Assembly (NCBI GenBank): GCA_944325655.1
Contig: CALVAW010000009.1
Span: 1-52,026 of the forward strand
DNA from: Candidatus Gastranaerophilales bacterium
GTDB lineage: Bacteria > Cyanobacteriota > Vampirovibrionia > Gastranaerophilales > Gastranaerophilaceae
Direction of reading: 5' to 3'
DNA length: 52,026 nucleotides
The notes under the pieces were generated by a model that was not told where the DNA came from, searched no databases, and saw nothing but the letters and a program-made list of their open reading frames with translations. Shown here in pieces: positions 1 through 52,026 of this stretch; the stretch's first letter is position 1, and each line of letters begins with the position of its first letter. The position numbers were made by a program, and so were the translations under genes.

Positions 1-69
1 TTAAAAATCTAAACGAGCGCTCAGGACTTGTCCTGTCGTCAATGAGGTTTGATTTGTATAAAAAAAATT

Positions 70-132
<63 letters not shown>

Positions 133-143
<11 letters not shown>

Positions 144-332
144 AAAATATATTCAATTATCAATCTTTTGTTTTGTTTTTTCTCTCGGGCGGTATGGCTT
201 TTGCACTTGGCATGAGCTCCACGCTCCTGCCTGCGTGCTTCACACACCTTTGCCCTCGTTTCGCTCATTAAGCTGTCGCTAAATTCGCGTTACTCGGGTT
301 GCGCACCCCCACCGCTTCGCTTTGGGGTCCCT
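133..332. repeat. 200-bp tandem repeat, copy 1 (overlaps tRNA-Pro 5' end)
   Basis: This stretch is repeated directly and without a gap at 333-532, with only two differences seen (149 A versus 349 G, and 291 T versus 491 C). It begins with the 11 bases that form the 5' end of tRNA-Pro (GCTACGTCCCG on the plus strand). An AT-rich spacer follows, then a segment clearly richer in GC than its surroundings. That segment holds inverted repeats: CACGC at 220-224 with GCGTG at 233-237, and ACCCC at 305-309 with GGGGT at 324-328. No plausible protein is encoded. Confidence 0.93.
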
Positions 333-532
333 GCTACGTCCCGAAAATGTATTCAATTATCAATCTTTTGTTTTGTTTTTTCTCTCGGGCGGTATGGCTT
401 TTGCACTTGGCATGAGCTCCACGCTCCTGCCTGCGTGCTTCACACACCTTTGCCCTCGTTTCGCTCATTAAGCTGTCGCTAAATTCGCGTCACTCGGGTT
501 GCGCACCCCCACCGCTTCGCTTTGGGGTCCCT
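333..532. repeat. 200-bp tandem repeat, copy 2
   Basis: This is the second copy of the 133-332 unit, in the same orientation and exactly adjacent. Its first 11 bases repeat the tRNA-Pro 5' end although no tRNA body follows, so this is a pseudo-start rather than a tRNA. The near identity of the copies points to a recent duplication or to ongoing homogenisation. The 144-644 gap between the tRNA and the next gene contains these repeats, a remnant third copy and AT-rich sequence, and no gene that I can support. Confidence 0.93.
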
Positions 533-573
533 GCTACGTCCCGAAAATGTATTTGATTGTCAATTTTGTATTT
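533..573. repeat. partial third copy of the tRNA-linked repeat
   Basis: The sequence starts with the same 11-base tRNA-Pro 5' segment plus AAAATGTAT, identical to the start of copy 2 through about 553. It then remains only loosely similar (ATTTGATTGTCAATTTT in place of ATTCAATTATCAATC) before diverging. It may be the original sequence upstream of the tRNA into which the unit was placed or from which it was duplicated. Confidence 0.75.
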
Positions 574-644
574 ATATAATAACATAAAATAGCAAAAAAC
601 AAAATTTATATGTTTTGTATTTGTAGTAATATTTTGAGACAAAG

Positions 645-2114
645 ATGAGAATAAACAAAATAAACAATATCAATTTTGGCTATAACAAGGATTACGCAAG
701 AGAAGTCGCTTCGTTTTTGAGTGCGAGGAAGAGGGATTTTGAATATGCTCAGTCGATTTTACAAGCTGAACAAATTGCAAATAAAATTGAAGATCAACTT
801 GTTGAGATGGAAAAAAGTAGCAGCAAAGTTTCTACTTTAAAATTTCAGGATTTGGGCGTTTTTCTTGCTGATTTAAGACAAATTATCGCATACTACATAT
901 CAATTTCTTTTCCTACTCTGAATTATACTGATACTTTAATTAAGCAGTATTTGTCTGAAATAAAAAACACTCCTAATCTTTTTAAAAGAGAGTGGAGAAT
1001 AAATGTTTGCGAGAAGCTTAAAGTTAGTGCTGTTGATAAATATCCGGAAATTGAAAAGTTGTCATTAAATGCTCTGGATTCCTTGCAATCTGATAAAACA
1101 GAGGGTGCTGGCGATTTTGTTGATAAAAATAAGTCAAAGCACTCACTGAATGAATTGCAAAAAGAAAGCACTCTCGGTTCAAATACAATTGAACGTCAGC
1201 AATATATTCAAAAAACTAATGATATTGTTGTGCCGGAATCTTGCATGTTTTTAGAACTTTATAGTCCTTCGGTTTCATCTCCAAATGGATTTTTTGACGT
1301 TGTTGGCATGGATAATATAAAAAAGAGATTAAACGAAGACATTATAGAACCGGTTTTAAATCCTGAACAGGCAAAAATGGATTATGAAGAATACGGAATT
1401 ACTCGCCCTCGCGGTTATTTATTTTATGGACCTCCCGGTTGCGGCAAAACTTTTATTGTAAAAGCATTAGCAAAGCAAGCTAATCTTGAATTGTATTTGC
1501 TTAATGTTTCAAAAATTGGTTCAAAATTTATAAATCAGACGGCAAATAATTTGGAAGCAGCTTTTTCTTTTTTAAAAAAACGTGCTGAAAAGAGTAATAA
1601 ACCTGTTTTATTGTTTATGGATGAAGTTGATTCTTTGTCTTCCAACAGAAGCGGCTCAACTAACGAAGAAAATGTGAAAACTCTAACAACGCTCCTTAGA
1701 TTAATTGAAGAAGCTAAGGACAATAATATTATTATTTTAGCTGCTACCAATAAGTATAATAACTTAGATGAAGCCTTTAAAGCACGTTTTGACGGGCAAA
1801 TTTATTTTTCGCTGCCTGATAAAAATCAGATTGTGAATTTGTTAAAAACGCTTTTGGCTGCAAGAAAAAAAGGTCAAAGATTAGCTTATTCAGATGATGA
1901 GATTAACGCTTTAGCTGATGCTCTAAAAGGCCACTCCAGCCGCTCTATTACTTTTATTGTAGATGAGGCATCTAAAATTGCAAAAAGAAAAGACAGAAGC
2001 GAAATTTCTTTTGAGGATGTAATGCAATCAATTAATGAAACAGAGTTACAAAAATCTGATGACAGCGATTATCGAAAAGTCCAATACAAAAAAAATCCTT
2101 TGGGATTTAAGTAA
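645..2114 (+). CDS. AAA+ ATPase with unknown N-terminal half
   Basis: The 489-residue protein has a C-terminal AAA domain of the FtsH/CDC48/Vps4 type. It shows Walker A GPPGCGKT at 262-269, Walker B VLLFMDE at 321-327, a sensor-1 AATN around 367-370 and a likely arginine finger in KARFDG near 381. The final 90 residues fit the small helical lid. Residues 1-200 are helical and charged and match no family I recognise. They begin with a short NINFGYNKDY segment like that of the protein at 45693-46130. Family knowledge says such ATPases unfold or remodel proteins; the substrate here is unknown. No membrane segment or protease domain is present, so it is not FtsH. The ATG has only a weak purine stretch (GAGACAAAG) upstream. 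The end overlaps the convergent radical SAM gene by 8 bases. Confidence 0.85.
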   Translation: MRINKINNINFGYNKDYAREVASFLSARKRDFEYAQSILQAEQIANKIEDQLVEMEKSSSKVSTLKFQDLGVFLADLRQIIAYYISISFPTLNYTDTLIKQYLSEIKNTPNLFKREWRINVCEKLKVSAVDKYPEIEKLSLNALDSLQSDKTEGAGDFVDKNKSKHSLNELQKESTLGSNTIERQQYIQKTNDIVVPESCMFLELYSPSVSSPNGFFDVVGMDNIKKRLNEDIIEPVLNPEQAKMDYEEYGITRPRGYLFYGPPGCGKTFIVKALAKQANLELYLLNVSKIGSKFINQTANNLEAAFSFLKKRAEKSNKPVLLFMDEVDSLSSNRSGSTNEENVKTLTTLLRLIEEAKDNNIIILAATNKYNNLDEAFKARFDGQIYFSLPDKNQIVNLLKTLLAARKKGQRLAYSDDEINALADALKGHSSRSITFIVDEASKIAKRKDRSEISFEDVMQSINETELQKSDDSDYRKVQYKKNPLGFK

Positions 2115-3045
2115 TTTTTTGCTTTAACTTAATTTTGATAATATTTTTGTTTTTTATTATTAAATAAGGTAAAAACAATAAATTTTTTAAGTTTTGTACG
2201 ATTGCTTGAATTGGTTTTTTGTTTTCTTTGATTTGATTATATATGATTGGTTTTGGACAGTTACAATATTTCATTGCGCAAGGAGTGGCTTTTTTAATGA
2301 GTTTAAAATTTTTATTGTTGATATTTCCCATTGAATTTGATTTTAAAAATCTTGAAGAATAACATCTGTATGCTTCACCGTCTTCATATATAATAAAACT
2401 GGTTTTGCCTGCATTGCATAATTTTGAATATGTTTTTACAGGTTTTATATTTTGAAAATATTTTTTTTCTTTTGATGTTTGTTTAATGAAATTATTTAAA
2501 TATCTTATTTGTTGATAATCGTAGTTTATTTGATATTTTCTTGCTAAGTTTATTATTTTTTCAATTTGTTTTTCTTTATGTTTATTGATTTTAAATATAG
2601 GGATAAGAAATGTTGTTTTTGTCTCATAAGGCTTAGATTTGAGGAACAGTTCCGCTTTTTTAAGTGTTTCATCAAAATTTTTAATTTCGTCGAGATGAAA
2701 ACTTATATCGTATCTGTTTAGTGAATTATCCAATATATTAAATATTTTTTGATATATTTTTATGTTGAATGAAAGATTAGTTATTAAATTGATTTTAAAA
2801 TTTTGTTTTTTAACTTCTTTTATCAAATAAAAAAAATTAGGATGCAGTATTGCTTCTCCGCCTGTAATTGTTATTTCCCAGTCATTTTCAAGTGTTTGAA
2901 GTATTTTTAAAAATGAATTAATTGTTTTATTTTTAGCATTTTCTTTGTTTTTAGTTTCCGCTTTGCTTTGAGAACAATATATACAATTATATGTGCATTT
3001 TTGTGTAATTATAAAATCTATAAATTTTTTTGGATTTTCTTTCAT
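2107..3045 (-). CDS. radical SAM protein with C-terminal cysteine cluster
   Basis: Of 312 residues, the N-terminus carries CTYNCIYC (a CX3CX2C cluster near residues 17-24) that binds the catalytic 4Fe-4S centre and S-adenosylmethionine. It is followed by the ITGGEAILHP glycine motif. The C-terminal region has further cysteines (LCNAGKTS, YRCYSS, PCAMKYCNCPKP) like a short SPASM/twitch domain that would hold an auxiliary cluster. Such proteins often modify peptides or proteins, but no precursor peptide is evident nearby. The start lies about 20 bases past the rpsG terminator and has no Shine-Dalgarno, so it may depend on read-through. Base composition is very AT-rich and the C-terminus is lysine/asparagine-rich. 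The function is unassigned. Confidence 0.88.
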   Translation of the reverse strand: MKENPKKFIDFIITQKCTYNCIYCSQSKAETKNKENAKNKTINSFLKILQTLENDWEITITGGEAILHPNFFYLIKEVKKQNFKINLITNLSFNIKIYQKIFNILDNSLNRYDISFHLDEIKNFDETLKKAELFLKSKPYETKTTFLIPIFKINKHKEKQIEKIINLARKYQINYDYQQIRYLNNFIKQTSKEKKYFQNIKPVKTYSKLCNAGKTSFIIYEDGEAYRCYSSRFLKSNSMGNINNKNFKLIKKATPCAMKYCNCPKPIIYNQIKENKKPIQAIVQNLKNLLFLPYLIIKNKNIIKIKLKQKIT

Positions 3046-3064
3046 ATATTGATTTTTGCATTAA

Positions 3065-3100
3065 AAAAACCGGCTGTAAATAATTTATCGGCCGGTTTTT
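3065..3100 (-). terminator. rho-independent terminator after rpsL-rpsG
   Basis: A 10-bp inverted repeat (AAAAACCGGC at 3065-3074, GCCGGTTTTT at 3091-3100) encloses a 16-base loop. On the minus strand it ends in a T-run, directly downstream of rpsG. The flanking A and T runs would allow function in both directions. Confidence 0.88.
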
Positions 3101-3116
3101 TATATGATTAAAATTA

Positions 3117-3587
3117 TTAGTATCTGTAGTGGACAAATGCTTTATTTGCTTCTGCCATTTTATGCGTGTCTTCTTTCTTTTTAACAGCTGAGCCTGTAGA
3201 ATTTGAAGCATCAAGAATTTCATTTGTAAGTTTTTCAATCATAGACTTGCCGCCTCTTTTTCTTGCAGCTTCAATAATCCACTGAGAAGCAAGGGCAACG
3301 CCTCTGTCAGGTTTTACATCGATTGGAACTTGATATGTTGAACCGCCAATTCTGCGCGCTTTAACTTCAATTAAAGGTGTAGCATTGGAGATAGCTTTCT
3401 TAAATGTTTCAATGGGTTCGTTTTTTGCTTTTTGTTGAACTTGTTCCATTGTTGTGTAGAAAATTCTTTGTGCCACAGATTTTTTGCCTTTTTTCATCAA
3501 ACGGTTAATGAACTTAGCTATATCTACACTGTTATATATAGGATCCGGTGCTGGAATGCGTTTTGCCGGTTTTGATCTTCTTGACAT
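3117..3587 (-). CDS. rpsG: 30S ribosomal protein S7
   Basis: The protein has 156 residues, the normal length for S7. It starts MSRRSKPAKR and carries the conserved core with FINRLMKKGKKSVAQRI and the GGSTYQVP/RRGGKS-type segments. S7 nucleates assembly of the 3' domain of 16S rRNA in the small subunit. It lies 19 bases downstream of rpsL on the same strand, the usual str-operon order. In most bacteria fusA and tuf follow. Here a terminator and a radical SAM gene follow instead, so the translation-factor genes must lie elsewhere. Confidence 0.98.
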   Translation of the reverse strand: MSRRSKPAKRIPAPDPIYNSVDIAKFINRLMKKGKKSVAQRIFYTTMEQVQQKAKNEPIETFKKAISNATPLIEVKARRIGGSTYQVPIDVKPDRGVALASQWIIEAARKRGGKSMIEKLTNEILDASNSTGSAVKKKEDTHKMAEANKAFVHYRY

Positions 3588-3606
3588 ATTTTAATCTTAA
3601 CCTTTC

Positions 3607-3990
3607 TTACTGTTTCTTAGCTTTTGCTTTTTTTGTACCATATTTAGATCTGGATTGCATTCTGTTTGCAACTCCTTGTGTATCTAAGGTACCTCTTATT
3701 ATGTGATATCTTACACCCGGAAGGTCCTTAACTCTTCCGCCTCTGATCAGCACAACAGAGTGTTCTTGCAAGTTATGTCCAATTCCGGGAATGTAGGAAG
3801 TAACCTCGAATCCGTTTGTTAAACGTACACGAGCAACTTTTCTCATAGCTGAATTAGGTTTTTTGGGTGTTGTTGTGTATACTCTTGTGCAAACACCACG
3901 TCTTTGAGGACAGCTTGTAAGAGCCGGTGATTTTGTTTTATCTTTAATTTTTTGTCTTTCTTTTTTAATTAATTGATTAATTGTAGGCAT
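3607..3990 (-). CDS. rpsL: 30S ribosomal protein S12
   Basis: The 127-residue protein starts [20 protein letters not shown]. It contains the hallmark [18 protein letters not shown] and [20 protein letters not shown] segments. S12 sits at the decoding centre and controls accuracy. The lysines where streptomycin-resistance changes usually occur (in KKPNS and RVKDLPG) are the wild-type lysines. A strong AAGGGG ribosome site precedes the ATG. It leads a two-gene operon with rpsG. I could not settle on a convincing promoter in the AT-rich 3991-4160 gap. Confidence 0.98.
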
Positions 3991-4126
3991 ATTTTCCCCT
4001 TAATAATAGTTATCTGTATTATTCATTTCACTATAAACAAGGTATGAAGTCAAATGTTTTTTGTTATAATTTGTAAAAATTTCTTTATATTCTTAATGTT
4101 TCTTAAAATTTTTGAGTATTTTTTTC

Positions 4127-4154
4127 TTTACTTTGCAAAATATAACGATATAAT
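4127..4154 (+). promoter_or_regulatory. promoter placing +1 at or next to the ATG of the 4161 gene
   Basis: TTTACT at 4127-4132 and a perfect TATAAT at 4149-4154 are separated by 16 bases. The ATG of the next gene begins 7 bases after the -10, with only T residues between. There is no ribosome binding site, so the transcript should be leaderless or nearly so. Confidence 0.6.
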
Positions 4155-4160
4155 TTTTTT

Positions 4161-6141
<1,981 letters not shown>

Positions 6142-6296
6142 TATATTCTCCTTCTATACAAGTTTATTAGAACATAATTTTTAAATATTGGCAAATTTAT
6201 CTTTTTACGTATTATAAAGTTAATTTTTATTAAATATTTTTTAAAGAACAATTTTTTGTATATAATTGTTATATCGAATATTAGTGGGAGTTTAAA

Positions 6297-6758
6297 ATGC
6301 ATAAAAGCGGCAATTTAAGTTGCTATTACGGTTCTATTAAAAAAGAAATAAAAGCTGAAGATTATTATTCAAATATTAATACTGCTGTAGCGTTAGGAAA
6401 AATACATGTTCCAATGAAGCACAAACAATTGGCATCAAATTATGTTTTAATTAAAAAAATATTTGGTTCCAGTATTGCTTCAATTCCTATAACTAACGCT
6501 GATAGGGCAACTTTAGCCCGTCATGGTTTTTTGCCTTTGGAAAATAGTACTATTTCTCAAGTAAACAGGCAAATAGAACAACTTAAAGCCTGGGCTAACG
6601 GTGGAGATATTGTTCTTGCGGCGTATGCAAATGAGTTATTTGAGATTAGAATAAAAGAATTAAAATATCTCAGATTAACCGTTACGTCGGGAAGAAGCGT
6701 TGAATTTAAAGACGGATATAAAGCATTTGAAAAATATGTTGAATATATTGCCCGATGA
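6297..6758 (+). CDS. hypothetical protein, 153 aa
   Basis: I do not recognise this family. The protein is predicted soluble, mixed helix and strand, and basic. It has an N-terminal CYYGSIKKE segment and a C-terminal region with several aromatic residues (KAFEKYVEYIAR). There is no signal peptide. A GGGAG ribosome site sits 6-7 bases before the ATG and a TATAAT occurs at 6261-6266, so expression is likely. It stands alone between ndk (divergent) and a small secreted protein in the same direction. Confidence 0.7.
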   Translation: MHKSGNLSCYYGSIKKEIKAEDYYSNINTAVALGKIHVPMKHKQLASNYVLIKKIFGSSIASIPITNADRATLARHGFLPLENSTISQVNRQIEQLKAWANGGDIVLAAYANELFEIRIKELKYLRLTVTSGRSVEFKDGYKAFEKYVEYIAR

Positions 6759-6840
6759 ATAATTAAAAATTGTTAAGTTATATTACCCGATTAGTGTTGA
6801 AAAATTCTGATTGTATGGTATTTTTTATGTAGGAGGCTCT

Positions 6841-7137
6841 ATGAACAAAATTTATACACTATTGTTTTTGGGTTTATTAATGTTTAGTTTTCAACAGTCT
6901 TACGCTCTTGACAATGCTCAACCACAAAAAGAAAAGGCTCAATATTCTTACGATCTTGATGAAGATTATAATTTTGACGACAATTCCTATTATGTAAGTG
7001 ACGAGCAGCTTAAAGACATAGAAGACATTAATAAAATCGAAGATGAAACAACATTAGAGTCAAAAATTATTAACTCTAGCCATTTTACATCAGGTACTGC
7101 TACCAGAACTTATATACCAATTAACAAGAATAAATAA
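6841..7137 (+). CDS. small acidic exported protein, 98 aa
   Basis: The start at 6841 is chosen because a perfect AGGAGG lies at 6831-6836 and the product then begins MNKIYTLLFLGLLMFS, a normal signal peptide with likely cleavage after SYA (residue ~22). An in-frame ATG 30 bases upstream would spoil the signal. The mature part is strongly acidic (DLDEDYNFDD) and contains little predicted structure. TTGAAA at 6797-6802 and TATTTT at 6819-6824 could form a promoter with a very short leader. The function is unknown; it is convergent with the next gene. Confidence 0.78.
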   Translation: MNKIYTLLFLGLLMFSFQQSYALDNAQPQKEKAQYSYDLDEDYNFDDNSYYVSDEQLKDIEDINKIEDETTLESKIINSSHFTSGTATRTYIPINKNK

Positions 7138-7142
7138 TTCTT

Positions 7143-7823
7143 TCACCATAATGCTTCAGGCATGTGTCTGTCCAGTAATCTGACAGGTATGTTTTCGTAT
7201 GTTTTGTCTGTAAAATCTTTTGCAAATTTCTTATCAAGACTAATAGCTGCTATTGGTATATTGGTTTCTTTTGAAACTTCTTTTAAAATATTATATCCGT
7301 TTATTATATCTTTTAATTCAGTCTCATCGCCCAGATGCGTATTGGAGATGAGCCCGCTTATTTTTTTCCAAGGCTTTTTGTTTTCTCCGCTGTTGAAATT
7401 TATATATTCAATAATTGAATCTTTGTCTTTTGTTTCAAATTTTGATGTGTTTACTACAAGATAAATTTTAATATTTTTTTCCAAATCTATATCTGTCAGA
7501 ATATCTAAAGTGTCTAATCCTGTAACACCATATCCTACATCTATTATGATGTCGTTATCTGTAGTTTTTAAACAGTTGATTTGTTCATTTGTAACATAAC
7601 TTCCGGCTTCGCCCAGTCCAAAATAATCGGATTGCAAAATTAAATTGATACCGTATCCATGCAATTTTTTTGCTATAGGACGCATGCAATATGCAGGTTC
7701 CACAGTATCAAGATCTACAAGAGTTATTTCTTTTTTTTGTTTTGTATATTCTATAGCTCGGTTAAGTGCATTTTCGCTCTTTCCTGATGCATAGGCGCCT
7801 GTGTATATTTCAACTGTTCTCAT
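7143..7823 (-). CDS. P-loop NTPase, ParA/CobB-like fold
   Basis: The 226-residue protein begins with a strand and the P-loop GAYASGKSE (residues 8-16). It is followed by TLVDLDTVEPAY, which resembles the switch region of SIMIBI-class NTPases, and IIIDVGYGVTG near 93-103, a Walker-B-like strand. It has no membrane segment. SIMIBI proteins position cellular structures or act in cofactor synthesis, and some (FlhG) control flagellar number. Its place at the end of the flagellar/two-component operon makes a positioning role conceivable, but that is only inference. Its start overlaps the upstream HD-GYP gene by 14 bases. Confidence 0.75.
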   Translation of the reverse strand: MRTVEIYTGAYASGKSENALNRAIEYTKQKKEITLVDLDTVEPAYCMRPIAKKLHGYGINLILQSDYFGLGEAGSYVTNEQINCLKTTDNDIIIDVGYGVTGLDTLDILTDIDLEKNIKIYLVVNTSKFETKDKDSIIEYINFNSGENKKPWKKISGLISNTHLGDETELKDIINGYNILKEVSKETNIPIAAISLDKKFAKDFTDKTYENIPVRLLDRHMPEALW

Positions 7824-8853
7824 TTATTTCTTCCGGATGATATTCGTTTTTTTCTTCTTTTTCGTATGCTTCTATTTCTTTTATTGCTTCCGGTAAAATG
7901 CTTACAAAAATTTGTACCAAATTCGGATCAAATTGCTTGCCTGCCCCTTGTTCTATTATTTTTACCGCTTCTTCCGAGCTCATGCTCTTTCTGTATGCTC
8001 TGTTGGACACAAGAGAATCATACGCATCCGCTATTGCTATAATCCTGGAGCCCAGCGGTATTTCTTCACCTTTTAATCCGTAAGGATAACCACAGCCGTT
8101 ATAGTATTCATGGTGGTATTTTATGATTTCTGTTATGTCATAGAGTTGTTTTATATCTTCGAGTATTTTTACGCTGTAATGCACGTGCATTTTAATTTTT
8201 TCATATTCTTCGTCTGTCAGTTTTTGTGTTTTGTTTAAAATTTCTTCCGCAACTCCAATCATGCCGATATCATGCAGCAGGCCTGCAAGTTCAATCTTGC
8301 TTACTTCTGTCGGCTTCAGGGCAAGCTTGTTTACAATTTTGAGAGCATAAAAAGCTACTCTTCTGCTTCTTCCGAGCGTGAACGAATCCTTTGCATCAAG
8401 AGCTTCGATTATTGCTTTAATTGTTCCGGAAAATAAATCTTTAAGATCGGTTATAAGGTTTTCATTGTCAATTTTCAGTTGGTAACATTCTAGTGCAGAT
8501 TCAACTATCATCAATAGTTCGTCAGGAGTATAGGGTTTTTTAATATATCTGTATATTTTTGCGTAATTTATAGCGTCGATTAAAATTTTGACGTCAGAAT
8601 ATGCTGTAACTAATAAGCGCATAGTTTTTGGTTGTATATCATAAACCCTTTTTAAAAATTCAACTCCATCCATTATAGGCATTTTGTGGTCTGAAAGTAT
8701 ACAATCAAATTGCTCTGTTTTCATTATTTCGAGCGCTTCTATAGCACTGCTTGCCTTTGTGATGTCATATTTTGAACGAAGAGTTCTGTATAATAACGCC
8801 AAGTTATCTTCTTCGTCGTCAACTATTAATATTTTGTATCTTTTGTCTGCCAT
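7810..8853 (-). CDS. response regulator with HD-GYP domain
   Basis: Of 347 residues, 1-125 form a receiver domain with acidic pair Asp12-Asp13 and phospho-acceptor Asp55 (ILSDHKMP). Residues 140-330 are an HD-GYP domain with HD at 194-195 (GLLHDIG), HH at 247-248 and GYP at 255-257. Family members hydrolyse cyclic-di-GMP. One usual metal ligand, the His of the GHS-RV motif, is replaced by Arg162 (LGRSRRVA), so activity is uncertain. It directly follows the sensor kinase gene (5-base gap) and probably receives its phosphate. Nearby flagellar and PilZ genes suggest motility control. Confidence 0.92.
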   Translation of the reverse strand: MADKRYKILIVDDEEDNLALLYRTLRSKYDITKASSAIEALEIMKTEQFDCILSDHKMPIMDGVEFLKRVYDIQPKTMRLLVTAYSDVKILIDAINYAKIYRYIKKPYTPDELLMIVESALECYQLKIDNENLITDLKDLFSGTIKAIIEALDAKDSFTLGRSRRVAFYALKIVNKLALKPTEVSKIELAGLLHDIGMIGVAEEILNKTQKLTDEEYEKIKMHVHYSVKILEDIKQLYDITEIIKYHHEYYNGCGYPYGLKGEEIPLGSRIIAIADAYDSLVSNRAYRKSMSSEEAVKIIEQGAGKQFDPNLVQIFVSILPEAIKEIEAYEKEEKNEYHPEEINENS

Positions 8854-8858
8854 TTTAT

Positions 8859-10481
8859 TTATTCCGTTTTGTCGTTAATATCTTTTATCAGTTCACTTTC
8901 TGCTATAGTGTTTTTGGTTTCTTTAGCATCTTGGTTTATGGGTAAAATTATTGTAAATTTAGTTCCTATACCCTCTTTTGATTCAACTTCTATTGTTCCA
9001 TGGTGATCGTTTATAACTCTGTACGATATACTCATTCCTAATCCCGTCCCTTTACCTACGGGTTTAGTTGTAAAGAACGGATCAAAAACCTTCTTTAAGT
9101 TTTCTTCCGGAATGCCTTTTCCGGTATCTATAAATTCAATTTTAATATTTGTATCTATTTTGCTTACGTTTATTGTGAGTGTACCTTTTTCTGCCATTGC
9201 ATCTTGCGCATTATCGAGTATATTCATAAATACTTGATTTAATTGTCCGCCGTAAGCTTCGATTTTAGGAACATCCGGTGAATAATTTTTAATAACTGTT
9301 ATTCTGTTTTTATATTTATTGTTTAATATGTTTAATGTTGTGTCTATTTCTCTTGGAACATCAAGTTGTGTTAAGACTCTTTCTTCCATGCGTGAAAAAT
9401 TCTTTAAATCAAGAATAATATTTTTTGTTCGTTGCGTCCCTTCGATACAGCTTTTTATTAAATCTTTTATGTCTCCTCTTAAAAAGTCTAAGTCAATCTC
9501 TTTTTTAAGTGATTCTATTTTTGCTTTTGTATCTTCAGGAAAGTTTATATTGTTTTGTTCGTACAGGTCAATTAATTTTAATAAATCATTTGCATAATTT
9601 TGCAAAATCATTATGTTGCCGTGTATGAAATTTATGGGATTGTTTATTTCATGAGCTATTCCTGCTACCAGTTCCCCAAGTGAGCGCATTTTTTCAGAAT
9701 GTACCATCATTGCTTGAGTTTCTTGAAGTTTATGGTTTGCTTCTTTTAGTGCAACGGTTCTTTCTTGAACTTTTTGTTCGAGTGAAGTGTATAGTTCATT
9801 AAGTTGCGAACCCATCTCATTATATGAATTAATCAAATCATTTATTTCGGTAAAATTAGTTTTATTAATTTTTACGTTGAAATTACCTTCCCTTATTTCT
9901 TTTGCCGCTTTTGAAAGCCTTTCAAGAGGTTTTGATATTATTCCAGACATCATAACACTCACTACTATACCAAATACGATAAACAGTGTGAGTATATTTG
10001 TTATCATATCAAAGAAGCTCTCATAGTATAAATCTATGTGGTCTTTTGCAGGTATTCCAAAATATACCGTATAATTGTCAATTGTTTTTGATAATCTTTG
10101 AATGCTTTGAGAGGGGTCATTTTTATAACTTTCAAGCATTGAGTTTTGAGAGTAGTCGCCAAGAATTATTTTTCCTGTTGTATTGTTTTTAACATAGGTA
10201 TAGGCAAGCAGATTATCTTTTTTAAGTAAATCAATAATGCTTTTGGTGACATCAAAATTATTTCTTTTTGTGTCTATTATTAATGATTGAACTAAAATAG
10301 TCGACATAGAATATCTGAGTTTATATATGTCTGATTCATATTCACTTGCCAGATTTTTAATGTTAAACATTGTGTATAGTGCAAATAATGATGTTGTAAC
10401 TATTATAATAATGCTCAACAATACTGCAAAATATAAGCTTAATCTAATTGATTTGATACTTTTTAGGTTAATTTTTTTCAT
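8859..10481 (-). CDS. membrane sensor histidine kinase
   Basis: The 540-residue protein has transmembrane segments near 15-37 and 158-180 bracketing an extracytoplasmic sensor of about 120 residues. A HAMP region (about 180-232), a coiled linker and a dimerisation/phosphotransfer helix with His277 (GIAHEINNP) follow. The ATPase domain shows an N box ([12 protein letters not shown]), [15 protein letters not shown] and GKGTGLGMS. The His box is typical of kinases working with stand-alone regulators. The partner is almost certainly the REC-HD-GYP protein encoded next. Its first codons overlap the preceding small membrane protein gene by 4 bases, so it belongs to the flagellar transcription unit. 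The ligand is unknown. Confidence 0.95.
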
Positions 10482-10816
10482 AATACTCCAAATTCATCAT
10501 CTGTATATTCGCTGTTAGTTGAAAACATGCTTGGAATTTCGTATGCTTTCTTTTCTTCAGCAATTTTTTTCACTGTAATTTTATTGTCAAAGCCATCTAA
10601 TATTTTGCCTATGACATAACCTATAAACCAAAAGCAAAAAGACGCCGGAATTACTATTTTCAGCAGCGTTGTTGTAGTATACAGGTCAATTGAAAAGTTG
10701 TTTAAAAGGCAGAGCAAAGACAGAACTATTATTGATGTTGAGCAAAATAATGACGAAATAATTTTTGAATATTTCGTTTGTTTCATATCTTTTGTTTCAT
10801 ACATTGCGTTATTCAT
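10478..10816 (-). CDS. small membrane protein, two transmembrane segments
   Basis: The 112-residue protein has two hydrophobic helices (about 18-38 and 47-70) and a charged cytoplasmic tail ending TDDEFGVL. I do not recognise the family. It lies between the PilZ gene (6-base gap) and the sensor kinase (4-base overlap), so it is probably co-translated with them. It might assist the kinase or the export apparatus, but nothing in the sequence shows that. Confidence 0.75.
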   Translation of the reverse strand: MNNAMYETKDMKQTKYSKIISSLFCSTSIIVLSLLCLLNNFSIDLYTTTTLLKIVIPASFCFWFIGYVIGKILDGFDNKITVKKIAEEKKAYEIPSMFSTNSEYTDDEFGVL

Positions 10817-10822
10817 AGTTTT

Positions 10823-11443
10823 TTAATTTTCTTTATTTTGTTCTTCCATTTTAGTTTTGAAGGCATATTGTACAAGTACTATTCTGTCAACATTTTCTAA
10901 ATCAGTGAATTTACCCGAGATAATGAATGCTTTTTTGTTTTTAAATTCGGTTTCAGCTATTCTTATTGGTTGCAGACAACATTCTATTTTCATATTTGTG
11001 GAAAGATTGATTTCAATAGAATAGTGTTTGTCTGCTTCTAACGGTTCACTGCATATCAGTTTGATACCTCCTGCTGATATGTCTTCTATTTTGAGTATTG
11101 TTTCGGGGGGCATGTCTTTAAATAAAACTTTTCCCTGACTTAAACCTACACGAGAGTATTCTCTTCTTTGTATCAAACTGTAATCGTTCGTGGCACTAAG
11201 TGTTATTATATTTCCCTCTTTTGCAATGATTTTCGTTTCAAAATAAACAAGCCCGACTTTATTTACACCAAATATTTCAACATTTTCTTGAGGTATATAG
11301 TCATCAAGTTCTTTTTCATCTGACAGTATAAGCTCTGCTTTTATTTCGTTATCATCTGCGCTTAAGAGTTTAAAAGCACCTGAACTTTTAAAATTATTTG
11401 GTATTATTTTAAAATCTTCTGTTGATTCAAGCAATTCTTTCAT
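10823..11443 (-). CDS. PilZ-domain cyclic-di-GMP receptor (YcgR-like)
   Basis: The 206-residue protein has an N-terminal beta-rich half that looks like the YcgR/PilZN partner domain, then a PilZ domain. The two ligand-binding signatures are present: RREYSR at 93-98 (RxxxR) and DISAGG at 121-126 (DxSxxG). YcgR-type proteins bind cyclic-di-GMP and slow the flagellar motor. It sits 10 bases after flhA and is followed by a kinase/HD-GYP pair, so the operon contains both a receptor and a likely degrader of the same messenger. Confidence 0.92.
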   Translation of the reverse strand: MKELLESTEDFKIIPNNFKSSGAFKLLSADDNEIKAELILSDEKELDDYIPQENVEIFGVNKVGLVYFETKIIAKEGNIITLSATNDYSLIQRREYSRVGLSQGKVLFKDMPPETILKIEDISAGGIKLICSEPLEADKHYSIEINLSTNMKIECCLQPIRIAETEFKNKKAFIISGKFTDLENVDRIVLVQYAFKTKMEEQNKEN

Positions 11444-11453
11444 CTTTAATCCT

Positions 11454-13556
11454 CTAAATTGCAGCAGTTTTTATGTTAGCTCTTATAATTCCTACTGATT
11501 TTGCTTTAATATTATTTGTAACTTCATTATAAGACATAATTGCTATTTGTGGATATGTTCTTTCGATTAAACGTCTAAAAATCAACCTAATGGGTGATGA
11601 GCATAATATAACGGGTTGGTTTCCTGTTTGTTGTATTGCTCTTTCAAATTCCGAATTTAAGCTGTCCATTAATCTTTTTACAAAATCAGGGTTGAGTGTT
11701 AAGCTTTCGCCATCAGGATTTATACCTTTTGCAATTTCTTGTTCAACTTCTTGTGTCATCGTTATAACAAGTAATTCGCCGGTATCTGAAAGATTTTGTT
11801 TGCATATTGTTCTGCAAAGTGCTTGTCTGCATTGTTCGGTTAAATAATTATAATTTTTGTTGATTTTATGTTGAAGACTCATTGTTTCAAGAATGGTTTT
11901 TAAATCTCTTATTGAGACACGTTCTTTTAACAGGTTTTGAAGTATTTGTTGCACATCCGCTGTTGTCAATTCTTTCATTAAATCGTTTACGTAAGTTTCA
12001 TTCATCTCTTTTTTCAGGTTGTCTATAAGTTGTTGAACATCTGAACGAGTTAAAATTTCACTGGCATTTTTCTTGATGACTTCCGTCAAATGTGTTGAAA
12101 TCACTGCAGAAGCGGAAACAACAGTGTAGCCTGAAGTTTCTGCGTATTCTTTGTCTTTTTCCAATATCCAAATTGCAGGCAGGTGAAAAGCAGGTTCGAT
12201 TGCGCTTATTCCCGTAATATTAGGATCGTCAGCACCCCCCATTGAATTCATTGCAAGGAATCTATCCGGATATACTTCGCCTGTTTCTATGGTTATACCT
12301 TTAAGTTTTATTTGATAAGTATTCGGAGGCAGTTGCAGATTGTCTCTTACACGTATTGAAGGAAGTACAATCCCTAAATCAAGGGCAGTTTGTCTTCTTA
12401 TTTGAGAAATTCTGTCAAGCAAATCGCCGCCCTTTTCAACATCTAAAAGACTTACTAATCTGTAGCCAATTTCAATTTCAAGCGTTTCGACCGAAAGAAG
12501 CTCAAGCACACTTTCTCTTGTTGCTTTCTTTTTCTTTTTGCCGAGTTTTTCGGCTTTTTTTGCATCTTTTTCTGCTTGTTGAGCCTGTTTTTCGGCTTCA
12601 ATTTTTTCTTTATGTTTTTTATAACAAAATCCGCCGCAGAGAGCTGCAATAGTTAAAAACGGAATTGTGGGCATTCCGGGGACTATACCCATGCAAAATA
12701 ACAGTCCGCTAATTATTCCGAGGACTTTCGGATTTTGGAACATTTCTTTTCTTATGTCTTCCGATAAAGAGTTATCCGAGCCGGATGCACGTGAAATTAT
12801 TAAGCCCGTAGCTGTTGATATTATAAGTGCCGGGATTTGCGAAACAAGTCCGTCTCCGACTGTTAATATTGTGTATGTTGATAGAGCAGTCATAGGCTGC
12901 ATTTTCATTTGAACAATTCCAATGATTAATCCGCCTACAATATTGATTACCGTAATTATAATTCCGGCTGTTGCATCTCCCTTTACAAACTTAGAAGCAC
13001 CATCCATGGTACCGTAAAAATCCGCTTCTCTTAAAAGCGCTTTTCTTCTTTTTTTTGCTTCGTTTTCATCAATTAATCCGGAGTTTAGGTCAGCATCGAT
13101 TGATAGCTGCTTACCCGGCATGGCGTCTAAAGTAAATCTTGCGCTAACTTCTGCTACCCTGCCTGCGCCGCCGGTTATTACCATAAAGTTAATTATTACA
13201 AGTATTACAAATATAACGGCACCTACGACATAATTACCTCCGACAACAAATTGTCCGAAAGATTCAATTACGGCTCCTGCGTTTGCTTCAAGGAGAATTA
13301 ATCTTGTTGAAGTGACATTTAAACCAAGTCTGAAAAGAGTTGCTATAAGAAGAATTGTGGGAAAGCTGGAATATTCAAGAGGTTCTTTTGTATAAAGACA
13401 TACAAGCAGAATTAAAACCGAAAGTGAAATATTCAAAGTAAGCAAAAGGTCTAATAATTGTGCAGGAATGGGTATTACCATCATTAAAACAATGGTAACA
13501 AGACCTATAGCAAGAGCTACATCATTATTTTTTAATAAGTCTTTTAATTTTCCCAA
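11454..13556 (-). CDS. flhA: flagellar export gate protein FlhA
   Basis: The 700-residue protein matches FlhA over its full length. Several transmembrane helices occupy about 1-310, including the FPTILLIATLFRLGLN and GRVAEVSARFTLDAMPGKQ segments (conserved FHIPEP region). A lysine/alanine-rich linker around 310-345 (repeated KKAEK, typically variable) follows, then the cytoplasmic domain. FlhA forms the nonameric ring that docks chaperone-substrate complexes for flagellar type III export. It lies downstream of flhB in the order fliP-fliQ-fliR-flhB-flhA. Confidence 0.98.
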   Translation of the reverse strand: MGKLKDLLKNNDVALAIGLVTIVLMMVIPIPAQLLDLLLTLNISLSVLILLVCLYTKEPLEYSSFPTILLIATLFRLGLNVTSTRLILLEANAGAVIESFGQFVVGGNYVVGAVIFVILVIINFMVITGGAGRVAEVSARFTLDAMPGKQLSIDADLNSGLIDENEAKKRRKALLREADFYGTMDGASKFVKGDATAGIIITVINIVGGLIIGIVQMKMQPMTALSTYTILTVGDGLVSQIPALIISTATGLIISRASGSDNSLSEDIRKEMFQNPKVLGIISGLLFCMGIVPGMPTIPFLTIAALCGGFCYKKHKEKIEAEKQAQQAEKDAKKAEKLGKKKKKATRESVLELLSVETLEIEIGYRLVSLLDVEKGGDLLDRISQIRRQTALDLGIVLPSIRVRDNLQLPPNTYQIKLKGITIETGEVYPDRFLAMNSMGGADDPNITGISAIEPAFHLPAIWILEKDKEYAETSGYTVVSASAVISTHLTEVIKKNASEILTRSDVQQLIDNLKKEMNETYVNDLMKELTTADVQQILQNLLKERVSIRDLKTILETMSLQHKINKNYNYLTEQCRQALCRTICKQNLSDTGELLVITMTQEVEQEIAKGINPDGESLTLNPDFVKRLMDSLNSEFERAIQQTGNQPVILCSSPIRLIFRRLIERTYPQIAIMSYNEVTNNIKAKSVGIIRANIKTAAI

Positions 13557-13585
13557 GTTATTTTTAATTCCTCCATCTTAGTTTA

Positions 13586-14662
13586 TTATCTTCCTTTTTG
13601 CGCATAGACGTATTGTAATATTTCTGCCACAGCAACATATAGTTCTTGTGGTATTATACCATCAACTTCAACTAATTTGTATAAACTTCGTGCAAGTGGT
13701 TTATTTTCTACAATAGGAATTCCGTTATTTTTTGCAATTTCTCTTATTTTAAAAGCAATAAAATCTACCCCCTTTGCAACAACTACAGGCGCAGGTACTT
13801 TTTCAGGGTTATACATTAGTGCAACAGCATAATGAGTAGGGTTTACAACAACAACGTCGGCATCTTTCACTTTGGACATCATTTTTTGTTGTAAAATTTT
13901 CATTTGGAATGAGCGAATTTTACTTTTAATTTTAGGATCGCCTTCTGTGTTTTTAAATTCGTCCTTGACTTCTTGTTTGGACATTTTTATTGATTTGTTA
14001 TATTCCCAGTCTTGATATTTTTTATCTATTATCCCAATTATTATTAAAAGAACGCATATTGTAGCAAGCAGTTCAAAAATTACAGACCCCATTACCACAA
14101 AACCTGTTGTCGGATCGGCGCCTATTAATCCAAAAAGATCATTTCTTCTTTTCATTATCACGTTGAAGCCAATCATAGCTACAATTGTTGTTTTAACTAT
14201 TGATTTTATGAGCTCGACCATTTGTTTTGGTTTAAATATGTTTATTTTTTCCAAAAGCGATTTCATTGCAGCAGACGGAGACAATCTTTCAAGATTTGGT
14301 TTGAGAGCTTCTTTTGCAAAAAGCGCTCCGGTTTGAAATCTTAATACAAGCACAGCCCCTATTGCTAAAAAAGCGAAAAATAACAAGGTGATTTCAGCAT
14401 AATCTTTTAAATATGGTGCCAGAATGTTTATTGCATCGGAATTTGAAATTTCATCAGGGTTAAGGCTGGTAAGTGATTGAAAAAGCATATTTTTGAGTTT
14501 TTCAAGCATGCCTGAACCCATCGCATAAATTAAACCCAGCCCGAATGTTAAGACAAGTGACGATGTGAAATCCTGACTTTTTGCAATATGTCCCTTGTCT
14601 CTTTCTTTCTCCCGTCGTTTCGGGGTGGCCTCTTCTGTTTTTTCGTTTTGTTCGTTTGACAT
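13586..14662 (-). CDS. flhB: flagellar export switch protein FlhB
   Basis: The 358-residue protein starts with the standard EKTEEATPKRREKERDKGHI segment and has four membrane helices in the first 210 residues. The cytoplasmic domain contains the autocleavage site NPTH (in VVVVNPTHYAVAL, near 270), where FlhB cuts itself to switch export from rod/hook to filament proteins. The gap to fliR is 6 bases. All expected features are present. Confidence 0.98.
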   Translation of the reverse strand: MSNEQNEKTEEATPKRREKERDKGHIAKSQDFTSSLVLTFGLGLIYAMGSGMLEKLKNMLFQSLTSLNPDEISNSDAINILAPYLKDYAEITLLFFAFLAIGAVLVLRFQTGALFAKEALKPNLERLSPSAAMKSLLEKINIFKPKQMVELIKSIVKTTIVAMIGFNVIMKRRNDLFGLIGADPTTGFVVMGSVIFELLATICVLLIIIGIIDKKYQDWEYNKSIKMSKQEVKDEFKNTEGDPKIKSKIRSFQMKILQQKMMSKVKDADVVVVNPTHYAVALMYNPEKVPAPVVVAKGVDFIAFKIREIAKNNGIPIVENKPLARSLYKLVEVDGIIPQELYVAVAEILQYVYAQKGR

Positions 14663-14668
14663 GGTTAA

Positions 14669-15460
14669 TTATGTAAACATTGCAGCTATAGCATGCATGT
14701 AGTTTTTTATTACTCCTTGAAGATATATATTTGTAGCACTTAAAAATGCTAACATTAAAAATAAGCCGATATAAATTTTTACGGGAATAGCTACCATATA
14801 TATGTTCATTTGCGGCATCATTTTGCTCATCATGCCGAGTAAAACATCACTTATAAGAAGAACAGAAAATATTGGAAAAGCTACACCAAATGCTATTTTG
14901 AAGCATTGTGAAAAAATTTGCATTAATGAATTTATTATATTTGTATCAAAAAGTGGAAATATACCCATTGGAATTCCTTGAAAGCTGTTAAGAAAAGCTG
15001 CAAACAGGAACTGATATGCGCCGCTTGCAAGAAAAATAAGTGTTGCAAGATATACGTATAATCTTGATATTTCGGTTGAATTTACTCCTGTAGCGGGATC
15101 AAGAGCTTCTGACATCGATAAACCCATTTGTATTGAAAGTATGCTTCCGCTCATTCTAACTCCCTCAATCATAAGATTTGCAACAAACCCAATTAAATAT
15201 CCGATAAGAAATTCCATTGCTATCAATATAATAAACTCCGGAGTGTCTTTAGGCAAAATGAAATTTTTTTGTGTATATATAATCGGGTAGAGTATGAAAG
15301 CTATAATTCCCGCGAACCAAATTTTTGTCATAATGGGTGCTTGTATGGTAGAAAAAAACGGTGCTGATTGAAAAAGCCCGCTTATTCTTGTGAAAATAAG
15401 CATAAATACAACTATATTATAAGGAGATAAGAGATTTAATAAATTAGGTGCTTGACTCAA
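14669..15460 (-). CDS. fliR: flagellar export gate protein FliR
   Basis: The 263-residue hydrophobic protein has about six membrane segments and the conserved region around SMSEALDPATGVNSTEISRLY. FliR, with FliP and FliQ, forms the helical export pore within the flagellar basal body. The length is typical. Gene order and short gaps (12 bases from fliQ, 6 to flhB) indicate one operon. Confidence 0.96.
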   Translation of the reverse strand: MSQAPNLLNLLSPYNIVVFMLIFTRISGLFQSAPFFSTIQAPIMTKIWFAGIIAFILYPIIYTQKNFILPKDTPEFIILIAMEFLIGYLIGFVANLMIEGVRMSGSILSIQMGLSMSEALDPATGVNSTEISRLYVYLATLIFLASGAYQFLFAAFLNSFQGIPMGIFPLFDTNIINSLMQIFSQCFKIAFGVAFPIFSVLLISDVLLGMMSKMMPQMNIYMVAIPVKIYIGLFLMLAFLSATNIYLQGVIKNYMHAIAAMFT

Positions 15461-15472
15461 TTATGTATCCTC

Positions 15473-15742
15473 TTATGAAATAAACACTTTAATATATTCA
15501 AATAATTCTTTTGTGGTTGATGTAAAAATTTCAATCATCCAAGGCGCAGCTACTATTAAAACCAATAAAGCGGCAAAAATTTTGGGTACGAAAGTCAGGG
15601 TTTGTTCTTGAATTTGTGTTACGGATTGAATAATGCTGATTGCAAGTCCTACTACAATAGCAGAAAGCAATATTGGAGCCGCTATAACCATTGTAAGAAG
15701 TATTGTTTTTTGAAAAACCGTTAATATTAAAGCTTCATCCAT
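15473..15742 (-). CDS. fliQ: flagellar export gate protein FliQ
   Basis: The 89-residue protein has two long membrane helices joined by the conserved SIIQSVTQIQEQTLTFVPK loop, diagnostic of the FliQ/SctS family. It is the small subunit of the export gate. It lies 11 bases after fliP. Confidence 0.97.
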   Translation of the reverse strand: MDEALILTVFQKTILLTMVIAAPILLSAIVVGLAISIIQSVTQIQEQTLTFVPKIFAALLVLIVAAPWMIEIFTSTTKELFEYIKVFIS

Positions 15743-15753
15743 AATTTAATCCT

Positions 15754-16512
15754 TTATGTCGCAAATCCTTCTACCAGTGATTTTGTAATTAAAAACCATC
15801 CGTCAACCATAACGAACATTATTAATTTAAACGGCATTGCAATTGTTGTAGGAGGCAAAAACATCATACCCATGGAAACTAAAACAGATGCAACAACCAA
15901 ATCTATGACCAAAAACGGTAAGAATATTACAAAACCTATTTTAAATGCGGTTTTTAATTCCGACAGCACAAATGATGGTATCAAAACATAGGTAGGAACA
16001 TCTTTTTTAGTTTTTGGTTTTTCTATTTTTGATAATTTAACAAAAAGCGCAAGCTCTTCTTCATGAGTTTGTTTAAACATAAAATCTCTAATAGGTATAA
16101 GCGAATTATCAAGCGCTTGTTGCTGAGTTATTACGTTTTTCATGTAGGGTTGATATGCTGTTTCATTTATTTTTGACAAGGTGGGTGACATTACAAAAAA
16201 TGTTAAAATTAATGCCAATCCGACTATTACTTGATTTGGCGGCAGCGTTGTGGTTCCGATTGCTTGTCTTGTGAGCGATAATACTATAACTATTCTTATA
16301 AACGCCGTTGTCATAATAATTATGCTCGGTGCAAGCGTTAAAATGGTGAGCAATATAAGAATTTGCACACCTTGTGTAAATTCCTGCGGCGTCGAGATGT
16401 TTTGCATGCTTACATTTATATTGGGTAAAGATAGTGCTGCATGTGCAGATAGATTGCATGCAAAATAAAGTCCTAATACTATCCATAATTTTTTAAACTT
16501 AGAAAAAATCAA
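15754..16512 (-). CDS. fliP: flagellar export gate protein FliP
   Basis: The 252-residue protein has a cleavable signal peptide (likely cut after AHA, residue ~25), as usual for FliP. The conserved core includes MTTAFIRIVIVLSLTRQAIG, PPNQVIVGLALILTFFVM and the C-terminal VSMGMMFLPPTTIAMPFK. Five FliP copies form the core of the export pore. The gene upstream is accA, only 28 bases away, and no fliO or fliN is beside it. Confidence 0.98.
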   Translation of the reverse strand: MIFSKFKKLWIVLGLYFACNLSAHAALSLPNINVSMQNISTPQEFTQGVQILILLTILTLAPSIIIMTTAFIRIVIVLSLTRQAIGTTTLPPNQVIVGLALILTFFVMSPTLSKINETAYQPYMKNVITQQQALDNSLIPIRDFMFKQTHEEELALFVKLSKIEKPKTKKDVPTYVLIPSFVLSELKTAFKIGFVIFLPFLVIDLVVASVLVSMGMMFLPPTTIAMPFKLIMFVMVDGWFLITKSLVEGFAT

Positions 16513-16540
16513 AATTTACCTGCTTCTATTTAGTTGTTTA

Positions 16541-17512
16541 TTAGTGTTGAAAAACTCCCATTCTTCTGAATTTTGAATATCTGTGAGTTCTTAATTCTTC
16601 CGGAGACATATTTTTGAATTCATCGAGAGCTTTTATTAAAGATGTTTTTAGATTTGATGACATTTCTTCAGCACTGTAATGAGCGCCTCCGATTGGTTCT
16701 TTTATAACTTCATCAACTATATCGTACTTCAGAAGATCTTCCCCTGTTATTTTAAGTGCATCTGTTGCAACTTTTGCCATTGATGCATCTTTCCATAAGA
16801 TTGAAGCGCAGCCTTCCGGTGAAATTACCGTATAGTATGCATGTTCCAAAATCATTACTTTGTTTGCAACAGCAAGTCCCAATGCACCTCCTGAACATCC
16901 TTCTCCGGTTATTACCGCAATTACCGGAACCCCGAGTTTTGCCATTTCTTTGAGATTTACCGCTATTGCTTCGCCTTGCCCCGTTTCTTCAGCCATCATG
17001 CCCGGGTAAGCTCCCATTGTATCAATAAGAGTGATTATCGGTAAATCAAAGCGATTTGCATGTTCAAAAAGTCTTAATGCTTTTCTGTAACCTTGTGGTT
17101 GAGGCATACCGAAATTACATTCAAGATTTTCTTTTGTTGATTTTCCTTTCATTGTACCTATTAACATGACTTTATGTCCGTCAATTTTTGCAATGCCGCC
17201 AGCTATTGCTTTGTCGTCATAGCCGTGTCGGTCTCCATGAAATTCTATAAAATCCTCGCACATAAAGTGAACATAATCCATAAAATTAGGTCTTTGAGGA
17301 TGTCTTGCGATTTGCAATTTTTGGTATGGTTCTAATTTTTCATATAATTCTTTTTTGTACACTTTTGTTTGTTCTTCCAATTTTTTTATCTCATCATCAT
17401 AGTTAATATGTGTGTCTTTGCTCGTTTGCTTAAGTTCTTCTATTTTGTCTTGGATTGTGTATATTGGTTTTTCAAAATCAAGAATTTGAACTTTTTTATC
17501 ATTTTCGCTCAT
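16541..17512 (-). CDS. accA: acetyl-CoA carboxylase carboxyltransferase subunit alpha
   Basis: The 323-residue protein has the N-terminal helical segment and the crotonase-like core with FMDYVHFMCEDFIEFHGDRH, DTMGAYPGM and GEGCSGGALGLAVANKV (oxyanion glycine loop). With AccD it moves the carboxyl group from biotin to acetyl-CoA, forming malonyl-CoA for fatty-acid synthesis. It lies 9 bases downstream of accD and 28 upstream of fliP, so it probably shares a message with the flagellar export genes. Confidence 0.98.
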   Translation of the reverse strand: MSENDKKVQILDFEKPIYTIQDKIEELKQTSKDTHINYDDEIKKLEEQTKVYKKELYEKLEPYQKLQIARHPQRPNFMDYVHFMCEDFIEFHGDRHGYDDKAIAGGIAKIDGHKVMLIGTMKGKSTKENLECNFGMPQPQGYRKALRLFEHANRFDLPIITLIDTMGAYPGMMAEETGQGEAIAVNLKEMAKLGVPVIAVITGEGCSGGALGLAVANKVMILEHAYYTVISPEGCASILWKDASMAKVATDALKITGEDLLKYDIVDEVIKEPIGGAHYSAEEMSSNLKTSLIKALDEFKNMSPEELRTHRYSKFRRMGVFQH

Positions 17513-17521
17513 TTTATAATC

Positions 17522-18388
17522 CTATTCTTTGGAGTGCAAAGCTATAAGCTTGGCTAATTTCTCTTTCATATCTTTTCTCTCAACTATAAAGTCAATTTGA
17601 CCGTATTTAAGCAGGTATTCCGCAGTTTGGAAATCTGCAGGCAATTTTTGTCTTATTGTTTGTTCTATTACCCTTCTTCCTGCAAATCCTATACGTGCGC
17701 CTTTTTCTGCTATAATAATATCTCCTATTGTTCCGAAAGATGCGGTAACGCCGCCAAATGTAGGTTCTGTTAATACTGTTATATAGAGAAGTTTTGCTTC
17801 ATTTAATCTTGCAACAGCACAGCTTGTTTTTGCCATTTGCATTAAGCTTAAGGCGCTTTCTTGCATTCTTGCGCCTCCCGAAGCAGTAAATACAATAGAA
17901 GGCAGTTTATTTTCAAGTGCATATTCAAGAATTCTTGTGATTTTTTCACCTACGACAGAACCCATTGAACCGCCCATATATTCAAAATCCATAACGGCAA
18001 TTGCTGCTTTATAACCTGAAATTAAACATGTTCCGGTTATTACGGCATCGTCAAGTCCTGATTTTTCGTGCGCTTGTTCTTGACGCAGTTTATAGCTTTG
18101 AGTATCGACAAATTCAAGAGGGTCACAAGGTTTTATGTTTGAAAACATTTCAGTGAAGCTGTTTTCATCGGCAATTAGTTTAATTCTGTCTTTTGCGCCT
18201 ATTCTGAAGTGATAATCGCAGTTAGGACACACCATGAGATTATTTTCCAAGTCCTTTTTTGGCAGTTGACTGGAACAGTTATAGCATAGGGTCCAAAGTT
18301 TGCCTATTGAATCGTCAATATGTACGTCATTATCACGAGCTGCAATTTGCTGCATTTTTCTTTTATTAAACCAATCGGTTAAAGTCAT
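17522..18388 (-). CDS. accD: acetyl-CoA carboxylase carboxyltransferase subunit beta
   Basis: The 288-residue protein has the N-terminal zinc ribbon with Cys35, Cys38, Cys54 and Cys57 and the carboxyltransferase core (GGSMGSVVGEKI, TASGGARMQES, PTFGGVTASFG). A GAGGA ribosome site lies at 18399-18403, with a good promoter further upstream. It is the first gene of the accD-accA-fliPQR-flhBA run. The other two carboxylase genes, accB and accC, are at 22488-24348 on the opposite strand. Confidence 0.98.
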   Translation of the reverse strand: MTLTDWFNKRKMQQIAARDNDVHIDDSIGKLWTLCYNCSSQLPKKDLENNLMVCPNCDYHFRIGAKDRIKLIADENSFTEMFSNIKPCDPLEFVDTQSYKLRQEQAHEKSGLDDAVITGTCLISGYKAAIAVMDFEYMGGSMGSVVGEKITRILEYALENKLPSIVFTASGGARMQESALSLMQMAKTSCAVARLNEAKLLYITVLTEPTFGGVTASFGTIGDIIIAEKGARIGFAGRRVIEQTIRQKLPADFQTAEYLLKYGQIDFIVERKDMKEKLAKLIALHSKE

Positions 18389-18420
18389 AATATAAGTATC
18401 CTCACCAAATAAACATTAAA

Positions 18421-18449
18421 ATTATAGTATAAAAATATTTAACTGTGAA
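18421..18449 (-). promoter_or_regulatory. promoter for accD and probably the flagellar export operon
   Basis: On the minus strand, TTCACA (18444-18449; 5 of 6 to TTGACA) and a perfect TATAAT (18421-18426) are 17 bases apart. The predicted start near 18414 gives a leader of about 26 bases containing GAGGA before the accD ATG. Confidence 0.65.
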
Positions 18450-18543
18450 ATTTGTTGATAAATGTAAATTTTTTTTACAAAAATTATACGCTCCTGTATT
18501 TCAAGTATTTGCCCGACAGGAGTTTTTAAACTATTATGGATAT

Positions 18544-19542
18544 ATGAAAGCACAGGTATATAAAATACATTCGGATTTTTATTATGTTGTAAATGAAAAA
18601 CATGATGTATTTACCTGTAAATTAAAAGATGTTTTAAAAAAGCAAAAAGCTGAAGTAAGAGTCGGTGATTATGTCGAGTTAAGTTCGGATAACAGTTTTA
18701 TTTCTAAACTTTTAAAAAGAAAAAATTTTCTTATAAGACCAAAGGTTGCAAATATAGACCTTGCTCTTGTTATGTGTTCCGTTAAGGAACCCGAGCTTGA
18801 TTTGACTCAGCTGAATCGTTATTTAATATATCTTAAGAATTTTAATATAGATTGCGCAATTTGTTTTAATAAAGAAGATTTAGATGATAATCCCAAATAT
18901 ACGGAACATTTAATAAAAGATATTTATGAGAAATTAAATTATCCTTTATTTTTTATAAGTGCTAAAGAAGGAATGGGACTAGAGAAACTATTATTATTTA
19001 TAAAAGATAAAACTATTGTTCTTGTGGGAATGTCGGGTGTGGGTAAGTCAACCTTATCAAATAAATTAAATCCGAGCGTTAATCTCAGGGTATCTGAGGT
19101 TTCTAAAAAAACTTTGAGAGGTTCACATACAACTAGACATGTTGAAATTATCGAGTGTGATAATTTTAGAATAATTGATACTCCGGGTTTTTCTAATTTA
19201 AAATTTGATTTTATTCTTCCAAACAGATTGGCTGATTTATTTGATGAATTTAAAAAATATAAGGATAAGTGTAAATATTCTAATTGCCTGCATAACGTAA
19301 CAGAAAAATATATATGCGGTGTTTATGACAATCTTGATAAAATTGCTAAAAGCAGATATGAAAGTTATTTGATTTTTTTATCGGAATGTATGGAATATAA
19401 AGAAAAAATTTCAAAAAGAAGTATTAAACATGAAGAATTTAAGAAACAAACCGGTTCAACAATTTTGACAAAAATTTCCAAGCATAAGAGATTAGGAGCC
19501 AGAAATACATTAAAACAAAAAATTAAGGAAGATGAAAAATGA
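18544..19542 (+). CDS. rsgA: ribosome small subunit-dependent GTPase RsgA
   Basis: From 18544 the product has 332 residues: an OB-fold N-terminus (MKAQVYKIHSDFYYVV), then a circularly permuted GTPase with the G4 motif NKED before the P-loop GMSGVGKS and DTPG after it. A C-terminal zinc module follows (CKYSNCLHN...C). RsgA checks and releases late 30S particles. A GTG at 18445 would add 33 residues, but that part is not RsgA-like and overlaps the accD promoter, so I prefer the internal ATG. The AGGAG at 18518 is too far from it to be a normal ribosome site, so the start stays slightly open. Confidence 0.93.
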   Translation: MKAQVYKIHSDFYYVVNEKHDVFTCKLKDVLKKQKAEVRVGDYVELSSDNSFISKLLKRKNFLIRPKVANIDLALVMCSVKEPELDLTQLNRYLIYLKNFNIDCAICFNKEDLDDNPKYTEHLIKDIYEKLNYPLFFISAKEGMGLEKLLLFIKDKTIVLVGMSGVGKSTLSNKLNPSVNLRVSEVSKKTLRGSHTTRHVEIIECDNFRIIDTPGFSNLKFDFILPNRLADLFDEFKKYKDKCKYSNCLHNVTEKYICGVYDNLDKIAKSRYESYLIFLSECMEYKEKISKRSIKHEEFKKQTGSTILTKISKHKRLGARNTLKQKIKEDEK

Positions 19543-20420
19543 TGGATTGTTATAAAAAATTGGTAGTAGAAAAATTGAATGAATATTTCGATGAGTATTC
19601 GCTCAATTCTTCGTATTCTAAAAAAATATGGGACGCTATGCGTTATACTACATTGCTGGAAGGTAAAAGACTAAGGGCGATTATGTGCCTTGAAGTTGCT
19701 GCTTTGTTTGGTTGCGACGTTAAAAAGGCTTTGCCTGCAGCATGCGCATTGGAAATAATGCATGCGTACAGTTTGATTCATGATGATTTGCCTTGCATGG
19801 ATAACGATGATTTAAGAAGGGGAAAACCTACAAATCATAAAGTTTTTGGAGAGGCTATTGCTGTTCTTGCAGGCGATGCTTTAATTTCTTTCGGAGCGCA
19901 GATTTTAATTGATAAAATGAAAGATTATTTAAGCTCGAATATTGTATTGGAAGTTGTTAAAGATTATCTTGAAACAGCAGGAGCGCTTGGTATTGTTGCA
20001 GGTCAGGCGGCTGATATTGAGGCTGAAAATAAAAAAATTGATTTTGAAAATTTAAAATACATACATAAGTATAAAACAGGAGCGCTTTTTAATTGTTCTG
20101 TAATCATGGGGGCAAAGATTGCGGAAGTGAACTCGGATACTCTTGCTAAATTGAAAGAATATGCGCAAAATTTCGGTATACTTTTTCAAATTTATGATGA
20201 TATTATTGATTGCACTCTTACGACTAATGAGCTTGGCAAGACTGCCGGTAAGGATAAAAATGCAGGTAAGCTTACCTATGTGAGTGCATTCGGGTTAAGT
20301 GAAGCTAAAAATATCTTTTATTCTCTAATTCAAAAAAATCGTGATATACTTAGTGAGTTAGATATAAATTCTTGTGTTTTTAATGAAATAGAAGAAAAGT
20401 TAATAAAAAGGATTAAATAG
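19539..20420 (+). CDS. ispA: short-chain polyprenyl diphosphate synthase (FPP/GGPP type)
   Basis: The 293-residue protein has the first aspartate-rich motif as DDLPCMD (residues 82-88, the DDxxxxD form found in bacterial farnesyl and type II geranylgeranyl synthases), RRGKPTNHK and the second motif DDIID near 217. It condenses IPP onto allylic diphosphates. The exact chain length cannot be read from the sequence with certainty, so the symbol could equally be crtE. It begins at ATGA overlapping the rsgA stop and is followed by a DUF212 gene, a pairing also found in Cyanobacteria. Confidence 0.92.
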   Translation: MMDCYKKLVVEKLNEYFDEYSLNSSYSKKIWDAMRYTTLLEGKRLRAIMCLEVAALFGCDVKKALPAACALEIMHAYSLIHDDLPCMDNDDLRRGKPTNHKVFGEAIAVLAGDALISFGAQILIDKMKDYLSSNIVLEVVKDYLETAGALGIVAGQAADIEAENKKIDFENLKYIHKYKTGALFNCSVIMGAKIAEVNSDTLAKLKEYAQNFGILFQIYDDIIDCTLTTNELGKTAGKDKNAGKLTYVSAFGLSEAKNIFYSLIQKNRDILSELDINSCVFNEIEEKLIKRIK

Positions 20421-20893
20421 TGGGAGATATTCAATTTTTTAATACGGGATATGAAGCATTATGCAGCGGATTACTATCGGCAACCATCGCTCAATTCATT
20501 AAGGTTGTTACATATATATGTACTCACAAAAAAATAAATTTTAAGATTTTTACAACAACCGGCGGCATGCCAAGTTCGCATACTGCCGGTGTAATAGCAT
20601 TGTCAACTTCGGTTGCGTTGATTGAGGGAATTGATTCCATGCTTTTTGCGGTTTCTTTGGGATTTTCTTTAATTGTTATGCAAGATGCGTCAGGTATCAG
20701 ACGTGCAGCTGGGAAAACAGCGGCTACCTTAAATCGTCTGGTTGATGAATTTGTTCAAAAAAACCATGAAGTTAAACCTTATGCCGCTTTAAAAGAACTT
20801 TTAGGTCATACTCCGTTGGAGGTTTTTTGCGGTATGCTTTTGGGTGTTTTAGTTCCCTTTTTGGTGCATTATTCGGATAGGTTTTTCTTTTAA
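20420..20893 (+). CDS. DUF212 / divergent PAP2 family membrane protein
   Basis: The 157-residue membrane protein has the family segments TTTGGMPSSHTAGVIAL and MQDASGIRRAAGKTAATLN. It is related to the acid phosphatase/haloperoxidase (PAP2) fold, as in Bacillus YuiD. The start is GTG at 20420, sharing its G with the TAG stop of the prenyl synthase gene, so the two are translationally coupled. The pairing suggests a role in prenyl-phosphate metabolism, such as dephosphorylation, but this is inferred from position. Confidence 0.9.
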   Translation: MGDIQFFNTGYEALCSGLLSATIAQFIKVVTYICTHKKINFKIFTTTGGMPSSHTAGVIALSTSVALIEGIDSMLFAVSLGFSLIVMQDASGIRRAAGKTAATLNRLVDEFVQKNHEVKPYAALKELLGHTPLEVFCGMLLGVLVPFLVHYSDRFFF

Positions 20894-20895
20894 AA

Positions 20896-21063
20896 TTATA
20901 TACTTCTTTTTAGCATTTGTGTGAGAGTTGCATCTTTTTTAATTCTCTTTTTTACCTGTTCTTTTGCGTCTGAAAGCTTGAAAAAGTCGTCGTTAAATTT
21001 ACACAAACCTATTGCGCAACTTTCATCATCATTAAAATTAAAAAGCTTTTTGATTATATCCAT
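20896..21063 (-). CDS. small protein of 55 aa with strong ribosome site
   Basis: On the minus strand, ACGGAGG precedes an ATG (complement of 21061-21063) by a normal 7-8 base spacing and opens 55 codons. The product begins MDIIKKLFNFNDDESCAIGL. It has an amphipathic N-terminus, a CAIGLCKF segment with two cysteines, and a lysine-rich helical tail (KEQVKKRIKKDATLTQMLKR). It ends 3 bases from the DUF212 stop on the other strand. There is no known family. The ribosome site and gene-like codon use make it a likely missed gene. Confidence 0.72.
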   Translation of the reverse strand: MDIIKKLFNFNDDESCAIGLCKFNDDFFKLSDAKEQVKKRIKKDATLTQMLKRSI

Positions 21064-21160
21064 ATTGTAACCTCCGTTAGTAATAAATTAATTTTTTTTA
21101 GTTAAAAGTCAATTTTTATTATATATTTTTATTTTGCTTTTTTGCTTACAGTTATTATTA

Positions 21161-21169
21161 TGTTTTAAT
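21161..21169 (+). promoter_or_regulatory. extended -10 element 7 bases before the 21177 ATG
   Basis: TGTTTTAAT at 21161-21169 fits an extended -10 (TG, one base, TTTAAT). TTGCTT lies 16 bases before the hexamer. The gene starts 7 bases after it with no Shine-Dalgarno, predicting a leaderless message. Confidence 0.45.
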
Positions 21170-21176
21170 AATTAAT

Positions 21177-21914
21177 ATGGCTGATGAATTTAAAATTGAT
21201 TGTACAAAAGAGGAATATTCTGATTTTGTTGTTTTTGACAAACTGAAAAACGCTTGTCTTGATGATTTTTCTAAAATATTTGAAATTATTAAAATCAGGC
21301 ATGTCCAATCTGAAATTGAAGCAAATATCCTTATTGATTTTTTAACTGACTGTTCAAATCCTTTAAGAGAGGCATGTGCTTTTAAATTGGCTGAAATATG
21401 TACGAATGATTATAAATACTTTCTTAATGATTTTTCAAAGCAAAAAATATTAAAAGCAGTTACAGACATTAATCCAAATGTCTCAAGAGCTGTGTGTTCA
21501 ATTTTTTCTAATGTTAAAGAAATTGGGAAATATGTTGAATATGATTTGATTTTGATGATTAATTCTTTATTGAATAATATTAAGATTTATGAGAACAAAA
21601 ACAATGACTTTTTTATTGGTAATAAAAGAAACACAAAAAACCATGCCAAAAATAAAAAGTTGTTTGCTTTGTATTGGTGTCTTGAGGCTTTGTTTTTTTG
21701 TTGGAGCGGAAAATATAATTCTGAAGTATTAGAAATTTTATATTCCACAATTAATTTTAACGATTTTACAATTAGGGAGAAAACCGCTCAATTGCTTAAT
21801 AGGATTGATAATCCTCCTTGTGATTTAATACAAAAAGCAAAAGATGACCAAAATTTTTATGTAAAAATTCAAGTTTATGATAAAATGTCTTTAAGATTAG
21901 TTAAACAGGAATAA
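21177..21914 (+). CDS. HEAT-repeat-like helical protein, 245 aa
   Basis: The protein is predicted all-helical. Repeated segments such as LIDFLTDCSNPLREACAFKL and ILKAVTDINPNVSRAVCSIF have the spacing of HEAT repeats (about 35-40 residues), which serve as protein-binding scaffolds. It has no catalytic motif, signal peptide or membrane segment. It ends 3 bases before efp, so the two are probably co-transcribed. Any link to translation or EF-P is only positional. Confidence 0.75.
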   Translation: MADEFKIDCTKEEYSDFVVFDKLKNACLDDFSKIFEIIKIRHVQSEIEANILIDFLTDCSNPLREACAFKLAEICTNDYKYFLNDFSKQKILKAVTDINPNVSRAVCSIFSNVKEIGKYVEYDLILMINSLLNNIKIYENKNNDFFIGNKRNTKNHAKNKKLFALYWCLEALFFCWSGKYNSEVLEILYSTINFNDFTIREKTAQLLNRIDNPPCDLIQKAKDDQNFYVKIQVYDKMSLRLVKQE

Positions 21915-21917
21915 TAT

Positions 21918-22475
21918 ATGATTTCAGTAAACGATTTAAAAACAGGCTTAACGTTGGAAATTGATAACGGTCTTTGGTCTGTTGTGGAATTTTTACATGT
22001 GAAACCGGGCAAGGGCGCAGCTTTTGTACGTTCCAAATTGAAAAATGTTGAAACAGGCCAAGTTGTTGAAAAAACTTTCAGAGCCGGTGAAAAGGTTGCA
22101 AAAGCGATGTTAGATAGACGCGAAATGCAATATTTATATAAAGAAGGTAATGATCTTGTTATGATGGACTTGGAAACTTACGAACAGTTACCGGTTCCTG
22201 CTGACAGGGTTGGCGATGGAATTAAATATTTGCAGGAAAATATGACTGTTCAAATTTTGCTGCATGATGGCAAGATAATCGGAATTGATTTACCCAATTT
22301 TGTTGAATTAAAAGTTATAGATACTCCGCCTGCAGAAAAAGGAAATACAGCACAGGGTGGTTCTAAACCTGCTACATTAGAGGGTGGTGCGGTTGTTAAT
22401 GTTCCGTTCTTTATTCAAGTCGGGGACGTTTTAAGAATTGATACCAGAACAAATGAATATTTAGACAGAATGTAA
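21918..22475 (+). CDS. efp: translation elongation factor P
   Basis: The 185-residue protein has three beta-barrel domains of normal length, starting MISVNDLKTGLTLEIDNGLW. The loop that touches the peptidyl-transferase centre reads HVKPGKGAAF, with Lys32 at the site that is modified in many bacteria. No epmA/epmB or other modification genes are in the window. The factor relieves stalling at proline runs. The order efp-accB-accC is shared with Cyanobacteria and Firmicutes. Confidence 0.98.
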   Translation: MISVNDLKTGLTLEIDNGLWSVVEFLHVKPGKGAAFVRSKLKNVETGQVVEKTFRAGEKVAKAMLDRREMQYLYKEGNDLVMMDLETYEQLPVPADRVGDGIKYLQENMTVQILLHDGKIIGIDLPNFVELKVIDTPPAEKGNTAQGGSKPATLEGGAVVNVPFFIQVGDVLRIDTRTNEYLDRM

Positions 22476-22487
22476 GGATACAAACTA

Positions 22488-22931
22488 ATGAAATATGAAA
22501 TTGAGTATATAGAAAAAATTGCAAAAATAATCACTGATAATCAATTATCGGAAATAGTTTTAGAAGATGGTGAACAAGCAATAACAGTAAGAAGAGAGAT
22601 AAGTGGTATTGTTCAGCAAGTTGCTTCTCCTGCTGTTGCTGCTCCTGTTCCTGCAATAAATCCGGTTAAGGAAGAAAAAGCGCAGACATCTTCAAAAGGA
22701 ACTCCGATTGTTTCTCCTATGGTTGGTGCATTTTATGCAGCTCCCGCACCGGGTGCTAAACCTTTTGTTAAAGTTGGTGATGTAGTTAGTGCAGGACAGG
22801 TTGTATGCATAGTTGAAGCTATGAAATTGATGAATGAGATAGAATCTGAAGTTTCGGGAAAAATTGTCGAAATATGCGTAGAAGACGGTCAAAGCGTTGA
22901 ATACGGTCAGGTTTTAATGTATGTTGAATAA
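22488..22931 (+). CDS. accB: biotin carboxyl carrier protein of acetyl-CoA carboxylase
   Basis: The 147-residue protein has an N-terminal helical region, a proline/alanine-rich linker (about 45-65) and a biotinyl domain with EAMKLMNE. Lys113 is the biotin attachment site. It carries CO2 between AccC and AccAD. It lies 12 bases after efp and 49 before accC. Confidence 0.98.
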
Positions 22932-22980
22932 TATAAACTGTATATAAAAAGCATTGTTTGCTTTTAGCCAAGGAATTGTT

Positions 22981-24348
22981 ATGTTTAAAAAAGTTTTAAT
23001 TGCTAATAGAGGCGAGATTGCCATTCGAATTATAAGGGCTTGCAGAGAGCTCGGGATTGCCACTGTAGCTGTTTATTCTCAAGCTGACAGTCAAAGTTTA
23101 CATGTTTCACTTGCTGATGAAGCATATTGTATTGGTCCCGCACAAAGTTCTAAGAGTTATTTGTCAATTCCTGCGTTAATTTCAGTTGCTTTAACTGCAG
23201 GTGCTGATGCAATTCACCCAGGGTATGGTTTTTTGTCTGAAAGAGCAGATTTTGTTGATATTTGTGAAGAACATCATATAAAATTTATCGGTCCTTCTGC
23301 TGATGCAATGATGAAAATGGGTGATAAAGCTAATGCAAGAGCTACAATGGAAGCTTCGGGCGTCCCTATTACTCCGGGTCTAGGAATTGTTCATGATACC
23401 GAAACTATCAGAAAGTTTGTTGAAAAAGTCGGTTATCCTATCATTATTAAAGCTACTGCAGGCGGTGGCGGAAAAGGGATGAGAATTGTAAGATCTGACA
23501 GTGAACTTGATGATGCTTTTAATTTATGCAGAAGCGAAGCACAAAGTGCTTTTGCAAATCCTGAAGTATATGTAGAAAAATTTATTGAAAATCCAAGACA
23601 TATAGAAGTTCAAATTTTAGCTGATAGCTATGGAAATGTTATTCATTTGGGCGAAAGAGATTGTTCGATACAAAGAAGAAATCAAAAATTGTTAGAAGAA
23701 GCACCAAGTGTTGCAATTACTGAGGAAATCAGAAAGAAAATGGGTGAAGCTGCTATTAATGCAGCAAAATCAATAAATTATGAGGGTACGGGTACTATTG
23801 AATTTTTATTGGATGAATCAGATCCAAAAAATAAGAAATTTTATTTTATGGAAATGAATACTCGTGTTCAAGTTGAACATTGCGTCACTGAAATGATATC
23901 CAATGTTGATATTGTGAAGGAACAAATAAGAGTTGCTCAAGGTGAAAGATTATCATATTCGCAAGATGATATTAAATTACAAGGACATGCAATTGAATGC
24001 AGAATTAATGCTGAAGATTATGAAAAATGTTTTATGCCTTGTCCGGGAATGATTGAAGGTTATATTGCTCCCGGTGGGTTTGGAACCAGAGTTGATTCTC
24101 ATGCATACACCGGATATTCTATTCCACCCTTTTATGATTCTTTGGTCGGAAAGCTAATTTGCTGGGGCAGAGATAGAGAAGAAGCGAGAAAACGCATGCT
24201 TCGCGCTTTAAATGATTATGTTATAACAGGGATAAAAACCACAATCGGTTTTCATAAAAAAATACTTAATAACTATAATTTTATTTCAGGTGAATTTAAT
24301 ACAAGTTTTATAGAAAAAAATTATCCTGAAGTTTTATCAAAAAAATAA
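22981..24348 (+). CDS. accC: acetyl-CoA carboxylase biotin carboxylase subunit
   Basis: With the ATG at 22981 the product has 455 residues and starts MFKKVLIANRGEIAIRI, exactly as in the family. An AAGGAA ribosome site lies just upstream. A TTG 27 bases earlier is a less likely start. The ATP-grasp core shows KATAGGGGKGM, EKFIENPRHIEVQ, the ERDCSIQRRNQKL loop and EMNTRVQVEH. It carboxylates the biotin on AccB at the expense of ATP. Confidence 0.98.
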   Translation: MFKKVLIANRGEIAIRIIRACRELGIATVAVYSQADSQSLHVSLADEAYCIGPAQSSKSYLSIPALISVALTAGADAIHPGYGFLSERADFVDICEEHHIKFIGPSADAMMKMGDKANARATMEASGVPITPGLGIVHDTETIRKFVEKVGYPIIIKATAGGGGKGMRIVRSDSELDDAFNLCRSEAQSAFANPEVYVEKFIENPRHIEVQILADSYGNVIHLGERDCSIQRRNQKLLEEAPSVAITEEIRKKMGEAAINAAKSINYEGTGTIEFLLDESDPKNKKFYFMEMNTRVQVEHCVTEMISNVDIVKEQIRVAQGERLSYSQDDIKLQGHAIECRINAEDYEKCFMPCPGMIEGYIAPGGFGTRVDSHAYTGYSIPPFYDSLVGKLICWGRDREEARKRMLRALNDYVITGIKTTIGFHKKILNNYNFISGEFNTSFIEKNYPEVLSKK

Positions 24349-24358
24349 AGGTTGTAAT

Positions 24359-25492
24359 TTGCAGTTTGTTTTTGATGAAATAATAGAAAAGTTTTTGTTA
24401 ATTGTTGCAAAATGCGCTGAAGTTTCAGGTGTTAAAGTTTTTTTCGTCGGTGGAGCAGTGAGGGATAATTTACTTAACCTCCCCGTTAAAGATGTTGATA
24501 TAATTGTAGAAGGCAATGCTGTTGATTTTGTGTCAGGATTACCGGATTGCATAAAAATTCACTCTATACACAAGGATTTTGCAACTGTTAAGGTTGAGTA
24601 CAGTAATTTGTTGTTTGATATTGCTTCTACGAGAACGGAAAAATACCCTTATAGCGGTTGTTTACCTGTTATAGAAAAAATCGGTGTTTCTATAAATGAG
24701 GATGTTTTAAGAAGAGATTTTTCAGTTAATTCTATATATTGCGAATTTTATCCGGAAAACGGAAGAATTGTATATAAAATGTTTGATCCTGTTTCGGGTT
24801 TCAATGATATAAAAAATAAAACTTTAAGAGTTTTGCACTCAAAAAGTTATTGCGATGATCCGACACGAATTTTAAGAGGAGTTGGGTTCAAATATCGTTT
24901 TAATTTTGAATTTTCTAATGAGGATATATGTTTAATAAATAAATATTTTAGTTGCATAGATCGAAGCAAAATGAGTATAGACAGGGCTTTTTCTGTATTA
25001 AGAAAACTTTTGGCTTCGGATTTTGCAGATAAAATATTTAGAGAAATTGTTGAAAAAAAATATTATAAAATTTTTACTTCCGATGAATTAAACATCGATT
25101 TGGATAAGGTTTTTGAAATTAAAAAAACACTGTCACTTGATTTGAATGATTTTAGTATATTTTGTTGCGAGATTATTAAAAATAATCAAGTTGTTCCTTA
25201 TGAAATAAGCAGTAAAGTTGATATTGTAAAAACTTTCTCTAAACTTAGCGCTTATGAACTTGCTTATTATTATTATATAACCGGCGATAACAATGTTTTA
25301 AATTATATAAATTTGAAGTCAATTAAATTGTGTGTTACGGGTAAGGATTTGTTTTTATTGAATTATTCTCAAGGTAAAAATATCGGGGTAATTCTTAGAA
25401 GTTTATATGAGGCAAAATTAAATAATTGTAAGCAGTTTTTGTCTAAAAATGATGAAATACAATGGATTAAAACCCACTTCCCAATTATTTAA
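24359..25492 (+). CDS. cca: tRNA nucleotidyltransferase / poly(A) polymerase family (CCA-adding type)
   Basis: The 377-residue protein has the class II nucleotidyltransferase head: FFVGGAVRD near 29-37, KDVDIIV with the metal-binding DxD, and RRDFSVNSI. A DDPTRILRGVGF segment follows, which in this family selects C and A. Since the tRNA-Pro here lacks an encoded CCA, the cell needs such an enzyme. The start is TTG at 24359 with AAAGG upstream. The C-terminal half is divergent and lacks a recognisable HD domain. A poly(A) polymerase or separate CC- or A-adding activity cannot be excluded. Confidence 0.88.
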   Translation: MQFVFDEIIEKFLLIVAKCAEVSGVKVFFVGGAVRDNLLNLPVKDVDIIVEGNAVDFVSGLPDCIKIHSIHKDFATVKVEYSNLLFDIASTRTEKYPYSGCLPVIEKIGVSINEDVLRRDFSVNSIYCEFYPENGRIVYKMFDPVSGFNDIKNKTLRVLHSKSYCDDPTRILRGVGFKYRFNFEFSNEDICLINKYFSCIDRSKMSIDRAFSVLRKLLASDFADKIFREIVEKKYYKIFTSDELNIDLDKVFEIKKTLSLDLNDFSIFCCEIIKNNQVVPYEISSKVDIVKTFSKLSAYELAYYYYITGDNNVLNYINLKSIKLCVTGKDLFLLNYSQGKNIGVILRSLYEAKLNNCKQFLSKNDEIQWIKTHFPII

Positions 25493-25577
25493 TTTTATAA
25501 CGTTTATAATTTTTTTTTACATTTTTTAATATTTTATTTCTTACAAAATGAGCTCTTTGTTGAATTTTGGCAAATCG

Positions 25578-25602
25578 AAAATATTAAAAATTTTAATATT
25601 TT
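25578..25602. promoter_or_regulatory. perfect 12-bp palindrome upstream of flagellin
   Basis: AAAATATTAAAA (25578-25589) and TTTTAATATTTT (25591-25602) are exact inverted repeats separated by one base, about 105 bases before the flagellin ATG. It could be an operator, an A/T-tract regulator site, or the terminator of cca. The rest of 25493-25706 has no gene. I see no convincing sigma-28 promoter (TAAA-N15-GCCGATAA). Confidence 0.5.
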
Positions 25603-25706
25603 GTACTTTTCGTTATAAATCCTCTCCTTTAGTGAATTGTTATCTTGTAACTATTTTTATAAACGCAAGGATGTATTACTAAAGGCTTAATGAAAGGAGC
25701 TCATTT

Positions 25707-26555
25707 ATGTCAGTAGTTATTAACACAAATGTGGATTCAATTAAGATCCAAAACATTTTGTCCGGCTCAACTACTAAGTTGTCGCAGGCAATGGAAAGAA
25801 TGTCAACCGGTTTAAAGGTTAACTCTGCAAAAGACGATGCTGCAGGTACAGTTATCTCTGCTCGTATGGAAGTACAGTTAAACGGTAACAAAGTTGCTCA
25901 AAACAACGTTCAAAACGGTAATGCGCTTTTGGCAACGGCAGAAGGAAACTTGGATGTAATTCAGGACAACTTATCAAGAATTCGTGACTTGACTTTGCAA
26001 GCTAAAAACGGAACTTATTCCGATGAAGAAATTAAAGCTATGCAAGATGAAGTTGCGGAACGTATAGCTGAAATTGATCGTGTATCAACATCATCTAAGT
26101 ATTCACAATTAAGTTTATTTGAAGATGCTACTCTTCAAACTGATGGTATGACATTCCAAGTTGGTGCTAATGCTGCTGATGATAATACAATTTCAGTATC
26201 AAACGCTGTATTTGAAAGTGTTAAATTTGAAGAATTAACAGGCGCTGCAGACTTTGATTTAACAAAAATGAGCGCTGCTGCTCTTAAAACAGCGGTTGAA
26301 AATCTTGACACAGGTATTGACAACGTTACAAGCAGAAAATCATTAATCGGTTCAGCTCAAAACCGTTTAGAATCTGCTCTGGATACTTTGACAATACAAT
26401 ACGAAAACTTGTCAAGCGCTAAATCAATCATTACAGATGCCGATATTGCATCAGAAGCTTCAAATTATGTCCAACAACAAATTTTACAACAAGTTTCAAC
26501 ATCATTATTGGCACAAGCAAACCAAGCACCTTCGATTGCATTAAGCTTGATATAG
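25707..26555 (+). CDS. fliC: flagellin
   Basis: The 282-residue protein has the conserved flagellin ends: an N-terminal D0/D1 region (INTNVDSIKIQNILSG, RMSTGLKVNSAKDDAAG) and a C-terminal region (LTIQYENLSSAKSIITDADI, ending PSIALSLI). The middle is only about 60 residues, so there is essentially no D2/D3. The segment SRIRDLTLQAKNGTYS (90-105) aligns with the TLR5-recognised region of gut flagellins, with Arg91 and Leu95 in place. A strong AAAGGAG precedes the ATG. It stands alone with its own terminator, as expected for a highly expressed filament gene. Confidence 0.97.
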   Translation: MSVVINTNVDSIKIQNILSGSTTKLSQAMERMSTGLKVNSAKDDAAGTVISARMEVQLNGNKVAQNNVQNGNALLATAEGNLDVIQDNLSRIRDLTLQAKNGTYSDEEIKAMQDEVAERIAEIDRVSTSSKYSQLSLFEDATLQTDGMTFQVGANAADDNTISVSNAVFESVKFEELTGAADFDLTKMSAAALKTAVENLDTGIDNVTSRKSLIGSAQNRLESALDTLTIQYENLSSAKSIITDADIASEASNYVQQQILQQVSTSLLAQANQAPSIALSLI

Positions 26556-26567
26556 GAAGATTTAAAA

Positions 26568-27245
26568 TTATAATTTTGCTCCCGAGATTTCTCGGGGGCT
26601 TTTTGTTATTTTTTTTAAAAAAGATTGTCTGTGATATTTAGTGGTTCCGTATTTTTGTATTGCTTCTATATGTTTTTTTGTAAGGTAACCTTTGTTGTTT
26701 TTCCAATCATATTGAGGATATTCTAAATCAATTTTTTCCATGTATCTGTCTCTTGATACCTTTGCAAGTATGCTTGCTGCGGCTATGCTTGCAGATTTTG
26801 AATCTCCTTTTATAATGTATTTTTGAGGCTTGTAAAAATTTTTTATAAGTTTGTTTCCGTCAATTAATACTAAAAAATTTTTGTTATTTATTTGTTTTAT
26901 TACGTCTTCAACGGCATATTTCATTGCTAAAAGAGAAGCATTTAAAATGTTTATTTCTTCAATTTTTTCGACAGTAATTGCTTTTATTGCCCATATAGAA
27001 TTGTTTTTTATGGTTTCATAAAGCTCGTCTCTTGTTTTTGAAGTAAGTTTTTTAGAATCATTCAATTTATTAAATTTTTCAATTTGAATATTATTATTAA
27101 AACAAACCGCTGCCGCCCATACTCCGCCTGCGGCAGGACCTCTGCCGGCTTCATCGCATCCAATTATTGTATCAAAACAAGAACAATCTAAGTTTAGGTT
27201 TGTTTTTACAATTTTTTCATTGTTATCAAATTCAAATAAGTTCAT
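26568..27245 (-). CDS. rnhB: ribonuclease HII
   Basis: The protein has the RNase HII signature IIGCDEAGRGPAAGGVW, the later DGNK and the SASIAAASILAKVSRDRYM segment. It removes ribonucleotides from DNA. I choose the ATG at 27245 (MNLFEFDNNEK), with GGAAG just upstream, giving 225 residues. An ATG 18 bases earlier is possible. The start overlaps the end of rbgA. The last dozen codons (ending KSPREISGAKL) are formed by the flagellin terminator hairpin of the opposite strand. Confidence 0.97.
   Translation of the reverse strand: MNLFEFDNNEKIVKTNLNLDCSCFDTIIGCDEAGRGPAAGGVWAAAVCFNNNIQIEKFNKLNDSKKLTSKTRDELYETIKNNSIWAIKAITVEKIEEINILNASLLAMKYAVEDVIKQINNKNFLVLIDGNKLIKNFYKPQKYIIKGDSKSASIAAASILAKVSRDRYMEKIDLEYPQYDWKNNKGYLTKKHIEAIQKYGTTKYHRQSFLKKITKSPREISGAKL
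26578..26605 (+). terminator. flagellin terminator, inside the end of rnhB
   Basis: GCTCCCGAGA (26578-26587) pairs with TCTCGGGGGC (26590-26599) around a two-base centre (TT), with one G-T pair. A run of T residues follows. It sits 23 bases after the flagellin stop. It lies within the coding end of rnhB on the other strand. Confidence 0.9.
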
Positions 27246-28089
27246 ATTCTTCCGGTCTATCAAGCGTAAAATTTCCTATTCTTCCTTCTCTGTAATTTGA
27301 AAGGATTATGTTCGCCGTTCTTGTAATATCAGGTTTTTCTTCTTTTAAAATCCATCTGCGTTTTAAAGCTATTGTTTCAAGGTTTATTTCTTCTTTATCA
27401 TCGAAATTAAAATATTTTTTCAATTCATTCGGGTATAAGTTATTTAAAATTTTTATTAATTCTTGCGCTACTTGTGTGCTGTCATAGGCATTTTCTCCCA
27501 CTGAGTTTACAAAAGCTAATTTTGTTGCTTGATTTTGATTGTCTTGAATAGTGGGTATTATTCCCGGAGTATCCAATAGTTCAACTTTTTCCGATATCCT
27601 TACCCATTGTTGCCGGCGGGTAACACCTGCTTTTGCTCCTGTTTTGGTTTTTGCTTTTCCTACCAATTTGTTTATAGTGCTTGATTTTCCAACATTTGGC
27701 ATACCAATAACCATGGTTCTTATTGCTCTTGGTAAAAGCCCTTTTTCAAGGCGTTTATTCATTGTTTCGGATGAAAGTTTTGAAATTTCATCAGTAATTA
27801 TCTTAATGTCTTTTTTGTTTTTTAAACTTGTTATTATAACCTCTGCATTGCACTTTTTCGTCAGTAAATTTGCCCATATTTTGTTATAATTCTCATCCGA
27901 TAAATCCGATTTATTCATCAGAATTAATCTTGGTTTATTTGGGCATAGCGACGCAGTGGTTTTGTATAAGCTTGAATATGGAATTCTTGCATCAACCACT
28001 TCTATTACTACATCAACTAAATTCAATTTTTCTTTTAATTGTTTTTGAGCTTTTGCGATATGCCCTGGGTACCAGTGTATGTGTTTCAT
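27232..28089 (-). CDS. rbgA: ribosome biogenesis GTPase RbgA (YlqF)
   Basis: From the ATG at 28089 the product has 285 residues and starts MKHIHWYPGHIAKAQKQL, as RbgA does. The GTPase is circularly permuted: NKSD (G4) comes before GMPNVGKSS (P-loop), then TGAKAGVTRR (switch I) and DTPG. It matures the large ribosomal subunit. A longer reading start at 28128 would begin inside the rplS terminator hairpin and is rejected. Its end overlaps rnhB, so these two genes are coupled. Confidence 0.96.
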   Translation of the reverse strand: MKHIHWYPGHIAKAQKQLKEKLNLVDVVIEVVDARIPYSSLYKTTASLCPNKPRLILMNKSDLSDENYNKIWANLLTKKCNAEVIITSLKNKKDIKIITDEISKLSSETMNKRLEKGLLPRAIRTMVIGMPNVGKSSTINKLVGKAKTKTGAKAGVTRRQQWVRISEKVELLDTPGIIPTIQDNQNQATKLAFVNSVGENAYDSTQVAQELIKILNNLYPNELKKYFNFDDKEEINLETIALKRRWILKEEKPDITRTANIILSNYREGRIGNFTLDRPEEYELI

Positions 28090-28098
28090 AATTCTTTT

Positions 28099-28142
28099 AA
28101 AAAACGCCTTGAACTTTGCTTTTAGCATTCATTCAAGGCGTT
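28099..28142 (-). terminator. terminator between rplS and rbgA
   Basis: On the minus strand an 11-bp stem (AACGCCTTGAA / TTCAAGGCGTT, plus-strand arms 28103-28113 and 28132-28142) is followed by a T-run. It lies 21 bases after rplS and about 10 before the rbgA start, so it may act as a partial terminator that sets the rplS to rbgA ratio. Confidence 0.82.
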
Positions 28143-28162
28143 AAAATTTTTTCTGAGAAAAA

Positions 28163-28516
28163 TTATCTTTTTTCCATTTTTTCTCTAATACGAGTAGCTT
28201 TTCCTGAACGTTCTCTCAGGTAGTATAATTTTGCTCTTCTTACATCCCCTTTTCTTAAAACTTGAATTTTTTCAATTCTGGGAGAATAGATAGCAAAAAC
28301 ACGTTCTACGCCAACGCCTTGAAATACTTTTCTTACGGTGATGGTTTTGTTAATCGAGCTGCCTCTTTTTTTAATAACAGTTCCTTCAAATGCTTGTGTT
28401 CTTTCTTTATTTCCTTCAATAATTCTGACAAATACTTTAACCGTATCGCCGGGATTGATTTCCGGCATTTGCTTTCCTGTATATTCTTTTTCTAGTTCTG
28501 TAATTATAGGATTCAT
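28163..28516 (-). CDS. rplS: 50S ribosomal protein L19
   Basis: The 117-residue protein has the L19 core: [57 protein letters not shown] and [18 protein letters not shown]19 lies at the interface of the two subunits. An AAAGGG site precedes the ATG. The usual neighbours trmD and rimM are absent; rpsP is at 40822-41190. Confidence 0.98.
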
Positions 28517-28635
28517 TTTTTTGCCCTTTTTTTATAATTGTTCCAGTATTTTAAATAATATATTAAACAAAATTAATAAACAAGTACCAAAAGTAAACTT
28601 TTATTAACAAAAATTAATTAAATTTATTTATATCG

Positions 28636-28641
28636 GATAAT
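28636..28641 (+). promoter_or_regulatory. -10-like GATAAT 7 bases before the 28649 ATG
   Basis: GATAAT (5 of 6 to TATAAT) ends 7 bases before the chosen start codon. There is no Shine-Dalgarno in between and no convincing -35. It is listed as one member of the recurring leaderless arrangement. Confidence 0.35.
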
Positions 28642-28648
28642 AGTTTTG

Positions 28649-30469
28649 ATGACTATGAAATATAAGATTTATACCATTATATTTTTAATATTCTTGTTTT
28701 TGGTGTTTCTCTTTTATTCCCTTCACAGAGAAGACTATCCTGCTTATAAAGTATTAAAGGTAATTGAGGCAGATACTTATTACTTAGATTTTAATAATAA
28801 CAATAAAATAGATAATGATGAACTTGTAAGATTGAAAAATATCAGTGCGTTCACTCCGCTCCAAAATTCATTTTCTAAAGAAAAATCAACTAAACTTGGT
28901 ATTGATACAATCGATTATTTAAAAGTCGGTTTTCTTGCAAGAAATTGGGCTGTAGATAATTTAACAGGCAAGTATATTAAAGTTCACTCAAAAGTTAAAA
29001 ATTTAAAATATAATGCTTATTTAATTGAAGCCGACATTAACGGTGAAGATTTGGGTGAGTTTTTGTTGAAGAACGGCTTAGCGTATATTAATTTTGATTG
29101 CGATAATATTAATTATCTTCCTGTTTCAAATATTCACGAAGTAAAAAATAACGCAAAAGAAATTTCTTCTTTGGAATTTTTGATTTTAAATCTTAAATCA
29201 GGAGTTGTCCATAAGCCTGAATGTGATTATGCAAAGATTTTAAGTAACGGTGAATTGTTTTTAAAGAAATCTTTTAACAGTGTGGTGCATTATTGTAAAT
29301 TTTGCTTCAATGAAGGATATTCCGATAACTTCACTTTTAATATACCTAAGAGTATAGGCGTATATAAAAAATCAGTGTATAAAAATTTAGGATATTTTGA
29401 AATATATTTGATTAATCCTCTGCAATATTCTAAGCCTTCATTTGAGTGTAAATCGGATTTTTCAAAGCGTCTTATAAAAGAAATAGACAGTGCAAATAAA
29501 TCAATCGATGTTGCTATGTATACAATTAGCGAACAAAAAGAAATAATTGACGCTTTAAAGAGGGCAAAAGAAAGAGGCATAACTGTAAGAGTGGTGTCAG
29601 ATTATTATAAAAATATTTTTGATTTATATCCTAAAATGGTACAGTTTGCAAAGGATTTTGATGTACATTTTGATAAAACTCAGATTTTAATGCACAATAA
29701 ATTTATTATTTTTGATAATAAAAAAGTTGTAACGGGTTCAACCAATATTTCTTCTACGGATTCAGGCGGGTATAATGCTAATATAGCTTTGATTTTTAAT
29801 TCCGCAGAAATTGCTTCATATTATGAGCTTGAATTTAATCAAATGTATTCCGGCAAATTTTCGAAGAAAAAAGAGTTCTTTGTTCCCAAGTATTTTACAC
29901 TTGGAGATTATAGAATAAAAGTATATTTCATGCCAAAAAGTAATGTCAATAATGACTATATAATTCCGGCTCTTAAAAATGCGAAGAGCGAAATATTTGT
30001 CTCCGCATTTTATTTAACGGATAAAAATATAATACTTGAATTGCTATCTGCTAAAAGACGAAATGTGAATGTTTTAATATTGCTTGATGCGCTTGGTGTT
30101 TCAAATAATAAAAAACAAATTATGCAACTAAGAAATCAACATATTCCAGTAGCTGTTGAAAACTGGGGCGGTAAGAATCATGAGAAATCTATTTTGATTG
30201 ATAATAATATTTTGATTACCGGAAGTTCCAATTTTTCTGCAAACGGTTTGTACAAAAATGATGAAAATGTCGTAGTAATTGAAAGCTCGAAAGTTGCGAA
30301 GATATATCGTGATTATTATTTATTTTTGTTTAATTCGGTTGATTTTAAATTTTTGCGTGCTTTTCCAAGAGCAGAAGGCAGGGAATCGAAAAATTCTTGT
30401 TTTGATGGCATAGATAATAATCATGACGGAAAAACAGATGCACAAGATGATGGCTGTAAAATTTATTAA
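28649..30469 (+). CDS. exported or membrane-anchored SNase-like / double phospholipase-D-type protein
   Basis: The protein has about 606 residues. An N-terminal hydrophobic helix (about 7-23) exports or anchors it. Residues 30-165 resemble a staphylococcal-nuclease-like domain, interrupted by DFNNNNKIDNDE, a canonical EF-hand calcium loop. A short cysteine region (C..., then CKFC near 215) looks like the zinc site found after such nucleases. Two PLD repeats follow with HKD motifs HNKFIIFD (near 348) and HEKSILID (near 511). The C-terminus, DNNHDGKTDAQD, is a second calcium-type loop. Secreted DNA/RNA or phospholipid cleavage is likely. ATG at 28649 is preferred over a TTG just before it. Confidence 0.85.
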   Translation: MTMKYKIYTIIFLIFLFLVFLFYSLHREDYPAYKVLKVIEADTYYLDFNNNNKIDNDELVRLKNISAFTPLQNSFSKEKSTKLGIDTIDYLKVGFLARNWAVDNLTGKYIKVHSKVKNLKYNAYLIEADINGEDLGEFLLKNGLAYINFDCDNINYLPVSNIHEVKNNAKEISSLEFLILNLKSGVVHKPECDYAKILSNGELFLKKSFNSVVHYCKFCFNEGYSDNFTFNIPKSIGVYKKSVYKNLGYFEIYLINPLQYSKPSFECKSDFSKRLIKEIDSANKSIDVAMYTISEQKEIIDALKRAKERGITVRVVSDYYKNIFDLYPKMVQFAKDFDVHFDKTQILMHNKFIIFDNKKVVTGSTNISSTDSGGYNANIALIFNSAEIASYYELEFNQMYSGKFSKKKEFFVPKYFTLGDYRIKVYFMPKSNVNNDYIIPALKNAKSEIFVSAFYLTDKNIILELLSAKRRNVNVLILLDALGVSNNKKQIMQLRNQHIPVAVENWGGKNHEKSILIDNNILITGSSNFSANGLYKNDENVVVIESSKVAKIYRDYYLFLFNSVDFKFLRAFPRAEGRESKNSCFDGIDNNHDGKTDAQDDGCKIY

Positions 30470-30549
30470 AAATCTCTAATGAAAACATATTTGCCATAAA
30501 TGCAGTGTTTTTGTTATTATATTGATATAAAGAATGAAAAAGGTGAAAA

Positions 30550-30654
30550 ATGGAATTTTTTAGAAAACATAGAAAGATTATAGTAATATTTTTAACTGTT
30601 TTTTTGGTTGCTTGGATGGTAGGAATCGGAGCATTCTTGAGCGTGTTGTTTTAG
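30550..30654 (+). CDS. 34-residue single-pass membrane protein
   Basis: A short reading frame starts ATG at 30550 after AAAGGTG and encodes MEFFRKHRKIIVIFLT followed by more hydrophobic residues, ending FLSVLF. It forms one basic-then-hydrophobic membrane helix (positive-inside orientation). It ends 3 bases before the EnvC-like gene, so the two would be coupled. No known family; it could be a leader-type or accessory peptide for the envelope operon. Confidence 0.6.
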   Translation: MEFFRKHRKIIVIFLTVFLVAWMVGIGAFLSVLF

Positions 30655-30657
30655 GTT

Positions 30658-31818
30658 ATGATAAAAAGACTTTTTGATAAAAATTTAAGAATACTTTCAA
30701 TAGTCTTAGTTGCTGTGTTTTTTATTAACACAACGGTAATTTGCTGTGCAGAAAAACTTGATGATAAAAAGAGTCAAATTGAAGCACAAAGAGGACACGC
30801 AAAAAAAGAAATACATAAGTTAAAATTATTGGAAAAAATTGAAACCAATCGTTTGTATAAAAATCAACAAAAATTGGAATATACTCAGCATAGTTTGCAA
30901 AGAAATAAGAGAAGATATGTTGACGCTCAAAATGAAGTTGAAACTTTAGAAAAAAAACTTGATAAGCTTTTAGTGGAACACAGGCGACATCTGGCATACA
31001 CATCAAAACGTTTAGTGCAAATATTTAAACAAAAAAGAAACGGTTATATAGAATTTTTGTTGAATGCTAAAGATATAAATGCTTTTTTGGATAGATTGTA
31101 TTTTGAAAATATCATTATTGCCCATGATAAAAAGCGACTTCAGGAAACAAAAGAAAGCGCAAGAGAAATTCTTATTTTAAAATCACGTATTGAAATGCAG
31201 AAGAAAAATCTTGAAGCAAATATTGAAACAATTAATAAACAGCAAAATGATATTCAAGATGCAATTTCTAAAAATGAAAAATTGATTGAAAAGTTAAAAA
31301 CAGATAGAGCCACTTGGGAAAGAGCTGAAAAAGATTTAGCCAGACAATCAAAAGCTATCTCTCAGATGATTAATCAAGAGACAAGAAAAACCCAAAAAGA
31401 AGGTGTGAGCGTTGTTGTAACCGGCGGGTTTGTTAAACCGGTTCCCGGGAGAATTACTTCGCCTTTTGGCTGGAGAGTTCATCCTATATTTAAAAGAAAA
31501 ATATTTCACTCAGGTGTTGATATTGGTGCTCCTTACGGTACACCTATTAAAGCTGCTAATTCCGGAAGAGTTATATTTGTCGGTTGGTATAGTGGTTATG
31601 GCAAGGTTGTTATTATCAATCATGGTAATATTAATGGCGTACCAACCACGACTTTATACGCGCATATGTCGGTAACACTTGCTAAACAAGGTACAAATGT
31701 TGCCAAGGGTTCGATTATAGGTAAAGTCGGAACAACAGGTTACTCAACCGGGCCTCATTTACACTTTGAAGTACGTCAAAAGGGTAATCCTACTAATCCA
31801 TTAAATTTTATAAGATAG
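30658..31818 (+). CDS. EnvC-like murein hydrolase activator, M23 peptidase family
   Basis: The 386-residue protein has an N-terminal signal or anchor (about 12-31), a long coiled coil (about 38-245) and a C-terminal LytM/M23 domain. The domain keeps the zinc residues: HSGVDIG (His/Asp near 284-288), the YAHMS segment and GPHLHFEV. It could therefore cleave peptidoglycan peptides itself, unlike E. coli EnvC, whose domain is inactive and works by activating amidases. The role is septal or daughter-cell wall splitting. It lies just after a 34-residue membrane protein gene and before the LptD-like gene. Confidence 0.92.
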   Translation: MIKRLFDKNLRILSIVLVAVFFINTTVICCAEKLDDKKSQIEAQRGHAKKEIHKLKLLEKIETNRLYKNQQKLEYTQHSLQRNKRRYVDAQNEVETLEKKLDKLLVEHRRHLAYTSKRLVQIFKQKRNGYIEFLLNAKDINAFLDRLYFENIIIAHDKKRLQETKESAREILILKSRIEMQKKNLEANIETINKQQNDIQDAISKNEKLIEKLKTDRATWERAEKDLARQSKAISQMINQETRKTQKEGVSVVVTGGFVKPVPGRITSPFGWRVHPIFKRKIFHSGVDIGAPYGTPIKAANSGRVIFVGWYSGYGKVVIINHGNINGVPTTTLYAHMSVTLAKQGTNVAKGSIIGKVGTTGYSTGPHLHFEVRQKGNPTNPLNFIR

Positions 31819-31875
31819 TTTGAAATGGTATTGTTTTTGTTGTAGATTAAAATAAAAGGCTATTGAGGGTTATAA

Positions 31876-33933
31876 TTGCTTAGTTTTAATAAGAGGTTAA
31901 GTTTAGTATTTTGTTCAAGTTTGCTTACATTTCAGCTATCTTGTGCGGTTTTTGCGCAATATGAAGTTGTGAGAGCAAAAACCGTTAACAATAGCATGGA
32001 AGTTCAACCCTCGCCCACACAAGAGCAATATTTACCGACATATAATGACCCTGATTTGCCGAATTTTTCTAAGGAAAACAGTGTTGGTGGTCGGATTGAA
32101 AAAATTGTTAAAAATTTTTTTGCGGATAGAAAAAGAAAATCTTTATCAAATAAAGATGAATTAATTGAAAGCGAAGACTCTGTTATACAAGATCAGACTG
32201 ATATTGTGAAAGAGGATAAAAACCAAGAATCAGATTTTAGCAGTCAAGAGGTTGATAAAAGCAACAAAGAGCAAACTGTAGAAGAAAAAAATAAATTTCA
32301 AATTAATGCAGATAAAATTACTTATGATGACGGCGATGGTAATGTATATGCAAAAGGAAATGTTGAAATTATTGCAAAAATCCAAGGTGTTGTATTGAAA
32401 GCTGATGAAGCGGTTTTAGATAAACCCTCTCAGACTTTGAAGCTTTATGATAATGTTAAAATTATTAAAGATGGCGTTGAAATGACAGGCGAATTTTTGC
32501 TTGTTGATTTAAATGAACAAAATATTTTGATGGATAATCCTCAAGCTGAAGCATATCAATTTAAAATTGTTGCTCAAGAAGGTTATTTAATAGCTAATGA
32601 CATTCAGATGATAAACGGCACTTTGAAAACTTCAAAAAACGCTGAATATGCTCTTGAAACAAGAGGTTTTCAAAGATATGAAAACGTTGCAATGGATTAT
32701 TTAATGCAAAGACGAGTTGATAGAGACCCGATAGATACTCAAAGAAAACAAGTTTACGAGATAAATGCCAAGGAAATAGTTATAACAAGTTATAGGGACC
32801 ACAATTCTTTATTGTTAAAGGGTTCTGATGTTTATTATAATAAGCATAAAATAATGAGAAACTCAGATATTGAAATTCTCTCCGATAAAGATAATACCAC
32901 AGGTGAAATCAATTCTCCGGAAGCAGGTAGTTTGAGGAATTTTGGTACTTATATAGGATATGGACTTGTTTATAAATTACCGAAAGGTCAAACATTAAAA
33001 TTGATGCCTGCATTAGTTTACGGAGACAGCAATATAGGTGTCGGTATTATAGGCCGTCATAGAAGCACAAACAGTTTATTGGAAGCAGGTTATGCTAGTT
33101 CTACAACCAATTTGGTTGTACGTGGAAAATACAGATTGTCTGACGGATTGCAGTTCAAATACGGAAGAAATGCGTATATGTCAGAAGGTTTCATGGGTGC
33201 GAGACGTTCAGGCTATGCTGCACAGTTAGAATATATGAAAAGTTATTTGGTGCGTGATTTGGATGCAAGATTTAACCATGGTGTATATGCAGGTATATTT
33301 AGCGATTATCAAAAACATGATCAAGAAAATGCCTATTGCACAACAAGATTTAGGTATATGGCAGAGTTAAGGAAACAATTTTTCAGGTTTGAAAACAAGG
33401 AACAAGATTTAAGTATTGCAATAAGCGGGTTAGCTCAAGGTGCTGCTACTTTGTACGGTAATGGAGAAACAACCGGAGTTGCAAGAATCGGTCCTTTTGT
33501 TACAACAAGAATTAAGCGATGGGAATCAAGCCTTGGGTACATGTTTGGCGGTGTCCACGGAGATAGCCCTTTTGTTTTTGATAAATATCGTTATGGTAAA
33601 TCTTCTATTATGTTGAATGAGAAATTCAACTTTAGTGATAAGTTTGCTTTGGGTTTCAGAGCCATTGTATCACCTTTAAAAGACAATTATGAAAAAGATT
33701 TATTAACCGAATCTCGTTTTTATGCCATTTTTGGTCCGCAGGATTTAAAATTGTGCGTTTCTTATGATTTTGTTCGTGATATTGCGCATGTTGACTTCTT
33801 ATTTATGTTGGGTTCTGACTCTTCAAGAATTAACTTTGAAAAATTAATTACAAAAGATGTCGATGGAGGACGTGAAAAAAGAGACTTTTATAAGTCTGAA
33901 AGAGTAAAAATTGAAGTTCCTGAGAATATTTAA
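31876..33933 (+). CDS. LptD/OstA-like outer membrane protein
   Basis: The 685-residue protein has a signal peptide (to about residue 27, VFAQ) and an acidic low-complexity stretch (about 85-135). An OstA/LptA beta-jellyroll (about 138-265) shows repeated KADEAVLD, LKLYDNVKI and EMTGEF strands. The C-terminal part (about 350-650) is strand-rich and aromatic, fitting a beta barrel. LptD proteins place lipopolysaccharide in the outer leaflet. The start is TTG with GAGGG at the right distance. It overlaps kdsB on the other strand by 4 bases, and both concern LPS. The assignment is moderate because the barrel part is divergent. Confidence 0.72.
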   Translation: MLSFNKRLSLVFCSSLLTFQLSCAVFAQYEVVRAKTVNNSMEVQPSPTQEQYLPTYNDPDLPNFSKENSVGGRIEKIVKNFFADRKRKSLSNKDELIESEDSVIQDQTDIVKEDKNQESDFSSQEVDKSNKEQTVEEKNKFQINADKITYDDGDGNVYAKGNVEIIAKIQGVVLKADEAVLDKPSQTLKLYDNVKIIKDGVEMTGEFLLVDLNEQNILMDNPQAEAYQFKIVAQEGYLIANDIQMINGTLKTSKNAEYALETRGFQRYENVAMDYLMQRRVDRDPIDTQRKQVYEINAKEIVITSYRDHNSLLLKGSDVYYNKHKIMRNSDIEILSDKDNTTGEINSPEAGSLRNFGTYIGYGLVYKLPKGQTLKLMPALVYGDSNIGVGIIGRHRSTNSLLEAGYASSTTNLVVRGKYRLSDGLQFKYGRNAYMSEGFMGARRSGYAAQLEYMKSYLVRDLDARFNHGVYAGIFSDYQKHDQENAYCTTRFRYMAELRKQFFRFENKEQDLSIAISGLAQGAATLYGNGETTGVARIGPFVTTRIKRWESSLGYMFGGVHGDSPFVFDKYRYGKSSIMLNEKFNFSDKFALGFRAIVSPLKDNYEKDLLTESRFYAIFGPQDLKLCVSYDFVRDIAHVDFLFMLGSDSSRINFEKLITKDVDGGREKRDFYKSERVKIEVPENI

Positions 33934-34661
33934 GTTTTTTCCATCAGAGCTTTAAATTTTTCATAATCTTCTTTTGTATCTATTCCTGTCGGATTTAAGT
34001 TTGTAATTGCTATTTTTATTTTCATACCGTTTTTTAGCGCTCTTAATTGTTCAAGACTTTCTTGTTTTTCTATGTCTGCTTGTTCAAGTTTTGTCAATTT
34101 TTCAAGTGACTGCCTTTTATAACAATATATTCCAATGTGAGCGTAGTAGTTTGCTTCGTTTGAATTTCTTTCGTATGGAATTGGACATCTTGAAAAATAA
34201 AGTGCATTGTTGTTATTATCAAATACGCATTTTACGCAGTTCGGGTTGTTTATTTGTTCTTTTGATGAAATTTGTCTGACAAGAGTCGATATATCTGCAG
34301 TTTCATCATCTTGTAAGGTTTTTATAGCTAAATCTATTACTTCAGGGGTTATTTGGGGTTCATCGCCTTGCAAATTCAATATATATTGAAATTCAGGATG
34401 CCTTGATGCAATTTCTGCAATTCTATCCGAGCCGCATTTGTGGTTTTTATCTGTCATTTCACAAACGCCGCCAAAACGATCCACTGCTTCTTTTATTCTT
34501 AAATCATCGGTAGCAACAATAACGGCTTCTTGTAGTTTGGACTTTTTTGCAGCTTCCCATACATATTGTATAATCGGTTTATTTTTGACCAAAAGTAATG
34601 GTTTTGCCGGCAATCTTGTTGAAGAGTACCTTGCAGGTATTATAATTGCAGTTTTGTTCAT
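33930..34661 (-). CDS. kdsB: 3-deoxy-manno-octulosonate cytidylyltransferase
   Basis: The 243-residue protein starts TAIIIPARYSSTRLPAKPL, the KdsB nucleotide-binding signature, and continues with NLQGDEPQ and YFSRCPIPY. It activates Kdo with CTP for lipid A-core assembly, which indicates a Kdo-containing LPS. An AAGGAAA ribosome site precedes the ATG. kdsA and waaA are not in the window. It lies 11 bases downstream of the TPR gene on the same strand. Confidence 0.97.
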   Translation of the reverse strand: MNKTAIIIPARYSSTRLPAKPLLLVKNKPIIQYVWEAAKKSKLQEAVIVATDDLRIKEAVDRFGGVCEMTDKNHKCGSDRIAEIASRHPEFQYILNLQGDEPQITPEVIDLAIKTLQDDETADISTLVRQISSKEQINNPNCVKCVFDNNNNALYFSRCPIPYERNSNEANYYAHIGIYCYKRQSLEKLTKLEQADIEKQESLEQLRALKNGMKIKIAITNLNPTGIDTKEDYEKFKALMEKT

Positions 34662-34672
34662 TTTTTCCTTTT

Positions 34673-36730
34673 CTAGTAATATTTTGTTCCGAGAGCTATT
34701 ACTTTTTTTTGTACTTCATTTATTAGATCTTTTTCTTCCGGTTCGGTTGATAAAAATTTTTCATAAGCAACCAGCGCACTTCTTTCATCATTTATTTTTT
34801 CATAAGCTTTTCCAAGTTGATAATATGCCATATAATAACCGGGATCGTATTCTATAGCTTTTTGTAAGTCAATTATCTGTGCTGCATTTCTGTTCATTGC
34901 ATCATATACAAGAGCGCGGTAATATAGCATTTGGGGATTTTTTGGATAGCTTTTAAGTCCGTCGTTTAAAATGGATTCCGATTTTATGTAATCTTTTTTC
35001 TCGTATTTTTCATAGGCAGAATTGATGATTTGAGTTATTATTTTTTGATTGACAAAGGCAAGCAGTTTTATTGCCTTGCTATTTTCTTTATTTAGATTTA
35101 CTGATTTCATAAGGTTGGCTTTTGCGCTGATGAAACTGTTTAGCTCCATATAAGTTAATCCGATATTATAATAAATATCTGAATTTGTCGGATCAAACTT
35201 TTGAGCTTCACGATAATTTCTTAGAGCGCTTGTAGGTTCGCCCATTAATTTGTATGTGTTTGCTATAGCAACATATATTGATGCATCTTTAGGGTTTAAT
35301 TTTTGATATTTGTCAATGATTAATTTGTATTCATTGTATTTTTTGGGGTCTTTTGATATTGCTTTTTGTCTTTCTTGCCGGATGATTTTATTTTCATATT
35401 CTTTTTGTTTTTTTTCATTTAAGCTAATTTGCTTTTGTTTTTCTTGTTCATTTTTTTTGTTTTGTGTTTGAGATATTTGATTTTGTTTTTCTGTTTTTTT
35501 GATTTCCGTTGTTTCTTGTTTTGGAGTTGTTTTTTCTGTCTTGTTTTGTTTTGATTTTATTGTTTCCTGTTGTAATTTTTGTTGTTCTTCTTTTGCTTTT
35601 ATTAATGCAAGCTGTTTTTCTTTTTCAAGTTCATCTAATTTTGCAGCAAATTTTCTATAGTTTTCTGCCGCCTTTGAATCATTCATTTCTTCTAAAAAGT
35701 CTGCAAATTCAAGACATTCTTTTTGTCCTGCCGTATAATTTTTTTTGTTAGAATAAATTTTTTCCAATATCTTATCAGGCGGCATTTTTCTTTCATAAAT
35801 TTTATATAATCCGTACTTAGCTTGAGCTGAGTTTGGATTTTGCTCAAGGATTATTTTAAATTCTTTTTCTGCGCTTAACAGATTACCTTCATTAGCCAGA
35901 GATTTTGCTTTTGAAATTCTTATCATCGTATCATTGGGATATTCTTTAAGAATATCGTCATATACGCTTGTTGCTTCTTTGTCTTTGCAATCGCAAAAAT
36001 ATAAATCTCCCAAGTAATATTTTAAAAATATATCATTCGGATTTATTTGTATTGCTTTATTGAATGCTATATATGAATCGGCTTTTCTGTTTTGTTTTTG
36101 ATATAATTCTCCAAGTGCTTCGTAAAGATTATTTGCATCATATCTGTCTTGAGGCATTATTTTGTTTTGTATTATGTATTCAATTTCTTTGAGAATGTTT
36201 TCATCGTCTGTGTTTTGTATTGTTTGTTTTAAATATTCAATGCCTATTATATTTTTATTTTCTCTTAGGTATAATTTTGCTAATTTATAAGTCGCTAAAT
36301 AGTTCTGTTGGTTGTATTTAAGAGATTCTTTGTATAGTGATGCAGTTTTTTTAGGATTGTTTGCAGACTTTGCGGATATATCTCCAAGCAACATATAGCA
36401 AAGGTCTAATTGTGTTCCGTTTTCAATTAAATCGTTTAGTTCGTAGGTTGCTGTATTAAATTTTTGTTCTTTAATTAATCTTTCTATATCTTTTAATCTT
36501 GCTTCATCAGAGTAATCTATTTTGTTTTGTGAAATTATTTTTTCAAGCTTTTGTTTTGCTTTTGTATATTGCGGTGATTTTTTATCTTTAATGCTTGAAA
36601 GTTCCGCTCTTATAGTATCGGTTTCTTGAAGATTTACGGAATCGGCAAACGAAGGAAGGCTTATAGCTAAATGTAGAATAAAACCTGCTATGATCGTTAA
36701 TTTAACATTTTTTAAAATCCGTGAGCGCAA
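34673..36730 (-). CDS. exported TPR protein with charged central linker
   Basis: The 685-residue protein has a signal peptide ending near SFADS (about residue 31). It carries about six tetratricopeptide repeats in the first half (for example YIAFNKAIQINPNDIFLKYYLG), then a lysine/glutamine/glutamate-rich linker at about 370-455. A second TPR set follows (NYREAQKFDPTNSDIYYNIG, IDLQKAIEYDPGYYMAYYQLG). TPR arrays bind other proteins. It starts at TTG 36730 with AAAGG upstream. It is divergent from another TPR gene at 36868 and leads into kdsB, so an envelope-assembly role is plausible. Confidence 0.85.
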   Translation of the reverse strand: MRSRILKNVKLTIIAGFILHLAISLPSFADSVNLQETDTIRAELSSIKDKKSPQYTKAKQKLEKIISQNKIDYSDEARLKDIERLIKEQKFNTATYELNDLIENGTQLDLCYMLLGDISAKSANNPKKTASLYKESLKYNQQNYLATYKLAKLYLRENKNIIGIEYLKQTIQNTDDENILKEIEYIIQNKIMPQDRYDANNLYEALGELYQKQNRKADSYIAFNKAIQINPNDIFLKYYLGDLYFCDCKDKEATSVYDDILKEYPNDTMIRISKAKSLANEGNLLSAEKEFKIILEQNPNSAQAKYGLYKIYERKMPPDKILEKIYSNKKNYTAGQKECLEFADFLEEMNDSKAAENYRKFAAKLDELEKEKQLALIKAKEEQQKLQQETIKSKQNKTEKTTPKQETTEIKKTEKQNQISQTQNKKNEQEKQKQISLNEKKQKEYENKIIRQERQKAISKDPKKYNEYKLIIDKYQKLNPKDASIYVAIANTYKLMGEPTSALRNYREAQKFDPTNSDIYYNIGLTYMELNSFISAKANLMKSVNLNKENSKAIKLLAFVNQKIITQIINSAYEKYEKKDYIKSESILNDGLKSYPKNPQMLYYRALVYDAMNRNAAQIIDLQKAIEYDPGYYMAYYQLGKAYEKINDERSALVAYEKFLSTEPEEKDLINEVQKKVIALGTKYY

Positions 36731-36831
36731 AAATTCTACCTTTAAAATAATGAATATTTCCTTAAATATATTCTAATATAAAATGTTTTTAAAATAAATA
36801 AACCAATGACTATTGTTATAAATTTTAATAG

Positions 36832-36860
36832 TTGCAATTTATCCGTATAAGTTTAATAAT
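36832..36860 (+). promoter_or_regulatory. promoter adjoining the 36868 start
   Basis: TTGCAA at 36832-36837 and AATAAT at 36855-36860 (5 of 6) are 17 bases apart. The ATG at 36868 lies 7 bases after the -10, and there is no ribosome site. A leaderless message is predicted. Confidence 0.5.
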
Positions 36861-36867
36861 ATTGTTT

Positions 36868-38691
36868 ATGAGAAGAAGAATTATTTTTGCGGCAAGTATT
36901 ATATTTGGTATTGTTATTTTGTCTAATCACGCTGATGCTAAAATGAGTGCTGAATCAAACAGATTGTATAACAGTGCGACCGTTCATGAACAGGAAGGAA
37001 ATAATGAGCAGGCTTTATTTTATATTCAAAAAGCTCTTCAATATTCTCCTGATGATGCAGTTTTAAATATTAAAGTTGCAGGTTTATATTCGGCACTCGG
37101 AAGATATAAAGATGCTATTGCTGCATATAACAGAGCAATAATTTTGCGCCCGCAGGATGGCTTTTTATATGTTAGTTTAGGTAATTTGTATATGCAGTTG
37201 TACGAATATCAAAATGCTCTTGATGCGTATGAGAAAGCACAGTCATTAATGAGCGACTATAAGTACAATTATATAAATATAGCCAATGCAAAAAGTCTTT
37301 TGGGTGATTATAAGGGAGCAATTTCTTCTTATGAAGCGTTTTTAGAGGCTTATCCAAATAATATCGAGGGGCAATGTGCTATTGCAAATATATATCTTGA
37401 AGAAAAAGATTATGACAATGCAATTGAAAAGTTTGCGCTTGCTCTTAGAACAAATCCTTCGGAATTTAGAGATTATTCAAATTACGGTTTAGCGCTTTTA
37501 AGAAAAGGGGATTATCCTAAAGCTGAGCTTGCTTTTAAGAGTGCTGTCGGTATTAATAAAAATGATTCAATGAGTTTTGCTAATCTTGCTGTCGCTCAAA
37601 TGAAGCAAGATAAACTTCAGGAAGCGGAGGAATCATTCAAGAAGGCTCTTGAATTGGATAGCGATTTAAATTCTATAAGATATGATTACGCTTTATTGTT
37701 GGATAAAAATAATAAACTGGCAGCTGCTATTGAACAAAATAAGATTTTTTTACAAAATTATCCCGATAATGTCTCGGCTGCTATTAATCTTGCAGGATTA
37801 TATGCTAAAAATTCGGATTATACTAACGCAATAAATGTTTTAGAAAATGCTAAAAAAATTAAACCACAAGACAGTTTTATCAAATTTGAGCTTGCAAGAA
37901 TGTATCAAAATAATGCTGAATTTACCGATGCATTAAAGTATTACGATGATGTTCTTGCGGTTGATAAGAATAATTATTTAGCAATATACAATAAAGCAGT
38001 TGTTTTATCTGAGCTGGGTCAATTGCAGCTTGCTGATACTTTGTATTCTCAACTTTTAAAATTAGATGAAGATACGCTCGCTAAAAACAATATTTCTTTG
38101 TCTGACATAAAGAATGATAAAACCGATAATTTAATTAAGATTGCGGATGATTATTTGCAAAATCAAGATTATAAAAAAGCTCTTTCGATTTATCAAAAAT
38201 TATATACTGACAATAACGACGATTACAGAATTTTGGCAGGACTTGCGGATTGTTCGCTTATGCTTGGGATGAATACTTTTGCAAAAGATTATTATGAAAA
38301 AGCAGTTTTAATTGATAATACAAATATACAGGTTCTTTCCAGATATGCGCAAGCGCTGTATGAATTGAAAGACTATGAAGCTGCTGATGCTGTTTTAGAT
38401 AAGGCTATTGAGCAGGATAATAATGATGATAAATTGTATTATAATAAAGCACTTATTCAATATGATTTGAAAAATTACGGTATGGCATTGATTAATGTTA
38501 AAAAAGCATCTGTTTTAAAACCTTTAGAGCCCGATTATTTCTATCTTGAAGGTTTGATATTGGAAGCAGATAAAAATTCTAAGGATGCTATTTTTGCATA
38601 CGAGAAGTTTATTGAATTAACTCAAAATGAGTCATTAAAAGCTCAAGTGCAAGCTAAAGTTAAAATGTTGTATGATAGTTTGGTACAATGA
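36868..38691 (+). CDS. exported TPR-repeat protein
   Basis: The start at 36868 gives MRRRIIFAASIIFGIVILS, a clean signal peptide cut near HADA. A longer TTG start at 36832 falls on the predicted -35 box and is rejected. The remaining ~580 residues are almost wholly tetratricopeptide repeats (about 14, such as ALFYIQKALQYSPDDAVLNI and EAEESFKKALELDSD). It probably acts as a periplasmic or outer-membrane scaffold. It overlaps the next gene by 4 bases (ATGA) and starts an operon of three exported or metal-binding proteins. Confidence 0.87.
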   Translation: MRRRIIFAASIIFGIVILSNHADAKMSAESNRLYNSATVHEQEGNNEQALFYIQKALQYSPDDAVLNIKVAGLYSALGRYKDAIAAYNRAIILRPQDGFLYVSLGNLYMQLYEYQNALDAYEKAQSLMSDYKYNYINIANAKSLLGDYKGAISSYEAFLEAYPNNIEGQCAIANIYLEEKDYDNAIEKFALALRTNPSEFRDYSNYGLALLRKGDYPKAELAFKSAVGINKNDSMSFANLAVAQMKQDKLQEAEESFKKALELDSDLNSIRYDYALLLDKNNKLAAAIEQNKIFLQNYPDNVSAAINLAGLYAKNSDYTNAINVLENAKKIKPQDSFIKFELARMYQNNAEFTDALKYYDDVLAVDKNNYLAIYNKAVVLSELGQLQLADTLYSQLLKLDEDTLAKNNISLSDIKNDKTDNLIKIADDYLQNQDYKKALSIYQKLYTDNNDDYRILAGLADCSLMLGMNTFAKDYYEKAVLIDNTNIQVLSRYAQALYELKDYEAADAVLDKAIEQDNNDDKLYYNKALIQYDLKNYGMALINVKKASVLKPLEPDYFYLEGLILEADKNSKDAIFAYEKFIELTQNESLKAQVQAKVKMLYDSLVQ

Positions 38692-39110
38692 AAAAAGTTT
38701 TTTTGGTCGTTATATTATTTTTGCTTGTTAGCGGTATTTGTTTTGCATGGGGTAAAAAGCAAAAACCGCTTCTGTACTTCGGTAATTCACTTGAAGAAAT
38801 TGAAAAGAGTATTTTAAATAGTTCAGATAAAAATAACGTTTTTTTAACCGGAAATAAAATATTTTTCTTGGTATATACACCTTTTGGTTTTAAATCCGAT
38901 TACATTAAATATCAAATTGTTAAACAGGATGACAATGCCCATGTAGGGGGTTATACGAGAATAAGGAATGTAAAATGCAGAATTAAGAATAAAAATTATT
39001 ATTCTGATTATTTTATATTATATGAAAAAGGTAAGTATTATTTGCAGGTGTTTGACATTGAAAATCTTCAACAATGGATAGTTATCGGGAGTTTTAATGT
39101 TGTTGAATAA
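38688..39110 (+). CDS. small exported protein, 140 aa
   Basis: I do not recognise this protein. A signal peptide (MKKVFLVVILFLLVSGICFA, cleavage near residue 20) is followed by a mostly strand-forming domain with many aromatic residues. Its start overlaps the TPR gene stop, and its last 14 bases overlap the next gene, so translation is coupled in both directions. It may be a periplasmic partner of the TPR protein, judged only by position. Confidence 0.78.
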   Translation: MKKVFLVVILFLLVSGICFAWGKKQKPLLYFGNSLEEIEKSILNSSDKNNVFLTGNKIFFLVYTPFGFKSDYIKYQIVKQDDNAHVGGYTRIRNVKCRIKNKNYYSDYFILYEKGKYYLQVFDIENLQQWIVIGSFNVVE

Positions 39111-39537
39111 TATTAAAAATTTTTTGGAAGATATTTTTCTTGAAATTAATAATAAATTATTTTCTTCAAAATATGTAGTAAGAGGAAAGTGCAAAAGGTG
39201 CGGAAAATGCTGTCGAAATATTTTATTTTCAACCAAAGAAGGATATGTTAAATCCGAAAAAGTTTTTAAACAAATGCAAAGAAAATATAGGTACTACAGA
39301 AATTTTCGCATATCGGGTGTAATTTCAGATAAGCTTGATTTTCAAAACGGCGCATTGACGTTTGAGTGTAAATTTATTTCTAAAAAAAATAAATGTCTTA
39401 TATATCCGATTAGACCGATTTTTTGCAGAGATTATCCGAATATCAACCCCGATTTAATATATAACGGTGTTGAAATGTTGGATGGTTGCGGGTTTTATTT
39501 TGATGTTAATAAGAAATTTAAAGAGTATTTAAAATAA
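39097..39537 (+). CDS. YkgJ-family cysteine cluster protein
   Basis: The 146-residue protein has the family pattern CKRCGKCC (CxxCxxCC, residues ~29-36), then FECKF, KKNKCLIYPIRP and FCRDYP, ending with DGCGFYF. These cysteines are predicted to hold zinc or an iron-sulfur centre. The molecular role of the family is not firmly known. It overlaps the previous gene by 14 bases, the last of a three-gene run. Confidence 0.88.
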   Translation: MLLNNIKNFLEDIFLEINNKLFSSKYVVRGKCKRCGKCCRNILFSTKEGYVKSEKVFKQMQRKYRYYRNFRISGVISDKLDFQNGALTFECKFISKKNKCLIYPIRPIFCRDYPNINPDLIYNGVEMLDGCGFYFDVNKKFKEYLK

Positions 39538-39549
39538 AATTATTTTAAA

Positions 39550-40749
39550 TTATTCATATCTTATTTCCGCTTCTTTAAATCTTCTAAATACTTCTTGCAG
39601 TCTTAAGATTGGCTGTACAAGAGAAACTCTGAACCTATCATCACTCATAGCCCCGAAAGCGCTTCCCGGAGTTATTAAAACCCCTGTTTTTTCAAGTACA
39701 TATTTGCAAAATTCCATCGAGCTTTTGAATTTTGAAGGTATTTTTATCCAGAAATACATAGTAGCATCGCTTCTTGGGGCATAAAAGCCAAGCTCGTTAA
39801 ATCCTTGTGCAACTATTTCTCTCCTTGCATCGTATTTATCCATTATATCTTTTACGTAACTTTGAGGCATTGTAAGGGCTGCTATGCAAGCGTCTTGAAC
39901 TATGGTTGAAGTTCCGTAATCTATATTTGATTTCATTGCGTATAAATTTTGAATAAATTCTTCTTTACCGACAGCAAAACCGCATCTCCAGCCTGCCATG
40001 TTGAATGTTTTAGTAAATGAATGAAATTCTATTGCAATATCTTTCGCTCCATCGATATTAAAAATTGAATACGGACGGTAATTTGAAAAGCATACTTCTC
40101 CGTATGCTAAATCTGAAATAAGAAGAATATTATTTTCTCTGCAAAAAGCCACCACATCTCTTAAAAAACTTTTTGGAGCAACTGCTCCTGTCGGGTTATT
40201 GGGATAATTGATAAAAAACATTTTAGCTTTTTTTGCTACGTCCTTTGGAATGTCATTTAAGTCTATTAAAAATCTGTTTTCTTCTTTAAGTTTTACGAAG
40301 AATGGTTGTCCTCCTGCAATTAACGTTCCTCTGCATAATACAGGGTAGTATGGGTCCGGAATGATATTTATATCACCTTCATCCGTATAGGACATAGCAA
40401 TGTTTGCTAATCCCTCTTTTTCGCCGATTAATGTTTGAACTTCGGTTTCAGGATTGATATCTACAAAATAGCGTCTTTTCATCCAGTCCGAAATTGCTTT
40501 TCTTAATTCGGGTTTTCCTCTGAAGTTTGGATAACCGTGATTCATCGGATTTTGAATTGCTTCAAGTGCAACTTTTACAACCGGATCAGGAGTTGCACCG
40601 TCAGGATTTCCTATAGATATATCAATTACATCTATACCTTTTGAGATTGCTTGTTGCTTTAGGTCAGCAAGTTCTGCAAAAATATATTTCGGTAGATTTA
40701 GTATTCTTTTTGATGGTCTAATATTTATAGTTTGAGTTGTATTTTCCAT
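39550..40749 (-). CDS. PLP-dependent aminotransferase, LL-diaminopimelate aminotransferase-like
   Basis: The 399-residue fold-type I aminotransferase carries GNPDGATP, the NNPTG motif (184-188), SDLAYGE and SFTKTFNMAGWRCG, where Lys247 binds pyridoxal phosphate. The end FRVSLV holds the substrate-carboxylate arginine. The pattern resembles DapL-type and alanine/aspartate-type enzymes. DapL would make LL-diaminopimelate for lysine and peptidoglycan, as in Cyanobacteria, but substrate cannot be decided here. A GAGGG ribosome site precedes the ATG. Confidence 0.88.
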   Translation of the reverse strand: MENTTQTINIRPSKRILNLPKYIFAELADLKQQAISKGIDVIDISIGNPDGATPDPVVKVALEAIQNPMNHGYPNFRGKPELRKAISDWMKRRYFVDINPETEVQTLIGEKEGLANIAMSYTDEGDINIIPDPYYPVLCRGTLIAGGQPFFVKLKEENRFLIDLNDIPKDVAKKAKMFFINYPNNPTGAVAPKSFLRDVVAFCRENNILLISDLAYGEVCFSNYRPYSIFNIDGAKDIAIEFHSFTKTFNMAGWRCGFAVGKEEFIQNLYAMKSNIDYGTSTIVQDACIAALTMPQSYVKDIMDKYDARREIVAQGFNELGFYAPRSDATMYFWIKIPSKFKSSMEFCKYVLEKTGVLITPGSAFGAMSDDRFRVSLVQPILRLQEVFRRFKEAEIRYE

Positions 40750-40771
40750 AATGCCCTCTATTCTTAAATAT

Positions 40772-40803
40772 AAAAAAATAAGCCTCGAAAACCCGAGGCT
40801 TAT
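40772..40803 (-). terminator. rpsP terminator
   Basis: A perfect 10-bp stem (ATAAGCCTCG at 40778-40787, CGAGGCTTAT at 40794-40803) has a six-base loop. On the minus strand six T residues follow it. It lies 18 bases after rpsP and before the aminotransferase gene. Confidence 0.92.
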
Positions 40804-40821
40804 TGAGTGTTCTTTAAAAAC

Positions 40822-41190
40822 TTATGCTTGTGCCTCGTCAGCAGAAGTTTCCGCTTCTTGCGCGGCTTGGTCTGCTTGGGCAGCTTTTTCTTGTTCTAAT
40901 TTTGCTTGCGCTTTTTTAGATAATTTTTTTGTTTCAGTTTTTTTGTAGTTTAGGCTACCGTCTTCGTTTGCATTATTAATCAAATACATAACGGTTTCTG
41001 TTGCTTGAGCACCTTGAGATAGTCTTTCTTTTGCTCTTTGCGTATTTAATTTCATTTCTTTTGTTTTCGGATTGTAATATCCGAGTTCTTCAATAGGTGC
41101 ACCTTCTCTTTTGGAACGGCTGTCAATTACAACTATTCTGTAGCTCGGATTTTTCTTATAACCTAATCTTTTAAGTCTTATTTTAACCAC
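40822..41190 (-). CDS. rpsP: 30S ribosomal protein S16
   Basis: The 122-residue protein starts MVKIRLKRLGYKKNPSYRIV, with SKREGAPIEELGYYNP typical of S16. The core ends near residue 80. The last ~35 residues are an alanine/glutamate/glutamine-rich tail (for example QAAQEAETSADEAQA), longer than in most S16 proteins. The start is GTG with AAGGAA upstream. S16 helps assemble the 5' domain of 16S rRNA. Confidence 0.97.
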   Translation of the reverse strand: MVKIRLKRLGYKKNPSYRIVVIDSRSKREGAPIEELGYYNPKTKEMKLNTQRAKERLSQGAQATETVMYLINNANEDGSLNYKKTETKKLSKKAQAKLEQEKAAQADQAAQEAETSADEAQA

Positions 41191-41316
41191 TTTGTTAAAT
41201 TCCTTTTTATTAAGTACTGTCTTAATTCTATCAAACTATAAACAAATTTATTTTGCAAGTATATCAAAAATTTATTTGTTAAATTTTTTAATATACCTTC
41301 CTTTCTTGCAAAAGAA

Positions 41317-41325
41317 TGTTATTCT
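41317..41325 (+). promoter_or_regulatory. extended -10 element 6 bases before the 41332 ATG
   Basis: TGTTATTCT at 41317-41325 fits an extended -10 (TG, one base, TATTCT). The next gene starts 6 bases later without a ribosome site. The -35 is weak, as is usual for extended -10 promoters. Confidence 0.45.
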
Positions 41326-41331
41326 TTTATT

Positions 41332-42330
41332 ATGATAAAAGAAGCTATTAATAAACTTATATTCGGTTATGATCTTTCTTCAACTGATGTTAAAGAGGTC
41401 TTTGATGAAATTTTGTCGGGACTTGCGGATGATATCTTAACCAGCTCTTTTGTAACTGCTTTAAAAGTTAAGGGCGAAACAGATGATGAAATTACTGCAG
41501 CTATATTGGCTTCCAGAGATTCCTTTAAAAAGTTTGATGTTCCCCATTTTAATTCAATAGAAAATATTTCATTTTTGCAAAACGACAATTTTATTGATAT
41601 TTCTTTTGCTATGGATGTTGTGTTGTCTGCATCAGGTGTTGGCGTTGTTAAATATTTAACAGGTGATTATATCGATTTTTCAAAAAGTTTTTTGACGTTC
41701 AAAAATTCAGGTGCTAATAATTTTGAATATTCACCGGATTTATTTGAAAAAACACATTTTGCGTATTTTAAAATTTCGCCAAACGAAAATTATATTAAGT
41801 ATTCAAGGGATGTGTTTAATAAATTATGCTTTAATAACATTTTTACTGTTATAAATAGGTTATTAAATCCTTTAGGTGTTAAAAATCAATTTATAGGGGT
41901 GGATAACAAAGAAAATGTTGAAAGGTATGCCAATATTTGTTTGAAATTAAACAATGATAATACTATTGTTTTGTCAGGCAACAATAACTTTTCTTATGCT
42001 TCTGTTGAAGGTGATACTTTTGTTGCAGAGGCTTGGAAAAATAAAATTTTTACGTATGTTATTAATCCTGAGCTTGTCGGGTTGAAGTGTGGCAGTTTGG
42101 AAGAAATAAAATGTGAAAATTCAATCCATGGCTTAGATATTATTAGAAATGTATTTCAAAATAAATTAAAAAATGTTTCTTATGATGCAATAGTTTTAAA
42201 TTCTGCCTTGGCATTATATATATCAAAACATGCCGATTCTATTATGGATGGAATTTTGATTGCTAAAAAAACCATTGATTCAGGGCTTGCTTTAGAAAAA
42301 TTGAATCAAATTTCTGAAATATACTCGTGA
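41332..42330 (+). CDS. divergent TrpD-like (anthranilate phosphoribosyltransferase family) protein
   Basis: The 332-residue protein has the family's N-terminal helical domain (INKLIFGYDLSSTDVKEVFD, ALKVKGETDDEITAAI). The region FTVINRLLNPLGVKNQFIGV corresponds to the FN-GPL-NP segment of TrpD. The catalytic glycine motif GTGGD and the KHGN loop are not recognisable (the equivalent area reads MDVVLSASGVGVV), so ordinary anthranilate activity is doubtful. No other tryptophan gene is nearby. It may have a new substrate or a structural role. Confidence 0.75.
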   Translation: MIKEAINKLIFGYDLSSTDVKEVFDEILSGLADDILTSSFVTALKVKGETDDEITAAILASRDSFKKFDVPHFNSIENISFLQNDNFIDISFAMDVVLSASGVGVVKYLTGDYIDFSKSFLTFKNSGANNFEYSPDLFEKTHFAYFKISPNENYIKYSRDVFNKLCFNNIFTVINRLLNPLGVKNQFIGVDNKENVERYANICLKLNNDNTIVLSGNNNFSYASVEGDTFVAEAWKNKIFTYVINPELVGLKCGSLEEIKCENSIHGLDIIRNVFQNKLKNVSYDAIVLNSALALYISKHADSIMDGILIAKKTIDSGLALEKLNQISEIYS

Positions 42331-42337
42331 TTTATGA

Positions 42338-42366
42338 TTGTAAAATATCTTTATTAATTTTATAAT
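42338..42366 (+). promoter_or_regulatory. promoter of the OM barrel gene
   Basis: TTGTAA at 42338-42343 and a perfect TATAAT at 42361-42366 have the ideal 17-base spacer. The ATG at 42378 lies 11 bases after the -10, so the leader would be only about 4-6 bases and contains no ribosome site. Confidence 0.65.
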
Positions 42367-42377
42367 ATTCGTTCGAT

Positions 42378-43169
42378 ATGAAAAAATTGATTTACTTATT
42401 GTTTATATTTTCTTTTGTGTTTGCAACCTGTTTTGCAAACGTTGAACAGCAGGAAGAGTATAAAAACGATTATTTATATTCTGATGCTTACTTTGACTAT
42501 CTGATTGAATGTGCTTCAATGGAGCAGATGAAACAGGCAGAAATCCGGAAAGAAGAAAAAAAAATACAGAAAAAATTAAATAAAGAATATAAAGATGAGA
42601 ATGTTTCTTTAGATTTAGATGCAGGTGCTTCAAATGATTCAAAATTTGATTCGTATGAAGATGCCATTACCGTATCGGACAGTGAAATATTTAAGCTCCG
42701 TATAGAAAATTTTTCTTCACCTTCTAAATATGGAGAAACATTTAAAAAAGAAAATACTAAAACCATCATCCCCGTCAATTCAAAGTTTAGCTTTGTTCAG
42801 GACATGACCAAAATGAAAAATAAATACAACAGCAATGATTATAAAATATTGGCAGGTGCTGAATTTGCTCCATGTAAATTTTTTATGTTAGCGTCCGGTG
42901 TTGAAGCTAATTATAGGGATATTGATCAAATTCCTACCTCAAGAAAATTATACCTTACACCAAGTTTGAACCTTGGTGATAAATTTTCTTTGAGTTTTTA
43001 TAATAAATATGATACAACTACCAGAGCAACCGATCACGACCTCGGTATTAATATTTCGCCTTTTAAAACAAAAGTAATGGATTTTGGAGTTTATGCGGGA
43101 CTTACAAGAAATCCTTCGGGTACACACAGCGAAAGCGTCAATTTCAGAACGAATTTCTATTTCTTTTAG
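42378..43169 (+). CDS. exported outer-membrane beta-barrel-like protein
   Basis: The 263-residue protein has a signal peptide (MKKLIYLLFIFSFVFATCFA, cut near residue 20). A charged helical segment (about 45-75, KEEKKIQKKLNKEYK) is followed by an alternating strand region from about 140 (KILAGAEFAPCKFFM, LYLTPSLNLGDKFSLSFYNK). It ends in FRTNFYFF, the aromatic C-terminus recognised by the BAM machinery. No porin family is recognised. Its stop directly abuts the stop of the convergent next gene. Confidence 0.8.
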   Translation: MKKLIYLLFIFSFVFATCFANVEQQEEYKNDYLYSDAYFDYLIECASMEQMKQAEIRKEEKKIQKKLNKEYKDENVSLDLDAGASNDSKFDSYEDAITVSDSEIFKLRIENFSSPSKYGETFKKENTKTIIPVNSKFSFVQDMTKMKNKYNSNDYKILAGAEFAPCKFFMLASGVEANYRDIDQIPTSRKLYLTPSLNLGDKFSLSFYNKYDTTTRATDHDLGINISPFKTKVMDFGVYAGLTRNPSGTHSESVNFRTNFYFF

Positions 43170-43670
43170 TTATTTATTTAAGTAATTTTTATTGTACTCG
43201 GCAAGCATTTCAAGACTTGTCATTAGCGCTTGATTTGTATTGTCATATCCGCTGGAGCCGCTGCTTTGCGCTTGTATATTGGCAAGTTCCATACTTAAAC
43301 CTTTGAGCTCTTTTAGTGCAGTTATGTTATTTTTATTTGCATTAATAAGCTGTTCGAGTTTAGCTTCTATGCTTATCATCAAGCTGTTAAAATTTGTACC
43401 TTCTTTTACTTCTATGCCTAATTTTTGTGCAAGTGTTTTAGCTCTTTCAAATAAATCATTTTTTTGTTGATTGTTTGAAAACAGATTGTTTTCATTTGCG
43501 TTTTGTTCAGCTTTTGCTGCTGCAATCAATCTTTTTCCTTCTGCTTCAGTTGTATTTGAATTATAAGCTATACCCAGCTTTGCAAGTTTTTCTCTTGTTT
43601 CTTGTGTTAATTTTTGATTATACGCACCGTATGAGCTTTGCAGATTATAGTTAACCGAACTTATTGTCAT
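43170..43670 (-). CDS. hypothetical helical protein, 166 aa
   Basis: I do not recognise this protein. The N-terminus is serine/tyrosine/asparagine-rich (SSVNYNLQSSYGAYNQK), and the rest is helical and glutamine/asparagine-rich. A segment LMISIEAKLEQLINANK suggests a coiled coil. There is no signal peptide or membrane helix. An AAGGAAA ribosome site precedes the ATG. The unfolded, polar N-terminus resembles flagellar or secreted substrates, but this is weak. Confidence 0.68.
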   Translation of the reverse strand: MTISSVNYNLQSSYGAYNQKLTQETREKLAKLGIAYNSNTTEAEGKRLIAAAKAEQNANENNLFSNNQQKNDLFERAKTLAQKLGIEVKEGTNFNSLMISIEAKLEQLINANKNNITALKELKGLSMELANIQAQSSGSSGYDNTNQALMTSLEMLAEYNKNYLNK

Positions 43671-43792
43671 AGTACTTTTCCTTTAATGATTTTCCTTCAA
43701 TAGTCAAAACAAATTATACTATTTTTCCACATTAACTATTTCGTCATTTTTGTTTTAAAAATTAGTTTTTTATAAATAAAATTAATAATTCT

Positions 43793-45655
43793 TTACAATT
43801 TTTTAAATATTATAAAGATATAGTCGCTTTCTGCTGAGTTAATAGTATCAATAAGATTATTTTTATTTGTGTTTAGTTTATAGTATTTATCGTTTATTTT
43901 TTTATATTCTACTATTTCTTTTAGGTAGAAATTTTGAATTAAGATATCCAGTATGTTGTATAAGGTTTTTGTTTTAATTGAGTCAAACAAAGTTTTTGCT
44001 TGGTTTTGGGGAGTGTTTGGGTTTTTAAAACTTATTTTTTTTAATTTGGGATTATATTGTGTGTCAGTGCTGCATTTGAGTATAGATTGTTTTGATACCG
44101 TTTTTGAATTTTTTTTGTCAATTATTAAAATTATATTATTAAATTCCTGCCCTTTTTTGTCGTAGTTTTCAATAAAATATTTATTGATATACTCATTTGG
44201 TGTTTTTTCGTTCAAATAAGGCTGCATTAGAAAATGTATATTTTTTTTGTTAATTGTTTTTGCATTTTTGCTTATTAAATTGTTGATTATTTTGTTTTTT
44301 GTTTTTAGCATTTCATAGTCAAAATCCATAAATGCAAGGTTTTTGTAGTATAGTTTTGCATATTGTCCAAGATAAGGCATTATAATAAAATCTGTTTTTG
44401 TTATGTTAAAGTCTTTTATAAATAAATCAATACATTTTAGTGTGTTGTGATTTTTTTTAATTGTAACGTTAAATGTTTCTGCGCTTGGATTAATATATTG
44501 AATTGCAATCAAACAGAAAGCTATAGTAATTTTAATAAAAATATCTTTTATATAGTACAATCCGCATGTTATGTTGATTAGTATGCCCAGAAAAAGAGGC
44601 GTAAAATATACCGGAATTATACCTGATTTATTTAAAGATATTATAATTAATATTAATAACGAATATAGGAGTGTTGTTTTTGTTATTATTCTGATAATCG
44701 GATTTTTTTTATAACATTTTATTGTTAAATATAGTGTTGTAAGTATCGGAATAACGGATGAAAATATAATTGTAAGAATAATTTTTAAGGAATTGATGTT
44801 AAAGTTTTTATTCAAAAAAAGTCCATACAACATACCCAGCGTGCTTTTTGTTTGATAATCCGGTGCTTCAAAGCTTAAATATGGAGTGGTTAATTCATTT
44901 ATGGTTAGAAAAAATGAATCGAAGTTTAAATCAATTTTATTAATATTGTCCGCTATTAATAGATTTGTGCTGATTATGTATTGTGCCAGAATAAACGGAA
45001 AAATAATTAAAATTGCTATTAAAGAATATTTTGAAAGTATTGTCTGTGCTTTTATATTTTTTTCTTTTTTTATTAAATTTAGGATAATTATTTGTGATAA
45101 TACAAATAAATAACCGTTACTATTACTAAAAATGCAGATTAAGTCGGCAATCAGGAGCATGATAAGGTTTTTATCGTTGTTTTTTTGAAGATAGCAGATA
45201 AGGGATAAAATGACTATACTTTCGGTTAGAAAATGTATGCAATAAGGCGAAATTGAATTTGTATAATAATAGAAAAAATGCGAAGAAGATAAAAATATTC
45301 CGCAAAATAATGCGTATAATATGCAGTTTTTATTTTTTATTAATTTTTTTATTGAAAGAATAACAAAAAATAATGTTATAAATGATATAAAGCAGTTAAA
45401 AAGCCTGAATATCACTTCGTTTTCTGATATATTTTTTAAAAAATGTATAAAAAAATAGTATGTTGGGAGAAATAATGTATTTATGACTGTTTCTTTTATA
45501 ATTTCAAGGGGAAAATTTGAGCTTGATATGCAAATTGTTTTAAAGTCCAGCTCTGAAATGCCTGTATGGTTTGATGAAAAAATAAATCGTATCGTAAAAT
45601 AAAATAGTATTATTATTATATAAATAAGAACATTTAATATTTTTGCACGTCTCAT
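43793..45655 (-). CDS. polytopic membrane glycosyltransferase-like protein (GT-C / PMT-like)
   Basis: The 620-residue protein has about 10-12 membrane helices in the first 400 residues and a soluble C-terminal part. The segment LFLPTYYFFIHFLKNISENE followed by IFRLFN matches the pattern (HPP-YY---H-----G, R) seen after the first helix in ArnT/PMT-type glycosyltransferases, which use lipid-linked sugars. The acidic residue expected in the first external loop may be Glu or Asp in ISELDF. It probably adds a sugar to an envelope component. It is very AT-rich. No ribosome site is present; TATACT lies 6 bases before the ATG. Confidence 0.75.
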   Translation of the reverse strand: MRRAKILNVLIYIIIILFYFTIRFIFSSNHTGISELDFKTICISSSNFPLEIIKETVINTLFLPTYYFFIHFLKNISENEVIFRLFNCFISFITLFFVILSIKKLIKNKNCILYALFCGIFLSSSHFFYYYTNSISPYCIHFLTESIVILSLICYLQKNNDKNLIMLLIADLICIFSNSNGYLFVLSQIIILNLIKKEKNIKAQTILSKYSLIAILIIFPFILAQYIISTNLLIADNINKIDLNFDSFFLTINELTTPYLSFEAPDYQTKSTLGMLYGLFLNKNFNINSLKIILTIIFSSVIPILTTLYLTIKCYKKNPIIRIITKTTLLYSLLILIIISLNKSGIIPVYFTPLFLGILINITCGLYYIKDIFIKITIAFCLIAIQYINPSAETFNVTIKKNHNTLKCIDLFIKDFNITKTDFIIMPYLGQYAKLYYKNLAFMDFDYEMLKTKNKIINNLISKNAKTINKKNIHFLMQPYLNEKTPNEYINKYFIENYDKKGQEFNNIILIIDKKNSKTVSKQSILKCSTDTQYNPKLKKISFKNPNTPQNQAKTLFDSIKTKTLYNILDILIQNFYLKEIVEYKKINDKYYKLNTNKNNLIDTINSAESDYIFIIFKKL

Positions 45656-45661
45656 AAGACA

Positions 45662-45667
45662 AGTATA
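45662..45667 (-). promoter_or_regulatory. -10 TATACT 6 bases before the glycosyltransferase ATG
   Basis: On the minus strand TATACT ends 6 bases before the ATG (complement of 45653-45655). TTGCTT lies 18 bases further up. There is no ribosome site, so a leaderless transcript is predicted. A second TATAAT occurs slightly upstream and could be the true -10. Confidence 0.4.
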
Positions 45668-45692
45668 TATTATATATTTTTAAAAAAGCAAA

Positions 45693-46130
45693 CTATGATG
45701 AACATTTTAATATTTGTATGCGTGCATCGTCTTTATCTTGCCAAATTGCGTCTCCAATATTTTCTTTTGAATAAATTGTAATTGAGTTTTTATCTTCCGT
45801 ATCGTCATCCAGAATAAGTATAAAATAGCCCGGAATCCAAAGATTTTCATAAACTCTTGAGTTTTGTCCTATGCCGACCTCTCGCCGCTTAATAGCTCCT
45901 TTTGCTATATATTCCATATCCCTAAACATATCTATCGCATCAGATGGGGAGAGAATGTCTTTTATTTCATCGGGAAGAGTCGAGTATCGTTTAATATATC
46001 GGGCATTTGTGCCAAATGTGACAGTATCTTTTTTTAATGGTTTTATAAAATTTGTATTCGTAAAATTTTTACTAAGCTTCCGCACCCCAAACGTGCTAAA
46101 GCCGCCGATTGGTGGAACTTTCATACTCAT
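45693..46130 (-). CDS. hypothetical protein with kinase-like glycine loop, 145 aa
   Basis: Residues 36-40 (TVTFG) repeat the short FG motif seen near the start of the AAA ATPase at 645. Residues 84-107 (EVGIGQNSRVYENLWIPGYF) resemble the glycine-rich loop and first strands of a protein-kinase fold (GxGxxSxVY). The protein ends about 40 residues later, long before a catalytic loop could occur, so it is at most an N-lobe remnant or mini-domain. A purine-rich stretch (AAGAAAAGAGA) precedes the ATG. The kinase reading is inference. Confidence 0.68.
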   Translation of the reverse strand: MSMKVPPIGGFSTFGVRKLSKNFTNTNFIKPLKKDTVTFGTNARYIKRYSTLPDEIKDILSPSDAIDMFRDMEYIAKGAIKRREVGIGQNSRVYENLWIPGYFILILDDDTEDKNSITIYSKENIGDAIWQDKDDARIQILKCSS

Positions 46131-46288
46131 TCTCTTTTCTTTTTGCTAACAACACTTGTGCTTATCTTTATATACTTATTTTAACAAATTTTTGACTAAA
46201 AATCCATAGTGTTTTTAAAGTATTACAAAACTAAATATGGTATGAAATACACTTATAACCTGTTTTTAGTCGAATTTGTTTTTTGTGG

Positions 46289-46294
46289 TTTAAT
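46289..46294 (+). promoter_or_regulatory. -10-like TTTAAT 6 bases before sbcD
   Basis: TTTAAT ends 6 bases before the sbcD ATG. No ribosome site lies between them and the -35 is weak. It is part of the recurring leaderless arrangement in this window. Confidence 0.4.
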
Positions 46295-46300
46295 GTATAT

Positions 46301-47437
46301 ATGAAAATATTGCATTTAGCAGATTTGCATTTAGGTAAAAAGTTAAATGATTATTCGTTGATTGCTGATCAAAAATACGTTTTAAATCAGGCGGTGAGTC
46401 TTGTTGAAAATCAACGAATTGAAGCTGTATTTATTTGTGGCGATATTTTTGACAGAGCTGTTGCTTCTTCCGAGGCATTGGAGTTGTTTGGTGATTTTAT
46501 ATTTGATTTGAATAAATTGCAAGTAAAAATATATATAATAGCGGGAAATCATGATAATATTGACAGACTTTCATATCTTTCGGATTTAATAAGAAAATCT
46601 GACATATATATTTCAAAAAATTTTTCCGGTGAGATTGCCAAATATTCTTTAGATGATGATATTAATGTCTATCTTATGCCTTTTTTATACCCGCAATTAA
46701 TTAAAAAATATTATCCGGAAGCTAAAATTATTAATTATAATGATGCTATAAAGACTGTAATCGAGCATACTTTTCTTGATGATAATAAGATTAATATCTT
46801 ACTTGCTCACCAATTTGTTATTTCTAATGAACTTACTTATTCAAAAAGCGAACATGTAAGTGTTGGCGGTTTGGATGCGGTATTACCTTCGATTTTTGAA
46901 AAGTTTAACTATGTGGCATTAGGGCATTTGCACTGCCCGCAAAAGGTTGTCTCGAATAAAATTCGCTACGGCGGTTCAATTTTGAAGTATTCTTTTAGTG
47001 AAATTAATCAAAAAAAAGTTTTTACGGTTTTAAATGTAGTCAATAAAAAAATTGAACTTGAATTTTTTGAAATTAAATTTTTACATGAACTTTGTGAATA
47101 TCGTGGTTATATAGATGATTTTCTTAATGAAAAATTTTATTCAAAAATAAATCAAAATGATTTAATTCATTTTATTTTGCTTGATGAAACCGCATTTGAT
47201 GCGAAAAAGAAATTATCTGCAATATATCCGAATATTTTATGCTTAGAATTTGATAATTCTTTAACAAAAAGCTTATCTTCTTCCTTTAAATCAAATATAT
47301 CTTCAGATAAATCAATAGCCGAACATTTTTTTGATTTTTATGAAATTCAGTGTTTAAAAAAAATGAATAAAAAGCAAAAAGATATTACAATCAAGTTATC
47401 GGACAAAATAAAAGGAGATAGCCAGTGCGTCCTTTGA
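46301..47437 (+). CDS. sbcD: exonuclease subunit SbcD (Mre11 family)
   Basis: From the ATG at 46301 the product has 378 residues and starts MKILHLADLHLGKKL. Metallophosphatase motifs are in order: DLHLG, CGDIFDRA, GNHD, LAHQF and ALGHLH. With SbcC it forms the Rad50/Mre11-like complex that trims hairpins and double-strand breaks. A TTG 18 bases upstream is less likely. It overlaps sbcC by 13 bases. Confidence 0.96.
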   Translation: MKILHLADLHLGKKLNDYSLIADQKYVLNQAVSLVENQRIEAVFICGDIFDRAVASSEALELFGDFIFDLNKLQVKIYIIAGNHDNIDRLSYLSDLIRKSDIYISKNFSGEIAKYSLDDDINVYLMPFLYPQLIKKYYPEAKIINYNDAIKTVIEHTFLDDNKINILLAHQFVISNELTYSKSEHVSVGGLDAVLPSIFEKFNYVALGHLHCPQKVVSNKIRYGGSILKYSFSEINQKKVFTVLNVVNKKIELEFFEIKFLHELCEYRGYIDDFLNEKFYSKINQNDLIHFILLDETAFDAKKKLSAIYPNILCLEFDNSLTKSLSSSFKSNISSDKSIAEHFFDFYEIQCLKKMNKKQKDITIKLSDKIKGDSQCVL

Positions 47438-49968
47438 AATTAGTTATGCAGGCATTTGGTGTTTATCCTAACAGGGTAGAAATACCTTTTGAAAATATTA
47501 TCGATGATTATGTCTATTTGATTTCAGGGGTTACAGGTTCCGGAAAGACAACAATTTTTGACGCCATTTCTTTTGCTCTTTTTAATCAAGCTTCAGGAAC
47601 AAATAGAGAGAATAATACTTTTAGAAGCCATTATGCAGGTGATGATGTTGAAAGTTTTGTGGAATTTACTTTTGAGTTAAGGGGAGAAATTTATACCGTA
47701 ATAAGATCGCCTTCTTATCAAAGAAAAAAACTAAAAAAAGACGGATTTATTACAGTTAATTCAAAAGCTCAACTTACTTTACCTAATTCGAAGCTAATTA
47801 TAGGAGTGAAAGAAACAGATGACTATATAGTCAATCTTTTGGGTGTTAATGCAGATCAATTCAGACAAATAGCGCTTTTAGCGCAGGGAGAATTTTTAAA
47901 ATTATTAAATACGGATACTCAAAAAAGAGGTGAAATTTTTAGAAATATTTTTAAAACAAATATTTATTCAACTTTTTCAACAGAATTAAAAGAGAAAGCA
48001 TATAAATTAAAAGACGAGTATGATGATTTACAGAAATCAATTATTCAATACGCTTCACAGTTAATTTCGAGTAATGAAAAGGTAAATTCATATATTGATT
48101 CTTTTAAACAAAATGATTGTATTTACAATTTGGACGATTTTATTTCTGAGATTAAATTTGAATTGAATTGCGTAAATGATAGTCTTGAGGATTTGGAAAG
48201 TAAAACTTCAAATATAAGTAATTCTATTAAAAAAAATGATATCGAAATATCCAGACAACTCCAAAAGAAGCTACTTTTTGATAAGTTGAAATCTCTTGAC
48301 TTGTCAAAAAAAGTTGCAAAATGTGATTTTGATAAGGCAAAATTGGAATTTGACAGCTTGAATGAAAAAAATAAGAAATTAGACGAATATAGAATTATGA
48401 TTGAAAAGCAAAAGTCTATATCGCAAAAAATAGATCATTATAAGCACTGTCAAAATGCAATTGTAAAATTGAGCGATGACGAAATAAATTATAAAAATAT
48501 TTTACAGAAATGTATAAAAAATCTTTTTGCAATTTGCGGGGGGTATTGTTCGTTTTTGGATGATGATTTGAGTTTGAAACAGGAAGCATTCTTAAGCTTG
48601 AAAGAAGAGGTTATAAAGAAAACAACTTTATTTAATAATTTGAATTTAAAGTTTTTATCCATGCAGGCAGGAATTTTAGCTTCTAATTTAGCAGACGGTG
48701 CACCCTGTCCTGTATGCGGTTCTAAAAAACATCCGAATCTTGCAAAATGTGATTGCAAGGAGATAAATTTTGATTTACTTGAAAAATATAAAAAAGAACT
48801 AAAAGACAAAAACGATAAATTGACGGAACTTTCGGGATTTTGCTCTGCATTAAAACAAAAGACGGAAACTATAAAAAAAGATTTTTTCTTGCTCAAAAAA
48901 AGGTATGATTGGATTGATGATGATGTTGATAACCATGAAATAGATAATGAAAGCAAATTTTTGTCTTTAAAATCTCAAGCAGAAGTTGAAATATTAAATT
49001 GCGAAGAAAAGATAAATTCCGTTAAATCTGAAATTATAAAAATAAATTCCAATATAGATTTATTGGCAAACGAGATAGATATAAAGAAAATTGAAAATAT
49101 AGAGTCTTTATTAAAAAAAACTAATGAAGATTTTTGTAAATTGCAATCGCAAATACAGGAAATAACAAAAAATTATTATGAAAAAAAAGAAAAGCTGTCT
49201 GAATTAAATTCAAAAATAATTTTGATTAAAGAACAATTGTCAGAATTTGAGGGTGTTGATTTAGATATTGATAATTTAAAGTCTCAAAACTTTGAATTGC
49301 AAACTGAGTTAAATAAAATTACAGAAATTGTCAAAAATTTGCAATTCAAAAAAAATACCAATAATAATATCTTATCATTAATGGAAACTTCTTATAAAAA
49401 TTTTAAAAAAATTGAAAGCGAATATAATGATTATAAAATATTATCAGATTGTGCTAACGGTACTTTAAAAGGCAGACCCAGAATTCCGTTCGAACAATAT
49501 ATACAAGGCTACTATTTGGACTTGATTTTATTTGAAGCAAACAAACATTTAAAATTGATGACTAAAAATCAATTTCAACTTTTAAGAAAAAAGAATTCTT
49601 TTTCCTTGCAAGCTAAGGCGGGACTTGACATTGAAGTTATGGATTTTTATACTTTTAAAACACGTTCTGTCAAAACTCTCTCCGGCGGAGAATCCTTTAA
49701 AGCTGCACTTTCTCTTGCTTTGGGATTATCAGATGTTGTCTCTTCTTTTTCGGGAGGCGTTAATTTAGATGCATTATTTATAGACGAGGGATTTGGGTCT
49801 TTAGATGCAGAGTCATTAGAGTCTGCGATAGATGTTATTATATCATTAGCAAGAACAGGTAAATTAATTGGGATAATTTCGCATGTTGAGGAGCTTAAAA
49901 ATAAAATAGATAATAAAATTATTTCGGTCAAGACTGAAAAAGGTTCATCTGTTGAAATAGTTTTTTAA
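47425..49968 (+). CDS. sbcC: exonuclease subunit SbcC (Rad50 family SMC-like ATPase)
   Basis: The 847-residue protein has the Walker A GVTGSGKTTIFDAIS near 33-47 and long coiled coils around a zinc hook CPVCGSKKHP near 427-436. The ABC signature LSGGESFKAALSLALGL and the Walker B/D-loop LDALFIDEGFGSLD are near the end. It is shorter than E. coli SbcC (about 1,050), like Firmicutes/Cyanobacteria forms. The start is GTG with AAGGAG upstream. It works with SbcD at stalled forks and palindromes. Confidence 0.97.
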   Translation: MRPLKLVMQAFGVYPNRVEIPFENIIDDYVYLISGVTGSGKTTIFDAISFALFNQASGTNRENNTFRSHYAGDDVESFVEFTFELRGEIYTVIRSPSYQRKKLKKDGFITVNSKAQLTLPNSKLIIGVKETDDYIVNLLGVNADQFRQIALLAQGEFLKLLNTDTQKRGEIFRNIFKTNIYSTFSTELKEKAYKLKDEYDDLQKSIIQYASQLISSNEKVNSYIDSFKQNDCIYNLDDFISEIKFELNCVNDSLEDLESKTSNISNSIKKNDIEISRQLQKKLLFDKLKSLDLSKKVAKCDFDKAKLEFDSLNEKNKKLDEYRIMIEKQKSISQKIDHYKHCQNAIVKLSDDEINYKNILQKCIKNLFAICGGYCSFLDDDLSLKQEAFLSLKEEVIKKTTLFNNLNLKFLSMQAGILASNLADGAPCPVCGSKKHPNLAKCDCKEINFDLLEKYKKELKDKNDKLTELSGFCSALKQKTETIKKDFFLLKKRYDWIDDDVDNHEIDNESKFLSLKSQAEVEILNCEEKINSVKSEIIKINSNIDLLANEIDIKKIENIESLLKKTNEDFCKLQSQIQEITKNYYEKKEKLSELNSKIILIKEQLSEFEGVDLDIDNLKSQNFELQTELNKITEIVKNLQFKKNTNNNILSLMETSYKNFKKIESEYNDYKILSDCANGTLKGRPRIPFEQYIQGYYLDLILFEANKHLKLMTKNQFQLLRKKNSFSLQAKAGLDIEVMDFYTFKTRSVKTLSGGESFKAALSLALGLSDVVSSFSGGVNLDALFIDEGFGSLDAESLESAIDVIISLARTGKLIGIISHVEELKNKIDNKIISVKTEKGSSVEIVF

Positions 49969-50069
49969 TTTATATACATTTTTTGATTTATATGATATAT
50001 TTTTTTTAGGATGCTTATGAAGAAGTTTAATAAATAGTTGCATCCGTTAAGATAAACACAGGAAATAAT

Positions 50070-51833
50070 ATGAAAAAAATTTTAGCATTTAGCTTGATTG
50101 AGCTTATGATTAGCTTGATTACAATCAGTTGCATTGCAGCTGCTTTTACGCCGGTAATTACTAAACGATTGAAAAAATCCGCCGTTACTATGGGTTTATC
50201 AGAAGTTACGGTGCAATGTGAAAAGTTTGGAAGTAATTGTTCTTTATGTTATTCGGATAAATGCATAGCATGTTCGAAATATTGTAATGAAAACGAATAT
50301 AAAAATGTCGGAAAGTGTGTTTGTGAGCCTTGCAGCGAAAGAAGTGAAGGGTGTATCAGATGTGATGAAAAAAGCTGTCGAAAATGTGCAACCGGTTTTG
50401 GTTTAAGTTCAGGTAAATGTACTAAATGCGGTCCGGGGTATTATTCTGACGGTACTTCTGAATGTAAGCCTTGTCCAAAAGGACAATATCAGAATGCTTC
50501 GGGTCAATCAAGCTGCAAGCCGTGCGAGACTACTAAATATCAGGATGAAGAAGGTAAAGCTACATGTAAAATTTGTCCTGATGGCTCTTATCAGGATGCT
50601 ACAAGTCAATCTTCTTGTAAAAACTGTCCGGAAGATAATTATTGTAAAAACGGAACTAAATATGCCTGTGCTCAAAAAGCAGGTGCAAATCCCGGAAGTG
50701 CAGCTTGTACAACTTGCTCAAGTGTAATCGGAGCTTGTCTTGAATGTACTAATTTATCTAAATGCACTCAGTGTTCAAGCGGATACTACATAAATTCAAG
50801 TAATACTTGTACTAAATGCGAAGCAGGGTTTTACTGTAACGGCATTTCAAAAGCTCAATGCGCTGCAGGTAAATATTCTCCTGCAGGTGCTTCCGGCTGT
50901 ACAACTTGCCCTGCCGGTAAATATTCTCAAGCAGGGGCCACTGTTTGCTCAAGCTGTCAAGCAGGAAAATGGTCTGCTGCAGGCGCTTCAAGTTGTTATA
51001 CCTGCTCTGCGGGATGGGCTTGTGACGGCACTTCAACATATCAGTGTCCCGCAGGATGGTATGCCGCTGCGGGTTCTTCGGGCTGCAAACCCTGTGCCGG
51101 CGGTACTTATTCAGCTGCAGGAGCTTCAAGTTGTTTTGCTTGTTCTTCAAAATGGGCTTATTGTACTTCTTGTAATAATTCAGCTTGTACTGCATGCTCA
51201 AGCGGTTATGTTTTAAATGGTTCAGGCGGATGTAAATCTGCTGAACCCACTCAAGCTGATTGCAATGCAATTGGTGAATGGTTATTGTTTATTCCTGCAG
51301 CAAATAATGCAGGAACTCCCGTTTGTGCAACCATGTTTAATGTTAGTCCTCTTCATTATGGCTATACTGCTCAAGTGAATTATGTAAATCAAGGCACTTG
51401 GGCATCAAATAATGTATGTTGGAAGCTTTCTAACATTTGGTGCGAGACATATAGTTCTTATAGCGGCTGCGGCAGAGTAGTTTGCGATAGAGATGCGGCG
51501 CTTAATATTTGTTCATCTATGGTATACGGAGGTCGGTCTTGGAGATTACCCACTCTTGCAGAGCTTGCAAGTTGGACCAGGAATACATCAATTTTAAAAA
51601 ATTTAAGGGCATGCGTAAGTCATAAATTATACAATAAAGAACCATATTATGATACATGTGGCGGTTATAGTGCTTGTCCAAGAAGTGGTAGTGATGGTTG
51701 GTGTGCTCCGTATATTTTACATGGGCAAGACGGGCATTTGAATCTTGATGCTGAATATGCTTATGGACCATACATGGATGCTATGATATTACGATATGGA
51801 CTTTCAGTTCGTTGTGTTACACCATTAAGGTAA
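50070..51833 (+). CDS. prepilin-type cysteine-rich repeat surface protein with DUF1566-like C-terminus
   Basis: The 587-residue protein starts with a type IV prepilin/pseudopilin leader: MKKILA, then FSLIELMISLITISC with Glu at mature position 5. Residues ~45-395 are a run of about 15-25-residue cysteine units. They include furin-like CxxC blocks (CIRCDEKSCRKCATGFG) and GCC2/GCC3-like repeats (CPAGKYSQAGATVCSSC). The C-terminal ~180 residues have WRLPTLAEL and end LSVRCV, the pattern of the DUF1566/fibrobacter-succinogenes-type domain. It is likely displayed by a type IV pilus or type II system, disulfide-stabilised, as an adhesin. AGGAAA precedes the ATG; a terminator follows. Confidence 0.88.
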   Translation: MKKILAFSLIELMISLITISCIAAAFTPVITKRLKKSAVTMGLSEVTVQCEKFGSNCSLCYSDKCIACSKYCNENEYKNVGKCVCEPCSERSEGCIRCDEKSCRKCATGFGLSSGKCTKCGPGYYSDGTSECKPCPKGQYQNASGQSSCKPCETTKYQDEEGKATCKICPDGSYQDATSQSSCKNCPEDNYCKNGTKYACAQKAGANPGSAACTTCSSVIGACLECTNLSKCTQCSSGYYINSSNTCTKCEAGFYCNGISKAQCAAGKYSPAGASGCTTCPAGKYSQAGATVCSSCQAGKWSAAGASSCYTCSAGWACDGTSTYQCPAGWYAAAGSSGCKPCAGGTYSAAGASSCFACSSKWAYCTSCNNSACTACSSGYVLNGSGGCKSAEPTQADCNAIGEWLLFIPAANNAGTPVCATMFNVSPLHYGYTAQVNYVNQGTWASNNVCWKLSNIWCETYSSYSGCGRVVCDRDAALNICSSMVYGGRSWRLPTLAELASWTRNTSILKNLRACVSHKLYNKEPYYDTCGGYSACPRSGSDGWCAPYILHGQDGHLNLDAEYAYGPYMDAMILRYGLSVRCVTPLR

Positions 51834-51856
51834 ATAAAAATACTTTTTGTTTTGGT

Positions 51857-51882
51857 TGGGGCAGATTTGCCCCAGTTTTTTT
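51857..51882 (+). terminator. terminator after the prepilin-type gene
   Basis: TGGGGCA (51857-51863) pairs with TGCCCCA (51868-51874) around a four-base loop, and a T-run follows. It lies 23 bases after the stop codon. Confidence 0.92.
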
Positions 51883-51938
51883 ATTTATAATATTATCATG
51901 TTAAAATTTATATTGTTATTATAAAAAGGATTTAATTT

Positions 51939-52026
51939 ATGTACAACACAAGAAAAATTGCTAATGATTTATTTTATATCGGTGTAAGCGACAGGAAAAT
52001 ATCGCTTTTTGAAAATGTATATCCTG
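51939..52026 (+). CDS. flavodiiron protein, N-terminal fragment (runs off the window)
   Basis: An ATG at 51939 with AAAGGA upstream opens a frame that is still open at the window end (29 codons). The product NDLFYIGVSDRKISLFENVY matches the beginning of A-type flavoproteins (flavodiiron/FprA), where the pattern is (Y/F)-VGV-DR---LFE-----P. These enzymes reduce oxygen or nitric oxide to protect anaerobes. The metal and FMN domains lie beyond the window, so the call rests on this short segment. Confidence 0.7.
   Translation, partial: MYNTRKIANDLFYIGVSDRKISLFENVYP

Follow-up and report, generated by a model that had tools for sequence, protein, structure and literature searches.

A probable repertoire of modular pilins with bodies copied between fixed loci in Candidatus Gastranaerophilales

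What kind of protein carries a prepilin leader at its N-terminus and, in place of a pilin body, a long cysteine-rich stalk with a separate C-terminal tip, and does it stand alone? The question is raised by a gene near the right end of the window, by which we mean the whole stretch of 52,026 nucleotides of Candidatus Gastranaerophilales DNA that was analysed. The gene (50070..51833, forward strand) starts with ATG and runs as a single unbroken frame of 587 aa. The leader, stalk and tip recognised in it by the first-pass annotation stand, and pilus-type machinery is present in the genome; repeat-driven length variation is not supported, and a multi-locus family with mostly paired XRE regulators and apparent exchange of bodies had been missed. 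We think it likely that the members of this family are modular pilins, probably acting as adhesins and mostly paired with a regulator, and that their bodies are copied from one fixed locus to another.

Leader, stalk and tip of the window protein

The protein begins with a class III (prepilin-type) leader; the sequence reads MKKILA/FSLIELMISLITISCIAAAFT and places Glu at +5. The n-region MKKILA (residues 1-6; 50070..50087, forward strand), with a predicted cut after A6, is recognised from the sequence and from conservation of the motif in an alignment of relatives. It is followed by a hydrophobic alpha1-N-like helix, FSLIELMISLITISCIAAAFTPVITKR (50088..50168, forward strand), apparent in alignments and at residues 9-33 of the structure model; its first position, 50088, is also where the DNA block common to the paralogues begins. 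All marks of a class III signal peptide are present, namely a short basic leader, G/A at -1, F(+1), E(+5) and a hydrophobic helix of about 20 residues. Among 14 aligned relatives F+1, S+2, E+5 and P28 are invariant, which bears out the type IV pilin leader and helix that had been proposed, and the residue at -1 is Gly or Ala in nearly all family members, Ala being found in the window copy and many others.

These features have to be weighed against the alternative that the helix acts as a signal anchor and stays uncleaved, and that the members are plain cysteine-rich proteins of the inner membrane or periplasm outside any pilus machinery. The Pfam N_methyl score of the window protein speaks for this alternative, since at 16.5 bits (residues 1-25) it lies under the 21.2 cut-off, and so do the Ala instead of Gly at -1 and the lack of a visible pilin head, the cysteine units starting about 15 residues past the helix (residues 46-50). 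The full-length structure model is poor (pLDDT 59) and drops below 50 at residues 26-43, too weak a region to judge a globular head of alpha1-C packed on a beta-sheet; because no head is visible and the full model is poor, the window protein might simply be membrane-anchored. The invariance of F+1, S+2 and E+5, the near-universal Gly or Ala at -1 and the retention of a prepilin peptidase and assembly genes nevertheless argue for a true prepilin, and large exported cysteine-rich bodies with lectin-like tips would hardly make sense inside the cell. We consider the signal anchor very unlikely.

The window's genome (G000; 1.69 Mb on 58 contigs, completeness 98.8%) encodes a prepilin peptidase that has both an A24_N and an A24 domain. 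Genes for a PilB-like ATPase, a PilC-like protein and a secretin lie together in a cluster, and two PilT-like ATPases and canonical pilins are encoded as well. The first-pass annotation had proposed to look for a prepilin peptidase and further leader-bearing genes, and had held that a genome devoid of prepilin peptidase or pilus machinery, or a leader not conserved in homologues, would speak against its reading. Peptidase and further leader-bearing genes were both found, the latter amounting to at least 11 paralogues with the window gene included. As the peptidase and type IV pilus-type machinery are present and the leader is conserved in homologues at its invariant positions, the objection does not apply.

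Residues 46-390 (50205..51239, forward strand) form a cysteine-rich stalk of Ephrin_rec_like/GCC2-GCC3-type units containing CxxC, and hold 52 of the 65 cysteines of the protein; a further 12 lie in the tip. The roughly 350 residues of GCC2/GCC3-like units that had been claimed are confirmed by this count and by the Pfam family Ephrin_rec_like (PF07699, GCC2/GCC3 type), which scores 45.1 bits against a cut-off of 23.1 and covers residues 124-162 and a second stretch. Among solved structures, the closest in sequence is Mst1 of the Chlamydomonas mastigoneme (E=6e-11, residues 114-376); this match and the recurrence of the architecture in many relatives place it far beyond chance. Structural PDB matches of the full-length model (mastigoneme, ELAPOR1, TNFR/Eph CRDs) are taken, given the low confidence of that model, only as backing for the type of cysteine unit. 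Mst1 likewise contains Ephrin-receptor-like/GCC2-type cysteine repeats, which there form an extracellular filament, but it is eukaryotic, 1,987 aa long and without a pilin anchor, and the similarity probably reflects a widespread type of cysteine repeat.

Proteins of the Giardia VSP type carry a C-terminal transmembrane helix and a short cytoplasmic tail after their cysteine repeats. The window protein ends in its tip (...SVRCVTPLR), without a C-terminal hydrophobic segment, and we reject the VSP type. A rigid, disulfide-braced stalk is plausible in view of the likeness to the mastigoneme filament protein, and a VKOR-type disulfide oxidase encoded by the genome (G000:C8:25244-25651, L245, a 414-codon frame) fits the need for many exported disulfides.

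The stalk includes five 48-nt repeats (50859..51140, forward strand) encoding 16-residue units of the form C-aG-yS-aGas-C-tC. It had been suggested that these AG-YS-AGA units are alike in DNA and that length variation between strains is possible. The copies share only 65-71% DNA identity and Tandem Repeats Finder reported no array; length variation driven by slippage is therefore unsupported, and we reject tandem-repeat slippage for lack of an array. The five units are repeats at the protein level and poor substrates for slippage.

The tip (residues 391-587; 51240..51830, forward strand; 12 Cys) is Lcl_C/DUF1566-like, with a predicted C-type-lectin/FGE-like fold. Lcl_C (formerly DUF1566, PF07603) matches it at E=2.8e-4, in agreement with the DUF1566-type domain noted before, though its 18.4-21.6 bits stay under the curated cut-off of 34.9; of the 14 family tips compared, 11 reach E<=0.01 with this profile, the best of them 2.2e-6. 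Modelled together with 13 relatives, the tip reached a pTM of 0.75 and a pLDDT of 70. Compared with solved folds, the model is closest to the C-type-lectin fibre tip Bd2740 (Z 7.3), followed by TvpA (6.8) and TaqVP (5.3), and it matches the FGE/PvdO family at Z 5.5-6.9; fold Z scores of 5-7 can arise without kinship. Foldseek by itself gave no significant match for the tip. The models are thus suggestive of a C-type-lectin/FGE-like fold, not conclusive. TvpA and TaqVP are DGR variable proteins. The reverse transcriptase profile PF00078 has no match in the genome, and on this ground we reject a DGR origin of tip diversity.

A multi-locus family and its divergent XRE genes

The paralogues in the window's genome have very dissimilar bodies: a cysteine stalk with an Lcl_C tip, a cysteine stalk with a glycine-rich part, or a glycine-rich part only. 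A profile of the first 125 positions finds matches in 27 of the 28 congeneric genomes searched; each of these yields 3-42, a few of which may be other prepilins. Member counts come from searches and from sequence stretches of draft genomes. Outside the genus the matches drop to about 40 bits and lie chiefly in the leader, and the examples carry glycine-rich bodies. Leader-bearing genes of other genera (L227-L243) encode 800-950 aa with glycine-rich instead of cysteine-rich bodies and several of them have a divergent XRE gene, so that the organisation of leader and XRE is wider than the genus. Phage and plasmid collections gave no tblastn match, and we therefore reject carriage of the family by either.

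A number of contigs of the window's genome end within family genes, seven of them in the leader or N-terminal part (C7, C12, C18, C27, C30, C45, C47) and three in the bodies (C15, C31, C58), as is expected where leader DNA is nearly identical between copies. Another prepilin family has also expanded in this genome (FTLAEIMIVLTIIGILTAILLPIA..., about 250 aa; L103:6821-7612, L219, L224, L225, L211, L215, L218); it likewise has divergent XRE genes and breaks contigs at the start of C13, the start of C38 and the end of C44. In the genome G008, N-terminal family fragments with one or two stop codons occur at C10:11845-12132, C8:46377-46664, C1:435102-435380 and C7:79773-80087; some directly adjoin intact copies, and it is possible that they are remnants of recombination or decay.

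Several chromosomal sites are filled in some species and empty in others. In the window, an inserted segment of 1970 bp (49969..51938) separates the stop of an sbcC-like gene (47425..49968, forward strand) from the next gene, which starts at 51939. The segment closes with a terminator-like hairpin with a T tail (51854..51877, forward strand). In 17 of 18 congeners the same two genes are 25-52 bp apart, as read off the sequences by eye; in G021 and G018 an XRE gene and a leader gene stand at this place. Behind a MATE gene, G004 and G014 have an empty junction, and leader genes with differing bodies occupy it in G000, G021, G001 and G002. At the thrS junction, XRE and leader gene are found in G000, G025, G018 and G003, an XRE gene also in G014 and a canonical pilin in G012, while the other genomes have neither. 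Between sbcC and the window gene lies an inverted repeat, GGATGC...GCATCC (50009-50045), around a mini-frame (ATG AAG AAG TTT AAT AAA TAG, 50017-50037) that resembles a leader n-region; this could be what is left of an earlier leader gene, or else a regulatory element.

In 50 of 60 members from four genomes (6/9 in G000, 14/17 in G021, 11/13 in G025 and 19/21 in G010), a small divergent XRE gene of the HTH_3 type is found upstream, no more than 600 bp from the leader. Most further loci from the contig database also show an XRE-type match immediately upstream of the leader and on the other strand, and Pfam HTH_3 scores 42-64 bits on eight example regulators. Counted manually, 15 of the 28 HTH_3 genes in the window's genome stand divergently to an unambiguous prepilin-leader gene, either of this family or of the canonical pilins, where chance would give well under one; a few more lie at contig ends, where a leader probably follows. 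Neither the window's own gene nor the paralogue on C10 has such a neighbour, and the window copy is thus a solo gene. Inverted repeats between XRE and leader show a modest excess over shuffles, with 7 of 50 at the lowest attainable p; as only these seven stand out, we reject a strong operator palindrome common to all.

Differing histories of regulators and bodies

Members of one genome can have leader DNA that is 93-100% identical and XRE proteins with a median identity of about 27%, and the DNA upstream of the cleavage codon shows background similarity even between paralogues with near-identical leaders. Between species there are XRE proteins 95-99% identical beside bodies 32-47% identical, and in the pair G025/E08_186 the values are 99% and 33%. 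For 36 pairs with a body of at least 180 aa, taken from three genomes that were sampled well, the nearest XRE comes from another species in 31 cases, and the nearest body belongs to a paralogue of the same genome in 32. Sampling is fairly complete for these three genomes and sparse elsewhere, which favours own-genome matches for bodies and equally for XREs; because this bias applies to both halves, it does not explain the contrast.

An ordinary lineage-specific expansion, in which whole genes duplicate and diverge rapidly without recombination between loci and the XRE genes are mere conserved flanks, predicts the many paralogues, diverged bodies and lineage-specific sites that are found. It is also in keeping with the leader codon identity of G000, which is no higher within the genome (0.52) than to its sister G021 (0.56). 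Near-identical leaders next to unrelated upstream DNA and strongly divergent XRE proteins do not fit such an expansion, however, nor does the conflict between XRE and body histories (31/36 against 32/36). Mosaic matches tell against it as well: L183 and L186 are 98.8% identical over 171 bp only and otherwise different, and L175 and L182 are alike from nt 239 onward, not in the leader. On balance we regard duplication alone as improbable. Concerted evolution of the leader across the whole family is likewise unsupported for G000; since identity is raised within G021, G025 and G010 and not in G000 relative to its sister, homogenisation appears to affect subsets.

Alternatively, XRE and leader gene may move together as whole modules, by transferred islands or integration at hot spots, so that site differences reflect gain and loss of modules instead of exchange of bodies. 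The many empty sites are in accordance with this, as is the thrS-site XRE of G018, which resembles the XRE of C18 in G000 at a different locus. By contrast, the thrS-site XREs of G000 and G025 remain orthologous (80% identity) beside bodies without a detectable match, the genome has no reverse transcriptase match, and phage and plasmid records gave no match either. Movement of whole modules is in our view rather unlikely, if less so than duplication alone.

Copying of bodies between fixed loci would proceed as follows. Segments of leader plus body would be copied by gene conversion or by recombination, with the near-identical leader DNA as anchor; the recipient locus would keep its promoter, n-region and regulator. 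More tentatively, at somewhat less than even chances, the family could serve antigen or adhesin diversification over many fixed loci, typically each with a dedicated XRE, whose bodies are repeatedly overwritten by leader-primed gene conversion to yield independently switchable adhesins.

Proposed function and relation to known systems

A prepilin peptidase of the PilD type would cut the leader, and the helix would lodge the protein in, on or at the base of a type IV filament built by the PilB/PilC/secretin set. The stalk would hold the tip away from the surface, and the exposed tip could bind a ligand and thereby let the cell adhere to gut surfaces, to food particles or to other cells; a protein in contact with host or mucus is plausible. 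Where present, the neighbouring XRE protein would control each gene.

In Neisseria pilE/pilS, a conserved N-terminal pilin region and a variable remainder are combined by gene conversion between one expression locus and silent, leaderless copies. The first part of this pattern recurs here. Variation from silent cassettes of the Neisseria type is nevertheless rejected, for most copies have intact leaders and most sampled ones a divergent XRE. The type IVb tip minor pilins CofB and TcpB are single-copy and lie within pilus operons. Their modules are a beta-repeat and a beta-sandwich, in contrast to the cysteine stalk and C-type-lectin-like tip of the present family. They resemble it in their large size, their prepilin leader and the binding or adapter domain at their end (for CofB see PMC8179133).

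Streptococcus sanguinis PilB and PilC are modular pilins, and the vWA module of PilB mediates adhesion (PMC8179133). Modular pilins comprise more than 1,200 proteins in 264 architectures (PMC8179133). Those described there are few per genome, unlike the tens of paralogues on one common anchor in the present family. The present family shares with the two S. sanguinis proteins the class III signal peptide and a non-pilin functional module grafted C-terminally, and differs in its mostly divergent XRE genes, its cysteine stalks, the apparent exchange of bodies between loci and a pilin head that was not seen. The window protein can be filed with the modular pilins by its leader, the machinery and its C-terminal module, with no head visible in a weak model.

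The MAT fibres of Bdellovibrio are trimeric and beta-helical and lack a prepilin leader. They resemble the present family as a repertoire of chimeric fibres with interchangeable tips, and the tip of Bd2740, a C-type-lectin fold, is the best structural match to the window tip (PMC10769870). They are not known to have a paired regulator, unlike most sampled members here. By analogy, the proposed mechanism would resemble modular pilins in the logic of anchor and module, and chimeric fibres in tip diversity.

Gastranaerophilales, non-photosynthetic relatives of the cyanobacteria, are common gut bacteria that are almost entirely uncultured and whose surface biology is hardly known. Their pili have been mentioned only in general terms, as pilA/B/C/T/D (PMC5877343), and the literature searched yielded no paper on this leader-bearing family, which does not prove that none exists. 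The shared leader accounts for some assembly breaks in Gastranaerophilales MAGs, with contigs ending within it. We compared one genome per species, and replacement of bodies at fixed regulator loci is directly testable with existing metagenomes. If our reading is correct, modular pilins would gain an organisation with a regulator per gene and swapping of bodies, and tens of pilin-anchored, lectin-tipped and mostly privately regulated proteins would constitute a main interface of these bacteria with host, diet or neighbours.
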